From contig CACXDL010000030.1 in assembly GCA_902766395.1 (NCBI GenBank), positions 1 to 49,683 on the forward strand: a stretch of 49,683 bases of DNA, read 5' to 3'. Source of the DNA: an uncultured bacterium (lineage in GTDB: Bacteria > Cyanobacteriota > Vampirovibrionia > Gastranaerophilales > Gastranaerophilaceae). The notes below the pieces were generated by a model. The model did no database searches and was not told the origin of the DNA. It saw nothing but the letters and a program-made list of their open reading frames with translations. Shown in pieces: positions 1 to 49,683 of this stretch (position 1 is its first letter; the number at the start of each line of letters is the position of its first letter). Position numbers and translations under genes: made by a program.

Positions 1-77
1 GACGGGGGGACTTGAACCCCCACAGCTCTCGCCACATGCACCTCAAGCATGCGTGTCTACCATTCCACCACATCGAC
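1..77 (-). tRNA. tRNA-Leu(GAG), 3' end cut by window edge
   Basis: Read on the minus strand, the sequence starts with acceptor strand GTCGATG at 77. It has a D-arm containing GGTAGA, an anticodon stem CATGC/GCATG with loop TTGAGGT (anticodon GAG), a variable arm of about 14 nt and a perfect T-arm GGGGG-TTCAAGT-CCCCC. The long variable arm and anticodon identify a class II leucine tRNA. The 3' acceptor strand begins (CGTC, one G-U pair) but its last bases lie outside the window. It probably shares a transcript with the structured element at 132-213. Confidence 0.93.
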
Positions 78-131
78 ATGGTATTTTGTTATTTTATTAT
101 TAAACTATTAAATTGTCACTTGTACAATACC

Positions 132-213
132 GTCGATGTGCCGGATGTTGTCTGAGACAACCCTCTCCTCGAACGATACTTAATCGTTCTCGTCGGCAGA
201 GTACCACATCAAC
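132..213 (-). ncRNA. Structured RNA element of unknown family upstream of tRNA-Leu
   Basis: On the minus strand an 82-nt segment folds as a closed three-way junction. A 9-bp outer stem pairs 213-205 with 140-132 and includes one G-U. A 7-bp hairpin at 189-171 has loop TAAGT, and a 6-bp hairpin at 161-147 has loop TCA. The G-U becomes a C-A mismatch on the plus strand, so the minus strand is the likely RNA. The outer stem resembles the acceptor stem of the adjacent tRNA-Leu, but there is no T-loop TTC and no GG D-loop, so it is not a normal tRNA. It could be a decayed tRNA or an independent small RNA; I do not recognise the family. Confidence 0.45.
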
Positions 214-227
214 ACGATTGCAAAAAT

Positions 228-233
228 ATTATA
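228..233 (-). promoter_or_regulatory. Extended -10 box for the structured RNA / tRNA-Leu transcript
   Basis: The minus strand carries TGATATAAT: a perfect TATAAT (233-228) with the TGn extension. It would place the transcription start near the G at 221, just before the structured element and tRNA-Leu. No good -35 box is visible. This supports a stable-RNA transcript separate from pflA, which ends at 251. Confidence 0.55.
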
Positions 234-250
234 TCACAAAATTTTAAAAT

Positions 251-985
251 TTACTTATGCTTCATTTCTTTTAAAATTATATCTCTAGCTTGTATTGCCT
301 GCTCTTTTGTTAACGGAGAAACCCCTTTTAATGGATATTCTATTCCCAGTTTTTCATATTTTGGAATTGCCATATTGTGATAAGGCAATACATCAAGCGC
401 TTTTATATTTTTTAATTCAGACAAAAATTTTCCCAATTCACGCAAATATTTTTCATTAAAAGTAATTTCAGGAACAACAACATGCCTTATCCAAACCGGA
501 ATATTATTATCAGATAAATATTTTGCAAACCCTAATATATTTTTGTTGGAATGACCTGTCAATTTTTTATGTTCCTCATCATCAATATGTTTTATATCTA
601 ATAAAACCAAATCCGTATATTTTAATAATTCAGAAATTTTGTGCAAATTTTCAGAATTATACATTACTCCGGAAGTATCTAAAGCCGTATGAACATTGCG
701 TTTTTTAGCTTCTTTAAATATTTCTGTTACAAATTCTATCTGCAATAACGGTTCTCCGCCGGTAACAGTTATACCGCCTTTGCAGAATTCTTTTACTCCC
801 TCATATTGAGAGAAAATTTCATCTACACTTATTTTCTTATTTTCAAAAACAGACCACGTATCAGGATTATGACAATACTGACACCTCATAGGACATCCCT
901 GCAAAAATATTACAAAACGAATCCCCGGACCGTCTACTGTTCCGCAGGATTCGATTGAATGTATATTTCCATATATTTCTGACAT
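251..985 (-). CDS. pflA: Pyruvate formate-lyase activating enzyme (radical SAM)
   Basis: A 244-residue radical SAM enzyme that would install the glycyl radical on pyruvate formate-lyase, using S-adenosylmethionine and a [4Fe-4S] cluster. The cluster motif CxxxCxxC is at C31, C35 and C38, in the context GCPMRCQYCHNPD. The glycine-rich SAM segment GGEPLL follows at about residue 77. The length matches the family (about 245). It starts 12 nt after the separate glycyl-radical subunit ends, so pflB, the radical subunit and pflA form one minus-strand operon. Its substrate here must be the small split-off subunit rather than a full-length PflB. Confidence 0.95.
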   Translation of the reverse strand: MSEIYGNIHSIESCGTVDGPGIRFVIFLQGCPMRCQYCHNPDTWSVFENKKISVDEIFSQYEGVKEFCKGGITVTGGEPLLQIEFVTEIFKEAKKRNVHTALDTSGVMYNSENLHKISELLKYTDLVLLDIKHIDDEEHKKLTGHSNKNILGFAKYLSDNNIPVWIRHVVVPEITFNEKYLRELGKFLSELKNIKALDVLPYHNMAIPKYEKLGIEYPLKGVSPLTKEQAIQARDIILKEMKHK

Positions 986-997
986 CTTACTTTTTAT

Positions 998-1393
998 CTA
1001 CACATGTGAATGAACATCAACTTTTTGTTCTGTTGAAGATTTTTTAGAAAATTCCGAAGGCATAGACATTCTGCTTGATGTTTCTTCTTTAGAATCAGAA
1101 AGAACAGAAGAAGAAACAGTTTCCTCAGAAACAGATTTAGATGAAGACATTGATGATCCCAATGATGAATGGAATGTTCTTGAAATAACATCATCTTGTT
1201 GTTCTTTAGTTAATTTATTAAAGTTGACTGCATAACCTGAAACACGAACCGTTAATTGCGGATATTTTTCAGGATGAGCCTGCGCATCAATTAATGTTTC
1301 TCTGTTGAATACATTGACATTCAAGTGATGTCCGCCTTTTTCAACGTAACCGTCTAATAAATTTATCAGGTTTTCTTCTTGCATACTTGTCAT
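998..1393 (-). CDS. Separate glycyl-radical subunit of pyruvate formate-lyase, with Ser-rich tail
   Basis: 131 residues. Residues 8-75 match the C-terminal glycyl-radical domain of pyruvate formate-lyase: GGHHLNVNV, then [17 protein letters not shown], then [15 protein letters not shown]. The radical glycine is G53. The preceding pflB ORF lacks exactly this domain, so the protein should complete the enzyme in trans, like the spare part GrcA/YfiD but here apparently the only copy. It has its own GAGGAG ribosome-binding site and starts 27 nt after pflB, which argues against a sequencing frameshift. Residues about 76-131 form a Ser/Glu/Lys-rich, low-complexity tail not found in PFL or GrcA. The function of the tail is unknown. 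Confidence 0.88.
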
Positions 1394-1420
1394 AATTTTC
1401 TCCTCAATTTATATACTTTT

Positions 1421-3505
1421 TTAATTATTGCATACACCTTCACAGCATCCGCAATCAAATTCTACATTCAAATCACCCATAAACACTTCATCTTTACCTA
1501 AAGCATTCGGAATAATTGAGAATGTATTTGAAATACCATCCTGCGCATCGGCAAAAGGTAATTTCGCAACTGAAGCTAATGATGCAACAGCACCATTTTC
1601 ATCTCTGCCGTGCATTGGGTTTGCTCCAGGAGCCAAAGGAACTCCTTGTTTTCTGCCATCAGGAGTGTTGCCTGTTTTCTTACCGTAAACAACATTTGAT
1701 GTAATTGTCAAAATTGACATTGTTGGTATTGAATTTCTGTATGTATAATGCTTTCTGATTTTATTCATAAATGTATGAACTAAATCTACTGCAATTTGAT
1801 CAACTCTGTCATCATTGTTTCCATATTTAGGAAATTCACCTTCAATTTCATAATCAACAACAATTCCGTTTTCATCTCTTATGGTTTTAACTTTTGCATA
1901 TTTTATTGCAGAAAGTGAATCTGCGACAACTGATAAACCTGCAATACCTGTTGCAAAATATCGTTTGACATCACGGTCATGCAATGCCATTTGAGCTTTT
2001 TCATAGCAATATTTATCATGCATATAATGAATTACATTCAGTGTATTTACATACAAGCCTGCAAGCCATTCCATCATTTCGTCATATCTTTCCATAACTT
2101 CGTCATAATCTAAATATTCAGAAGTAATTGGGCGATATTTTGGACCGATTTGTTCTTTTAATCTTTCATCTACACCGCCATTTATTGCATACAGCAAGCA
2201 TTTTGCCAGATTTGCCCTTGCTCCGAAAAACTGCATTTCTTTACCTACAACCATTGAAGATACACAACATGCAATTGCATAATCATCTCCATGGATAACT
2301 CTCATCTGATCGTCATTTTCATACTGAATTGATGAGGTTGTTATTGAAATGTGTGCCGCATACTGTTTAAAATTATGAGGTAATCTCGTTGACCATAACA
2401 CTGTTAAATTAGGCTCAGGAGCGGTACCCAAATTTTCCAAAGTATGCAAATATCTAAACGAATTTTTAGTTACCAGTGTCCTTCCATCAACACCCATACC
2501 GCCAATAGATTCAGTTATCCATGTAGGATCTCCGGAGAATAACGCATTATATTCAGGAGTTCTGGCAAATTTAACCAATCTTAATTTCATTATAAAATGG
2601 TCAATCATTTCCTGAGCTTCTGATTCTGTAATTACCCCTTCTTTTAAATCTCTTTCGATATAAATATCTAAGAAAGTTGAAGTTCTTCCGATACTCATAG
2701 CAGCACCATTTTGTTCTTTAACAGCACTTAAGTATCCGAAATACAACCATTGAATTGCTTCTTTTGCATTTCTTGCAGGTTTTGTAATATCAAATCCATA
2801 AATTTTACCAAGTTCAGCCATTTCCCACAAAGCACGAATCTGTTCGGAAATTTCTTCTTTTAACTGAATTTTGTCAGGAGTCATTTCTCCATCTATTGAA
2901 TTAAATTGATCGAATTTATCATATACAAGCCGATCGATTCCATACAAGGCAACCCTTCTGTAATCGCCAATGATACGACCTCTGCCATATGCATCAGGCA
3001 ACCCTGTTAAAATTGCAGCATGTCTTGCTTTTCGCATTTCCGGAGTATATGCATCAAATACACCCTGGTTATGAGTTTTTCTGTACTTAGTAAAGATTTC
3101 ACTTATTTCGGGATCAACCTGATATCCATATGATTTACATGCACCTTCTGCCATTCTTATTCCGCCAAATGGCTGCATGGAGCGTTTTAAAGGTTTGTCT
3201 GTCTGCAAACCGACAATCTGTTCTAAATCTTTATCTATATAACCAGCGCCATGAGAAGTAATTGTAGATACTATTTTAGTATCCATATCAAGAACGCCGC
3301 CATTTTTTCGTTCTTTTTCAAATAAATCCAAACATTCACCCCACAACTTTTTAGTCGCTTCAGTGGGTTCGGTTAAAAAACTTGAATCTCCTTCATACGG
3401 GGTATAGTTTCTTTGTATAAAGTCTCTAACATTAATTTCTTTATTCCACTTGCCTGAAACAAATTCCGTTTCAGGGTAAATCTTCTTCCCTGCTACTGTT
3501 TCCAT
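1421..3505 (-). CDS. pflB: Pyruvate formate-lyase catalytic subunit lacking its glycyl-radical domain
   Basis: 694 residues. The protein would convert pyruvate and CoA to acetyl-CoA and formate in the cytoplasm. The active-site cysteine pair is present (C413-C414, in [11 protein letters not shown]), as are the usual N-terminal region and the conserved segment ending in [10 protein letters not shown]. The usual enzyme is about 750-760 residues; this one stops where the glycyl-radical domain should begin. It ends instead in a short tail with four cysteines (C685, C687, C688, C692). The missing domain is encoded by the next gene. The start is preceded by AAGGGGA with a rather long spacer of 13 nt. 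First gene of the pfl operon. Confidence 0.92.
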
Positions 3506-3544
3506 GATTATTAAAATGTCCCCTTGTCTGATTATTATTTAGAT

Positions 3545-3568
3545 CTAAAAATTGTAATAAATTTTTAG
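3545..3568 (-). promoter_or_regulatory. Perfect 9-bp inverted repeat in the pflB leader
   Basis: CTAAAAATT (3545-3553), GTAATA, AATTTTTAG (3560-3568). It lies between the proposed promoter and the pflB start, so it would be a hairpin in the 5' leader or an operator downstream of the promoter. No factor can be assigned. Confidence 0.35.
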
Positions 3569-3592
3569 GTGATACATATCCATACTACCAGA

Positions 3593-3626
3593 ATTATCCA
3601 TGATTTTCACAATTTTTGCAAAATTG
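3593..3626 (-). promoter_or_regulatory. pflB promoter with a dyad over the -35 box
   Basis: On the minus strand, -35 TTGCAA (3621-3616) and -10 GATAAT (3598-3593) are 17 nt apart, predicting a start near 3586 and a leader of about 80 nt. The -35 lies in a 17-nt dyad, CAATTTT-TGC-AAAATTG (3610-3626), which could be an operator. The dyad does not match the usual FNR half-sites. Confidence 0.45.
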
Positions 3627-3643
3627 TTAAGAAAAAATAAGAT

Positions 3644-3673
3644 ATGGCGGAATGAAAATATTCATTTCGCCAT
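3644..3673 (-). terminator. Rho-independent terminator after the 3691-4227 gene
   Basis: 13-bp stem (3644-3656 with 3661-3673) and loop AATA. One pair is imperfect on the minus strand. Read on the minus strand the stem is followed by TCTTATTTTTTC. It follows the stop of the unknown minus-strand gene by about 17 nt and separates it from the pfl operon. Confidence 0.65.
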
Positions 3674-3690
3674 ACATATTCAGTTATTAA

Positions 3691-4227
3691 TTATTTTATT
3701 CCCAATTTTCCCAATACTGTATTTATAAGATTTGCGATACTGGCGGAGACATCATCTGCCACAATATCTCCTTTTTTATATTCTGCACTAACCCCTGAAA
3801 AGACGTTCCCAACTTCTTTTTCCCAATATTTTATATTAGGAAAAGAAAGAGTTGTACCTGGATAAAATCTAAATGATTTAACTATATCTTTACCTTCCTT
3901 ATTCTTCTCTGTATTAACAACAAAAGCATCCTCTATGCCTGAATTATCTATTTTAATCATCGTATTTATAGAAGCTTTATCTCCTGCCTTTATCTCATAA
4001 TAAGGTCTTTGAAATTGAGTTTCATGTGCCCTTGAATTTCCTAAAGAAATGTCTATATATTTAGCTCTTTGACGAGGAATTTCATTTAATGTTTCTACTA
4101 ATTTATTAATGGCCTTTCCTGCTTCATCACTAACTGTAACACCACCTAATTTCATCGCCTGAAAAGATATTTTTTTATCTGCAGGAGAACAATTATAATT
4201 ACTCATACTTACAGGTGCAATATTCAT
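3691..4227 (-). CDS. Unknown protein with N-terminal KKISFQA motif
   Basis: 178 residues from the ATG at 4227, chosen over the upstream in-frame ATG at 4257 because it has a strong AAAGGGGAT ribosome-binding site 4 nt away. I do not recognise a family. The N-terminus is short and Asn/Ser-rich and runs into KKISFQAMKLGG, a motif shared in form with several other unknown proteins of this window. The rest is soluble-looking with no signal peptide or membrane segment, and is predicted mixed alpha/beta. It is transcribed divergently from the secreted protein at 4336 and has its own terminator, so it is monocistronic. Confidence 0.7.
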   Translation of the reverse strand: MNIAPVSMSNYNCSPADKKISFQAMKLGGVTVSDEAGKAINKLVETLNEIPRQRAKYIDISLGNSRAHETQFQRPYYEIKAGDKASINTMIKIDNSGIEDAFVVNTEKNKEGKDIVKSFRFYPGTTLSFPNIKYWEKEVGNVFSGVSAEYKKGDIVADDVSASIANLINTVLGKLGIK

Positions 4228-4335
4228 TTTATCCCCTTTCTTTTTAGATATGAACATTTTTTATAAAACTGGTAAAAAAAATTTTTGCGCTTTTTTGAAT
4301 CTTTATAAAATACTAATTTATGATAATATAAAAGC

Positions 4336-4755
4336 ATGAAAAAAGTATTATTATATCTTGTGTTTATTTTTATATTTACAACAACTTATGCAAAAGCAGA
4401 TCAATTTGTACCTGAATTTGATAAAATGCAAATCTTAAAATGTGATATCAACGAAATTATATATAATCAGGATAACTCAGTAGTAACAAAAACAAGTTAT
4501 CACAGATTATTCAGATTAGATGACGAAAATAAAAAATTATATCTGCAAAAAGAACCCGTAGATACTTCTTATTATGAAAAAGATAAAATAATTTTCAAAA
4601 TTCAATCTATGACTGATGATTTTATTTCTTCTTCAGATATAGAAATAGACCGGAATACGAACGGGTATAAATCATATTTCACAATAGATTATGACAACAA
4701 TATGTATGGTTCACGATATGGTGAAGCTACAGGCACCTGCAACTTTGTAAACTGA
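4336..4755 (+). CDS. Small secreted protein of unknown function
   Basis: 139 residues with a clear signal peptide: MKK, a hydrophobic stretch of about 14, and probable cleavage after AKA (residue 21). The mature part is about 118 residues, acidic and rich in Tyr and Asp. Its two cysteines (C36 and C135) could form one disulfide. It is likely periplasmic or exported. No domain is recognised. It is divergent from the 3691-4227 gene and 67 nt upstream of the flavodiiron gene; nothing ties it functionally to either. Confidence 0.7.
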   Translation: MKKVLLYLVFIFIFTTTYAKADQFVPEFDKMQILKCDINEIIYNQDNSVVTKTSYHRLFRLDDENKKLYLQKEPVDTSYYEKDKIIFKIQSMTDDFISSSDIEIDRNTNGYKSYFTIDYDNNMYGSRYGEATGTCNFVN

Positions 4756-4822
4756 TGAATAATACATTTTTTTGATAACATTTTTGTGTTAGCATAGTTC
4801 TAAATATACTAAGGAGAGAAAA

Positions 4823-6025
4823 ATGCATAATGTAAAAAAACTCACAAAAGATTTATATTGGGTAGGGGCAAATGACAGAAGAATAGCCCTTTTTGAAGGA
4901 GTATATTCAGTTCCTTCAGGAGTTTCATATAATTCTTACTTATTAATGGATGACAAAACAGTTCTGCTAGATACGGTTGATAAAGCAGTAAACCACCAAT
5001 TTTTTGAAAACATCGCACATGTTTTAGGAAACAGAAATCTTGATTATTTAATAATTAATCACATGGAACCTGATCATTGCGCCGAAATCGGTTCACTGGT
5101 TGCAAAATATCCTGATATAAAAATTGTATGTAATGCCAAAATTCAACAGATGATAGGTCAATATTTTGAATTAAATATACCTGAAAATCAATGGCAAATA
5201 GTAAAAGAAGGAGACACTTTAGAAACCGGCAGCCATAAATTAACTTTTGTCATGGCACCAATGGTTCACTGGCCAGAAGTTATGGTAACATATGATTCAA
5301 CAGACAAATTATTATTCTCTGCTGATGCATTCGGAAGTTTTGGCGCTATAGACGGAAATATATTTGCTGATGAAGTTGATTTTGATCACAGATATATGGA
5401 CGAAGCAAGAAGATATTATACAAATATCGTTGGTAAATACGGACCGCAAGTTCAAATGTTACTTAAAAAAGCTGCAGGACTGGATATTCAAATGATTTGC
5501 CCTCTGCATGGTTATGTTTGGAGAAAAGACTTAGGTATATTTATAGATAAATACCAAAAATGGTCAACGTATGAACCTGAAATTAAATCCGTTTTAATTC
5601 CATATGCATCAGTATACGGAAACACTCAAAATGCTGCAGAGATTTTGGCAGGAAAACTTGCGCAGCTTGGAGTTAAAGACATCAAAATGTATGATACATC
5701 TGTTATCCACCCTTCATACATTGTAGCTGATGCTTTTAAATATTCACATATTGTCTTTGCTTCAACTACTTACAATATGGGAATTTTTGTTTCAATGGAA
5801 ACATTACTGCATGATTTGACAGCACACAATATCCAAAACAGAAAAATCGCTGTAATTGAAAACGGCTCATGGGCACCGGCAAGCGGAAACCTTATGACTG
5901 AAATCATTTCAAAATGGAAAAATACAGAAATTATCGGCAACAGAATAACATTAAAATCTTCCCTAAAACAAAATCAGGAAGAAGAACTTGAAGTTTTAGC
6001 AAAAGAAATAGCAGCAACAATTTAA
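4823..6025 (+). CDS. Flavodiiron protein (oxygen/NO reductase, FprA type)
   Basis: 400 residues, the usual length for a class A flavodiiron protein. The N-terminal metallo-beta-lactamase-like domain has the di-iron motif H80-x-E82-x-D84-H85 (NHMEPDH), further ligand candidates around H149 (MVHWPE) and D168, and H229 (PLHGYVW). The C-terminal flavodoxin domain begins near residue 253, with an FMN-binding loop YASVYGNTQ. The family reduces O2 to water, or NO to N2O, in anaerobes, taking electrons from rubredoxin or related carriers. A clean AAGGAG ribosome-binding site precedes the start. It is followed 19 nt later by a ferritin gene, giving an oxygen-defence operon. Confidence 0.93.
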   Translation: MHNVKKLTKDLYWVGANDRRIALFEGVYSVPSGVSYNSYLLMDDKTVLLDTVDKAVNHQFFENIAHVLGNRNLDYLIINHMEPDHCAEIGSLVAKYPDIKIVCNAKIQQMIGQYFELNIPENQWQIVKEGDTLETGSHKLTFVMAPMVHWPEVMVTYDSTDKLLFSADAFGSFGAIDGNIFADEVDFDHRYMDEARRYYTNIVGKYGPQVQMLLKKAAGLDIQMICPLHGYVWRKDLGIFIDKYQKWSTYEPEIKSVLIPYASVYGNTQNAAEILAGKLAQLGVKDIKMYDTSVIHPSYIVADAFKYSHIVFASTTYNMGIFVSMETLLHDLTAHNIQNRKIAVIENGSWAPASGNLMTEIISKWKNTEIIGNRITLKSSLKQNQEEELEVLAKEIAATI

Positions 6026-6044
6026 AATAAAGGAGAATAAAATT

Positions 6045-6557
6045 ATGGCAATTGACAAAAAGATGGAAGCAGCTTTTAACGATCAGATTAATAAAGAATA
6101 CTATTCCGAATATCTGTACAAAGCAATGAAAGCAAGATTTTCAGAAATGAATTTAAATGGTTTTGTAAATTGGTTCAATATACAAGAACAAGAAGAAAGA
6201 GCACATGCTGAAGGAATGTATGATTACGTTCTTGAACGCGGGGGACATATTGAACTTGGAGCAATTGATAAACCTGAAATCAAAGGTTCAACACCGCTAG
6301 AAATTTTTAAACAGGTATTAGAACATGAAGAATTTGTTACTTCGAGAATTAATGCTCTTGCTGATGTTGCAGATGAAGTAAAAGACAGAGCAGCTTTAAT
6401 CTTTTTAAATTGGTATATTAAAGAACAGGTTGAAGAAGAAGCAAGTGTTGGCGGAGTTCTTGCAACTTTAGAATTAATCGGAGATGATAAACAAGGTTTG
6501 TTAGCATTAGATAAAGAACTTGCTCAAAGAGTTTTTAACCCTCCTGTTATTGGTTAA
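6045..6557 (+). CDS. ftnA: Non-heme ferritin
   Basis: 170 residues forming a four-helix ferritin. Ferroxidase-type residues are visible in NKEYYSEYLY (helix A), QEQEERAHAEGM (helix B), LEHEEFVTSRI and WYIKEQVEEEA (helices C and D). The protein stores iron and consumes peroxide or O2 at the di-iron site. It is co-transcribed with the upstream flavodiiron gene (19-nt gap, own AAGGAG site) and followed by a strong terminator, so the two genes form a complete oxygen/iron stress operon. It lacks the C-terminal rubredoxin domain of rubrerythrin and matches ferritin better. Confidence 0.9.
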   Translation: MAIDKKMEAAFNDQINKEYYSEYLYKAMKARFSEMNLNGFVNWFNIQEQEERAHAEGMYDYVLERGGHIELGAIDKPEIKGSTPLEIFKQVLEHEEFVTSRINALADVADEVKDRAALIFLNWYIKEQVEEEASVGGVLATLELIGDDKQGLLALDKELAQRVFNPPVIG

Positions 6558-6575
6558 TATAAAAATATATTCAAC

Positions 6576-6605
6576 AAAAAATCCTGAAAGTTTTCAGGAT
6601 TTTTT
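6576..6605. terminator. Bidirectional terminator between ferritin and the 6605 gene
   Basis: A perfect inverted repeat, AAAAAATCCTGAAA / GT / TTTCAGGATTTTTT. It has A- and T-runs on both sides and sits between two convergent genes, so it can serve both strands. Confidence 0.85.
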
Positions 6606-8209
6606 TATGCCGTCTTTTGCAAATTATTTTTATTTTCTTGCTGTCTATATTGTTCAGTTCCAGGGAATGCATTCTGACCGGTTCTTATTTTTGTAATCAG
6701 ATATTGCAGTTTTGGAATAAATGTAGATAAAAATGCTGCAGAAATTACAAATCCTGTGCCCCAATTTATTGCATTCATCTTAAAGTTATGTTTAGATGCC
6801 TTAGCCAGTAAATCAGATGTTATTTCTTCAACACCTGCACTTTTTGCACGGTCAATAATAGACTGTACATAATTTATTAAATCTGCTTTCATTGCATCTA
6901 AATCACTTTGTGCAATATATTTATATTTATCCATAAATTTATTACCAAGAGAATTTTGATAGAAGGCCTTCAAAAATTCCGGATTATTGATATGTCCACC
7001 ATTAAATACAGCTTCCACCTGCGATTTTGTAATAACAGGTTCAAGAACTTTACTAACACTGCCATCTTCTTGAACATATTCATATATAAGCTTAGGTTGT
7101 AATTCTGACATTTTTTGCGCAAGTTCTTTTAATTTTTGAAGTTGAGACGGAGTATTATTACCGGCTTTATATAATGCACTGTAGAATGAATCAAGATTAG
7201 CTACTGAAGAATCTTTAAATAAATCTGAAACAGACCTTGGTACAGTTTTGGTTTCGCCAAGCATATCTTTTGCAAATTTATCGACAGAAACCTTGTTTGT
7301 TCCAACATAATTTTGCATATATTCAGTTGCAAATTTTGCAGAAGTAGGATCGAGTCTTGTTCCTATACCATTTTGCTCAAGTTTATTTAACCATCTGTTC
7401 ATATTTGGCATGTTGAACATATAGAAGTATACAGATGAAATATCTCTAAATCCAATTTCATATCTTTCATCATTATTTCTTGCAGAATATACGCGTCCGC
7501 TTGCTGTTCCCACATCAACAGATAATAATTTCCAATTTCTTTTATTTTCGAAATTATTTGCAAGGGTTAATAAGTCCATCCCGCCAAAAGAAATATCTTT
7601 ATTATTTTTATTATTATTAGCAAATTCTTCTATATTAGGAGCCTGCATAAAATTAACATTCGAGCCTGCCTGATTATCCGGCCTTTGAGCATCATTTTTA
7701 TGATAAGAACGAGTTATAGCCTGATTAATTTTTGGCAAAACAAAGCCAATAAACGCATTCGCAATCAAAACACTTGCTGCAACTTTTGCAAACTTAAATC
7801 TTGCCATCATTTTGCTTGTAATTTCTTGCGCATTTGTTTTCTTCTCTACTGCCAGGAATGTTTCTAGCGGTTTACGTACATCATCACTGGCAATATCAAC
7901 GGTTTTATTAGGAAGTTTTAATAATTTTTGACCAAGTTTTTCAAATACCCAGTTCAAACCGGTAACCCCACCTAACCAAAATACTGCACCTGAAAATTCT
8001 TCTGTTATTCTCTCCCTTGCCTCATCAAACCCACCTCTTTTATATGCCTGATAGGTCCTGCCTGCTTCAACACATGCTTCCAAAGCGATAACAGGCAAAA
8101 AGCCATCACTGGCCATAGCAGAAACTATTCTGCGGGGTTGAAATGCTCTTTTTATATTTTCAGCTGAAAATGTTTTATATGTTTTTACTTCTGGTATCTT
8201 TATAGACAT
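6605..8209 (-). CDS. Large unknown protein with two hydrophobic helices
   Basis: About 534 residues from the ATG at 8209 (MSIKIPEV); the ORF can extend 12 codons further to 8245, and neither start has a strong Shine-Dalgarno. No family is recognised. Hydrophobic segments lie near the N-terminal third (VAASVLIANAFIGFVLP) and near the C-terminus (GFVISAAFLSTFIP), each followed by basic residues. The middle is a soluble region of about 300 residues that contains DISFGGMD, resembling the SFxG motif seen at the N-termini of other unknowns here. It may be membrane anchored. It is divergent from another unknown membrane protein at 8421, and the two resemble each other in style. Confidence 0.7.
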   Translation of the reverse strand: MSIKIPEVKTYKTFSAENIKRAFQPRRIVSAMASDGFLPVIALEACVEAGRTYQAYKRGGFDEARERITEEFSGAVFWLGGVTGLNWVFEKLGQKLLKLPNKTVDIASDDVRKPLETFLAVEKKTNAQEITSKMMARFKFAKVAASVLIANAFIGFVLPKINQAITRSYHKNDAQRPDNQAGSNVNFMQAPNIEEFANNNKNNKDISFGGMDLLTLANNFENKRNWKLLSVDVGTASGRVYSARNNDERYEIGFRDISSVYFYMFNMPNMNRWLNKLEQNGIGTRLDPTSAKFATEYMQNYVGTNKVSVDKFAKDMLGETKTVPRSVSDLFKDSSVANLDSFYSALYKAGNNTPSQLQKLKELAQKMSELQPKLIYEYVQEDGSVSKVLEPVITKSQVEAVFNGGHINNPEFLKAFYQNSLGNKFMDKYKYIAQSDLDAMKADLINYVQSIIDRAKSAGVEEITSDLLAKASKHNFKMNAINWGTGFVISAAFLSTFIPKLQYLITKIRTGQNAFPGTEQYRQQENKNNLQKTA

Positions 8210-8420
8210 AAAATATATATTTCCATTATCTAAGATAACATGCATAATAATGGTAAATAAGTTTTTTTGCTCTAAAATGACATGTTTTTAATAATTTGTT
8301 ACACACAAAAACAATGATGTTTTCTATATGTAACAAAATTTTTACCTATATTATTTTTTATAGCAATATTTTCTTTGTTTGGTTTTTGCTATAATGTGAA
8401 GTGGCAGGAAAATAATAGTT

Positions 8421-9242
8421 ATGATTGATAAAATTAATGTAAATACAAATAATTTTAATCAAAAGTATTGGTCACAAGCCAATGCTAATTTCACACATTC
8501 TCCTGACAGAAACAACAATTTATCATTAAAACAAAAATCCGTAATTTTAGCATCTTCTGCTGCAGGTATGGCTCCTGTTTTGGGATTTTTGGCCCATAGA
8601 AAAGGTTTTTCACTTAATCCTAAAAGGATTCTTAAAACCCCAATAAAAGATTGGGCAATTTTTAAATATAAACCGAAAGGGAAATATATTGAATTTGAAG
8701 AACCTCAGATTATTGCATGCGCAACGGGATCAGTTGCCGGAGGTTTTGTGGGAGGAGCATTAGTAGACGATAAGTCTAATTTGAGAGCTAAAAAAAGAGA
8801 AGTATTAAGCCAATTACTCGGAGATGTAATCGTTCCGATAGCTTGTGTTGGAGCAGGAGCGAGAATATATAATCACTTTAAAGATCCTCTAATAAAAATA
8901 ATGCCTAAAATAAACATCACTTCTAAAATTGCCAGAGTAATAAAACCAAAAATATTTAATGCAATTAGTGAAAATATTCCTAGTGCTATTGCTACAATTG
9001 GTTCATTGGCAGTAGGTATTATTGCGGGAAACAGAGTTTCAAACGAAATTAATGAAAAACTTTACCATAAAAAAGTCGAAAGAGGAATTAAAGCAACAGA
9101 TTTTGCACCTCATGTTGACGATTTATGCATGTCTGCATCAATGGTAAATAAAGAATCCGAATTTGGAGCAAAACTAGGCAGGGTAATACCGCTTGCATTA
9201 CTTGTTCCCGGCTACGAAACAGGAACAGCTCAAGAAAAATAA
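8421..9242 (+). CDS. Unknown membrane protein with Asn-rich N-terminus
   Basis: 273 residues. It starts with an Asn-rich lead (MIDKINVNTNNFNQ...), followed by several glycine/alanine-rich hydrophobic segments near residues 39-57, 94-113, 128-145 and 190-208 (for example ATGSVAGGFVGGAL). Such small-residue segments suggest tightly packed membrane helices. No family is recognised. It is divergent from the 6605-8209 gene, which has similar hydrophobic segments, with a 175-210 bp shared promoter region. It converges with the next gene, leaving only 2 nt between the stops. Confidence 0.7.
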   Translation: MIDKINVNTNNFNQKYWSQANANFTHSPDRNNNLSLKQKSVILASSAAGMAPVLGFLAHRKGFSLNPKRILKTPIKDWAIFKYKPKGKYIEFEEPQIIACATGSVAGGFVGGALVDDKSNLRAKKREVLSQLLGDVIVPIACVGAGARIYNHFKDPLIKIMPKINITSKIARVIKPKIFNAISENIPSAIATIGSLAVGIIAGNRVSNEINEKLYHKKVERGIKATDFAPHVDDLCMSASMVNKESEFGAKLGRVIPLALLVPGYETGTAQEK

Positions 9243-9244
9243 AT

Positions 9245-10729
9245 TTATATTTCCCCGATACTGTCTATTTTATAATAACTACCAAGTTCTTCCTGCGCAA
9301 GAACTACAATATTATTAATATAAAGACTCAATAATGAGAAAAATATTTGTCTATATTCCATCGGAACAATAATTTTTGGAATATATATACCTAATTTCTT
9401 ACATTTTTTAAGTATTTTATTAGCAATTTTTTCAGCCATATCTGCATCTATTTTAATAACAGATTCATCGGCATCATCACACCCTAAAACCATTTCTGTA
9501 TAAGTTTTTTCGGATAACTCAAAAGCCGAAATTGTTTCTCCGTCTTCATTAACGTATTTTTTGCAAATTTGGCGGGACATAGTTAGTCTCAATTTATTAA
9601 TTATATCAATTCTTGCACCATCATCTGCAAAATCATTTATTTTTTCAAACAAATATGTGATATTTTTTATAGATACTTTTTCTTTTATAAGACTGGTCAT
9701 AATATATTTAATATCAGAATAGTTCAAAATATCAGGAATAATATTTTCTATAAGAAATGAATTCTCCTTTTCAACAACATCAAGATATTTATCTATATCT
9801 TCATAATCAAGCAAATCTTCCACATATTTAACAGCAACATACTCCAGCGCATGAGAAATATATTCCGAAGAAGTCATACCCTTTTGCCAAAAATCTTTTG
9901 ATTTAGATTTTTCTACCCAGATTATTTTTTGACCTGATATTTCATCAATACCATTTATAGAATTTTTTATTTTATGTTCTGTATGCAATTCATCAGCATA
10001 AAAGACTTTATATTTTGGATATACAATAGCTCTAAATACTTCCATTCCGCGTATTTTTATACAAAACTCATTTGGATTCAGGTTTTCATCATCTTTGAAT
10101 ACAACTTTTGGAATTATATAACCTAAAGTTTCTGTAAGATTAAGCCTTGATTTTACCGTCTGCGCAATAAGCTGTTCTTCCCCAAAATCAGGTCTTTCCG
10201 AATCTATAAATCCTAAAAGCTCTTCGCTTAGATATATTGCAAGTTTTTCTTCATGCAATTTTGAAAACATCAAATCAGGAGAAGTTGCTTTATTTAATTC
10301 TCCTTTTAAATCATCGAGATCTTTTAAGCCGGATGAAATTTTATCATTTAGTTTCTTACGGGAACCCGTTGCAGGGGATTCATTATCAAGTTCACTTTTT
10401 ATCCGATTAATTTCTTCTCTTTTTCTTTTAATTTTATCCTGAATTTCAAGACATTTTTCGTATTCGGTTATTTTAGGAGAAAGCATTTTTTCCATTTGAC
10501 TTTTAAAATCAGAAATACTTACAATATCACTTTCTGCAGAACTGCCGGATTTTGACTCTCTCATAAATATACAATTCATAAGAGCTTCAGAGTCCTCATC
10601 TCCAGACTCATGCATGCTATACAACTCCCATCCGTTCATGGACATTTCATTGAGCAGATTTTGAAGTTCCTGAGCATTTTCAGCTGAACATGTTCTTATA
10701 ACATATTCCATTTTGCCTTTTCCAAACAT
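9245..10729 (-). CDS. Soluble protein with DUF4177-like domain, coiled coil and FlhA/SctV-type cytoplasmic domain
   Basis: 494 residues from the ATG at 10729, preferred over 10744 because of an AAAGGTT site. The N-terminal 57 residues resemble DUF4177 (repeat-length hydrophobics, then NGWELYSM). Residues about 85-150 are a charged coiled coil. From about residue 160 to the end the sequence follows the cytoplasmic domain of FlhA/SctV (FHIPEP family): ETLGYIIPKVVF, NPNEFCIKIRGMEV, then SEYISHALEYVAVKYVEDLL, IENIIPDILNYSDIKYIMTSL, KEKVSIKNITYLFE, RLTMSRQICKKYVNEDGE. The eight membrane helices of FlhA are absent. No flagellar or type III secretion gene is nearby; it is the last gene of the bamA-skp-udp run. 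The FlhA_C assignment is by eye but covers the whole domain. Confidence 0.75.
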   Translation of the reverse strand: MFGKGKMEYVIRTCSAENAQELQNLLNEMSMNGWELYSMHESGDEDSEALMNCIFMRESKSGSSAESDIVSISDFKSQMEKMLSPKITEYEKCLEIQDKIKRKREEINRIKSELDNESPATGSRKKLNDKISSGLKDLDDLKGELNKATSPDLMFSKLHEEKLAIYLSEELLGFIDSERPDFGEEQLIAQTVKSRLNLTETLGYIIPKVVFKDDENLNPNEFCIKIRGMEVFRAIVYPKYKVFYADELHTEHKIKNSINGIDEISGQKIIWVEKSKSKDFWQKGMTSSEYISHALEYVAVKYVEDLLDYEDIDKYLDVVEKENSFLIENIIPDILNYSDIKYIMTSLIKEKVSIKNITYLFEKINDFADDGARIDIINKLRLTMSRQICKKYVNEDGETISAFELSEKTYTEMVLGCDDADESVIKIDADMAEKIANKILKKCKKLGIYIPKIIVPMEYRQIFFSLLSLYINNIVVLAQEELGSYYKIDSIGEI

Positions 10730-10748
10730 ATTGTAACCTTTCATAATT

Positions 10749-11513
10749 TTAATTTTTTTTATGTAAAAGTTTAATAGCCTCTATGGCAGTTTTAATAGCC
10801 ATATCGGTATCATGAACTACAGGATTTTCCAGATTTTGTTTTTCTCTTTCCTGATTTGCTACAGTCAAAAATACGGATCCGACTTTTACACCAAGATAGC
10901 TTGCAACAACAAATAACGCTGCTGATTCCATTTCAGAAGCCAAACATCCGAGTTTTTTCCAGGCCTCCCATTTATCAATTAAATCCTTACCTACCGGCTT
11001 AGTTTCCGGGTCATGCTGACCATAAAAAGAGTCTTTACACTGAACAACACCTGTATGATATGTGTAACCCATATTTTTGGCAGATTTAACCAATGCATTG
11101 ACAACATCTAAATTTGCAACGGCCGGAAATTCAATTGGTGCATATTCTCTGCTTGTTCCCTCTGCACGAATAGCACCCGTTGCAATTACGATATCTCCAC
11201 CCTTGACATTTATATCCATACCACCGCAAGTACCAACTCGAATAAATGTCTTTGCCCCAATTTTAACAAGTTCTTCCATCGCAATAGCAGCAGAAGGACC
11301 TCCAATACCTGTAGATGTCACACTGACTTTTACACCATCAACATAACCTGTATATGTTACATATTCTCGATTATCAGCGACAAGAACAGGATTATCAAAA
11401 TACTGAGCAATTTTTGCGCATCTCTTAGGGTCGCCCGGAAGAATAACATATTCTCCCACATCACCCTCTTTTAGTGCAATATGATATTGTCTGCCATCAT
11501 CGGTATATTTCAT
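10749..11513 (-). CDS. udp: Uridine phosphorylase
   Basis: 254 residues of the nucleoside phosphorylase-1 family. It would cleave uridine with phosphate to uracil and ribose-1-phosphate. Visible motifs are the phosphate-binding ILPGDPKR at about residue 24, GIGGPSAAI and RVGTCGG in the core, and the ribose/base-site SEMESAALF near residue 190. The length matches Udp (253). It is 10 nt downstream of skp and 19 nt upstream of the FlhA_C-like gene, so it is carried inside an outer-membrane assembly operon without an obvious functional link. Another phosphorylase specificity cannot be ruled out. Confidence 0.88.
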
Positions 11514-11523
11514 TTACATAATC

Positions 11524-11964
11524 CTATTGTTTTAACTGTTGAATTACTAAATCAGTTACATCAACACCGCCTACGAAAACAACCTGATCAGAAAGGATTG
11601 CATCTAATCTTTGAGATACCATTACACTCTTTGCAGCGGCTTGAACTTTACCTAAAATTTGAGCCTCTTTATCTTGTTGGAATTTAGCAAGAGCTTCTTG
11701 TTTTGATTTTAGCTCATTTGCAGTTTGAGATTCAAAATTTTGTTTTTGCAATGGAGTAGACAAACCTTTATATTGTTTTTCTTTTTCCAGCATATACTGC
11801 TGTAATTCAATACCCTTTGCATCAAGTTCTTTAACGGCTTGTTGAGCAGCCGGATAATTTTCTAAAATGCGACCATAGTCAATATATCCGACTTCAGCAT
11901 TTGCAGCAGTTCCAATACCAATCAAACCTGCAACCAATAAAGCAGCTAATTTTAAATTTTTCAT
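11524..11964 (-). CDS. skp: Periplasmic chaperone of the Skp/OmpH family
   Basis: 146 residues. The signal peptide has a hydrophobic core at residues 6-18 and a probable cleavage after ANA (residue 23). The mature protein begins EVGYIDYGRILENYP, typical of OmpH, and continues as a long amphipathic helical hairpin rich in Gln, Lys and Glu (about residues 40-110). Skp forms jellyfish-like trimers that hold unfolded outer-membrane proteins. It lies 23 nt downstream of bamA, the common arrangement in diderms, and is probably co-transcribed with it. Confidence 0.88.
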   Translation of the reverse strand: MKNLKLAALLVAGLIGIGTAANAEVGYIDYGRILENYPAAQQAVKELDAKGIELQQYMLEKEKQYKGLSTPLQKQNFESQTANELKSKQEALAKFQQDKEAQILGKVQAAAKSVMVSQRLDAILSDQVVFVGGVDVTDLVIQQLKQ

Positions 11965-11987
11965 ATTTCCTCCTATATTTTATATAT

Positions 11988-14045
11988 CTAGTACATTATG
12001 TCTCCGACACCAAACGTGAAGTATCCGTGCTTGCTTCCGTTTCTACCCGGATTTGTAAGTGGGATACCATAATCGATTGATAACGGACCCATTCCCGGTA
12101 TAAATACTTTTAAGCCAACACCGGCTGAAACTGCATACATTGGTCTGTCGTATAAAGTATTTGAAACAGTCCCTTTAAATACTTTACCTGCATCCATCCA
12201 TACAGTGAATCTCAAATTATTAAGAAATGCAATTCTTGTTCTGTCCATAAATGGTATTGGTGTCGCAAATTCTGCAGAACCCATAGCAAAAGCATTACCC
12301 GTACCTACACCACTCATTTTGAAACCTCTTATTGTATATGGACCACCTAAGCGATAAGCCATAACTTCAGGAATATTTCCGTGAATTGCTCCTCCGGCCT
12401 TGGCAGTAAATGACAAAGAGGATTTCTTCGCAATAGGAATATATTGCTTGATCATACCTGTCAAACGTCCGTTAGTTTTATTTAAACCGTTTAAACCAAT
12501 GCTTTCATCAAATCTTAAACTTGCCAATGTACCATGTCTTGTAACGGTCGCAGAATCTCTTGTATCAAACATCAATGCAGGACTCAATGACAGGAACATT
12601 CCACCTTCTAACTGCTTCGCACGCTCAGACAGAGGCACATTATACTGTCTGTATAAAGAAGATATCTTTTTGAAATCACCTTCTTTAACATTGATATTTT
12701 CTAAACCTAAACTAAATGTTGCAGTAGCATGCTTATTATACTTTAATCTGTGAGCCACAGTCATTTCTGCGCCATATCTTCTTTCAATTGCCAACGGAAC
12801 CTGATAAGAACCAAAATCCCTAAAGAATATACGAGTGTTTAAAGAGTTGTCAGCATTGAAGAAATAAGGTTTGAAATAACTCAATTCTGCCTGAATATTC
12901 ATATGACCCTTAACTGATTCGTCATTCATTATCATGCCGGAACCGACCAAACCTGTTAAAGAAATCTTTTCAGCACGGCCACGGAAATTGTTTTCTGAAA
13001 TTCCGAGCGAACCGAATAAACCTGTTACTGTATCCAAACCACCACCAACAGATATACTTGCAGTTCTTTGTTCCTGAATTTTTATTGTAACATCATATGC
13101 ATCAGGAATATCTTCACTAGGTTCAATTTCTCTGGTTACATCTTTAAAAGCTTGTGTAGAATATAATCTTACTAAATCTTCTTTTATTAAGTTCTCATTA
13201 TAAACAGTACCCGGTTCAGTTAAAATATTACGTGCAATAATATAATCTTTGGTTTTTTCATTACCTTCGATCATTATTTTGTCAATAATGCCCTCTTTAA
13301 TACCGATATTAATAGTACCATCAGGGTCGTCAGTTACAGAATCAACTCTAGATAAAATGTATCCTTTTGAGTTGTATAACTCCTGAATTTGAGCTATTGC
13401 GATATTTATCTGCGCTATATTTTGCGGTTTACCTTTCATTCCGATAAGTTTTTCCAAGATATCTTCTGTCGGAATAACGGTATTTCCCTCTATTGTAAAA
13501 TCTTTTACCGGTAAATTCTCCTCAACAATAATTTTGATACTAACTGTATCATCTTCATTGTATGTAGGTACAACTTTCATCTTTTCAGAAAAATACCCTA
13601 ATTCATAGATCGCTTTAAGATCTTCCTGCATCATATCACGACTGTATTCACCGCCTTTTTTCATTTGGATTTTGGAAAGAATTTCGTCTTCAGATACAGA
13701 ATTTAAACCATAAAATTCAATGCTTCTAATTGTTCTGTGCTCTTCAGAACCTGAAGCTGAAGAAACTGTTGAAACTATCGGTTCACTCGCCGTTGGCAGC
13801 ATGTTCTGGGAATAAGACGGCTGCTCAATATCAGGAACCTGAATGTCATGTTCCTTCATAGGTGGGGTATATGTATTAAAAATAGTGCTTTGGCTTGCAC
13901 CTTTATTAATGGATTCGTTTGTTAAGCCCATATTCCCCCATACATCATCAACTGCATTAGCAGGGATTTGGACTAATGGAATTATAAATGTGATTAGTAG
14001 TATTTTCTTTAGCGCGCTGAAATTCAAGTATTTATTCCTTAACAA
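11988..14045 (-). CDS. bamA: Outer-membrane assembly factor BamA (Omp85), three POTRA domains
   Basis: 685 residues. The basic/hydrophobic N-terminus is a signal peptide ending near PANA (residue 31). A linker of about 70 residues follows, then three POTRA domains (about 104-175, 178-255 and 257-330; first IRSIEFYGLNSVSEDEI, last KIMIEGNEKTKDYI). The C-terminal barrel carries the loop-6 motif RLGGPYTIRGF and ends in a C-terminal beta-signal-like stretch. BamA folds beta-barrel proteins into the outer membrane. E. coli has five POTRAs, whereas three is the cyanobacterial pattern. First gene of bamA-skp-udp-(FlhA_C-like). Confidence 0.92.
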   Translation of the reverse strand: MLRNKYLNFSALKKILLITFIIPLVQIPANAVDDVWGNMGLTNESINKGASQSTIFNTYTPPMKEHDIQVPDIEQPSYSQNMLPTASEPIVSTVSSASGSEEHRTIRSIEFYGLNSVSEDEILSKIQMKKGGEYSRDMMQEDLKAIYELGYFSEKMKVVPTYNEDDTVSIKIIVEENLPVKDFTIEGNTVIPTEDILEKLIGMKGKPQNIAQINIAIAQIQELYNSKGYILSRVDSVTDDPDGTINIGIKEGIIDKIMIEGNEKTKDYIIARNILTEPGTVYNENLIKEDLVRLYSTQAFKDVTREIEPSEDIPDAYDVTIKIQEQRTASISVGGGLDTVTGLFGSLGISENNFRGRAEKISLTGLVGSGMIMNDESVKGHMNIQAELSYFKPYFFNADNSLNTRIFFRDFGSYQVPLAIERRYGAEMTVAHRLKYNKHATATFSLGLENINVKEGDFKKISSLYRQYNVPLSERAKQLEGGMFLSLSPALMFDTRDSATVTRHGTLASLRFDESIGLNGLNKTNGRLTGMIKQYIPIAKKSSLSFTAKAGGAIHGNIPEVMAYRLGGPYTIRGFKMSGVGTGNAFAMGSAEFATPIPFMDRTRIAFLNNLRFTVWMDAGKVFKGTVSNTLYDRPMYAVSAGVGLKVFIPGMGPLSIDYGIPLTNPGRNGSKHGYFTFGVGDIMY

Positions 14046-14108
14046 ACTCTCTCCACACTCCTACAAAATTGTAGCATAAACCTGTAGAAAAAGTAAAATT
14101 TTTTACAA

Positions 14109-14921
14109 CTATTTACCAATTGCTGTCTTATATATTGCATTTTTGTTCCAGTTATATAACTCCGACAAAATAACAGATATATCTTTTGCACTATAACCAT
14201 TATTTTGTAGAATTTTTATTTTGTTTGTCATCTCTTTTTCATTTTGATTATTATTATCACGAAATATTAAGACAACAAATTCACCCTTTGGTGATTCTTT
14301 TTCAAAATGATTTATAAGATTCCCGGTATAATCTATGAGAACCTCTTCAAACATTTTTGTTAATTCTCTGCCAATTGCAATTTTTGCATTCGGACGACTT
14401 TTTTCAATCATTTTTAATGTGTTTAATATTCTGTTTGGGGATTCATAAAAAACCAAATCAGAATTTTCATACTTTTTTAAAATATCATTTATCTGATTTT
14501 CAACTCTTGGTAAAAAACCAATAAAAGTAAAACTTTCATCCTCTCTTGAAATTTGAGATAAAAATGTAATTATGGCATTTGCACCTGCAAGAGCAGAAAT
14601 TCTAAAACCTCGGTTCCTTAATTCTTTTACAATAACACTGCCGGGATCACAAATTAATGGAGTTCCGGCATCAGAAACCAAGGCGATTTTATTACCATTT
14701 TCCAAAAGTTTTACAAACTCATTTATGCGTTCTTTCTCATTATATTTGTGATAAGAAATACATCTTGTTCTGATATCATAATGATTTAAAAGTTTTTGAG
14801 TGACTCTGCTATCTTCACAAGCAATATAATCAACCGATTTTAAAATCTCAATTGCCCTTAGCGAAATATCTCCAAGATTTCCTATCGGAGTTGGAACTAC
14901 ATAAAAATCAAATTCTTTCAT
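14109..14921 (-). CDS. rsmI: 16S rRNA C1402 ribose-2'-O-methyltransferase
   Basis: 270 residues. The protein methylates the ribose of C1402 in 16S rRNA, using SAM. Family marks are VVPTPIGNLGDISLRA at the N-terminus, ACEDSR near residue 36, SDAGTPLICDPG near residue 84 and YESPNRI near residue 150. The length is normal for this tetrapyrrole-methylase fold. It is 63 nt upstream of bamA on the same strand and may be part of the same transcript; a small hairpin lies in the gap. Confidence 0.93.
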   Translation of the reverse strand: MKEFDFYVVPTPIGNLGDISLRAIEILKSVDYIACEDSRVTQKLLNHYDIRTRCISYHKYNEKERINEFVKLLENGNKIALVSDAGTPLICDPGSVIVKELRNRGFRISALAGANAIITFLSQISREDESFTFIGFLPRVENQINDILKKYENSDLVFYESPNRILNTLKMIEKSRPNAKIAIGRELTKMFEEVLIDYTGNLINHFEKESPKGEFVVLIFRDNNNQNEKEMTNKIKILQNNGYSAKDISVILSELYNWNKNAIYKTAIGK

Positions 14922-14967
14922 ATAAGAATATTAACACGAAAAAATATAAAATTTTTCAAATAAAAAT

Positions 14968-14984
14968 AGCCGTAACTGACGGCT
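14968..14984. terminator. Short hairpin in the rsmI/lptB divergent gap
   Basis: AGCCGT (14968-14973), AACTG, ACGGCT (14979-14984), followed on the plus strand by TTGTTTT. It lies about 47 bp upstream of the rsmI start, in the gap between divergent genes. It could end a short plus-strand transcript or be part of a leader. Weak on its own. Confidence 0.35.
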
Positions 14985-14992
14985 TTGTTTTA

Positions 14993-15075
14993 AGGTTAGT
15001 GTGTAGGAGAAAATAAAGAAAAAGAAAATGGTTTATACATGAAGATATATCCCTTGTTTTTTTTTAAACTAACCT
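14993..15075 (+). other. Inverted repeat enclosing a purine tract, upstream of lptB
   Basis: AGGTTAGT (14993-15000) pairs with ACTAACCT (15068-15075). The 67 nt between hold a purine tract (GGAGAAAATAAAGAAAAAG) and, on the other side, CCCTTG with a run of nine T. The arrangement could fold into a long hairpin in the lptB leader or a small RNA. No known motif is recognised. Confidence 0.3.
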
Positions 15076-15193
15076 GATTTTAAATATTTTTTACAAAACT
15101 TAATGTTTAATTAATAATAAAAATCTTTAGCCATAACATTTGCATAATATATTTTTTTCAAGTAGAATAACAAGTAATCAAAAAGGGGATAAA

Positions 15194-15919
15194 ATGAAAA
15201 TTGAGGCAAAAAATCTTGTAAAAATATATGGAGACCGAAGAGTCGTAAACGATATTTCTTTTACAATGCAAAAGGGCGAAGTTGTCGGATTACTTGGACC
15301 AAACGGCGCAGGGAAAACAACGACATTTTATATGATAGTAGGTCTTGTTAAACCTAACATGGGTATTGTAACAATTGACGGGGAAGATATTACAAGCTGG
15401 CCAATGCATGTAAGAGCAAGAAAAGGTATTGGTTATTTGCCACAAGAAGCATCCAGCTTCAGAAGTTTATCTGTAGAAGACAATATAAAACTTGTTTTAC
15501 AAATGAACGATAAATTGACAATCAATGAAAAACGCAAAAAATTAGAAGAATTACTTGATGAATTTGGTATCAAAAGACTACGCTCAGAAGCAGCAATTTC
15601 TTTATCCGGGGGTGAAAGAAGAAGGGTAGAACTTGCAAGAGCACTTGCTGCAAGCCCTGATTTTATTTTATTAGACGAACCTTTTACCGGTATTGACCCT
15701 ATTGCTATCGGAGAAATCAAAGAAAATATTAAAAAATTGTCTTCAGACAAAGGACTTGGGGTGTTAATTACTGACCACAACCCAAAGGCAACACTTTCAA
15801 TAACAGACAGGGCTTATGTTATTTTTGACGGTCAAATAAAAATTCAAGGGAAAAGTACTGATGTTGCTATTGACCCTGTTGCAAAAGAATTTTATCTGGG
15901 AAAGGATTTCACATTATAA
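15194..15919 (+). CDS. lptB: LPS export ABC transporter ATPase
   Basis: 241 residues from the ATG at 15194, which has a strong AAAAAGGGGAT site; the 18-codon upstream extension to 15140 is not needed. This is a complete ABC ATPase: Walker A GPNGAGKTT (35-43), Q-loop LPQEAS, signature LSGGERRR, Walker B FILLDEPF and H-loop TDHN. LptB powers extraction of lipopolysaccharide from the inner membrane and its transport to the outer membrane. The stop overlaps the next start (TAATG), coupling it to the LptF/LptG-type permease. Confidence 0.92.
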   Translation: MKIEAKNLVKIYGDRRVVNDISFTMQKGEVVGLLGPNGAGKTTTFYMIVGLVKPNMGIVTIDGEDITSWPMHVRARKGIGYLPQEASSFRSLSVEDNIKLVLQMNDKLTINEKRKKLEELLDEFGIKRLRSEAAISLSGGERRRVELARALAASPDFILLDEPFTGIDPIAIGEIKENIKKLSSDKGLGVLITDHNPKATLSITDRAYVIFDGQIKIQGKSTDVAIDPVAKEFYLGKDFTL

Positions 15920-17037
15920 TGAAATTAAACTTTCCAAAAATAACAATATATGACAGGTATATATTTAAACAAGTTGCAATGGCTACTTTCGTTGCGATTC
16001 TTTTGTTTACTATTGTTTGGATTGCTCCTGAAATTTTACTTAATACCATAAAAAGGGCGCTTGCCGGAGAATATGGATTTAAATCTGCAATATTATTACT
16101 TTTTTATGAACTGCCTAAAATATTGGATAAGGCAATCCCTGTTGGTTTGTTACTTGGTTCATTGTTTACTTTTGACAAACTGAGTAAAGATTCAGAAATG
16201 ACAATCTTTAGAGCAGTAGGCATGTCTTTTCAGAGAATTGTTATTCCGGTTGTTGTATTAAGCGCAATGTTATCTGTCTTTTGTTTTTTATTAGAAGATC
16301 GTTGGACCCCATTTTCTGAAAATAAATTAAGAGCAATCCGAGGAGAAGTTTATACCTCTCAATATATATATACCCAAAAAGATGACTCCGGACATCCGCT
16401 AATGGCTGTTATTACATCAAATGCAGTTGGCAAAAACTTAAACGGAATTATAGTTTTGGATTTTTCTAATAAAGTATACCAAGATGTACATCAGCTTACC
16501 AATATATATTCTGCAAAATACGGACAAGTTTATGATGACAGGTGGGAGCTAAGGGATATTTCTAATTATAATATTTCAAATGATGGGATATATTTTGACA
16601 TTAAGCACATGGATAAATTGGATATACTAAAAGGTGAATCAGCCAAAAATGCATATACGTTAATGAGTTATTCCGTAATGAAAGAAAGGGATATCTCAAC
16701 AGCAAATTTAAAAAATTATTTAAAATTACTCAAAAATGAAAATTTAATGGAAGTATACAATTATATGCTAAATAAATACCTGCAGAGGTATTTCCATCCG
16801 TTTGTGTGCATTTTGCTCGGAATATTGGGATGTTTATTAGGATTTAGCAAACCAAGAGAACAAAGATTGATTGGTTTTACAATAGGTATCGGGTGTGTAT
16901 TTTTATATTACATTACCCTGCCGTTTTTTGATATGTTAGCAGAAAAGGGTATTGTATCTCCATATATTACATCTGTATTCCCAACACTTGCATTTATGGG
17001 TGCAATATATGCGTTTTACAAAATTAAGGATATGTAA
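15919..17037 (+). CDS. LPS export permease of the LptF/LptG (YjgP/YjgQ) family
   Basis: 372 residues. Two hydrophobic helices at the N-terminal end (ATFVAILLFTIVWIAPEIL and LDKAIPVGLLLGSLFTF), one near residue 110, a soluble periplasmic region (about 130-285) and three C-terminal helices give the LptF/G layout. KDSEMTIFRAVGMSFQRI, the cytoplasmic coupling segment, is typical. It would form the membrane channel driven by LptB. Only one such gene is seen, so it may act as a homodimer or have a partner elsewhere. It overlaps lptB and is followed after 2 nt by the glycosidase gene. Confidence 0.88.
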   Translation: MKLNFPKITIYDRYIFKQVAMATFVAILLFTIVWIAPEILLNTIKRALAGEYGFKSAILLLFYELPKILDKAIPVGLLLGSLFTFDKLSKDSEMTIFRAVGMSFQRIVIPVVVLSAMLSVFCFLLEDRWTPFSENKLRAIRGEVYTSQYIYTQKDDSGHPLMAVITSNAVGKNLNGIIVLDFSNKVYQDVHQLTNIYSAKYGQVYDDRWELRDISNYNISNDGIYFDIKHMDKLDILKGESAKNAYTLMSYSVMKERDISTANLKNYLKLLKNENLMEVYNYMLNKYLQRYFHPFVCILLGILGCLLGFSKPREQRLIGFTIGIGCVFLYYITLPFFDMLAEKGIVSPYITSVFPTLAFMGAIYAFYKIKDM

Positions 17038-17039
17038 TA

Positions 17040-17843
17040 ATGAAAAAAATATTTCTTATACTTTTAATGATGATTTCATTTGCTACAGCGTCTTATGCTG
17101 TTGGAGATATTGATATAGACCACCAGGATGGAATATATCATATAACTCTTAAAGGTGAAAAAATTAAGAAAAAAATAAAATTTGTAGCAAGCGAGGATCT
17201 TAAAACAAACAGGGAAGCTCATCTGGCTTCTAAAGCAACATTGACAGTTAATGCCGGTTTTTTTGATCCTAAAAACGGGAAAACTATTTCATATATAGTA
17301 ACAGACAGAATGATTTCTGCCGATCCGATGTTTAATTCATCGTTACTTGCAAATCCTTTTTTCAGAAAAAATATGAATATAATTTTAAACCGCAGTGAAT
17401 TTAGAATAATGCAATGCGGTAACAAATTTCAATATGACATTGTAAGTCATAATTCTAGTGTACCTTTCGGATGCGCTGTTATCACATCTGCACAGGGAGG
17501 ACCTCTTGTTTTACCGGAATTAAGACTTGAGGAAGAAGGTTTTGTCGTAAGAGATGAAGAAGGCAATGTTACAAGAGAAGCAGCATCTGTCCTGCATAAA
17601 ACATCACGAACAGTCATCGGAGTCAAAGGGAATGATGAATGTCATATCTTTATTGTTACTGATGAAAACCCGATGGATATGTACGAAGTTAAAGAATTAT
17701 GTAAAAAATACGGACTTACAAGAGCAATGGCATTCGATGGGGGAAGTTCTACTTCAATGAATTATAAAAATAAAATTGAAGTAATATCACTAAAAGGTGA
17801 TGGTGCAGGCAGGATGCTTAAATCATTTATGCTTGTCTACTAA
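17040..17843 (+). CDS. Secreted phosphodiester glycosidase (NAGPA/DUF2233 family)
   Basis: 267 residues with a signal peptide ending near SYA (residue 20). The family core is visible: VNAGFFDPKNG near residue 74, GGPLVLPEL, then TSRTVIGVKG, and the hallmark AMAFDGGSSTSM near residue 237. Relatives remove sugar caps joined by phosphodiester bonds, for example N-acetylglucosamine-1-phosphodiester alpha-N-acetylglucosaminidase. It starts 2 nt after the LPS permease gene, so it is co-transcribed with LPS export and may trim or remodel a phosphodiester-linked glycan in the periplasm. The substrate is unknown. Confidence 0.8.
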   Translation: MKKIFLILLMMISFATASYAVGDIDIDHQDGIYHITLKGEKIKKKIKFVASEDLKTNREAHLASKATLTVNAGFFDPKNGKTISYIVTDRMISADPMFNSSLLANPFFRKNMNIILNRSEFRIMQCGNKFQYDIVSHNSSVPFGCAVITSAQGGPLVLPELRLEEEGFVVRDEEGNVTREAASVLHKTSRTVIGVKGNDECHIFIVTDENPMDMYEVKELCKKYGLTRAMAFDGGSSTSMNYKNKIEVISLKGDGAGRMLKSFMLVY

Positions 17844-17901
17844 AAGTTAACTTTTCTTAAAAAGTGTTTATTTTTATATTTAATTGGGATAAAATTCAGA
17901 T

Positions 17902-18723
17902 ATGATTACTAAAGAAAAATTATATTCAGACGTACCTCCCACAAAATTAAGGAGTAAAGAGGAGAAATTTACACCGGCAAAAACCAGCCGTTTTTGGTTA
18001 ACTATTGCCAGTCTGTATTTTTTCAATATGCTTCAGAATCGTTTTTACGCCTTCAGATATAACGGAGTAGAAAATTATAACCAAAGAGATAAAGATTATC
18101 CTACTATTTTATTTGCTCCGCATAGCAACTGGTGGGACGGAATTGTTTTGTATAATATTACCCACAGAATTTGCCATAAAGAAATTCGTTTGATGGTTGA
18201 AGAATTAAACAGATTTCCTCTATTAGCAAGAGGCGGCGCTTATTCGGTTAATAAGAAATCTCCTCAATCGGCAATGCAGGCATTAAAATATTCTGTAGAT
18301 TTATTAAAAGATCTTAGAAATATTTTATGTATATTCCCACAGGGAATTATCAGACCACCTCACTACAGACCGTTTGAATTTCAAACAGGCTTGGCTTATA
18401 TTGCACAAAATGCAGTAAAAAAATACGGAAAAGTAAATTTAATTCCTTTGGCTATTGATTATTGCTTCTTGAGAGATAATCGCCCTGAAGTAATTCTGGA
18501 TTTCGGGAAAAGAATTGAATTAACAGACAAAAATATTGACAGACACGAATATACAAAATTTTTGGAAAAAGCATTGACTGACGCTTGTGATCAACAATTT
18601 AAAAATATTTCATCAGGAGCTGTTGAAGATTACGAAATTCTATTTAAGCAACACTTAAAATGGTACAGACGAATAGAACAAAGATTAAAAAGTATAGATT
18701 TACCTGAAGTTGCAGATGTATAA
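17902..18723 (+). CDS. Glycerolipid acyltransferase (PlsC-like)
   Basis: 273 residues. The acyltransferase motif HX4D is H-S-N-W-W-D (near residue 74), followed by RFPLLARGGAYSVN and the FPQGIIRPP block, a variant of the usual FPEGTRS. The enzyme probably acylates a lysophospholipid or another glycerolipid at the inner membrane. It lies 58 nt downstream of the glycosidase and 12 nt upstream of the DUF1284 gene on the same strand. The divergent FPQG block means the acceptor cannot be assigned with confidence. Confidence 0.8.
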   Translation: MITKEKLYSDVPPTKLRSKEEKFTPAKTSRFWLTIASLYFFNMLQNRFYAFRYNGVENYNQRDKDYPTILFAPHSNWWDGIVLYNITHRICHKEIRLMVEELNRFPLLARGGAYSVNKKSPQSAMQALKYSVDLLKDLRNILCIFPQGIIRPPHYRPFEFQTGLAYIAQNAVKKYGKVNLIPLAIDYCFLRDNRPEVILDFGKRIELTDKNIDRHEYTKFLEKALTDACDQQFKNISSGAVEDYEILFKQHLKWYRRIEQRLKSIDLPEVADV

Positions 18724-18735
18724 AGAATTGAAATT

Positions 18736-19128
18736 ATGATAATATCATTAAGACCCCATCATTTTTTATGTTTAAAAGGATACAAAGGACATAGTTATAA
18801 TAATGTTCATACTGCTTATTGGGGAATTATTTCAAAAATATTAAAAGATAACCCCCAAACAGATATTTTTATACAAAAAGGAAAAGATGATTTATGCACA
18901 AACTGCCCTAGTGAAATATTCAAAGACAAAGCTCGTTGTATATCATCAAATGTTAATAAATTAGATGATAAAGTTATAAATATTTTAAAAATCAAAACCG
19001 GAACACAATATAAATTTAGCGAACTTCAAAATAAGCTAGATAAAATTATGACCAAAGATTTACATAAAAAATTATGTTCATCCTGCGCATGGTGGCAAAA
19101 GGGACTCTGTAGAGATAGTTTTAAGTAA
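18736..19128 (+). CDS. DUF1284 cysteine-rich protein
   Basis: 130 residues that follow the DUF1284 pattern: LRPHHFLCLKGYKGHSY at the start, DDLCTNCP near residue 52, a third Cys near residue 64 and a C-terminal CSSCAWWQKGLC. Six or more conserved cysteines suggest a metal or iron-sulfur site. The biochemical role of the family is unknown to me. It follows the acyltransferase by 12 nt, the last gene of the lptB run, and converges on recG with 5 nt between stops. Confidence 0.8.
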   Translation: MIISLRPHHFLCLKGYKGHSYNNVHTAYWGIISKILKDNPQTDIFIQKGKDDLCTNCPSEIFKDKARCISSNVNKLDDKVINILKIKTGTQYKFSELQNKLDKIMTKDLHKKLCSSCAWWQKGLCRDSFK

Positions 19129-19133
19129 CAATG

Positions 19134-21527
19134 TTAAATATCCAATCCTGTAAACATCTCTAAAGAAGTTACATTTTGCAATAACGGAAAATCTTCTATA
19201 TCGTAGTTTTTTACAAAATCTATTGCTTCATTGCGAGCCATTTCAAGAATCTTTGCATCTCTGACAATATCAGAAATTATCAAATCAGGCAAACCACTCT
19301 GCCTTGTTCCCAAAAATTCACCAGGCCCACGAAGCTGCAAATCCTTTTCAGCTATAACAAAACCATCATTCGTTTGAGTCATAATACCTAAACGCTCTGC
19401 TGTTTCAGGCTTTCTGGATGAAGATATCAAAATACAATATGATTGCAAATCACTACGTCCGACACGCCCTCTTAACTGATGCAACTGCGATAATCCAAAT
19501 CTTTCTGCATTTTCAATAACCATAACAGTCGCATTCGGAACATCTACACCAACTTCAACAACGGTTGTAGAAACCAAAATATCATACTTGCCGTCTTTGA
19601 AATCCTTCATAACCTCATCTTTTTCATCAGGTTTTAATTTGCCGTGCAATAAACCTACTTTAAAATCAGGAAATACTTTTTCCTGAAGTTTTTGTGCTTC
19701 TTCAGTTGCCGCTTTTGCAGATAGAGTTTCACTCTCTTCTATCAACGGATAAACCACATAAGCCTGACGACCTGAATTTACTTCACGTCTGATTAGCTCC
19801 CACACCTTTTTGTGCGAGCCTGTAAGATATGTCTCTATCGGTTTTCTGCCTTTGGGAAGTTCATTTATTATTGTCAGATCCAAATCCCCATGAACAGTCA
19901 ATGCCAGAGTTCTTGGGATTGGAGTTGCAGTCATAGTAAGCATTTGTGGATTTTGGGATTTTTTCTTTAAAATATTTCTCTGTTTTACCCCAAATCTGTG
20001 CTGCTCATCAACTACAATTGCCCCAAGATTATTAAAATCTATATTATCCTGAATTAGGGCATGAGTTCCAACAGCTATATTTATTTGTCCGTTTCTTAAT
20101 GATGTTTCAAACTGATTACGAACCTTTTTCCCCTGACTTCCCATAAACAATCCAACACTCAAACCCAAAGGAGTAAGCCATTGAACCAGATTATTATAAT
20201 GTTGTTGGGCAAGAATTTCTGTCGGCGCCATAAAAGCTCCCTGAAAACCGTTTTCTATAGCAGCAAGCAGCATTATTGTTGCAACAACAGTCTTCCCACT
20301 GCCAACATCACCTTGTAATAATCTTTGCATAGGCGTTTGTGAATTCATATCATTTAAAATTTCATTTATTGCCTGTTTTTGACCTGATGTTAATTCAAAT
20401 GGCAAACTCTTTATAAACTTTTGAACCAAACCGTCTTTATGCACCTGCAATGCATAAGATGGCATAGTTTTTGCCGTTGTTTCTCTTAATCTTATAAGCT
20501 TTAATTGTATTAAAAATAATTCTTCAAAAATTAAAGAAAATCTTGCCTGTTCCAATACTTCCATACTCTTTGGGAAATGAACCTGCTCTACTGCATCTGC
20601 TTTATCTAAAATTCCGTATTTTTTTCGAATAAAATCAGGTAAAATATTTTTAATATCATTTTTGTATAATTCTATCGCATTAAAAATAGCTTTTCTGAGT
20701 GTTTTTATGCTCAAATCCTCACAAACAGTATATATCGGAACTATTCTTGCAAGATTTAAATTTGAATCTGGGTTTTTAAGAAATTCACCACTCATTATAG
20801 AATATGTAGGTTTGTCCATAGTTAATTTTTGGGTATAATTATCCAGCTTAACCACACCGGAAACCATAATACCGGCATTTTGAGGGAATTGAGCCTTCAT
20901 TCTTTCCAAAACATAACGATTGCCTTTTGCATTAAAAAAGCAAAGTTCCATTCTGCCACTTTCATCTGCAATTTGGACTCTTGTAACAGATAAATTATTT
21001 CTTGTATTAAAAGATGAGACAGATTTGATATACCCAAAAACTGTAGTAGTCTGGCCTTCTACCAAATTTTTAATAAGGGTTCTTGATGAATAATCTATAT
21101 GTTTTTTAGGAAAATACATCATAAGATCCTGGGCTGTATATATACCAAGTTTATTAAGTTTATACGCAACTTTCGGACCAACTCCTTTTATATACATTAC
21201 ATCCACTTCCGACGGATGTTTCTGACGCTGAAGATTATGTTCATATTCTTCTTTTTCCTGAGATTTTTGCTTTTGCAATTCAAGCTTTAAAACTCTTACA
21301 AGATGCTCAATAGAACGCCTTCTTTGAGGAACAGAAGAATATGGATAAACATCAAATGCTTCATAAAGGACTTGCCATCTTGGGTTAGTCTTATCTTTTT
21401 TTAAAGTTTTTTTAATCTCTCCTCTGATAAAATGCGAAAAAGTTTGCTCCCGCCCCTGAATATCAATGTAGCGATGCTTCGTTTCAATTTCTATTGCCTG
21501 CCTTATTCTGTCTAAATTCTCCAACAT
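19134..21527 (-). CDS. recG: ATP-dependent DNA helicase RecG
   Basis: 797 residues. RecG regresses stalled replication forks. After an N-terminal extension of about 100 residues comes KGVGPKVAYKLNKLGIYTAQDLMMYFP, the start of the wedge domain with an OB fold. The helicase core has GDVGSGKTVVA (Walker A), DEQHRFG in the DEXH position, MTATPIPRTL, and the C-terminal RGRVGRSD and LRGPGEFLGTRQSG. E. coli RecG is 693 residues; the added N-terminus is like that of cyanobacterial RecG. Last gene of a der-GT9-recG run. Confidence 0.94.
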   Translation of the reverse strand: MLENLDRIRQAIEIETKHRYIDIQGREQTFSHFIRGEIKKTLKKDKTNPRWQVLYEAFDVYPYSSVPQRRRSIEHLVRVLKLELQKQKSQEKEEYEHNLQRQKHPSEVDVMYIKGVGPKVAYKLNKLGIYTAQDLMMYFPKKHIDYSSRTLIKNLVEGQTTTVFGYIKSVSSFNTRNNLSVTRVQIADESGRMELCFFNAKGNRYVLERMKAQFPQNAGIMVSGVVKLDNYTQKLTMDKPTYSIMSGEFLKNPDSNLNLARIVPIYTVCEDLSIKTLRKAIFNAIELYKNDIKNILPDFIRKKYGILDKADAVEQVHFPKSMEVLEQARFSLIFEELFLIQLKLIRLRETTAKTMPSYALQVHKDGLVQKFIKSLPFELTSGQKQAINEILNDMNSQTPMQRLLQGDVGSGKTVVATIMLLAAIENGFQGAFMAPTEILAQQHYNNLVQWLTPLGLSVGLFMGSQGKKVRNQFETSLRNGQINIAVGTHALIQDNIDFNNLGAIVVDEQHRFGVKQRNILKKKSQNPQMLTMTATPIPRTLALTVHGDLDLTIINELPKGRKPIETYLTGSHKKVWELIRREVNSGRQAYVVYPLIEESETLSAKAATEEAQKLQEKVFPDFKVGLLHGKLKPDEKDEVMKDFKDGKYDILVSTTVVEVGVDVPNATVMVIENAERFGLSQLHQLRGRVGRSDLQSYCILISSSRKPETAERLGIMTQTNDGFVIAEKDLQLRGPGEFLGTRQSGLPDLIISDIVRDAKILEMARNEAIDFVKNYDIEDFPLLQNVTSLEMFTGLDI

Positions 21528-21572
21528 ACCCTTGAATGTAATTTAGCATAAAAACAAATAAAATCCCAATGA

Positions 21573-22625
21573 TTAAGACATTAAACGCTCAATTTCTGAT
21601 ATCACTTCCTCAACTGATGGGGAATAAGTACATGCGTTTTTATTATCCTTCAATAAACATTTTCTCTTAAAACAAGGCTGACAAGGTAAACCACAACCTC
21701 CAAGAGAAACATATTTATTTGGACTGCCCAAAGGGCCCAAAACTTCTTTAGGAGTACAGGTAAATATTGCAATCACTTTTGGATTACGAGAAGCCCAAGC
21801 TAAATGTGCACTTCCACTATCAGGTGCCATAACTAACTGAACCCTGGAAAAAACTTCTATTAACTCTAAAATATCCGTTTTACCTGCCAAATTAAGGCCT
21901 TTTCCCTGTGAAATATATTCAATTAATTCGTTATCACCATTTCCGCCCGTATAAACTAAATTATATTTATCTGACAAATATTCAACAACAGAGCGCCAGT
22001 TATCTTTGTCCCAGTGTTTATTTGCCCAAGTAGTTGCCGGCGCAATAGCAACAGTTTTTTTTGAAGGGTCCAAACCGGATAATAAATTATCAATCTTATT
22101 GATCTGTTCACTGCTTCTTGGAGGAAGAGTTACCTTTATATCCTCCGGAGCAATATTAATACCAAGATAATTTGCATATCGAAGATAATTCATTACAATT
22201 GGAGAATCAGGCTTGTAAGAAATATTATCTATCCATTCATTTCCGCCAAGCAAAGATAACTCCCTGCCTTCTTTTGATATTATTCTGCGTTTTGCACCAC
22301 AAAATAATAGCCAATACAAACTTTTTAACATCATTTGTGAATCGATTGCAATATCAAATTTTTCTGCTCTGATTTGCTTTAAAATACTCAAATATTCTAA
22401 AAAACTTTCTAATGAAGGTCCTCTTTGCTTCCATTTTTTCATCGGAACAAGAATTGCTTTTTCTACACACGGATTATTTTCTACAATTTGAATACCCTTT
22501 TCAGAAACAAGCCAGGTGACTTCATATCCGGCATCTTTCAAGGCATTTGCCAGTGGAACATTAAATATTACATCACCTAAAGATGATAATTTTATTAACA
22601 ATGCTTTTTTTCTGTTTTCAGCCAT
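21573..22625 (-). CDS. Glycosyltransferase family 9, heptosyltransferase-like
   Basis: 350 residues. The N-terminus LLIKLSSLGDVIFNVPLANAL is typical of LPS heptosyltransferases (WaaC/WaaF/RfaQ), and the C-terminal half has APDSGSAHLAWASRNP, the sugar-nucleotide site. It probably adds a heptose or similar sugar to the lipopolysaccharide core at the cytoplasmic face of the inner membrane. A Cys-rich segment near residue 310 (CGLPCQPCFKRKC) is common in this family. Its start codon directly follows the der stop, so the two are coupled. Sugar and acceptor are not certain. Confidence 0.85.
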   Translation of the reverse strand: MAENRKKALLIKLSSLGDVIFNVPLANALKDAGYEVTWLVSEKGIQIVENNPCVEKAILVPMKKWKQRGPSLESFLEYLSILKQIRAEKFDIAIDSQMMLKSLYWLLFCGAKRRIISKEGRELSLLGGNEWIDNISYKPDSPIVMNYLRYANYLGINIAPEDIKVTLPPRSSEQINKIDNLLSGLDPSKKTVAIAPATTWANKHWDKDNWRSVVEYLSDKYNLVYTGGNGDNELIEYISQGKGLNLAGKTDILELIEVFSRVQLVMAPDSGSAHLAWASRNPKVIAIFTCTPKEVLGPLGSPNKYVSLGGCGLPCQPCFKRKCLLKDNKNACTYSPSVEEVISEIERLMS

Positions 22626-23957
22626 TTATTTTTTCTCTTTTCTTTCCCTTGCAGAAAGTCTGACAGGATTGCCAAAAAATCCAAATGCCTCTCGCAATCT
22701 GTTTTCCAAATATCTTTTATAATTATCTTTTAACAACTCTTCATTATTAACAAAAAAGACGAAAGTAGGAGGTTGTGCTGTTACCTGAGTTGTATAATAT
22801 ATTTTTAAACGTTTTCCCTTAAAACTTGTTGGAGGATTTAGTGCATAGGCCTCATTTATAACCTTATTTAATAAGCCTGTAGAAATCCTTTTACAACCCT
22901 CATTATAAACTTTTATTCCTTCTTCAAAAATCTGAGTCAATCTTTGCTTTGTTACTGCACTAATAAAGATTTTGGGAGCATAACTCAGAAACGGAATATC
23001 TTTTTCCAACTCTTTTTCAAATTTATTAATAGTATTAGATTTTTTATCTTCAACCAAATCCCATTTATTTATGGCCACAATTATACCTTTTCCGGCTTCA
23101 GTAATTATTGAAGATATCTTCTTATCCTGATCGGAAATTCCTTCTTTCGCATCAATAACCAAAAGTGCAACATCACAATCTCTTATTGAGCGAATTGCCC
23201 TGTCTACTGCAAATTTTTCCACACCATAATCTACTTTGGATTTTTTACGAATTCCGGCAGTATCAACAATGGTAAATTCCGTATCCTTATATGTAATGTA
23301 ACTGTCAATACTATCCCTCGTTGTACCTGATATATCAGAAACTATGACTCGTTTTGCATCTAACAAAGCATTTACTATAGAAGATTTCCCCGCATTTGGA
23401 CGACCGACAATTGCAATTCTTATTCTTGAATCTTTTTCTGTTTCTTCTTCACTTGTTGTAAAATCTTCTGTGATTAAATCCAAAAGATCACCAACACCAC
23501 CTGAACCGTGCAATGCGGATATTGCCAACGGTTCTCCTAAAGATAAAGCATAAAAATCGCTCACCATAATCATTGATTCCGGATTATCACATTTATTAAC
23601 AGCTAAAAACACAGGTTTTTCAGCCCGACGCAAAATATTTGCAATATCATAATCTATCGGATTTATACCGTCTTTACCATCAACAATAAAAATTATTTTA
23701 TCTGCTTCCTCACAAGCTAATTGTGCCTGTGAAAAAATAGAATTCATAATATCATCGTCATCTCCCGGAATAATTCCTCCTGTATCAATGACAGTAAACC
23801 ATTTATTTTGCCATTCAACATCAAAATAAATTCTGTCACGGGTGACACCCGGAGCATCATCTACAATAGAATTCCTTGCACCAACAAGACGGTTTACAAA
23901 TGTAGATTTTCCTACATTCGGCCTTCCAACTATTGCAACTACAGGTTTTCTTTCCAT
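22626..23957 (-). CDS. der: Ribosome assembly GTPase Der (EngA)
   Basis: 443 residues with two GTPase domains in tandem and a C-terminal KH-like domain. The first domain has GRPNVGKS (10-17), DTGG and NKCD; the second has GRPNAGKS (near residue 186), DTAGIRKKSKV and NKWDL. Der is needed for 50S subunit maturation. It is 37 nt downstream of the second WYL regulator, and its stop abuts the start of the GT9 gene. Confidence 0.96.
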   Translation of the reverse strand: MERKPVVAIVGRPNVGKSTFVNRLVGARNSIVDDAPGVTRDRIYFDVEWQNKWFTVIDTGGIIPGDDDDIMNSIFSQAQLACEEADKIIFIVDGKDGINPIDYDIANILRRAEKPVFLAVNKCDNPESMIMVSDFYALSLGEPLAISALHGSGGVGDLLDLITEDFTTSEEETEKDSRIRIAIVGRPNAGKSSIVNALLDAKRVIVSDISGTTRDSIDSYITYKDTEFTIVDTAGIRKKSKVDYGVEKFAVDRAIRSIRDCDVALLVIDAKEGISDQDKKISSIITEAGKGIIVAINKWDLVEDKKSNTINKFEKELEKDIPFLSYAPKIFISAVTKQRLTQIFEEGIKVYNEGCKRISTGLLNKVINEAYALNPPTSFKGKRLKIYYTTQVTAQPPTFVFFVNNEELLKDNYKRYLENRLREAFGFFGNPVRLSARERKEKK

Positions 23958-23994
23958 ATGTCCATATTAACATAGATATATGTATTTGTAAAAA

Positions 23995-24912
23995 TTAGTT
24001 GCTATAGTTGTTTAACATCTTATCTATAATACTGATAAATTCATTTCTTAAAAATTTAGGGCTAATAATTTCACAATTTTTTCCATAACGCATTAATCTT
24101 GAAAACAATTTATCAAAAGGTTCATCTTTATTTACTACGACTTGAGAGCCATCTTTTTCAAAATTTAGTGTATATTCATTTTCTTTTAATTTATAAATTT
24201 TTGCCAATGGGCCTTTTAATTTAAAAACTACTGTAGTTGGAAGCTCAGAAGAATTTGATTTCTGGGGTAACTCTACTAATGACATTATGTTGGGTAAAGG
24301 TATTTCCAGTTTTTCGTTTTTATGTATATCGTATGCAACTAAATATGCCTGTTTAAAATCATATATGACTTCTTTGGGTTTACAACTACATTTATGTTCT
24401 TTATTATTTTTTATGTATACCACATCTACAATATAATCATTTTTACAAATTTTTTCACATTGTTCTATTTGAGATCTCAAATCTGAATAATAAAAAGAGA
24501 AATCATGCCTATTAAAAATTACATCCATTTTATTACGATCTTCATTGTTCATACGAATCATAATATTTTTCAGTAATTTTTTTAAATTTTGGACAGCTTC
24601 GCTGTCAGGAAAAGCATTACAAGTATCAGATAACAAGTTTATAGATTTTAAATCTTCAAAATCAAAAGGAAAAGAATACAAACTATTTTCCATCACAAAT
24701 TTATTTTTTTTCTTTAAAACTTTAATACCAAAAACTTTTAAAGCATTAAGATATTTATTCAAAACCACCTGAATATTATTATCCGTTTGACTTATATCTT
24801 CTTTAAAAATACTGCAAACAGCATCATAATCTGCTTTATCTTCATATAAAAGAGAAAGAAATTTGAATATTTTTATACAACCACTATTTAATTTTATTTT
24901 ACTTTCCTTCAA
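23995..24912 (-). CDS. WYL-domain regulator, second of a tandem pair
   Basis: 305 residues. The N-terminus is helical and probably a divergent winged helix. The middle (about 155-215) matches a WYL domain (VDVVYIKNNKEHKCSCKPKEVIYDFKQAYLVAYD), and the C-terminus matches the WCX extension (FSRLMRYGKNCEIISPKFLRNEFISII). Such proteins are usually transcription factors that sense nucleic acids or nucleotides. It overlaps the upstream paralog by 14 nt, so translation is coupled and the two may form a heteromer, as PafB and PafC do in Actinobacteria. The target is unknown. Confidence 0.7.
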   Translation of the reverse strand: MKESKIKLNSGCIKIFKFLSLLYEDKADYDAVCSIFKEDISQTDNNIQVVLNKYLNALKVFGIKVLKKKNKFVMENSLYSFPFDFEDLKSINLLSDTCNAFPDSEAVQNLKKLLKNIMIRMNNEDRNKMDVIFNRHDFSFYYSDLRSQIEQCEKICKNDYIVDVVYIKNNKEHKCSCKPKEVIYDFKQAYLVAYDIHKNEKLEIPLPNIMSLVELPQKSNSSELPTTVVFKLKGPLAKIYKLKENEYTLNFEKDGSQVVVNKDEPFDKLFSRLMRYGKNCEIISPKFLRNEFISIIDKMLNNYSN

Positions 24913-25843
24913 AATATCCTTCTTTCATCTGTTTTAAACAAGATATTACCTCTTCTTTGAAACTCTGAGGTGAAATTATTTTACAATTTGTTGTATGAGA
25001 TAAAATTCTCTGTGTTATTAAAAATTTATTTTTGGATGTATATTCAATAATTACTTTATCACCTGTTTCTTCTATAATTTTTTCGCCCGGGACGAGTTCA
25101 AAAGATGTATTATCAATTTTTTTAAATTCATAAACAACTTTATAATCAGGAATTTTTAGTTTTGATTTGTTTAAATTAATACTTACTATTTTAATAATTC
25201 TTGAAACAAGAAAATTAGAATAGTTCCCATGCTCTGAATTATACCCTGCAAAATATAATTTCCCACTATCAATATGTAATTTATCCGAAATTATATCAAT
25301 ATTTTTGAGACCTGAATTTGGAGAATTATACAATATTGTTATTTCATTGTTATTTACAACACATTTTTTTAAATCTTCAATAAGTTTTTGATCAATACTA
25401 CTTAAAGGAGACAAATTATGTAATTTATTTTTCAAATCTTCATTTGATATATATGGAGAAATTTTTTGAAAAAATTTTGTCAGTGCAATATAATCAGAAA
25501 AGTCTATAGATTTTGATATAGCCTTATAAATTTTCACTATACTATTTACTTGTTTATCATCAATTTTCAGCTCGAAAGGATGAGATTCAATATAATAATA
25601 TGATTTATGATTTTTGTTTATTCTTTTGATTGTGCAACCTAATTTTTTAAGAGAATTAAAATATATCCTTATTGTATCAATAGAAATAGTTTCTCTAAGG
25701 TATTCATGAGATTCAATAGCATTTTTTATATCGTTGTATGTTTTAGGTCCATCTATCAACAGAGAAAAAATATACATACCTTTAAAACCACTAAAAGACA
25801 TAAGGTTTTGAGTTACGACATTTGTTTTCATAAAATTTTTCAT
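24899..25843 (-). CDS. WYL-domain regulator, first of a tandem pair
   Basis: 314 residues with the same layout as its downstream neighbour. A winged-helix-like N-terminus (DGPKTYNDIKNAIES, then SIDTIRIYFNSLKKLGCTI) is followed by a WYL-type region (NNEITILYNSPNSGLKNIDIISDKLHIDSGKLYFAGYN) and a WCX end (RILSHTTNCKIISPQSFKEEVISCL). The pair probably arose by duplication. It is the first gene of a possible wyl-wyl-der-GT9-recG unit. Upstream lies a 628-bp gap containing a candidate small RNA on the other strand. No effector or target can be read from sequence. Confidence 0.7.
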   Translation of the reverse strand: MKNFMKTNVVTQNLMSFSGFKGMYIFSLLIDGPKTYNDIKNAIESHEYLRETISIDTIRIYFNSLKKLGCTIKRINKNHKSYYYIESHPFELKIDDKQVNSIVKIYKAISKSIDFSDYIALTKFFQKISPYISNEDLKNKLHNLSPLSSIDQKLIEDLKKCVVNNNEITILYNSPNSGLKNIDIISDKLHIDSGKLYFAGYNSEHGNYSNFLVSRIIKIVSINLNKSKLKIPDYKVVYEFKKIDNTSFELVPGEKIIEETGDKVIIEYTSKNKFLITQRILSHTTNCKIISPQSFKEEVISCLKQMKEGYFEGK

Positions 25844-26065
25844 TCAACACCTCAATTAAAGTATATCATGGCTTTTAGACAAAATCTATAAATATCAACC
25901 ATGCCGGCATATAAAATTACCTGTAAATTTTTATTGTCAAATAAAAAAAGCCTTGATATTTACAAGATTTCATTAAATTTTCTTCATTAAGATTTTATAA
26001 CTTGAATTTTTTATTACTACTCTAGGGGCATGGTCATTTGTTAAATTTTGTACAAAAATTTTAAC

Positions 26066-26092
26066 TTGTAAATCGCAAAACTTAAGTATAAA
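26066..26092 (+). promoter_or_regulatory. Possible promoter of the GGA-rich small RNA
   Basis: TTGTAA (26066-26071) and TATAAA (26087-26092) are 15 nt apart; TAAAGT two bases later would give 17. It would start RNA near 26100, in front of the GGA-rich stretch. The background is AT-rich, so this is weak. Confidence 0.35.
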
Positions 26093-26099
26093 GTAATAA

Positions 26100-26412
26100 A
26101 CATAGAGAGTTAATAAATGGCTACCAGAAAAGGGATAGTTTAATTCTTACCAGAATCGGAAGGGAATATTGAATAGTGGAAAGAACAGAGGTGATGGCTT
26201 AAGTTTTTGAGGAAAATGAAAGAGATTAAAGTAATTAGGGACTAACAATAATCAAAACAATGGAGATTAGGGATATTTACAAAGTAATAATATGTATGAA
26301 AAAGATATATAAATCTAATTTATTTAGGAGTTAGATTAATCTTAAAGAAGAGAGTAAATAGGATAGTTGTAAACTTCAATTCAGTCTGTACATAAAGAGT
26401 TACAGACTTTTT
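26100..26412 (+). ncRNA. Candidate GGA-rich small RNA with terminator
   Basis: Within the 628-bp gap, the plus strand from about 26100 to 26412 has no ORF of useful size. It is rich in A and G and carries about ten GGA motifs (for example AAGGGATA, GGAAGGGAAT, TTAGGGACT, TTAGGGATA). One of them, AGGA, sits in the loop of a perfect 7-bp hairpin (26312-26318 with 26331-26337). The stretch ends in a clear terminator. Repeated GGA, some in hairpin loops, is the hallmark of CsrB/RsmY-type RNAs that sequester CsrA. Neither a csrA gene nor the RNA itself is proven here. Confidence 0.45.
26383..26412 (+). terminator. Terminator of the GGA-rich RNA
   Basis: AGTCTGTA (26383-26390), a 10-nt loop, TACAGACT (26401-26408), then TTTTTATTT. 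The stem is perfect over 8 bp. It lies 60 bp upstream of anmK and after no plus-strand CDS, which is why a non-coding transcript is proposed. Confidence 0.75.
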
Positions 26413-26471
26413 ATTTGGGATAAATTCTGCAACAAATTGCAAAAAACAGGCAAATTTTATATCATATAATC

Positions 26472-27599
26472 ATGGGAGAACTAGAAAATAAACAAGTTAT
26501 TGCACTTATGTCAGGAACCTCATGTGATAGCATTGACGCCGGTCTTTGCGAAGTCATGCCTGATATGAGTGTAAGACTTATAAAAGGAATAAACTATAAA
26601 TATCCTGAACATATAAGATCAAAAATATTTCAAATTTTCAGGAACGAAGCAAACGTAAAAGATATATGCCAAATGAATTTTGCTATAGGAGAATGTTTTG
26701 CAAATGCTGCTAATATACTAATCGAAGAATTTGGAAAACCTGATTTTATATCAAGTCATGGACAAACTGTTTATCATTACCCTTTTGATGAATACATAGA
26801 TAATATTAGCCTAAAAAGTACGCTCCAAATAGGAGAAAGTTCTATAATTGCACAAAAAACCGGGTGCATGGTTATATCAAACTTCAGAGAGGCAGATATT
26901 GCCCAAGGTGGACAAGGTGCACCACTAGTATGCTTTGCAGATGAAAAATGGTTTAAAAACAAGGGTAAAAACTATGCGATACAAAATATTGGGGGAATCT
27001 CAAATGTAACCGTCGTTTCCAAGGACTTTGATACCTTTGGATTTGATACAGGACTTGGAAACATAATGATTGATTACTGTGCAAACAAGTTCTTTTCAAT
27101 ACCATATGATAAAGACGGAGAGATTGCCGCACAGGGAATTGTTTCTGACAGCTGGTTAGAGTGTTTATTGCAAGATGAATACTATTTTACAGAACCTCCA
27201 AAATCTACAGGAAGAGAATACTTTTCTCCGAAATACATTGAAAACACCCTGAAATATGCCCCAAAAGATCCGAAAGATATAATTGCAACAGTAACTGCCT
27301 TAAGCGCAAAAACTATTGCACAAGCCTATGAAAGATTTATTTATCCGAGTGTCGGAATACATGAAGCAGTAATTTGTGGAGGGGGAGCATATAATAAAAC
27401 ATTGATGGAATTTTTAAGAACATATTTGCCATCTTATATTGATTTAAAAACATGTGAAGATTACGGTATTTCAAATAATTTTAAAGAAGTTATGGCTTTT
27501 GCCCTTTTGGGATACTGTACATACTATGACATCCCAAATAACCTTCCTTGCTGTACCGGAGCAAATAAAAGAATTGTAATGGGAAAAATTAGCTATTAG
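26472..27599 (+). CDS. anmK: Anhydro-N-acetylmuramic acid kinase
   Basis: 375 residues. The enzyme phosphorylates and opens 1,6-anhydro-MurNAc from peptidoglycan turnover, giving MurNAc-6-phosphate. Motifs are ALMSGTSCDSIDAGL at the N-terminus, SHGQTVYHYP near residue 97, IQNIGGISNVT near residue 177, GFDTGLGNIMIDY and the ATP-site CGGGAYNKTL near residue 297. The ATG at 26472 has no Shine-Dalgarno, and TATAAT directly abuts it; no better in-frame start is available before the conserved core. A hairpin terminator follows immediately. Confidence 0.93.
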   Translation: MGELENKQVIALMSGTSCDSIDAGLCEVMPDMSVRLIKGINYKYPEHIRSKIFQIFRNEANVKDICQMNFAIGECFANAANILIEEFGKPDFISSHGQTVYHYPFDEYIDNISLKSTLQIGESSIIAQKTGCMVISNFREADIAQGGQGAPLVCFADEKWFKNKGKNYAIQNIGGISNVTVVSKDFDTFGFDTGLGNIMIDYCANKFFSIPYDKDGEIAAQGIVSDSWLECLLQDEYYFTEPPKSTGREYFSPKYIENTLKYAPKDPKDIIATVTALSAKTIAQAYERFIYPSVGIHEAVICGGGAYNKTLMEFLRTYLPSYIDLKTCEDYGISNNFKEVMAFALLGYCTYYDIPNNLPCCTGANKRIVMGKISY

Positions 27600-27626
27600 A
27601 AAAGAGAAGATAATCTTCTCTTTTTT
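27600..27626. terminator. Bidirectional terminator between anmK and secA
   Basis: An 11-bp stem, AAAAGAGAAGA / TAA / TCTTCTCTTTT, with T-run on the plus side and A-run on the other. It lies between convergent genes. Confidence 0.8.
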
Positions 27627-27636
27627 ATTTTATATT

Positions 27637-30273
27637 TTATATTTCCTCTCCGTCTTGATTTACTATTTGAACTCCAAAACGGGTTCTGAATAAATGTTTG
27701 ACCGTTTCACTTTGGATATCATACATCATTTTGTTGAATAAATCATAAGACTCTTTCTTATATTCAATCAGCGGATCTTTTTGACCATAAGCACGAAGTC
27801 CTATACCATCTTGTAACATTCTTATATTGGTCAAATGATCAATCCACTTGCTGTCAACAACTTTTAACAGAACATCTTTTTCTAAATTACGAACAACATT
27901 ATCACTTGAGAATGGCTCCTGAGGTTTAAAATCAGTTTCATAATCGCTTATAACTTTATTATAAAAATTGATGATTTCTACTTCGTGTTCTTTATATGCA
28001 TTTATCACATAATCTTTAATTTTATTATACATAGGCTCAAAACGCATACCCTGAATGTCAGAAACTTCAAAATTCGATAACTGCGGAACAGTTGAATGTA
28101 ATTCTTTTATCATAGTAACCAAATCATCATAAATATATTCCTCAACTTTTTGCTCAGGAGAAATATAACTTCTCATAATTCTGTCAACTTCTCTTTCCAT
28201 CATATAGAGAATATCCTGATATAAATCCCGTCCGGATAAAACTTTCTTTCTCTGGCGATAAAATTTTTCACGCTGAATATTTACAACATCATCATAATCC
28301 AAAACTTGTTTTCTCATATCAAAGTGGAAAGTTTCAACTCTTTTTTGTGCAGATTGAATTCGCTTTGTAATTAAAGGAGAATCGATTGCCATATTTTCCG
28401 GAACATTAAGCATAGTCATAAGTTGTTTAATCTTATCGCCACCAAATATTCTCATTAAATTATCTTCCAAAGATAAGAAAAATCTTGTAGAACCGGGGTC
28501 TCCCTGACGCGCAGCACGGCCTCTTAACTGATTATCTATACGGCGGGATTCATGACGCTCTGTTCCGATTACATGCAAACCTCCTGCTTCAACAACTTTT
28601 GCATGTTCAGATTCTGTTATTTCTCTTGCCTGAGCCAATGCTTCTTCTTTTAACTTGGCATAATCCGGGTGAAATTCATTTATTCCCTTATCGTCAAGGT
28701 TAGATTTTGCAAGATATTCAGCATTACCACCAAGTAAAATATCTGTTCCGCGGCCTGCCATATTGGTTGCAATTGTAACAGCACCATAGCGGCCAGCCTG
28801 AGCAATAATATGAGCTTCTTTTTCATGGTGTTTTGCATTCAATACGTTGTGCTTGATTCCTCTTTGCCTCAAAAGAGCTGATAGATACTCTGATTTTTCT
28901 ATACTTACAGTCCCTACTAATACCGGCCTGCCCAATTTGTGCTGAGCAATTATATCATCAATTACTGATAAATATTTTTGAACTTCTGATTTATATATAA
29001 CATCTGGATAATCTATTCTTATATCAGGTTTATTCGTAGGAATGGCCGTAACCTCAAGATTATAAATCTTGCCAAATTCTGCTTCCTCAGTCATTGCAGT
29101 ACCTGTCATACCTGAAAGTTTCGGGTATAATCTGAATAAATTCTGAAAAGTGATACTTGCAAGAGTTTGCGTTTCGTCCTGTATTTCGACACCTTCTTTT
29201 GCCTCAATAGCCTGATGCAACCCGTCAGACCAGCGGCGGCCTTCCATTATACGACCAGTAAATTCATCAACAATCATTACTTCGCCGTCTTTTACAACAT
29301 AGTCCGTATCTTTAATAAATAATTCTTTTGCTTTTAAGGCCTGAAGCAGATGGTGTGCATAATTTGTCTGAATATCAAATAAATCTTTCACCCCTATAAG
29401 CTCTTGAGCTCTATCTATACCCTCTTCTGTAAGAATAACGTTTTTATTTTTTTCATCAACAGTGTAATCCACATCTTTTTTAAGCTGTGGAGCAACTAAA
29501 GCCATATTTCGGTAAGTTTCTTCCGATTGAGCCAAACGTCCGCTTATAATTAACGGTGTTCTTGCTTCATCAATTAAAATACTGTCGACTTCGTCGATTA
29601 TCGCATAATGGAATGGTCTTTGAACAAGCATATCCTCACTTGTTGCCATATTATCTCTTAAATAATCAAATCCGAATTCATTATTTGTACCATAAGTAAT
29701 ATCACATCTGTATGCATCATATTTAAGAGCAAAATCTCTTGCACCATCGCCATTTGACAATATACAACCAACACTAAGACCCAAGAAATTATAAATTTTC
29801 CCCATCCATTCGCTATCACGCTTTGCCAGATAATCGTTAACTGTGATAACATGAACTCCTCGTCCTGTTAAAGCGTTTAGATAAGCAGGCAATGTTGCAA
29901 CAAGAGTTTTACCTTCACCTGTTCTCATTTCTGCAATATGTCCGTTATGCAAGAAATATCCCCCTATTAACTGGACATCAAAATGACGCATATTTAAAAC
30001 TCTTTTACCGGCTTCACGAACAGTTGCAAATGCTTCCGGTAAAATTTTATCCAATGCTTCTTTTTCAAGTTTCAAATCTTCTTTAAAATTATCTGAGGTT
30101 GGTCTTTTTGACAAAATCTCTTTAAATTCATCAGTTTTTGCTCGCAATTGTTCATCTGTCATTGCAGCAAATTCCGGTTCAAGTTCATTAATATGATCTA
30201 TAATTCCCATTATAGATTTTATTTTCTTTTCGTTTGGATCTCCTAAAAGTTTTATTAACCACTTCATTGACAT
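27637..30273 (-). CDS. secA: Preprotein translocase ATPase SecA
   Basis: 878 residues. SecA drives proteins through SecYEG. Walker A MRTGEGKT is at 116-123, then Walker B/DEAD-type VDSILIDEARTPL, the linker SGMTGTAMTEE, NMAGRGTDI and QLRGRAARQGDPG. The C-terminus ends at a short acidic tail and lacks the cysteine zinc motif (CxCxnCH) of E. coli SecA, so SecB-type contacts there are not expected. It has a GGAGAGG ribosome-binding site and lies 93 nt downstream of the TPR-like gene on the same strand. Confidence 0.97.
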   Translation of the reverse strand: MSMKWLIKLLGDPNEKKIKSIMGIIDHINELEPEFAAMTDEQLRAKTDEFKEILSKRPTSDNFKEDLKLEKEALDKILPEAFATVREAGKRVLNMRHFDVQLIGGYFLHNGHIAEMRTGEGKTLVATLPAYLNALTGRGVHVITVNDYLAKRDSEWMGKIYNFLGLSVGCILSNGDGARDFALKYDAYRCDITYGTNNEFGFDYLRDNMATSEDMLVQRPFHYAIIDEVDSILIDEARTPLIISGRLAQSEETYRNMALVAPQLKKDVDYTVDEKNKNVILTEEGIDRAQELIGVKDLFDIQTNYAHHLLQALKAKELFIKDTDYVVKDGEVMIVDEFTGRIMEGRRWSDGLHQAIEAKEGVEIQDETQTLASITFQNLFRLYPKLSGMTGTAMTEEAEFGKIYNLEVTAIPTNKPDIRIDYPDVIYKSEVQKYLSVIDDIIAQHKLGRPVLVGTVSIEKSEYLSALLRQRGIKHNVLNAKHHEKEAHIIAQAGRYGAVTIATNMAGRGTDILLGGNAEYLAKSNLDDKGINEFHPDYAKLKEEALAQAREITESEHAKVVEAGGLHVIGTERHESRRIDNQLRGRAARQGDPGSTRFFLSLEDNLMRIFGGDKIKQLMTMLNVPENMAIDSPLITKRIQSAQKRVETFHFDMRKQVLDYDDVVNIQREKFYRQRKKVLSGRDLYQDILYMMEREVDRIMRSYISPEQKVEEYIYDDLVTMIKELHSTVPQLSNFEVSDIQGMRFEPMYNKIKDYVINAYKEHEVEIINFYNKVISDYETDFKPQEPFSSDNVVRNLEKDVLLKVVDSKWIDHLTNIRMLQDGIGLRAYGQKDPLIEYKKESYDLFNKMMYDIQSETVKHLFRTRFGVQIVNQDGEEI

Positions 30274-30366
30274 TATAATAATACCTCTCCAAGTTTATTT
30301 AATTAATTAAAGTCTAACATAAAAATGGAGATTAAAAAGGTTCTTAATGAAATATTAAGGATTTAA

Positions 30367-30963
30367 CTAACTGCGAACAATAGATAAAAGTTTACGCGCA
30401 GGATAATATTTTGGCAAAATATTCAAACAGGTATTGATTTCATTTTCACATTTTTTTATGTCGTTATCAATGTAATAGTATATATATGCTAACAAATAAT
30501 GCAATTCAGGATCATTATAAAGTTTATCCTTTGCGAGTCTTAAAAAAAACATAGCAGCAGGAATATAATTATTTGCCCAAAAAGATCTACCGATAAATTT
30601 ATAACATTCCATATTGTAAAAAGCCAAAAAATCTGCATAACGAATAATTTGTTCTATATATTTTGACTTCCCGTATAATATCAAAATACTTAAATCCATT
30701 TCAAGAAAATTTCTAACCTCAAAATATGTCGGACGCATGGAAATATCCCCTTTTATCATCTGTATAAGAAGTAAACCCCAATGAGCGCGCCTGTCATATT
30801 CTAGAGCAACATTAAAATCTTGCTCCGCTTCTTTTAAATTATCTAAAATTATATCGCAATATCCCGCTTCAACATAATAACCATTTTTTTTAAAAAATGA
30901 TTTACAACCTTTGAATCTTCCGCTAAGAAAATCATTCTTTACTTGTCTATAGGATACTGTCAT
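30367..30963 (-). CDS. TPR-like protein of unknown function
   Basis: 198 residues, all helical, with TPR-type helix pairs. One is YVEAGYCDIILDNLKEAEQDFNVAL near residue 30, another PAAMFFLRLAKDKLYNDPELHYLLAYIYYYI near residue 135. No signal peptide is visible. It lies 11 nt downstream of the larger secreted TPR protein and shares the phrase GRFKGC with its GNFTGC, so the two are probably co-transcribed and may work together. The partner is unknown. Confidence 0.65.
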   Translation of the reverse strand: MTVSYRQVKNDFLSGRFKGCKSFFKKNGYYVEAGYCDIILDNLKEAEQDFNVALEYDRRAHWGLLLIQMIKGDISMRPTYFEVRNFLEMDLSILILYGKSKYIEQIIRYADFLAFYNMECYKFIGRSFWANNYIPAAMFFLRLAKDKLYNDPELHYLLAYIYYYIDNDIKKCENEINTCLNILPKYYPARKLLSIVRS

Positions 30964-30974
30964 CTGATTTACTT

Positions 30975-32612
30975 TTAAAAACTCGTATCTACAATATCGG
31001 TCATCATTGAATTTGTTACCATTGTTTTCATTAATTCAGGAGGAATATTGTTACCATTACCCTGTTCTATTAAACTTGGCAGCAAATCGACCAAATCATT
31101 TGACTTTTTTGAAGATGAACCAAACATCATTTCAATTTGTTTCATTTCTTTTTGTGCCTGAATATATTCAGGATCATTCATAAATGATTTATCTTCAAAA
31201 TCATTTATCGCAATTTTTACTGAGGAATCAACTTCTGATTTGGTTTTATCAAAATTTCTTACATTATTAAAATTATTAAAATAAGATCCTGAACCTTCTT
31301 GTTCTTTGTTTATACTTTCTCTTAATCTCTTGAGTTGTTGTTTTTTATACTCAGCATTCAGCTCAGGAGAAAGTCCGTTACCGTATGGAGCTTTGATAAA
31401 TCTGTCGAGAGCATCATCTTGTTTGGAAAATACTTCTCTAACAGAACTTTTAGATTTATCATCTTTTTTATTTTCATCGTTTTTAGAATCTTCTGCTGAA
31501 GTCATTTTAGCTTCAACTTTGGCAAGGTTTTTCTGAATAAGAGTATCTGCATCTATCGGAGTTAAATTATAAGATGTAGCTTCTTTGGCATAAGGATAAA
31601 CATAGTCAGGAAGATTCACATTCTCATAGCATTTGTCAGGATTCCCGTCCATAACACAATTTCTTCCGTTTGTTGCATATTTTACTATAATAGGACTGTC
31701 ATGCATAGAAATAACTTTTTCATATGCTTTTATAGCATTTTCTTTATCCCCTGACTTTGCATAACTCATTGCAAGATAATAAAAACCAAAAGTATCTTTC
31801 GGATTTTTTCTCACATAAGCTTCTGCTTCCTGCATACAACCGGTGAAATTTCCCAAACGATATTTTTCTTTTATGCTTGCCATAGATGGATTTATAAATT
31901 CAGGGATTTCTTCAAAAAACGGCTGGTCAATAGTCCAGTTAGGGGCTTCTTTGGAATTCGCATAGACATTTCTTGAGGATCTGCGCAAATCTGCATTTCG
32001 TTCACCTCCGGATGATCCATAGGCTGTTCCATGATTCATACTTCTCATTATACCAGTATACTCTTTTTGAAGATTCATCATTTTTTCAAATTTCTGATTA
32101 TCTGGAATATTTTTATCATTGATCAAATCAAACATTTTATCATTAGTATCAAATATTTTCTTTACATTTGCATATTCAGTAGAATTTTCATTACCTTTGA
32201 ACATTGTATTCATGGCATCTTTTAATTCTGCATTATATCCTTGTAATTTTTTTATTTTTTGATCAGGAGACATGCTTTTATCAGAATTTATGGAATTAAT
32301 TTTATTATTTATATCCATAACTTTATCTAAAGCATCTAATTGCTTATCCATATTTTCAAGATCTTTTTCCATTTTTCCATATTCTTGTTCATTTTTAGAA
32401 AGAACTTCTTTAAGATCTATATCATTTGTATTTGATGTTATGCCTGTTTTTAAAGTCTCTGACTGCAATTTAGCAGATTCAGTATTACTCATTTGGGTAA
32501 GATCTTTACCTACAGAATCAAACCCCGGCAACGATCTTTTCTCTGCCGCATTTGTTGGAACAAAACTTAAAAAAAGAATTGCTGCAAGCGTAATACTAAA
32601 CTTTTTACTCAT
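30975..32612 (-). CDS. Exported coiled-coil and TPR protein
   Basis: 545 residues. The signal peptide ends near NAA (residue 23). Residues about 40-200 are Lys/Glu/Met/Asn-rich and predicted coiled coil (NEQEYGKMEKDLENMDKQL). A TPR unit lies near residues 245-310 (KYRLGNFTGCMQEAEAYVRKNP and GFYYLAMSYAKSGDKENAIKAYEKVI). A charged, disordered stretch and a further helical region follow. It is likely periplasmic or attached to the envelope. It is paired with the smaller TPR-like gene downstream. No family is recognised. Confidence 0.65.
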   Translation of the reverse strand: MSKKFSITLAAILFLSFVPTNAAEKRSLPGFDSVGKDLTQMSNTESAKLQSETLKTGITSNTNDIDLKEVLSKNEQEYGKMEKDLENMDKQLDALDKVMDINNKINSINSDKSMSPDQKIKKLQGYNAELKDAMNTMFKGNENSTEYANVKKIFDTNDKMFDLINDKNIPDNQKFEKMMNLQKEYTGIMRSMNHGTAYGSSGGERNADLRRSSRNVYANSKEAPNWTIDQPFFEEIPEFINPSMASIKEKYRLGNFTGCMQEAEAYVRKNPKDTFGFYYLAMSYAKSGDKENAIKAYEKVISMHDSPIIVKYATNGRNCVMDGNPDKCYENVNLPDYVYPYAKEATSYNLTPIDADTLIQKNLAKVEAKMTSAEDSKNDENKKDDKSKSSVREVFSKQDDALDRFIKAPYGNGLSPELNAEYKKQQLKRLRESINKEQEGSGSYFNNFNNVRNFDKTKSEVDSSVKIAINDFEDKSFMNDPEYIQAQKEMKQIEMMFGSSSKKSNDLVDLLPSLIEQGNGNNIPPELMKTMVTNSMMTDIVDTSF

Positions 32613-32679
32613 AATATAACCTCGTAAGCCTATACTACATCATGGGTATTATATTTTATATAAATAAATTCGTCATAAT

Positions 32680-33267
32680 CTATATGTATGATATTTTTTG
32701 TTTTTCAGGCATTGCAAATTTACATCCGCAATAATTTTGCCTGTATAAATTCAAAGATTTTGAAATTTGATTTGTTTTTAAGAACCCGTCATTTTTTCTG
32801 AAATTTGTTGAAACATAAGATAAATTGTATTTTAACGCAATTCTTTGCCCTATTTTTGTCAATTTATCATAATTTTTATGAGGGCTTATTACCATAGAAG
32901 TTGTAAATTCTTTAATATCGAGCTCTAACGCTTTTTGAGCTGCTTTTTCTAAGCGTAACTCAAAACATTTATCACATCTTTTACCCTTTTCAGGTTCATT
33001 TTCTAAACCTGATACACAAGAATAATATACATCCGTTTCGTAATCACCGATTATTAATTCACAACCAAAGTAATTACATAATTTCTTTTCAGCTTCCAGC
33101 CGCATATTATATTCTTCCTGCGGAAAAATATTTGGATTATAAAAATAAACAACTACAAGATATCCCATATCCTGCAAATACGATATGGGATAACCTGAAC
33201 ATATGCCGCAACATGCGTGCAACAAAATTTTTTTAGTTGAAGAGTTTGTTTTTAAGTTCTCCACCAT
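32680..33267 (-). CDS. queH: Epoxyqueuosine reductase QueH
   Basis: 195 residues. QueH performs the last step of queuosine synthesis in tRNA, reducing epoxyqueuosine, and replaces the unrelated QueG. The family cysteines are all present: HACCGIC (C19, C20, C23), RCDKCFELRL (C98, C101) and YRQNYCGC (C180, C182). They bind iron-sulfur or other metal centres. The start lies within the last 35 nt of the VKOR-DsbA gene, so the two are translationally coupled. Confidence 0.92.
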   Translation of the reverse strand: MVENLKTNSSTKKILLHACCGICSGYPISYLQDMGYLVVVYFYNPNIFPQEEYNMRLEAEKKLCNYFGCELIIGDYETDVYYSCVSGLENEPEKGKRCDKCFELRLEKAAQKALELDIKEFTTSMVISPHKNYDKLTKIGQRIALKYNLSYVSTNFRKNDGFLKTNQISKSLNLYRQNYCGCKFAMPEKQKISYI

Positions 33268-34456
33268 TATTTATAATCCATTCTTTTAATTCCGGATATC
33301 CTTTTATACCCATTCGAAAATCGTCTTTAATTTTTAAAGACGGTGTGCCCATCATACCTCTTGCAGAGGCGAAATCTATATCTGCCCGTATGGAATCTTC
33401 AACTTCCTTACTGTGAGCATCTTTTTGTAATTTATCCATATCAAGACCAAAACCGGAATTTTTTAATACCCGGATTGTATTTTCTTCATTAGAAGGAGTT
33501 TGTTCAAATAATAAAGATTCTACTTCCCAGAATTTTCCTTGTTTTTTGGCAGCTTCGCCATATCTTGCAAGTACACAGGAATTTATATGAAAAGGAGTTT
33601 TCAGGTACTTATTACATTCAGTATCTAATGGCAAATTATGATGTTCTACACGCAAATTTTTAAAATCTTTGGCAAGCTTGTGAACCATAATATTTGCAGT
33701 TGAACAAATAGGACATTTATAATCGGAATAAACTTCCAAAACAATTGCATTTCTATCTTTTGAACCCAAAACATTGCCTTTTACAGCATATTTATTGACT
33801 TTTGCATGAATAAATTCTCCATAATTTCTCTCAAATTTTAAGGCCGGAGAAAATTTTGCACTCTGATATGACCACCCTAAAAATCCACATGCACATATCA
33901 TAACAAGAATAAATGCTATTCTGTATGGAACAGGTTTTAATGCTTCCGCAAAATCAATACAACTTTGCTTTATGGCTCCAATAAAGTGCCCTTTTATTCC
34001 ATGTGCGGCAACCAAACCTATTAAAAGATTCAAAACATAAGTAACTGCACACATTATACATAATTTGTGAATACCTGTTAAGCTTACACACAACAGAACC
34101 ATTGAAATTATAAAAGAAATTAAACCAAGAGAAGCAATATAATGATACTTATTTTTAAAAACTTCTAAAAATTTTAAAAACGGCACCTTTTTCAAAAAAT
34201 CCACGCACATCAACATTGCAATAAATGAATACAAAAATAAACCCCAATACGCAAGCGGAACTCCAAAAAACTGAGATTCAACAGTCCTTGCAACACCGTC
34301 GCAATCGATAAAATCGTTAATATTACAAAAACTTGGTAAAGCATTTTGATTAAAATTTGCCTGATAATATATAAACGCCAAATCTATTGTTACACCTATT
34401 GCAATTAAGAGTAGCACCCATATTATAACCGGTTTTATTCTGCCATTTTCTGCCAT
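33233..34456 (-). CDS. VKOR-DsbA fusion, disulfide-forming membrane protein
   Basis: 407 residues. The N-terminal VKOR domain has several membrane helices, the loop cysteines C44 and C52 (SFCNINDFIDCDGVA) and the active-site CIMC (C133/C136). After a fifth helix near residue 180 comes a thioredoxin-like DsbA domain with CPIC (C248/C251) and TPSLKIKDD as the cis-proline block. The protein oxidises cysteines of exported proteins and passes electrons to quinones, doing the work of DsbA and DsbB in one chain. The fusion is typical of Cyanobacteria and relatives. It has an AAAGGAGAG site and overlaps queH. Confidence 0.92.
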   Translation of the reverse strand: MAENGRIKPVIIWVLLLIAIGVTIDLAFIYYQANFNQNALPSFCNINDFIDCDGVARTVESQFFGVPLAYWGLFLYSFIAMLMCVDFLKKVPFLKFLEVFKNKYHYIASLGLISFIISMVLLCVSLTGIHKLCIMCAVTYVLNLLIGLVAAHGIKGHFIGAIKQSCIDFAEALKPVPYRIAFILVMICACGFLGWSYQSAKFSPALKFERNYGEFIHAKVNKYAVKGNVLGSKDRNAIVLEVYSDYKCPICSTANIMVHKLAKDFKNLRVEHHNLPLDTECNKYLKTPFHINSCVLARYGEAAKKQGKFWEVESLLFEQTPSNEENTIRVLKNSGFGLDMDKLQKDAHSKEVEDSIRADIDFASARGMMGTPSLKIKDDFRMGIKGYPELKEWIINNGGELKNKLFN

Positions 34457-34593
34457 TATATTCTCTCCTTTTTATAACAAGAAATATTATACTACATATC
34501 TGAAAAAAAATAAATTCAAATAGATTTTTTATAATGTATTTATATTGAACTATAGACTGATTAATGATATAATAACATCGGAGTGTAGGTACT

Positions 34594-35307
34594 GTGCAAC
34601 GTAATTTTTTAGATAAATTTTTGAAAAAAATTTCAAATTTTCCTAACTGGATTAAAGAAATCATATATATTAATCTTTCGGAGCAAGTTAATACGGATAG
34701 TGATTTGGCATATATTTTCGCAACATACAGACCTACTTTGACAGACAAAGGTAAATGCGAATCTGATAACAGAACTTCCGGCTTTGACTCTAATGTATAC
34801 AATATACTTGAATACTGTGACAAAGGTACAAGTATATCAGAAATTGCACTAAATACTTTCATGTCATTAGAAGAAATTGCAAATTATTTTTTATTTGGAG
34901 TAGATGAAGGCTACATTCAACTTCCTGACAACTCTCAAATACTGAATATTGCAGGATTTCTTGCCGGAAAATACAGAACCGGAGAATATTTTGTTCAAGA
35001 TGGCATAATTTCTGAGCAACAACTTGATGATGCTGTTTTGAATTATGAACACAGAGCCAAAAAACATAATAAAAAGTTTGGTCAATCTTTAGTAGAACTC
35101 GGACTTATTTCCCAAAAACAACTTGATGTTATTTTAAATATAAAAGAAGAAGCCCAAAAAAGATTTATTCTTGATCATAATGAAGTTCCACAATTAAAAG
35201 AAGCTCAGGAATATGAAAAACAAATTGCGAATTTGAAAAGAGAAAATGAAATTTTGAGACAACAAATTCGGGATTTAAAAATTACAACAGGTATACATGA
35301 ACACTAA
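34594..35307 (+). CDS. Stand-alone MshEN-like (GspE/PilB N-terminal) protein
   Basis: 237 residues from a GTG start with GTAGGT/GGAG upstream. Residues about 70-115 are winged-helix-like. Residues about 118-180 carry two copies of the MshEN pattern: TGEYFVQDGIISEQQLDDA and FGQSLVELGLISQKQLDVI. In type II secretion and type IV pilus ATPases, such N-domains bind regulators and, in MshE, cyclic di-GMP. No ATPase domain follows. The C-terminal 40 residues are a coiled coil. It overlaps the asparaginase gene by 11 nt. The role is unknown; a sensor or adaptor is one possibility. Confidence 0.7.
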   Translation: MQRNFLDKFLKKISNFPNWIKEIIYINLSEQVNTDSDLAYIFATYRPTLTDKGKCESDNRTSGFDSNVYNILEYCDKGTSISEIALNTFMSLEEIANYFLFGVDEGYIQLPDNSQILNIAGFLAGKYRTGEYFVQDGIISEQQLDDAVLNYEHRAKKHNKKFGQSLVELGLISQKQLDVILNIKEEAQKRFILDHNEVPQLKEAQEYEKQIANLKRENEILRQQIRDLKITTGIHEH

Positions 35308-36247
35308 ACCCCAAGCACAAAAACTTGTTACATATATAAGAGATGGTCTTATTGAACAGGAACATTTCGGTTATGTTGTGCGCACAGATAAAGACAGAAT
35401 TCTTGAAAAATTAGGGGAAGACAAAGATTATCCCTTTTTTCTGCGCTCATGCGCAAAACCACTTCAGGCATCATTACTTATAGATTATGAACTTGATAAA
35501 AAATACAATATGTCAGAAGAAGAAATAGCAATATGTTGTGCTTCACATGCCGGAGAAAAAATTCACGTTGATATTGTAAAAGGTCTTTTGGATAAATTTG
35601 GAATTCCATACAACAAACTGAAGTGCGGAAAACATGAACCAATTTCAAAAACGGCTCAAAATGAATTACTACTTAATAATCAACAGGCAACCGAAATTCA
35701 CAATAATTGTTCCGGTAAACATACAATGATGCTTGGTATCTGTAAGGTTAATAATTGGGACATTGATAAGTATGATGATGTCAAGCACCCCTTGCAACAA
35801 GAAATTCAAAGGAAAATATACTCTTTATGTCATATAAATAATGAATTTCCTGTTACAAAAGATGGTTGCGGAGTACCAATACATTCAATGCCATTAGCAA
35901 ATATGGTCAGAGGGTATCTCAATTTATTTTGCAACCCTAAATATGAAAGAATTAAAAATGCCTTTTTAAATTATCCATATATTATCGGTGGTGAAAACAG
36001 AACAGATACAAAAATAATCTCCCAAGGGCAAAATTTAGTTGCAAAAGTCGGAGCAGGAGGTCTTTGTATTGTTATAAATACAGAAATTGAGGAAGGCTTT
36101 GTTGTAAAAATTTGCGATTCAAATATGGAAGCAAGAGAAATTGCCGTAATCGATATGATTAAAAATCTTCATTGGGGAGAAATCGAGACTTCACATGATA
36201 TAAAAACATTACATGGCGATGTTGTTGGTTATATAAAAACATTTTAA
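35297..36247 (+). CDS. L-asparaginase II family protein
   Basis: 316 residues of the Asparaginase_II family (PF06089), which resembles the Rhizobium enzyme and is unlike E. coli AnsA/AnsB. Landmarks are FLRSCAKPLQASLL near residue 52, CCASHAGE (the serine-lysine-type active site region), NNCSGKHTMMLG and KDGCGVPIHSMPLANM. It would hydrolyse asparagine to aspartate and ammonia in the cytoplasm; there is no signal peptide. The start overlaps the preceding gene by 11 nt and has CAGGT upstream. It is followed by a strong terminator. Confidence 0.88.
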   Translation: MNTKPQAQKLVTYIRDGLIEQEHFGYVVRTDKDRILEKLGEDKDYPFFLRSCAKPLQASLLIDYELDKKYNMSEEEIAICCASHAGEKIHVDIVKGLLDKFGIPYNKLKCGKHEPISKTAQNELLLNNQQATEIHNNCSGKHTMMLGICKVNNWDIDKYDDVKHPLQQEIQRKIYSLCHINNEFPVTKDGCGVPIHSMPLANMVRGYLNLFCNPKYERIKNAFLNYPYIIGGENRTDTKIISQGQNLVAKVGAGGLCIVINTEIEEGFVVKICDSNMEAREIAVIDMIKNLHWGEIETSHDIKTLHGDVVGYIKTF

Positions 36248-36253
36248 TTAAAA

Positions 36254-36279
36254 AAAAGGTCAGCTATAGCTGACCTTTT
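36254..36279. terminator. Bidirectional terminator after the asparaginase gene
   Basis: A perfect palindrome, AAAAGGTCAGCTATAGCTGACCTTTT, between the plus-strand asparaginase and the minus-strand 36311 gene. Confidence 0.85.
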
Positions 36280-36310
36280 GATTTTATGTGAGTAATTAAG
36301 TTTTGTTGAT

Positions 36311-36709
36311 TTAAGTAAATAGTTCAGCAAATGGTCCGTTTGGATTTTGAATATTTGCTGCAACTGCCCCATCCGCAGCTCTTTGCATGCCGGGTGCAAC
36401 AACTGTATTATATCCGTTTGCTACAGATGCAACCTGGCTTGGAGCTACTTTCAAATTAAATCCCAGATTTTTTAATATAGTATTTGTATCATCTGCAATT
36501 GTTTTGTTATATGATGCTTGAACACTTTGAGCACCATAAACATTCTGTGCTGATTGTGTCAATAAATCTTTGCCCATCTCATTAAAATGAAGTAAAGGTT
36601 CGTTTAATCCTTTTCCAACATGTTCAGCGACTCCGACAAATTTTGTACCTGATGCTGGTGTTAAATTCAATCCTTGAATGTTAAAAGAGTCTTTACGAAT
36701 ACTCACCAT
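36311..36709 (-). CDS. Small unknown protein with N-terminal TKFVG motif
   Basis: 132 residues, with a strong AAGGAGAT ribosome-binding site. Rich in Ala, Asn, Gln and Val and without cysteine. The N-terminus has an Asn/Ser/Thr-rich lead into GTKFVGVAEHVGKG, similar in form to the SFxA/G starts of other unknown proteins here. There is no signal peptide or membrane helix. The remainder looks helical and may self-assemble (repetitive AxxxA segments), but this is speculation. No family is recognised. Confidence 0.65.
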   Translation of the reverse strand: MVSIRKDSFNIQGLNLTPASGTKFVGVAEHVGKGLNEPLLHFNEMGKDLLTQSAQNVYGAQSVQASYNKTIADDTNTILKNLGFNLKVAPSQVASVANGYNTVVAPGMQRAADGAVAANIQNPNGPFAELFT

Positions 36710-36889
36710 GACAATCTCCTTTTTTACTCACATATTCTTAATATGTTGTTTCCTATATCGAATGATTTTCCATCTCGTATATATATAAAGTATTTCATAA
36801 TTAAATAATTGCGTTTAAGAAATATTTTGTTAATAAAACTTAACATTCCAAAAATCAAACATAATCATGATTTGTGCTATTATTAGTTC

Positions 36890-37294
36890 ATGAATACTTT
36901 GGCAAAATTTATAAATAATAAGAGAGAAGAATTAGGACTGACAATAAAAGGATTATCAATTGCCTCGAATGTTCCGGTAACCGAAATAGAAGAATTAGAG
37001 GAAGGCAGACAATTATTTATGTCTGTAACTACAAGACAAGCTCTGGCAAAAGTTTTGAAATGTGAAACACATGAAATCAAAGCCCTGGAAAAGGATATTG
37101 CAAATGAAATTATCTCACCTGAAATAATTGAAAGTCTTAAGCAACTTATATTAAATGGTGCAGGGGGACTGAAATGCCCAAAATGCGGAGCTTCTCTGGT
37201 TACTAAAATTGAAAAAATGTATGATCTTGAAGATAATCTTGTACTGCATCCAAAGGCACATTGTTCAAAATGTCCGTTTCAGATTTTGTCATAA
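36890..37294 (+). CDS. XRE-type helix-turn-helix regulator with C-terminal zinc ribbon
   Basis: 134 residues. Residues 1-65 form a Cro/CI-type HTH (KREELGLTIKGLSIASNVPVTEIEELEEG). The C-terminal 40 residues hold two CxxC knuckles (CPKC at C96/C99 and CSKC at C125/C128), a zinc ribbon. It is likely a DNA-binding regulator. It is divergent from the small 36311 gene, which it might regulate. It ends 4 nt before the converging panE stop. Confidence 0.75.
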   Translation: MNTLAKFINNKREELGLTIKGLSIASNVPVTEIEELEEGRQLFMSVTTRQALAKVLKCETHEIKALEKDIANEIISPEIIESLKQLILNGAGGLKCPKCGASLVTKIEKMYDLEDNLVLHPKAHCSKCPFQILS

Positions 37295-37298
37295 ATGT

Positions 37299-38219
37299 TT
37301 AGTAATTTTCTTCAATTACTTCTATCATTTCTTTCATAATTTTATTATACGGGGTTGAAATATTGTATTTTTCTCCCAATTCTATAACCGTATTTGCAAA
37401 TATATCAAGTTCGGTTTTACGTTTTGCTTCAACATCTTGCAGCATGGAAGTTTTACCATCTGGTGACATCATCGCAAATCCTTTTAATGCATCTTCAAGC
37501 ATTGTTTCTGTATTATTTATTCCGCATGCCTTGGCAATTTGAATAACTTCATCCATTGCATTTTTCATAAAATACATATACTTTTCACTCTGCTGCATCT
37601 GACCAAATGTCATTTTCAAAATGGCAGATGCCTGATTTGAACTGGTATTTAATAAATATTTTAACCACAAAGCCCTTGGCATATCAGATGGATTTTCATA
37701 ATTTATTCCGACTTTATCAAAAAATTTACCAACAATCTCTATATCTTTGATATCTGTATGAATTTCATCCTTTATTCCATAAACAATTTTTCCTACACCA
37801 TCATGGGAAATTATATTACCGTTACGCATAGCACTATGACCTATAAAATATGCTAACAGAGTGTGTTTCCAGCCATATTTTTGTGCAATTATTTCTTCAC
37901 TGGTAACACCATTAATTAATGAAATAATTATCGTATCACTGCCTACAAAATTTTTTATATTTTCAATAACCTCACTTAAACCACCAAATTTTGTCGCAAT
38001 AATAATCAAATCAGCATGATAAGATTTATCTTCAGGCAAAATATAATTTAATTTTAATTCTTTACCATTAAAAATCTTTGGGGATTTTAAATATTTTTCA
38101 TATCTGTTTTTATCCACCAATATCCTCAATAAATCAGAATTATACTCATTTATTTTATTTGCATATATAGAACCGACAGCCCCGATTCCACATATCAAAA
38201 CCCTTTTAATTTCATTCAT
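37299..38219 (-). CDS. panE: 2-dehydropantoate 2-reductase
   Basis: 306 residues. The enzyme reduces ketopantoate to pantoate with NADPH, for coenzyme A synthesis. The N-terminal Rossmann motif is CGIGAVGS (residues 10-17), then LIIATKFGGLSEVIE, SLINGVTSEE and the C-terminal-domain WLKYLLNTSSNQASAIL and DVEAKRKTELDIFANTVIELG. The length is normal. Other members of this superfamily reduce different 2-keto acids, so the substrate is a family-level guess. Confidence 0.82.
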   Translation of the reverse strand: MNEIKRVLICGIGAVGSIYANKINEYNSDLLRILVDKNRYEKYLKSPKIFNGKELKLNYILPEDKSYHADLIIIATKFGGLSEVIENIKNFVGSDTIIISLINGVTSEEIIAQKYGWKHTLLAYFIGHSAMRNGNIISHDGVGKIVYGIKDEIHTDIKDIEIVGKFFDKVGINYENPSDMPRALWLKYLLNTSSNQASAILKMTFGQMQQSEKYMYFMKNAMDEVIQIAKACGINNTETMLEDALKGFAMMSPDGKTSMLQDVEAKRKTELDIFANTVIELGEKYNISTPYNKIMKEMIEVIEENY

Positions 38220-38306
38220 AGTAAAGATATTTTAACACCAAAAATAATAATTTAAAATTTACGCAATTTTTATTAATAAAAATACTTTATATAAATATGT
38301 AGAAGT

Positions 38307-39080
38307 GTGCAATTTTTAGTGTGGAAAATAGTGGGAATCGACTTTAATTTCGGTCTGCAAAGCATAAACTTCAGGCCAAAAGTACAACTAAATAACCATA
38401 AAATCTCTTTTGGAAATACAATCATACCAAATGACAGTTTCCAAAGAACCTCTGTTGAAAAGTTTTTTGACGAGAATTATATAAAAACATCCATTTCTCA
38501 AAATCAGGAAATAAAAAACATCTTAAATAAACATAATATCCCTCTAAAGCTCAATATGGAGGAACTGAAAGACATACAGAGTCATCATTGCAAAGACACG
38601 CAGGAAATTGCATCAGGAATTGTAAAAAATTTACCACCGGCTCTAAAACAAAACGCCAACATAAGATATATAAAGGATGCCGCAATTCTGCATGATTTCG
38701 GGAAGGTTCTTATTCCTGCTCAAATTTTAAACAAAAAAGGATCCCTGACTCCACAGGAACACGAAATTATGGATTTACACACAACATTAGGATACGAATT
38801 ATTAAAAAATTCCGGCATTGATAATGAAATTTTAAATCTGGTTAAAAATCACCATAAAGACGGCTTTACAACGAACATAAACCAAAAAATATTAAATATT
38901 GCAGATAAATATTCCGCACTGACAGAAAATCGTGTATACAAAACAGCATATACCCCAAAACAGGCATTAACCATTTTACTAAAAGAAGTACAACAAGGTA
39001 ACATTGATCCGGTTATCTTTAATGCACTGGTTAAAAGTGTTTCAGACACATCTGCAAATAATAAACTTCACACTTCTTAA
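38307..39080 (+). CDS. HD-domain (HD-GYP-like) protein lacking GYP
   Basis: Up to 257 residues. In-frame GTG starts exist at 38307, 38319 and 38331; I favour 38331 (GGAAAATA upstream, 249 residues), but this is uncertain. The N-terminus carries NNHKISFGN, the motif shared by other unknowns. The metal-dependent HD core is LHDFGK (H129-D130 in the longest form), H158 and HHKDG (182-186), and an IADKYSALTENRVY end as in HD-GYP phosphodiesterases. The GYP loop itself is replaced by FTT. It could hydrolyse a cyclic nucleotide or another phosphoester. Confidence 0.72.
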   Translation: MQFLVWKIVGIDFNFGLQSINFRPKVQLNNHKISFGNTIIPNDSFQRTSVEKFFDENYIKTSISQNQEIKNILNKHNIPLKLNMEELKDIQSHHCKDTQEIASGIVKNLPPALKQNANIRYIKDAAILHDFGKVLIPAQILNKKGSLTPQEHEIMDLHTTLGYELLKNSGIDNEILNLVKNHHKDGFTTNINQKILNIADKYSALTENRVYKTAYTPKQALTILLKEVQQGNIDPVIFNALVKSVSDTSANNKLHTS

Positions 39081-39129
39081 CATATTAAAAAATATAAGCA
39101 ATTATTTTCTGAATAAATTTTTTATATAA

Positions 39130-39305
39130 ATGTAAGGGATATTAAATCAAATTCTATCGGGAAAATACAAAAAGGGATTATAAATTCCAAGTCTATCTGG
39201 GGAAAATAAATAATTAGGGAAAAATATAGGGGAAAAATATAAAATCGAATCATCCATCATAATCAATCTTCTTGGGTGCTGATGTATTTCAGCGCCTTTT
39301 TATTT
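39130..39305 (+). ncRNA. Candidate GGGA-repeat RNA upstream of the MlaA-hydrolase gene
   Basis: In the 321-bp gap 39081-39401 the plus strand has six GGGA motifs within 98 nt (39136, 39059+100, 39174, 39200, 39217 and 39230, to within one base), in A-rich context, then a terminator. A near repeat, TCTATC(T)GGG(G)AAAATA, occurs at 39153 and 39192. There is no ORF. It may be a CsrB-like decoy RNA, or the leader of the gene at 39402 with an attenuator. A weak -10 TATAAA lies at about 39124. Confidence 0.45.
39275..39305 (+). terminator. Terminator of the GGGA-repeat RNA
   Basis: GGTGCTGA (39275-39282), a 6-nt loop, TCAGCGCC (39289-39296) with one G-U pair, then TTTTTATTTG. It lies about 100 nt upstream of the next CDS. 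It could be an intrinsic terminator of a small RNA or an attenuator. Confidence 0.72.
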
Positions 39306-39401
39306 GTTTTAATTCAAATAATCATATGTGTTCCCTCATTGTGTAATGTATTTATGCCAATCTTTTTTTAAACTTCATTTGTAAAAAACAGGTGAGGTTA
39401 T

Positions 39402-41498
39402 ATGCTAAAAAAAAGATTAGTAATATTTATTATTTTATTTTGCTTTATATTCAATAACATCAGCGTTTTTGCGTTTGATACAAAATATCCTGATTACTCA
39501 TACGAATTTTTGGGGAATGATAAACTGGAAAAATTCAACAGGAAAATGTTTAATTTTAATCTAAAATTAAATAAATACGCAATACGCCCTATTCACACAC
39601 TTTGGGCATCTGTCATGCCTGAATACGGGATGGACAGATTACACGGAATAACTAACAATATTGAATATCCTATCAGGCTTATCAGCAGTTTAATACAAAA
39701 AGATTTTAAAACTTCAAAAAATGAAAGTATAAGATTTTTTATTAACACGATATTAGGTCTTGGCGGAATGTATGATCCTGCAAGACATCTGTTTAAAATC
39801 GAGCAGACAAAAGAAAATATGGAACAGGCTCTTGCAAGTTGCAACATAAAGCCGGGACCTTATTTTGTTTTACCTGTTTTAAATTTTACAAATATCAGAG
39901 GAATTTTCGGAAAAATTCTTGATATGGCATTTAACCCAAGTACATACGTTGGAACACCGGTGTTGGCAATAGTAAAAGCCGGATTAACAATAAATCGAAC
40001 ATCATATCTTCAGCCTTTATTTTCAATGGTAGAATCAACATATGCAGACCCTTATGACATTGCCAAAAAAGCCTTTGGTATTGATAGTTATATAAAATGT
40101 AAAAACTACGATCGGGAAAATATAATCTCGTCTTTATCTGTTGGGGATATCAAAACCGCATCACACAATGAGGAAAAATTACCAACAAAAAATATTACAC
40201 AAGAAAAAAATAACTCTGATAAAAATTTAGTTTCTGTTGAAGTATCTTCAGAAGTCGTCAATCCAAATATGCTGTATGGAGGAACATTCATAGACGAAAT
40301 AAATAAAAACTTTGGAGCTGAAAACTTTAAACTTGACCCTGATAAAAAATTATTTGGGTACAACCCTCAAAACCCAGTTGTTGACTCAATGAGAACAGCA
40401 TTAATGCAAATGAGCTGCCCCGAAAAATCAATGTGGAATGAATTATCAATCTGGAACAGAAACTTTTCAAAAAGATTAAAAACGGAATCTGTTAATATTG
40501 TAGAAAACAGAGAAAACTATCACTTTAAATATCTTATGCAAAAAGAAAAAAATGCACCTGTTGCAGTAATATATCCCTCTATCGGAGAAGGGATAAACTC
40601 AGGAAATTCTGCAATATTCGGAAAAATATTTTATGACGCAGGTTATTCCGTAATAATACAAGGAAGCCATTTTCAGTGGGAATTTGTAAAAAGTATGCCC
40701 CCAGACTACAGACCCGGACTACCTGCAAAAGATTGTGAAGCCGTTAAAAATGTTACGGCAAAAATTGTCAAAAAACTTGAAAGTAAATATAACTGCAACA
40801 TAAACGATATCACAATTATCGGAACTTCCTTCGGCGCAGTAATTACTCTTTTCACCGGCGCTAGTGAATTTCGTAATAATACACTCGGAAATACAAAATA
40901 TATCGCAATCTGTCCACCCATAGACCTTATTTACGCAATGAAACAAGTAGATAAAAACTCACAAGATTTTAATAATTCTTCAAATGATTTAAAAGAAAGA
41001 GTTGCATTAAGCGCAGCAAAAATCGTGAAAATTTTTGAAAATAAAAAAGACATAAACTTTGAAGTCAATAATCTTCCTTTTAGTGAAGAAGAAGGCAAAT
41101 TGATAACAGGATTTTTAATGCATCAAAAACTATCTGATTTAATATTCACAATTGAAAATAATTCAAATAAAACCGCAAATTCGGATAATTATAAAATGAT
41201 AAATAATATGGGATATCAGGATTATGCAAAAAAATATTTAGTGACAGAAGAAAACAAAAATTTTGAAGATTTTAGTTATGAAGCAAGCCTGCACTCAATT
41301 TCAAACTATCTTTCCAACGCAAACAACTACAAAATATATCATTCAATAAATGATTATCTGACAAATAAAAACCAGCTAAAACAACTCAAACAATACTCCG
41401 GAAATAAAACAGTTTTATTTGATAATGGCGCACATTTGGGTTTTACATACAGAAAAGAGTTTCTTGAAGATTTAAAAAATACAATTGCACTTAAATAA
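39402..41498 (+). CDS. MlaA domain fused to an alpha/beta hydrolase
   Basis: 698 residues. The signal peptide (hydrophobic 6-25) has no lipobox cysteine, unlike E. coli MlaA. Residues about 30-235 match MlaA/VacJ: DKLEKFNRKMFNFNLKLNKYA, RFFINTILGLGGMYDPA, GPYFVLPVLNFTNIRG. MlaA removes misplaced phospholipids from the outer-membrane outer leaflet. After a linker, residues about 365-698 resemble an alpha/beta hydrolase, with nucleophile elbow GTSFG (Ser476) and a C-terminal GAHLGF (His678). The fusion suggests lipid removal and hydrolysis in one periplasmic or outer-membrane protein. The acid residue of the triad is not identified. Confidence 0.78.
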   Translation: MLKKRLVIFIILFCFIFNNISVFAFDTKYPDYSYEFLGNDKLEKFNRKMFNFNLKLNKYAIRPIHTLWASVMPEYGMDRLHGITNNIEYPIRLISSLIQKDFKTSKNESIRFFINTILGLGGMYDPARHLFKIEQTKENMEQALASCNIKPGPYFVLPVLNFTNIRGIFGKILDMAFNPSTYVGTPVLAIVKAGLTINRTSYLQPLFSMVESTYADPYDIAKKAFGIDSYIKCKNYDRENIISSLSVGDIKTASHNEEKLPTKNITQEKNNSDKNLVSVEVSSEVVNPNMLYGGTFIDEINKNFGAENFKLDPDKKLFGYNPQNPVVDSMRTALMQMSCPEKSMWNELSIWNRNFSKRLKTESVNIVENRENYHFKYLMQKEKNAPVAVIYPSIGEGINSGNSAIFGKIFYDAGYSVIIQGSHFQWEFVKSMPPDYRPGLPAKDCEAVKNVTAKIVKKLESKYNCNINDITIIGTSFGAVITLFTGASEFRNNTLGNTKYIAICPPIDLIYAMKQVDKNSQDFNNSSNDLKERVALSAAKIVKIFENKKDINFEVNNLPFSEEEGKLITGFLMHQKLSDLIFTIENNSNKTANSDNYKMINNMGYQDYAKKYLVTEENKNFEDFSYEASLHSISNYLSNANNYKIYHSINDYLTNKNQLKQLKQYSGNKTVLFDNGAHLGFTYRKEFLEDLKNTIALK

Positions 41499-41557
41499 AA
41501 TTTTTAAACAGCAAAAATATTTTTCACACACGTTTTATAAAACATAAAAGGTAAATA

Positions 41558-42334
41558 ATGAAAATAGATAATTCATACAAACAACCATATAATCAGAGTT
41601 TTTGCGCAATTCCAATTGCAAAATATTGTTATTTACAAGAAAAAACAAAAGATGTAGTTGTATATAAACTCGAAAAAAGGGACATAAATTACTTAAAACA
41701 TATATCTGATAATATAGATAAATTTTATAAAAGAAACAATATTAAAGACGAATCAACAATGCAGGTTGTAAAAGAAGCCTTTGAAGCAGCTGTAGAAATT
41801 CTAAAAGGAAAGAAGTCTTTTGAAGAAAAGGCTAAAATATTACTTGCGATGTTTGGCGAAGAACCCAGTGCAATCCTTATAGGAAATACCCTTAAAGTAG
41901 ATAAAAACGGGAATTTTCATTATTCCAGCAGAAAAAATCATTCAAAAGATGAAACCGAATTAGATTGGCTTGCAACCTGGAATAAAAAAATTTTTGGAGA
42001 AGGAAAAGTTATAGTAACGGAATTTTTCAATTCTGTTTTAAAAGATGGCTTTAAACAGGTTTATGTCCGCTCTGAAATTCCGGAAAAATCTTTTGCTATG
42101 AATTTTTATAAAAAGATGGGATTTGACACACTATCAGACGAAGCAAGAGAAATTCAGCGTAAAAACGACAACAGATATCTCATAGGAAATTTCGATGATT
42201 TTGAAGATACAATAATTCCAATGAAAGCAACAACCCAAGATATGCTGGAATCATATAATAAGCACAAAAAAGAATTAGACCGTTTTGAACTTGTAAATCA
42301 TCCAAGTGTAGAATTACCTGAGCTTGATTTTTAA
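41558..42334 (+). CDS. GNAT-like protein with N-terminal SFCA motif
   Basis: 258 residues, AAAGG site upstream. A short Asn/Tyr/Gln-rich lead ends in QSFCAIPIAK, the motif also seen in other unknowns. The middle (about 145-200) has the end of a GNAT acetyltransferase fold: VTEFFNSVLKDGFKQVYVRSEIPEKSFAMNFYKKMGFD. The canonical acetyl-CoA loop (Q/RxxGxG/A) is not evident, so activity is uncertain. It follows the MlaA-hydrolase gene by 59 nt on the same strand. Its stop overlaps that of the converging HPP-like gene. Confidence 0.6.
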   Translation: MKIDNSYKQPYNQSFCAIPIAKYCYLQEKTKDVVVYKLEKRDINYLKHISDNIDKFYKRNNIKDESTMQVVKEAFEAAVEILKGKKSFEEKAKILLAMFGEEPSAILIGNTLKVDKNGNFHYSSRKNHSKDETELDWLATWNKKIFGEGKVIVTEFFNSVLKDGFKQVYVRSEIPEKSFAMNFYKKMGFDTLSDEAREIQRKNDNRYLIGNFDDFEDTIIPMKATTQDMLESYNKHKKELDRFELVNHPSVELPELDF

Positions 42335-43269
42335 ACATCTTTTCGTTCTTTAAACAACAAAATTGATGCCAAACTTAAAACTAATGCTCCAATAAATACT
42401 TCCGCAGGAAAAATAAACAAAAGTTTTTGATCCAAAATCATTGGAATGAGCAATATAGCACCTGCAGGAGGAAAATAAATTTTTATTTTATCAAGAGCAT
42501 AAAACAAAATCATACACGCCAAAGCCGTACATAAATATAACGGCAGTCCCAGATATATATTCAATAAATATCTTAAAAAACAACCCGTAAAGGCACCAAA
42601 AGTCATTAATCCGACAATATAATGAGGCTTTTTTCTTGCAGGACTGTGCGGATTAGACAACTCAGTAAACATAACGATTAATGGAGGAGCCAAAAAATAA
42701 ATCTGATGAGTCTTAAAAGGAATAAGAGCAATAAGCCCAAATACCGTTAACAGTTTGGACCATTTTTTAATCTGAAATTTTATATCAAATTCACAAGGCA
42801 CAAAATTATTAACAGGCCTGTAATGATATTTTTCCATAAGCCATTGTGCAAAAATTATAATTAAAGCCATAACAGTAACCGAAATAGGATATATCCAGCT
42901 TTTTGTTCCCAAATATACAGGCAAGATACAAGCCGATATTATCGGAACAAAATTCGTCTTGCAAAGAGTCAAAATAAATCCAGTAAAGCCAAAACATAAA
43001 CAAACCTGAAAAAATAGCGGCAAATGAACATAACGGGTAATTATAACTCCAAATAAAGCCGCAGCAGACATAAGAAAAAATATTCTGCGCTTATTAGTCA
43101 TCCAAGGCTGTTGTTCAGAAACCCATGCTCCAATTGTTAGTGCACAAATCTCAGGGAAAATAATCTCACTTTCTCCGCTAAGTTCAGCGGTAAATACCAT
43201 GACAAGTGCCATAAGTATACCAAAGATATAACGTTCTACTCTTATTCGTTTAAGAATTTCGGCATTCAT
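42331..43269 (-). CDS. HPP-like multi-pass membrane protein
   Basis: 312 residues with about eight to ten hydrophobic helices. The second half contains PHSPARKKPHYIVGLM and, near the C-terminus, FPPAGAILLIPMI, which resemble the HPP family of membrane proteins (some of which are nitrite/nitrate related). The first half has a comparable FPEICALTIGAW, so the protein may be an internal duplication. The substrate is unknown. It converges with the GNAT-like gene with overlapping stops. Confidence 0.55.
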   Translation of the reverse strand: MNAEILKRIRVERYIFGILMALVMVFTAELSGESEIIFPEICALTIGAWVSEQQPWMTNKRRIFFLMSAAALFGVIITRYVHLPLFFQVCLCFGFTGFILTLCKTNFVPIISACILPVYLGTKSWIYPISVTVMALIIIFAQWLMEKYHYRPVNNFVPCEFDIKFQIKKWSKLLTVFGLIALIPFKTHQIYFLAPPLIVMFTELSNPHSPARKKPHYIVGLMTFGAFTGCFLRYLLNIYLGLPLYLCTALACMILFYALDKIKIYFPPAGAILLIPMILDQKLLFIFPAEVFIGALVLSLASILLFKERKDV

Positions 43270-43308
43270 AATCCTATGCTAAAACAAGAAATATAAATAT
43301 TCAAACGA

Positions 43309-43524
43309 TTAATCATGACTCATATCAATTTTTCTTATTATTTTTGCAGGATTGCCCGCAACAATAACATTTTTATTCACACTTTTTGTTACAACGCTGC
43401 CGGCACCAATTATTGCGCCGTCATCAATAGTTACACCCGGCAATATTGTACAATCTGAACCAATCCAGACATTATTTCCTATTTTAACTTTTGCTGGCGT
43501 CAAATTTTGTCTTTTTGCAGTGTA
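43309..43524 (-). pseudogene. Remnant of a hexapeptide-repeat acetyltransferase
   Basis: Only the last 65-70 codons remain: [35 protein letters not shown] and the [11 protein letters not shown] end, typical of maltose/galactoside O-acetyltransferases of about 185-200 residues. Reading frame can be followed upstream to about 43524 ([12 protein letters not shown]) and then hits a TAA. The 5' two-thirds is gone, replaced by the promoter region of the thioesterase gene. A short TTG-started peptide is formally possible but lacks the acetyltransferase active site. Confidence 0.75.
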
Positions 43525-43579
43525 CCATAAATATTATATTATCTTTTATGGTATTATTAATGAAGAATAGAGGATGATT

Positions 43580-44368
43580 ATGGACAAATATAGACACCAT
43601 TACAATGTTATTTTAGATAACATGAGTTTGGAAGAATACAGATTAAGACCAATTTCAGCAATAATGTATTTGCAGGATGCTTTTGCAAGATATTGTGCAA
43701 CAAAAAAAATGGCTGCATACGATTTATTCCCAAAAAATTTATATTGGATAGTTTCGGAATTTAATATAGAATTTACTGATAAATCACCATTTTGGTCTGA
43801 AGAAATTACTACAGAAATATGGATTTCAGAAATTACAAAGCTCAAAATATACACAGATTTCAAACTTTATAATAGAGGTAAAGTCTTTGCTTATGGTAAT
43901 GCTTGTTGGTTTATTTTAGATCAAACTACAAAAAGGCCGTCTAAAACTGATATTATTACTGAAAAGTTTAATATAATTCCTGAATTTGTAATAGGGGAAC
44001 ATAAAAAGTTTAGTATCGGAGAAATTAAGGAAAAAATTAGCGAAATTGTTCATAAAAATAATTTATCCGATCTTGATTTTAATAATCACGTTAATAACAA
44101 AAGCTATATTAATATTGCAGAAACAGCTATGACCTCGGAATTTAAAAAAACATATCAATTAAAAACTTTAAATATACGATTTAACAAAGAATCATTTTTA
44201 GATGATATTTTGGTTTGCGCAACCCATAAAACAGAACAACCTGATACATATGCACATATAATCAGTAAAGATAATATTTCAATTTGTGAAATCCAAACTG
44301 CATGGATAAAAAATACAAAAACAGAAGATATCTTTGATTATGATTTAGCCGTTAAATCAGAAATATAG
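43580..44368 (+). CDS. Acyl-ACP thioesterase
   Basis: 262 residues from the ATG at 43580, chosen over 43574 because AGAGG is well spaced only to the second ATG. It matches the bacterial FatA/FatB-like family (PF01643): YRLRPISAIMYLQDAFARYCATK, LYWIVSEFNIEF, ISEITKLKIYTDFKLY and the catalytic-region DLDFNNHVNNKSYINIAET. It hydrolyses acyl-ACP to free fatty acid in the cytoplasm, affecting lipid chain length. Monocistronic by appearance. Confidence 0.87.
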   Translation: MDKYRHHYNVILDNMSLEEYRLRPISAIMYLQDAFARYCATKKMAAYDLFPKNLYWIVSEFNIEFTDKSPFWSEEITTEIWISEITKLKIYTDFKLYNRGKVFAYGNACWFILDQTTKRPSKTDIITEKFNIIPEFVIGEHKKFSIGEIKEKISEIVHKNNLSDLDFNNHVNNKSYINIAETAMTSEFKKTYQLKTLNIRFNKESFLDDILVCATHKTEQPDTYAHIISKDNISICEIQTAWIKNTKTEDIFDYDLAVKSEI

Positions 44369-44425
44369 AATTGAAGACTTGTATTATTTTTTTTAATCTG
44401 TATAATTTCAGTGTGGAGGAGTAAA

Positions 44426-44668
44426 ATGCGAATAAGGAATATAACGACATACGCACCGAACAATAAAATATATTTTACTGCTGTTAAAAATAAAAAAGCA
44501 TTACCATTATTCGTAATAAAACACTATGGTTTAAATATGGAAACAATGGTCGGATATACCGGCAAAAAGAACATAGAACCAATGCCACTGGATATGGATG
44601 AACGCCTGAGCAGAATTTCCCGTAAACTGGGCATAAATTGGGCAACTCATGTTAAAAAAACAAAATAA
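44426..44668 (+). CDS. Small unknown protein with KIYFTA motif
   Basis: 80 residues from the ATG at 44426, which has a strong GGAGGAG site (an upstream in-frame GTG at 44411 would swallow that site). N-terminus: Asn/Thr-rich lead, then NNKIYFTAVKNKK, the same form as SFxA starts of other unknowns. Basic (many Lys/Arg), no cysteine, no signal peptide. No family recognised. Confidence 0.6.
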   Translation: MRIRNITTYAPNNKIYFTAVKNKKALPLFVIKHYGLNMETMVGYTGKKNIEPMPLDMDERLSRISRKLGINWATHVKKTK

Positions 44669-44683
44669 CTGATTAATTCATTT

Positions 44684-45997
44684 TTATAAATTGAGAGAAT
44701 GAGAAAATAATTCTCCAACATTTTTGTTGTAATTTCTGCCGTCATCATCTGCAAAAAGATTTTTCCAGTGACTTTCACAGGTTCCATCAGTTGAATAACT
44801 TGGATTTGTCATCATTAAATGATGAGTATTTGTATCATATCTGAGAGGAAATAAGTCTTCCATTTGCATAAAACTTGCAAGTTTGTCACTTGGAAATTCG
44901 TATGCAAAAATAGAATTATGTATTCTGTGAAGTCTTTGTTCGTAGCTTCTGCCGCCGGTATCATTGTCATTTGAAACTTCGACTCCCGGAGAATATTCTT
45001 CAGAATACTTGTAATTTATTGCCTGATCTCTGACGGTATGAAAATCATCGGGCTCAATAAATCCTGTACCTGTATTTAAACCCAAATTTTTATATCTTAC
45101 AAAATCACCACTGCTTTTTTCTCCAACAAAACTCAAATGTGTTTTACCTGTTCTGCTTCTTATTTCATGCAGAATATATTGCATTTGTTCATAACTTGGC
45201 AAGGCTCCGACACCTGTATAATTTTCCATATCATAACCACCAATATGCTTTGCAGAATCAATAAATATTGCCTCAAACCCTGTATTAATTAATTCTATAT
45301 GAGCATTTAAAAACAAATCAAAATGATCAGTATTATTCCAATCAAATGTCACATCATTTCCATTATTTACCACAACCTTTATTTGATCGGCAGAAATTAC
45401 CGTTCTAAATCCCGTCTTTAATCCATGAAAATGGGCCAGATCATTAAATACAATGAATTGCTCCAATGCATTCATTTTATCTGAAATATTTGAATTAATA
45501 ATATTTTTACTAAAGCCTGCATTGAGTTTTATACCATAAATAGAATTTTCAATATCCGGAGATTTATTATATCCATCACCATAAATATTAGGAAAAATCT
45601 GAGATAAAATTATACAATTAGCCCAACTTTTTGCACTTGGCGGAATTGCAGGCAATAATTTCATTGAACTAAATAATCCGTTTTGACACTTGTTTCCAAT
45701 CATTTCTGCTATCGCACGATCATTTATTTCTATATAATTTGCCTTTACACCCCAATTATCACCATAATTTGGAGTAACTATTTCATCGGGGAAAGTTTTA
45801 TAAAAATTTCCGTCCTGATTTAAAGTCATCAAAGAATTCAGAGTATTTTTAAAAGAACGAACCAACAATTCAACAGGAGTAATTCCACCAATCCATTTGC
45901 GCATACCGGATACAAACTGGTGATCTAATGTCCAGTTATCCTGATGTAAAATAATATCTTCATTTAAAACGGTTAATAATTTATTTACTAAATTCAT
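44684..45997 (-). CDS. GH13-like TIM-barrel protein
   Basis: About 437 residues from the ATG at 45997 (a TTG two codons upstream also opens the frame). Several stretches resemble alpha-amylase family enzymes in order: LAHFHGLKTGFRTVIS, GFEAIFIDSAKHIGG with the nucleophile-like aspartate D249, and SFVGEKSSGDF with the acid/base-like E295 (numbering from the TTG). These fit beta strands 3-5 of a GH13 barrel. No signal peptide, so probably cytoplasmic. Overall similarity is low, so substrate and even activity are uncertain. Confidence 0.5.
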   Translation of the reverse strand: MNLVNKLLTVLNEDIILHQDNWTLDHQFVSGMRKWIGGITPVELLVRSFKNTLNSLMTLNQDGNFYKTFPDEIVTPNYGDNWGVKANYIEINDRAIAEMIGNKCQNGLFSSMKLLPAIPPSAKSWANCIILSQIFPNIYGDGYNKSPDIENSIYGIKLNAGFSKNIINSNISDKMNALEQFIVFNDLAHFHGLKTGFRTVISADQIKVVVNNGNDVTFDWNNTDHFDLFLNAHIELINTGFEAIFIDSAKHIGGYDMENYTGVGALPSYEQMQYILHEIRSRTGKTHLSFVGEKSSGDFVRYKNLGLNTGTGFIEPDDFHTVRDQAINYKYSEEYSPGVEVSNDNDTGGRSYEQRLHRIHNSIFAYEFPSDKLASFMQMEDLFPLRYDTNTHHLMMTNPSYSTDGTCESHWKNLFADDDGRNYNKNVGELFSHSLNL

Positions 45998-46067
45998 AAC
46001 CAATTTTAAAAAAAGAATAATATTTTAATAATACCCATTTGAATTAAATAACATCGATACAAAAATT

Positions 46068-46382
46068 TTACAACTCATCAACACAAAACTTGCCTGAACC
46101 ATCATTTAAAGGATCGTTTTCCTGTCCTTTTTTGTAATATTCTTTTATCTTTTTAAGTTCTGATTCCGAACAATAAATATTTTTGCCGAAATTTGCATTC
46201 TCAAAACATTTTTTACTTATACCACTTTGCTGTAATGATCTTGGAAAACAATCCTGAGTAAACACAGGGTCTAGAATATCTTCATCCATGTCTTGTTTTT
46301 GTAAACTATTTAGAACAAAATTAATAGATAATACTATTGCCAATAAGATAATTAATATAAATAACACTCTTTTCAATTTCAT
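46068..46382 (-). CDS. Small membrane-anchored, cysteine-containing protein
   Basis: 104 residues. One N-terminal helix (VLFILIILLAIVLSINFVL) is followed by an acidic, periplasm-facing part with four cysteines (CFPRSL, KKCFEN, IYCSES, KFCVDEL), which could form two disulfides made by the VKOR-DsbA system. No family recognised. It is divergent from the VanX-type dipeptidase. Confidence 0.6.
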   Translation of the reverse strand: MKLKRVLFILIILLAIVLSINFVLNSLQKQDMDEDILDPVFTQDCFPRSLQQSGISKKCFENANFGKNIYCSESELKKIKEYYKKGQENDPLNDGSGKFCVDEL

Positions 46383-46433
46383 AATTCTATTATATATTAA
46401 ATATTATACTTAATTTATTTTATAGGAGTTACA

Positions 46434-47111
46434 ATGAAAAAAATAATATTAACTGTTTTATCACTTTTTTGTATCGCATCTTTCAGCCTTGCATCCCAAA
46501 TTTCTTATGATAAAAGTGATTTTGCACCAATATATACAGTAATTGACGATGCGGCTTATGATATAAGATATTATTCACCATATAATTTCACAGGGAACAA
46601 AATTAACGGTTATAAAGCACCTGTTGCTTATATGACAAAGGAATCACTACAAGCTCTATCTGTTGCAGCCGAAGATTTAAGAAAACAAGGTTACAGATTA
46701 CTTATTTGGGATTCATACAGACCGCAAAAAGCAGTTGATAATTTTGTAGAGTGGATAAATAATCCGAACGACGAAGGGGATAAATCTTTTTATCCAAATC
46801 TTAAAAAATCTGATTTATTAAAAGGTATGTATATAATGGAAAAATCAGGTCATACAAGAGGGTCAACGGTTGATTTAACATTGATAAAAAAAGACGGTTC
46901 TTTTGTAAATATGGGCGGAACATTTGATTTGTTCAGCGAAATTTCACATCCTGATTATAAGAAACTAACAAAAGAACAAAAGAGAAACAGAAAAATATTA
47001 CATGATGCAATGGTAAAAGCAGGCTTTAAAGGAATAGACTCAGAATGGTGGCATTTTACGTTAGAAAATGAGCCATATCCTGATACTTATTTTGACTTTG
47101 ACGTGGAATAA
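46434..47111 (+). CDS. Periplasmic D-Ala-D-Ala dipeptidase, VanX/DdpX family
   Basis: 225 residues with a signal peptide ending near SLA (residue 20). The zinc-binding and catalytic residues of VanX are all visible: SYRP (R96), SGHTRGSTVD (H140, D147) and SEWWHF (E204, H207). The enzyme cleaves D-alanyl-D-alanine. In organisms without a vancomycin cluster, it usually recycles peptidoglycan dipeptide, and no vanH/vanA is here. TAGGAG upstream of the start. Confidence 0.92.
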   Translation: MKKIILTVLSLFCIASFSLASQISYDKSDFAPIYTVIDDAAYDIRYYSPYNFTGNKINGYKAPVAYMTKESLQALSVAAEDLRKQGYRLLIWDSYRPQKAVDNFVEWINNPNDEGDKSFYPNLKKSDLLKGMYIMEKSGHTRGSTVDLTLIKKDGSFVNMGGTFDLFSEISHPDYKKLTKEQKRNRKILHDAMVKAGFKGIDSEWWHFTLENEPYPDTYFDFDVE

Positions 47112-47140
47112 ATGTAATATAATATTTTAGGATAAAATAT

Positions 47141-48322
47141 ATGGCAACACTAAAAACATCAATATTAGGAATAGAATTTGAAAATCCCTTTTTATTAGCT
47201 TCAGCACCACCAACTGCATCAATAGAAAGTATAGATAAAGCCTTTGAAATGGGTTGGGGAGGCGCAGTTTTAAAAACAATAACTCCCGATGATTTAGAAA
47301 TGTTTGAAGCAAGTCCTCGTTATGCAACAATAAAAGAAAATGGTAAAGTAATTTGCTTACAGAATATAGAATTATTAAGCCATGAAACAATTCAATATTG
47401 GGTTGAAGGAATTAAATATCTTAAAAAGAAGCATCCGACAAAAGTTATAATTGCAAGTATAATGGCACCTGTTGAACGCAAAAAATGGCAAAATATTGTT
47501 AAAAAATTAAATGAAACCCCAATTGATGCCTATGAACTTAATTTTTCCTGTCCTCATGGTATGCCTGAAAGAAATATCGGTATGGCAATAGGAACAAATA
47601 CTGATATATCAATTCTTATAACTTCATGGGTAAAATCTGTTGCCACAAAGCCTGTTTTTGTTAAATTAACCCCAAATGTAACAGATATAACATGGATTGC
47701 AAAAGCAATTGAAAATGCTGAAGCAGATGGTTTTGCAGCAATAAACACTGTTCAGAGCTTTTTGGGTATAGATTTAGATACGTTAGAGCCTGTTCTAAAT
47801 ATTGACGGACACTCAACTTACGGAGGTTTATCGGGCGAAGCTGTTAAACCTATAGGATTTAGATGTGTAGCTCAATTAAGACAAAATTCTGATTTACCAA
47901 TACTTGGTATGGGTGGAATTTCTAACTGGCAAGATGCCGCACAATATATTGCACTTGGCTCTGATGCCGTTCAAATCTGTACAGAAGTAATGATAAACGG
48001 ATACGGTATTATTAACGGGTTAAAATCAGGGTTGCTAAATTATTTGGAATCAAAAGGATTTGATAGTATATCAGATTTGAAAAATATCGCCATTCCAAAA
48101 ATTACTTCACATGAAAAACTCAACAAGAAATCTCATCTTTATCCTTCAATAGATAAAGAGAAATGTGTGTCTTGCGGCAAATGTGTAAAAATATGTTCCG
48201 AATCAGAATATCATGCATTAAATCTTGATAAAAATTGCGTAAACCTGAATAAAGAATCATGCGCAGGATGCTCATTATGCAGCCACATATGCCCAAAAGA
48301 AGCCATCAAAATGTGCTGCTAA
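47141..48322 (+). CDS. preA: PreA-like dihydropyrimidine dehydrogenase subunit
   Basis: 393 residues. A dihydroorotate-dehydrogenase-like barrel binding FMN (VFVKLTPNVTDI, AINTVQSF, LSGEAVKPIGFR, LGMGGISNWQDA) is fused at residues about 340-390 to two [4Fe-4S] ferredoxin motifs (CVSCGKCVKIC and CAGCSLCSHIC). This is the layout of PreA, which with PreT reduces uracil and thymine. No preT neighbour is seen. A uridine phosphorylase (udp) elsewhere in the window would supply uracil. Related enzymes act on other substrates. Confidence 0.83.
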   Translation: MATLKTSILGIEFENPFLLASAPPTASIESIDKAFEMGWGGAVLKTITPDDLEMFEASPRYATIKENGKVICLQNIELLSHETIQYWVEGIKYLKKKHPTKVIIASIMAPVERKKWQNIVKKLNETPIDAYELNFSCPHGMPERNIGMAIGTNTDISILITSWVKSVATKPVFVKLTPNVTDITWIAKAIENAEADGFAAINTVQSFLGIDLDTLEPVLNIDGHSTYGGLSGEAVKPIGFRCVAQLRQNSDLPILGMGGISNWQDAAQYIALGSDAVQICTEVMINGYGIINGLKSGLLNYLESKGFDSISDLKNIAIPKITSHEKLNKKSHLYPSIDKEKCVSCGKCVKICSESEYHALNLDKNCVNLNKESCAGCSLCSHICPKEAIKMCC

Positions 48323-48368
48323 GTTATGTAACTAAACAAAACAAGCAAGCCGATAATATTAACTACCG

Positions 48369-48815
48369 CTATTTTTTCATATATTCAACAGCGTCAAAAT
48401 TATCGGGATTTGCGTCCGGAACAAAATCAAATATAAGTAATTTACCATTATCGAAAGAACCTGTAATAAGGTTCTTTTGAGCAGATTTGATTTTGAATAT
48501 TTCGTCAGGTTCCTCACTGCCGCCAAATTTAAACTTCACACTATCAACAGTTTGCACACAGGAAAACGGTAATCCGATACCCATTTTGCTATCTTCTGTG
48601 CGACCTGAATTTTCATCATAAAAAATATAGAAATAAAATTGATTTGAATCTTTATCCGGAGAATAACTTTTATATACTCCTTTGTGAAAATATGCCTTTG
48701 TTTCAGCTTTTTGTTTCAACAAACTGCCATGTTTAATACCTGTACAACCTGTCACAAAACCAATCAACACAACAATCGGTATAATAAATGCCAATAATTT
48801 TATTATTTTTTTCAT
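48369..48815 (-). CDS. Lipoprotein of unknown function
   Basis: 148 residues from the ATG at 48815 (MKKIIKLL), chosen over 48842 because it gives a normal lipoprotein signal and has GGAAA upstream. The lipobox is FVTGC, with Cys near residue 23, so the mature protein is lipidated. The mature part is beta-rich (YFYIFYDEN, VKFKFGG). No family recognised. It is 59 nt downstream of the secreted cupin on the same strand and might share its transcript. Confidence 0.7.
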   Translation of the reverse strand: MKKIIKLLAFIIPIVVLIGFVTGCTGIKHGSLLKQKAETKAYFHKGVYKSYSPDKDSNQFYFYIFYDENSGRTEDSKMGIGLPFSCVQTVDSVKFKFGGSEEPDEIFKIKSAQKNLITGSFDNGKLLIFDFVPDANPDNFDAVEYMKK

Positions 48816-48873
48816 AAAATTTTTCCAAAATATTGAATTCACAAAGTTTTGATTAACGAAAATGAATATTTAG

Positions 48874-49287
48874 TTATTTATTTACAGATAACGGAGTTCC
48901 TATTTCGCCAATATAAAAAACTACAAGTTCAACAGGCTCTTTTCCGGTATTTTTACCATAATGATATTTCCCGACTAACTCAGGTAAAACTTCACCTTCG
49001 TGAAGGGTTATTTCTTTATTATCATCAGTAATAACAGTTAAAGTACCTTTTTTTACATATGCAATATTTACCAAATCGTGTTTGTGCATAGGTAATTCTT
49101 CATTGACATTTATAATAATTTTCAATACCGTAACTTCCGGTTTTTTTATTTTTAATTTTTTATAACTTGTATTATCCCAGGTAGAAGTTGTTTTTAATAA
49201 TACATCTTTTTGCGCAGAAAATGACACATTTGCCGTACATAAAATCATTGCGAAAAATATAACCATCATTTTTATAACTTTATTCAT
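48874..49287 (-). CDS. Secreted cupin-domain protein
   Basis: 137 residues. Signal peptide (MVIFFAMILCTANVSFSA). The rest is a single cupin barrel with the first metal motif around PMHKHDLVNIAYVKKGTLTV and a Gly/Glu segment HEGEVLPE. Such domains bind small molecules or metals, or act as dioxygenases. Function not predictable. It is upstream of the lipoprotein gene. Confidence 0.75.
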   Translation of the reverse strand: MNKVIKMMVIFFAMILCTANVSFSAQKDVLLKTTSTWDNTSYKKLKIKKPEVTVLKIIINVNEELPMHKHDLVNIAYVKKGTLTVITDDNKEITLHEGEVLPELVGKYHYGKNTGKEPVELVVFYIGEIGTPLSVNK

Positions 49288-49371
49288 ATCTTTTAATCCC
49301 CCTAATTTAAATACTTAAACCTGAAAATATAATACATCAAATTTTTATTAAATTCTATATATAAAATTACA

Positions 49372-49400
49372 GACCGATAACAAATGTCATCGGTTTTTTA
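49372..49400 (+). terminator. Hairpin with T-run, plus strand, no matching CDS
   Basis: ACCGAT, a 10-nt interior (itself partly pairing), ATCGGT, then TTTTTTATTT on the plus strand. The nearby genes are on the minus strand, so either an unannotated plus-strand transcript ends here or the hairpin came with the tRNA 3'-end copy at 49403. Confidence 0.5.
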
Positions 49401-49402
49401 TT

Positions 49403-49418
49403 TGGAGGATAGGGGACT
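49403..49418 (-). repeat. 16-nt copy of the tRNA-Ala 3' end
   Basis: TGGAGGATAGGGGACT here is identical to 49637-49652, the 3' end of tRNA-Ala. The copies are direct and 234 bp apart. This is the form of a tRNA-borne attachment site or a partial tRNA duplicate. No integrase is in the window. Confidence 0.7.
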
Positions 49419-49596
49419 TGTCTTTGATTTTGCTGTCTCTCGGACGAGTGATTTGCTTAACTTCGTTGCCACAAATCATCGTCCTCACATACTCGAGTTC
49501 CGCTCACCTTGACAGGCTCGACTTCACTCTTACGCAAAATCCGCCGAACTCCTAAACAAGCTTCGCTCGGATGACTTTTCGTCCTACTAACACTAT
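49419..49596. other. GC-richer spacer with inverted repeats between the two tRNA 3' ends
   Basis: About 180 bp, visibly richer in G and C than its surroundings, without an ORF. It contains GGACGAgTGATTTG and CAAATCATCGTCC as imperfect inverted arms, and further CTCGAGT and GGATGAC...CGTCC pieces. It may be a repeat element or a structured RNA. I do not recognise it. Confidence 0.4.
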
Positions 49597-49637
49597 AAAA
49601 AAATTGAACATAGAACTAAGTCTATGTTCAATTTTTT
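49597..49637. terminator. Terminator after tRNA-Ala
   Basis: Twelve-bp perfect stem ATTGAACATAGA (49603-49614) / TCTATGTTCAAT (49621-49632), loop ACTAAG, flanked by A- and T-runs on both sides. On the minus strand it directly follows the tRNA-Ala 3' end. Confidence 0.88.
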
Positions 49638-49683
49638 GGAGGATAGGGGACTCGAACTCCTGACCCTCTGCGTGCAAAGCAGA
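49637..49683 (-). tRNA. tRNA-Ala(TGC), 5' half beyond window
   Basis: The minus strand gives anticodon stem TCTGC/GCAGA with loop TTTGCAC (anticodon TGC), variable loop AGGTC, T-arm AGGAG-TTCGAGT-CCCCT and acceptor strand ATCCTCC with discriminator A at 49637. No CCA is encoded. The D-arm and 5' acceptor strand lie outside. A terminator follows directly, so this gene is not in the usual 16S-23S spacer. Confidence 0.92.

Follow-up and report, generated by a model that had tools for sequence, protein, structure and literature searches.

The window analysed here, 49,683 nt of DNA from an uncultured bacterium of the Gastranaerophilaceae, encodes a soluble paralog of the cytoplasmic domain of the type III export gate (FlhA_C). 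This protein is specific to the order Gastranaerophilales and near-universally retained there. Its descent is nearest to the gate of a second, flagellum-like type III system of these bacteria, designated system B. Its probable place of action is the cytosolic side of system B, with the role of an accessory gate-ring subunit or an adaptor.

Domain architecture and fold

The minus-strand ORF 9245..10744 comprises 499 aa. The favoured start is the ATG at 10729, the sixth residue of the ORF, where the homologs begin in the alignment; it lies a short way behind the upstream stop. The gene thus extends over 9245..10729 (-) and its product has ~494 aa. All parts of the protein (residues numbered from 10744) are encoded on the minus strand. 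An N-terminal beta-alpha-beta-beta head (residues 12-63, 10556..10711) with a weak likeness to DUF4177/Sp36 is followed by a low-confidence linker (residues 66-92, 10469..10549, pLDDT under 50) and a helical hairpin or coiled coil (residues 94-154, 10283..10465), which stands where FlhA has its membrane domain. The remainder is the FlhA/SctV cytoplasmic domain D1-D4 (residues 165-499, 9248..10252). By homology, its D2 subdomain covers residues 245-291 (9872..10012) and its D3 subdomain residues 312-386 (9587..9811).

Pfam FHIPEP (PF00771) matches residues 152-489 by its C-terminal half only, at profile positions 317-654 of 657 (E 1.3e-43, 150 bits, curated cut-off 29.1). Positions 1-316, the multi-pass membrane export-gate domain, are without a match. 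No membrane segment is predicted in the window protein: The maximum hydropathy is 1.45 and no 19-residue window reaches 1.6, compared with 74 windows at or above this value in the full-length gate that the window's genome also encodes. By sequence, the FlhA_C entry 3mix was found in the PDB (E 4e-22). The AlphaFold model (mean pLDDT 76.5) predicts the coiled coil as a hairpin of helices H94-121 and H126-154. In a fold search, the model matched 23 FlhA/SctV entries with Z 22.8-30.8 over 287-335 aligned residues, spanning residues ~134-499, and the TM-score normalised by target reached 0.87, i.e. the D1-D4 fold is present. Profile, fold and hydropathy therefore bear out the first-pass annotation, according to which the protein follows the FlhA cytoplasmic domain and lacks the membrane half.

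With flagellar FlhA_C (PDB 3a5i, 6ch1, 7amy), the soluble protein shares the whole D1-D4 fold over ~320-335 residues (Z 29-31) as well as the conserved positions W276, R386 and usually R391. It differs from FlhA by the absence of the membrane domain, in whose place head and hairpin stand, by the lack of GYXLI, by T/S in most cases at the F459 position and by the loss of the T490-H491 pair. The SctV_C domains (MxiA 4a5p, YscV 7alw, SsaV 7awa, CdsV 6wa6) share the fold (Z 23-30) and the emphasis on D3, but identity in the structural alignments is only ~15-18% and the membrane domain is again missing in the soluble protein. On the NCBIfam equivalogs the window protein scores 140.7 bits for TIGR01398 (FlhA, flagellar gate, cut-off 772) and 81.2 bits for TIGR01399 (SctV, injectisome gate, cut-off 692). 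It has the fold of a type III gate ring and is a member of neither the FlhA nor the SctV family. Its nearest relative in the window's genome (G000) is a full-length B-type FHIPEP on contig C69 (L032:3669-5774) with 27% identity over 384 columns (E 3e-40). Both share the D3 motif EKVSIK-I--FE, whereas the B gate has 701 aa and a membrane domain.

In the head, Y14, N32, M34, W39 and C58 are invariant among the homologs. DUF4177 (PF13783) yields 15.1 bits on the window protein, below the curated cut-off of 25, and borderline matches at E<0.05 in 13 of 22 homologs (best 3.2e-4). Similarly, NCBIfam Sp36 matches the head at E 2e-5, below its cut-off. Of the proposed DUF4177-like head with a coiled coil, the small beta-alpha-beta-beta domain and the hairpin are thus predicted, while the likeness to the small domains DUF4177 and Sp36 stays borderline. 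A fold search with the head returned weak matches to common arrangements (KCTD5 C-terminal domain with Z 5.9, ACT-like, GNAT pieces), and a function derived from them was rejected, as they are too weak to interpret.

Two type III-type systems in Gastranaerophilales

Flagellated families encode a gate of ~870-890 bits adjoining fliP-fliR-flhB together with flagellin, MotB and a FliF of ~170-190 bits. All families have a second set, system B, whose gate (~690-725 bits) is clustered with FliE, FliF, a FliG-position protein and FliH, in some cases also with FliI and the rod proteins FlgB/C/F/G. FliMN-FliO-FliP-FliQ-FliR of system B are encoded away from this cluster. In the window's own genus, the ordinary flagellum has been lost and only the system B set is present. 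Its parts there are FliP, FliF, FlhB, FliI, FliMN, FliO, FliQ, FliR, FliH, FliE and rod proteins, with one FliP per genome where it was found (two in one genome) and one FlhB. The genome of the window carries FliF, the FliG-position protein, FliH, FlhA, FliMN, FliO/P/Q/R, FlhB, FliI and FlgB/C/F/G on contigs C69, C8, C100, C95 and C67 (L032, L075, L097, L098, L096). Flagellin was detected in one of 25 own-genus genomes (a stray hit in an assembly with 6% contamination) and MotB also in one of 25 (a weak, partial match); neither was found in the window's genome. System B is, in this genus, a complete flagellum-like set without filament and stator.

In NCBIfam, FlhA-B, FlhB-B, FliF-B and FliR-B reach neither the flagellar nor the injectisome cut-off. 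The B gate on contig C69 reaches 697 bits compared to the FlhA cut-off of 772, and 587 compared to the SctV cut-off of 692. FliP-B just exceeds the flagellar cut-off (222 vs 217), and a relative's flagellar gate scores above the one for FlhA. The possibility that the full-length gate of the window's genome is a flagellar FlhA was rejected, since flagellated relatives have this gate plus a better-scoring FlhA adjoining fliP-fliR-flhB. Earlier papers took the small number of flagellum-type genes in such genomes for an incomplete flagellum or an ongoing reduction (PMC3787301, PMC4040986). The coexistence of both sets in relatives disfavours this reading. The list of flagellum-related genes in PMC3787301 has two entries named flhA, the second of which may be the soluble protein. 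No description of type III secretion in Melainabacteria or Gastranaerophilales was found in the open-access library searched.

Two proteins (L033:963-2024 and L072:17335-18001) begin with MGL[AS]xxQxR...ARKSNVEYxGQQINQARTALANQ, which resembles an axial-protein coil. One of them is encoded near a FliE-FliF-B operon, and the L033 protein has no significant Pfam match. Both are candidate substrates of system B.

Distribution and descent

The roughly 490-aa soluble protein was found in 40 of 40 related genomes (own included). The B gate is present in 38 of them, the remaining two assemblies being 78% and 82% complete, and the flagellar gate in only 13. In the class-wide sample, all own-family genomes except G241 give a best match attributable to the soluble protein alone (E 1e-122 or better), with the copy of G261 interrupted by a contig end; in G241, the B gate is kept and the soluble protein was not detected. 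Best matches in other orders of this sample have E 4e-79 or weaker and fit full-length gates, as confirmed in 16 genomes. There, A and/or B gates occur without the soluble protein, so system B has no general need of it. Among the matches listed for the phylum-wide sample, none with full coverage lies outside Gastranaerophilales. Altogether, the intact protein occurs in well over 100 genomes of many genera and at least seven families. The named carrier contigs belong to Candidatus Gastranaerophilales and Melainabacteria MAGs, the order being confirmed in the taxonomy, and many of these MAGs were obtained from the guts of ruminants and other animals.

For a maximum-likelihood tree computed from the cytoplasmic domain (48 rows, 332 columns), the root was assumed to lie at the flagellar gates. 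The 25 soluble proteins form one clade on a long branch (100/100), which joins the B gates apart from the flagellar gates (100/100); its closer position beside the core B clade has a support of 94/86. An origin from the flagellar gate was rejected by this tree. The first-pass annotation had suggested reuse in another assembly, and the grouping with the B gates supports this suggestion, as does the persistence of the protein where the flagellum is lost (see below).

Changed and conserved sites in the ring domain

Sites of the soluble proteins and gates were mapped via an alignment with Salmonella FlhA, whose chaperone-docking dimple comprises D456, F459 and T490. In flagellar FlhA, the dimple residues, H491 and GYXLI serve to dock chaperones or to drive domain motion (PMC5932034, PMC9431611). 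Among 25 soluble proteins, the D456 position is D in 24 and the F459 position T/S in 21, and most carry other residues instead of T490-H491. Of 14 B gates, 9 retain T490 and all retain H491, and 12 have Y where Salmonella has F459. At the GYXLI position, flagellar gates have GYRLV, B gates GSNLL and own-genus soluble proteins SEELL. Judged by sequence, the soluble protein has neither the flagellar chaperone-docking dimple, whose D2 positions are altered, nor the GYXLI switch. Since the dimple is lost, substrate docking cannot be assumed. In SsaV, D3 is the ring-forming subdomain that bears most ring contacts (PMC8223533). Identity between the soluble protein and the B gate is highest in D3 (35%), with D1 close behind, and amounts to 15% in D2. 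For a nonameric ring, this conservation of D3 is an indirect sign. The changed dimple and GYXLI together with the well-conserved D3 argue for a ring-type module with altered partner specificity and not for a spare flagellar docking platform.

The same changes would fit a cytosolic decoy or timer that acts outside the gate ring, binds substrates, chaperones or FliJ/FliI-type partners off the membrane and thereby limits secretion: The protein is soluble and anchor-less, the altered F459, T490/H491 and GYXLI positions indicate a binding specificity different from that of the membrane gate, and in one family its gene adjoins fliJ-fliK. However, the most constrained part is the ring subdomain D3 (dN/dS 0.010) instead of the docking cleft, and a pure inhibitor need not be retained so uniformly. 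This role is therefore rather unlikely, although it survives best among the alternatives to a gate-ring function.

Gene neighbourhood

Upstream of the soluble gene and on the same strand, the window encodes a udp-like nucleoside phosphorylase (10749..11513), skp/ompH (11524..11964), the Omp85 gene bamA (11988..14045) and an rsmI-like methylase (14109..14921), all on the minus strand. The order rsmI-bamA-skp-udp followed by the soluble gene is that of the own family; rsmI, bamA and skp are conserved upstream neighbours there, and in 79 of 83 loci from this family, bamA and skp precede the soluble gene with the same orientation. This conservation, together with the loss of the export-specific dimple and GYXLI motif, would suit a protein that has abandoned export and whose FlhA_C fold was recruited to envelope biogenesis with BamA and Skp. 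But in other families of the order this context is missing: In that of G030, the soluble gene is preceded by infC and rplT, and in the remaining families it is a singleton with unrelated neighbours. Moreover, the tight co-occurrence with system B would have to be a coincidence. A recruitment to envelope biogenesis is unlikely as well and ranks behind the decoy.

In own-family loci, the FliI-B gene is located 1.4 kb downstream (four loci) or 5-6 kb upstream (two loci) of the soluble gene, and in one own-family locus the system B rod operon lies 3.5-5 kb upstream. Such proximity is weak support, since with about five B units per 1.9-Mb genome a part of it would arise by chance. A location behind bamA-skp-udp and far from flagellar genes, as noted in the first-pass annotation, thus applies to the window but not in general, because B ATPase or rod genes occur within 7 kb in these loci, and in G030 the soluble gene directly precedes fliJ-fliK-flgD-flgE.

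This flagellar run in G030 could point to a service for the ordinary flagellum, e.g. as an export or hook-switch factor. Such a role is improbable and largely refuted by the retention of the protein in genus g1 and in G037 from another family, neither of which has flagellin, MotB or the flagellar gate. The soluble protein hence outlives the flagellum in non-flagellated relatives, and it groups with the B gates and not with the flagellar ones.

Several other genes around these loci deserve mention. Two window genes, 6605-8245 (-) and 8421-9242 (+), belong to no Pfam family; in roughly half of the own-family loci inspected, they are conserved neighbours downstream of the soluble gene. The B FliG-position protein has a stand-alone relative of 227 aa (L051:11376-12059) with 38% identity over 157 aa; in seven loci, L051 among others, such a gene lies at most about 4.5 kb from the soluble FlhA_C gene. 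Elsewhere in the window, 39402-41498 (+) encodes 698 aa with an MlaA lipoprotein domain at residues 39-225 only and a long C-terminus without a Pfam match.

Purifying selection

The soluble gene is under strong purifying selection without decay. In a synonymous-site comparison, its median dN/dS is 0.031 over 20 pairs (filtered run). For comparison, the B gate gave 0.04 (6 pairs from own-genus loci), Udp 0.06, BamA 0.088 and Skp 0.22, with sets of pairs that differ between the genes. The first run had contained one outlier pair at 0.63; in the filtered run none exceeds 0.07. Head, hairpin and FlhA_C are all constrained. A truncated flhA left from a lost machine or joined by an assembly artefact, which the loss of the flagellum in the genus might suggest, is refuted by the intact gene in well over 100 genomes from many genera and at least seven families, its own conserved head, a dN/dS of ~0.03 and, in the window's genome itself, a full-length gate with a complete second type III core. 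Of the two options left in the first-pass annotation, use and remnant, only the first has held.

Other re-headed paralogs

In single lineages of the same class, further FlhA_C paralogs with exchanged heads occur. The one at L110:5286-6143, from the own genus, has a predicted coil ahead of D1 and D3 and lacks D2 and D4. At L109:5972-6979, two hydrophobic helices precede D1 and D3, again without D2 and D4. In the L204:7042-8823 protein, an N-terminus resembling the B FliG-position protein and two hydrophobic helices are combined with D1-D3-D4; the identity to the B proteins is 27% and 39%. The L193:6998-7867 paralog, from another order, adjoins a full-length B gate; a further one is located at L203:6567-7424. 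Several paralogs with different heads mean that the gate ring domain has been re-headed more than once.

In L033, L051, L067, L078, L097 and others, there are numerous small proteins whose N-terminus resembles that of type IV pilins (e.g. GFTLAEVLITLGVIGVVAALTIP), in some cases encoded in tandem.

Possible role and biological meaning

A function in system B is what the data support best. The D3-centred ring module would be incorporated into the FlhA-B ring, as a subunit that substitutes for FlhA-B or adds a second tier, or, alternatively, form a ring of its own beneath it. Standing in place of the membrane anchor, head and hairpin would recruit a different partner: the ATPase complex, substrates or chaperones. 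Conceivably, the hairpin might even stand in for FliJ. Against a role in system B speaks that outside one family the soluble gene shows no linkage with type III genes, and that in the own family it belongs to the bamA-skp operon. More tentatively, system B might be a third type III machine, neither flagellum nor injectisome, with a hetero-oligomeric or two-tier cytosolic gate composed of the anchored FlhA-B and re-headed soluble FlhA_C subunits. If this is true, the exchanged heads of gate subunits (hairpin, membrane hairpin or FliG-like) would set content and timing of export.

In the known FlhA/SctV gates compared here, the ring domain sits on its own membrane anchor. A detached order-wide copy together with re-headed copies would show that subunits of more than one kind can build or regulate a gate ring. 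Furthermore, the soluble protein points to a complete and conserved type III-type system that was previously read as an incomplete flagellum (PMC3787301, PMC4040986). System B could be a route of protein export for non-motile gut Melainabacteria.
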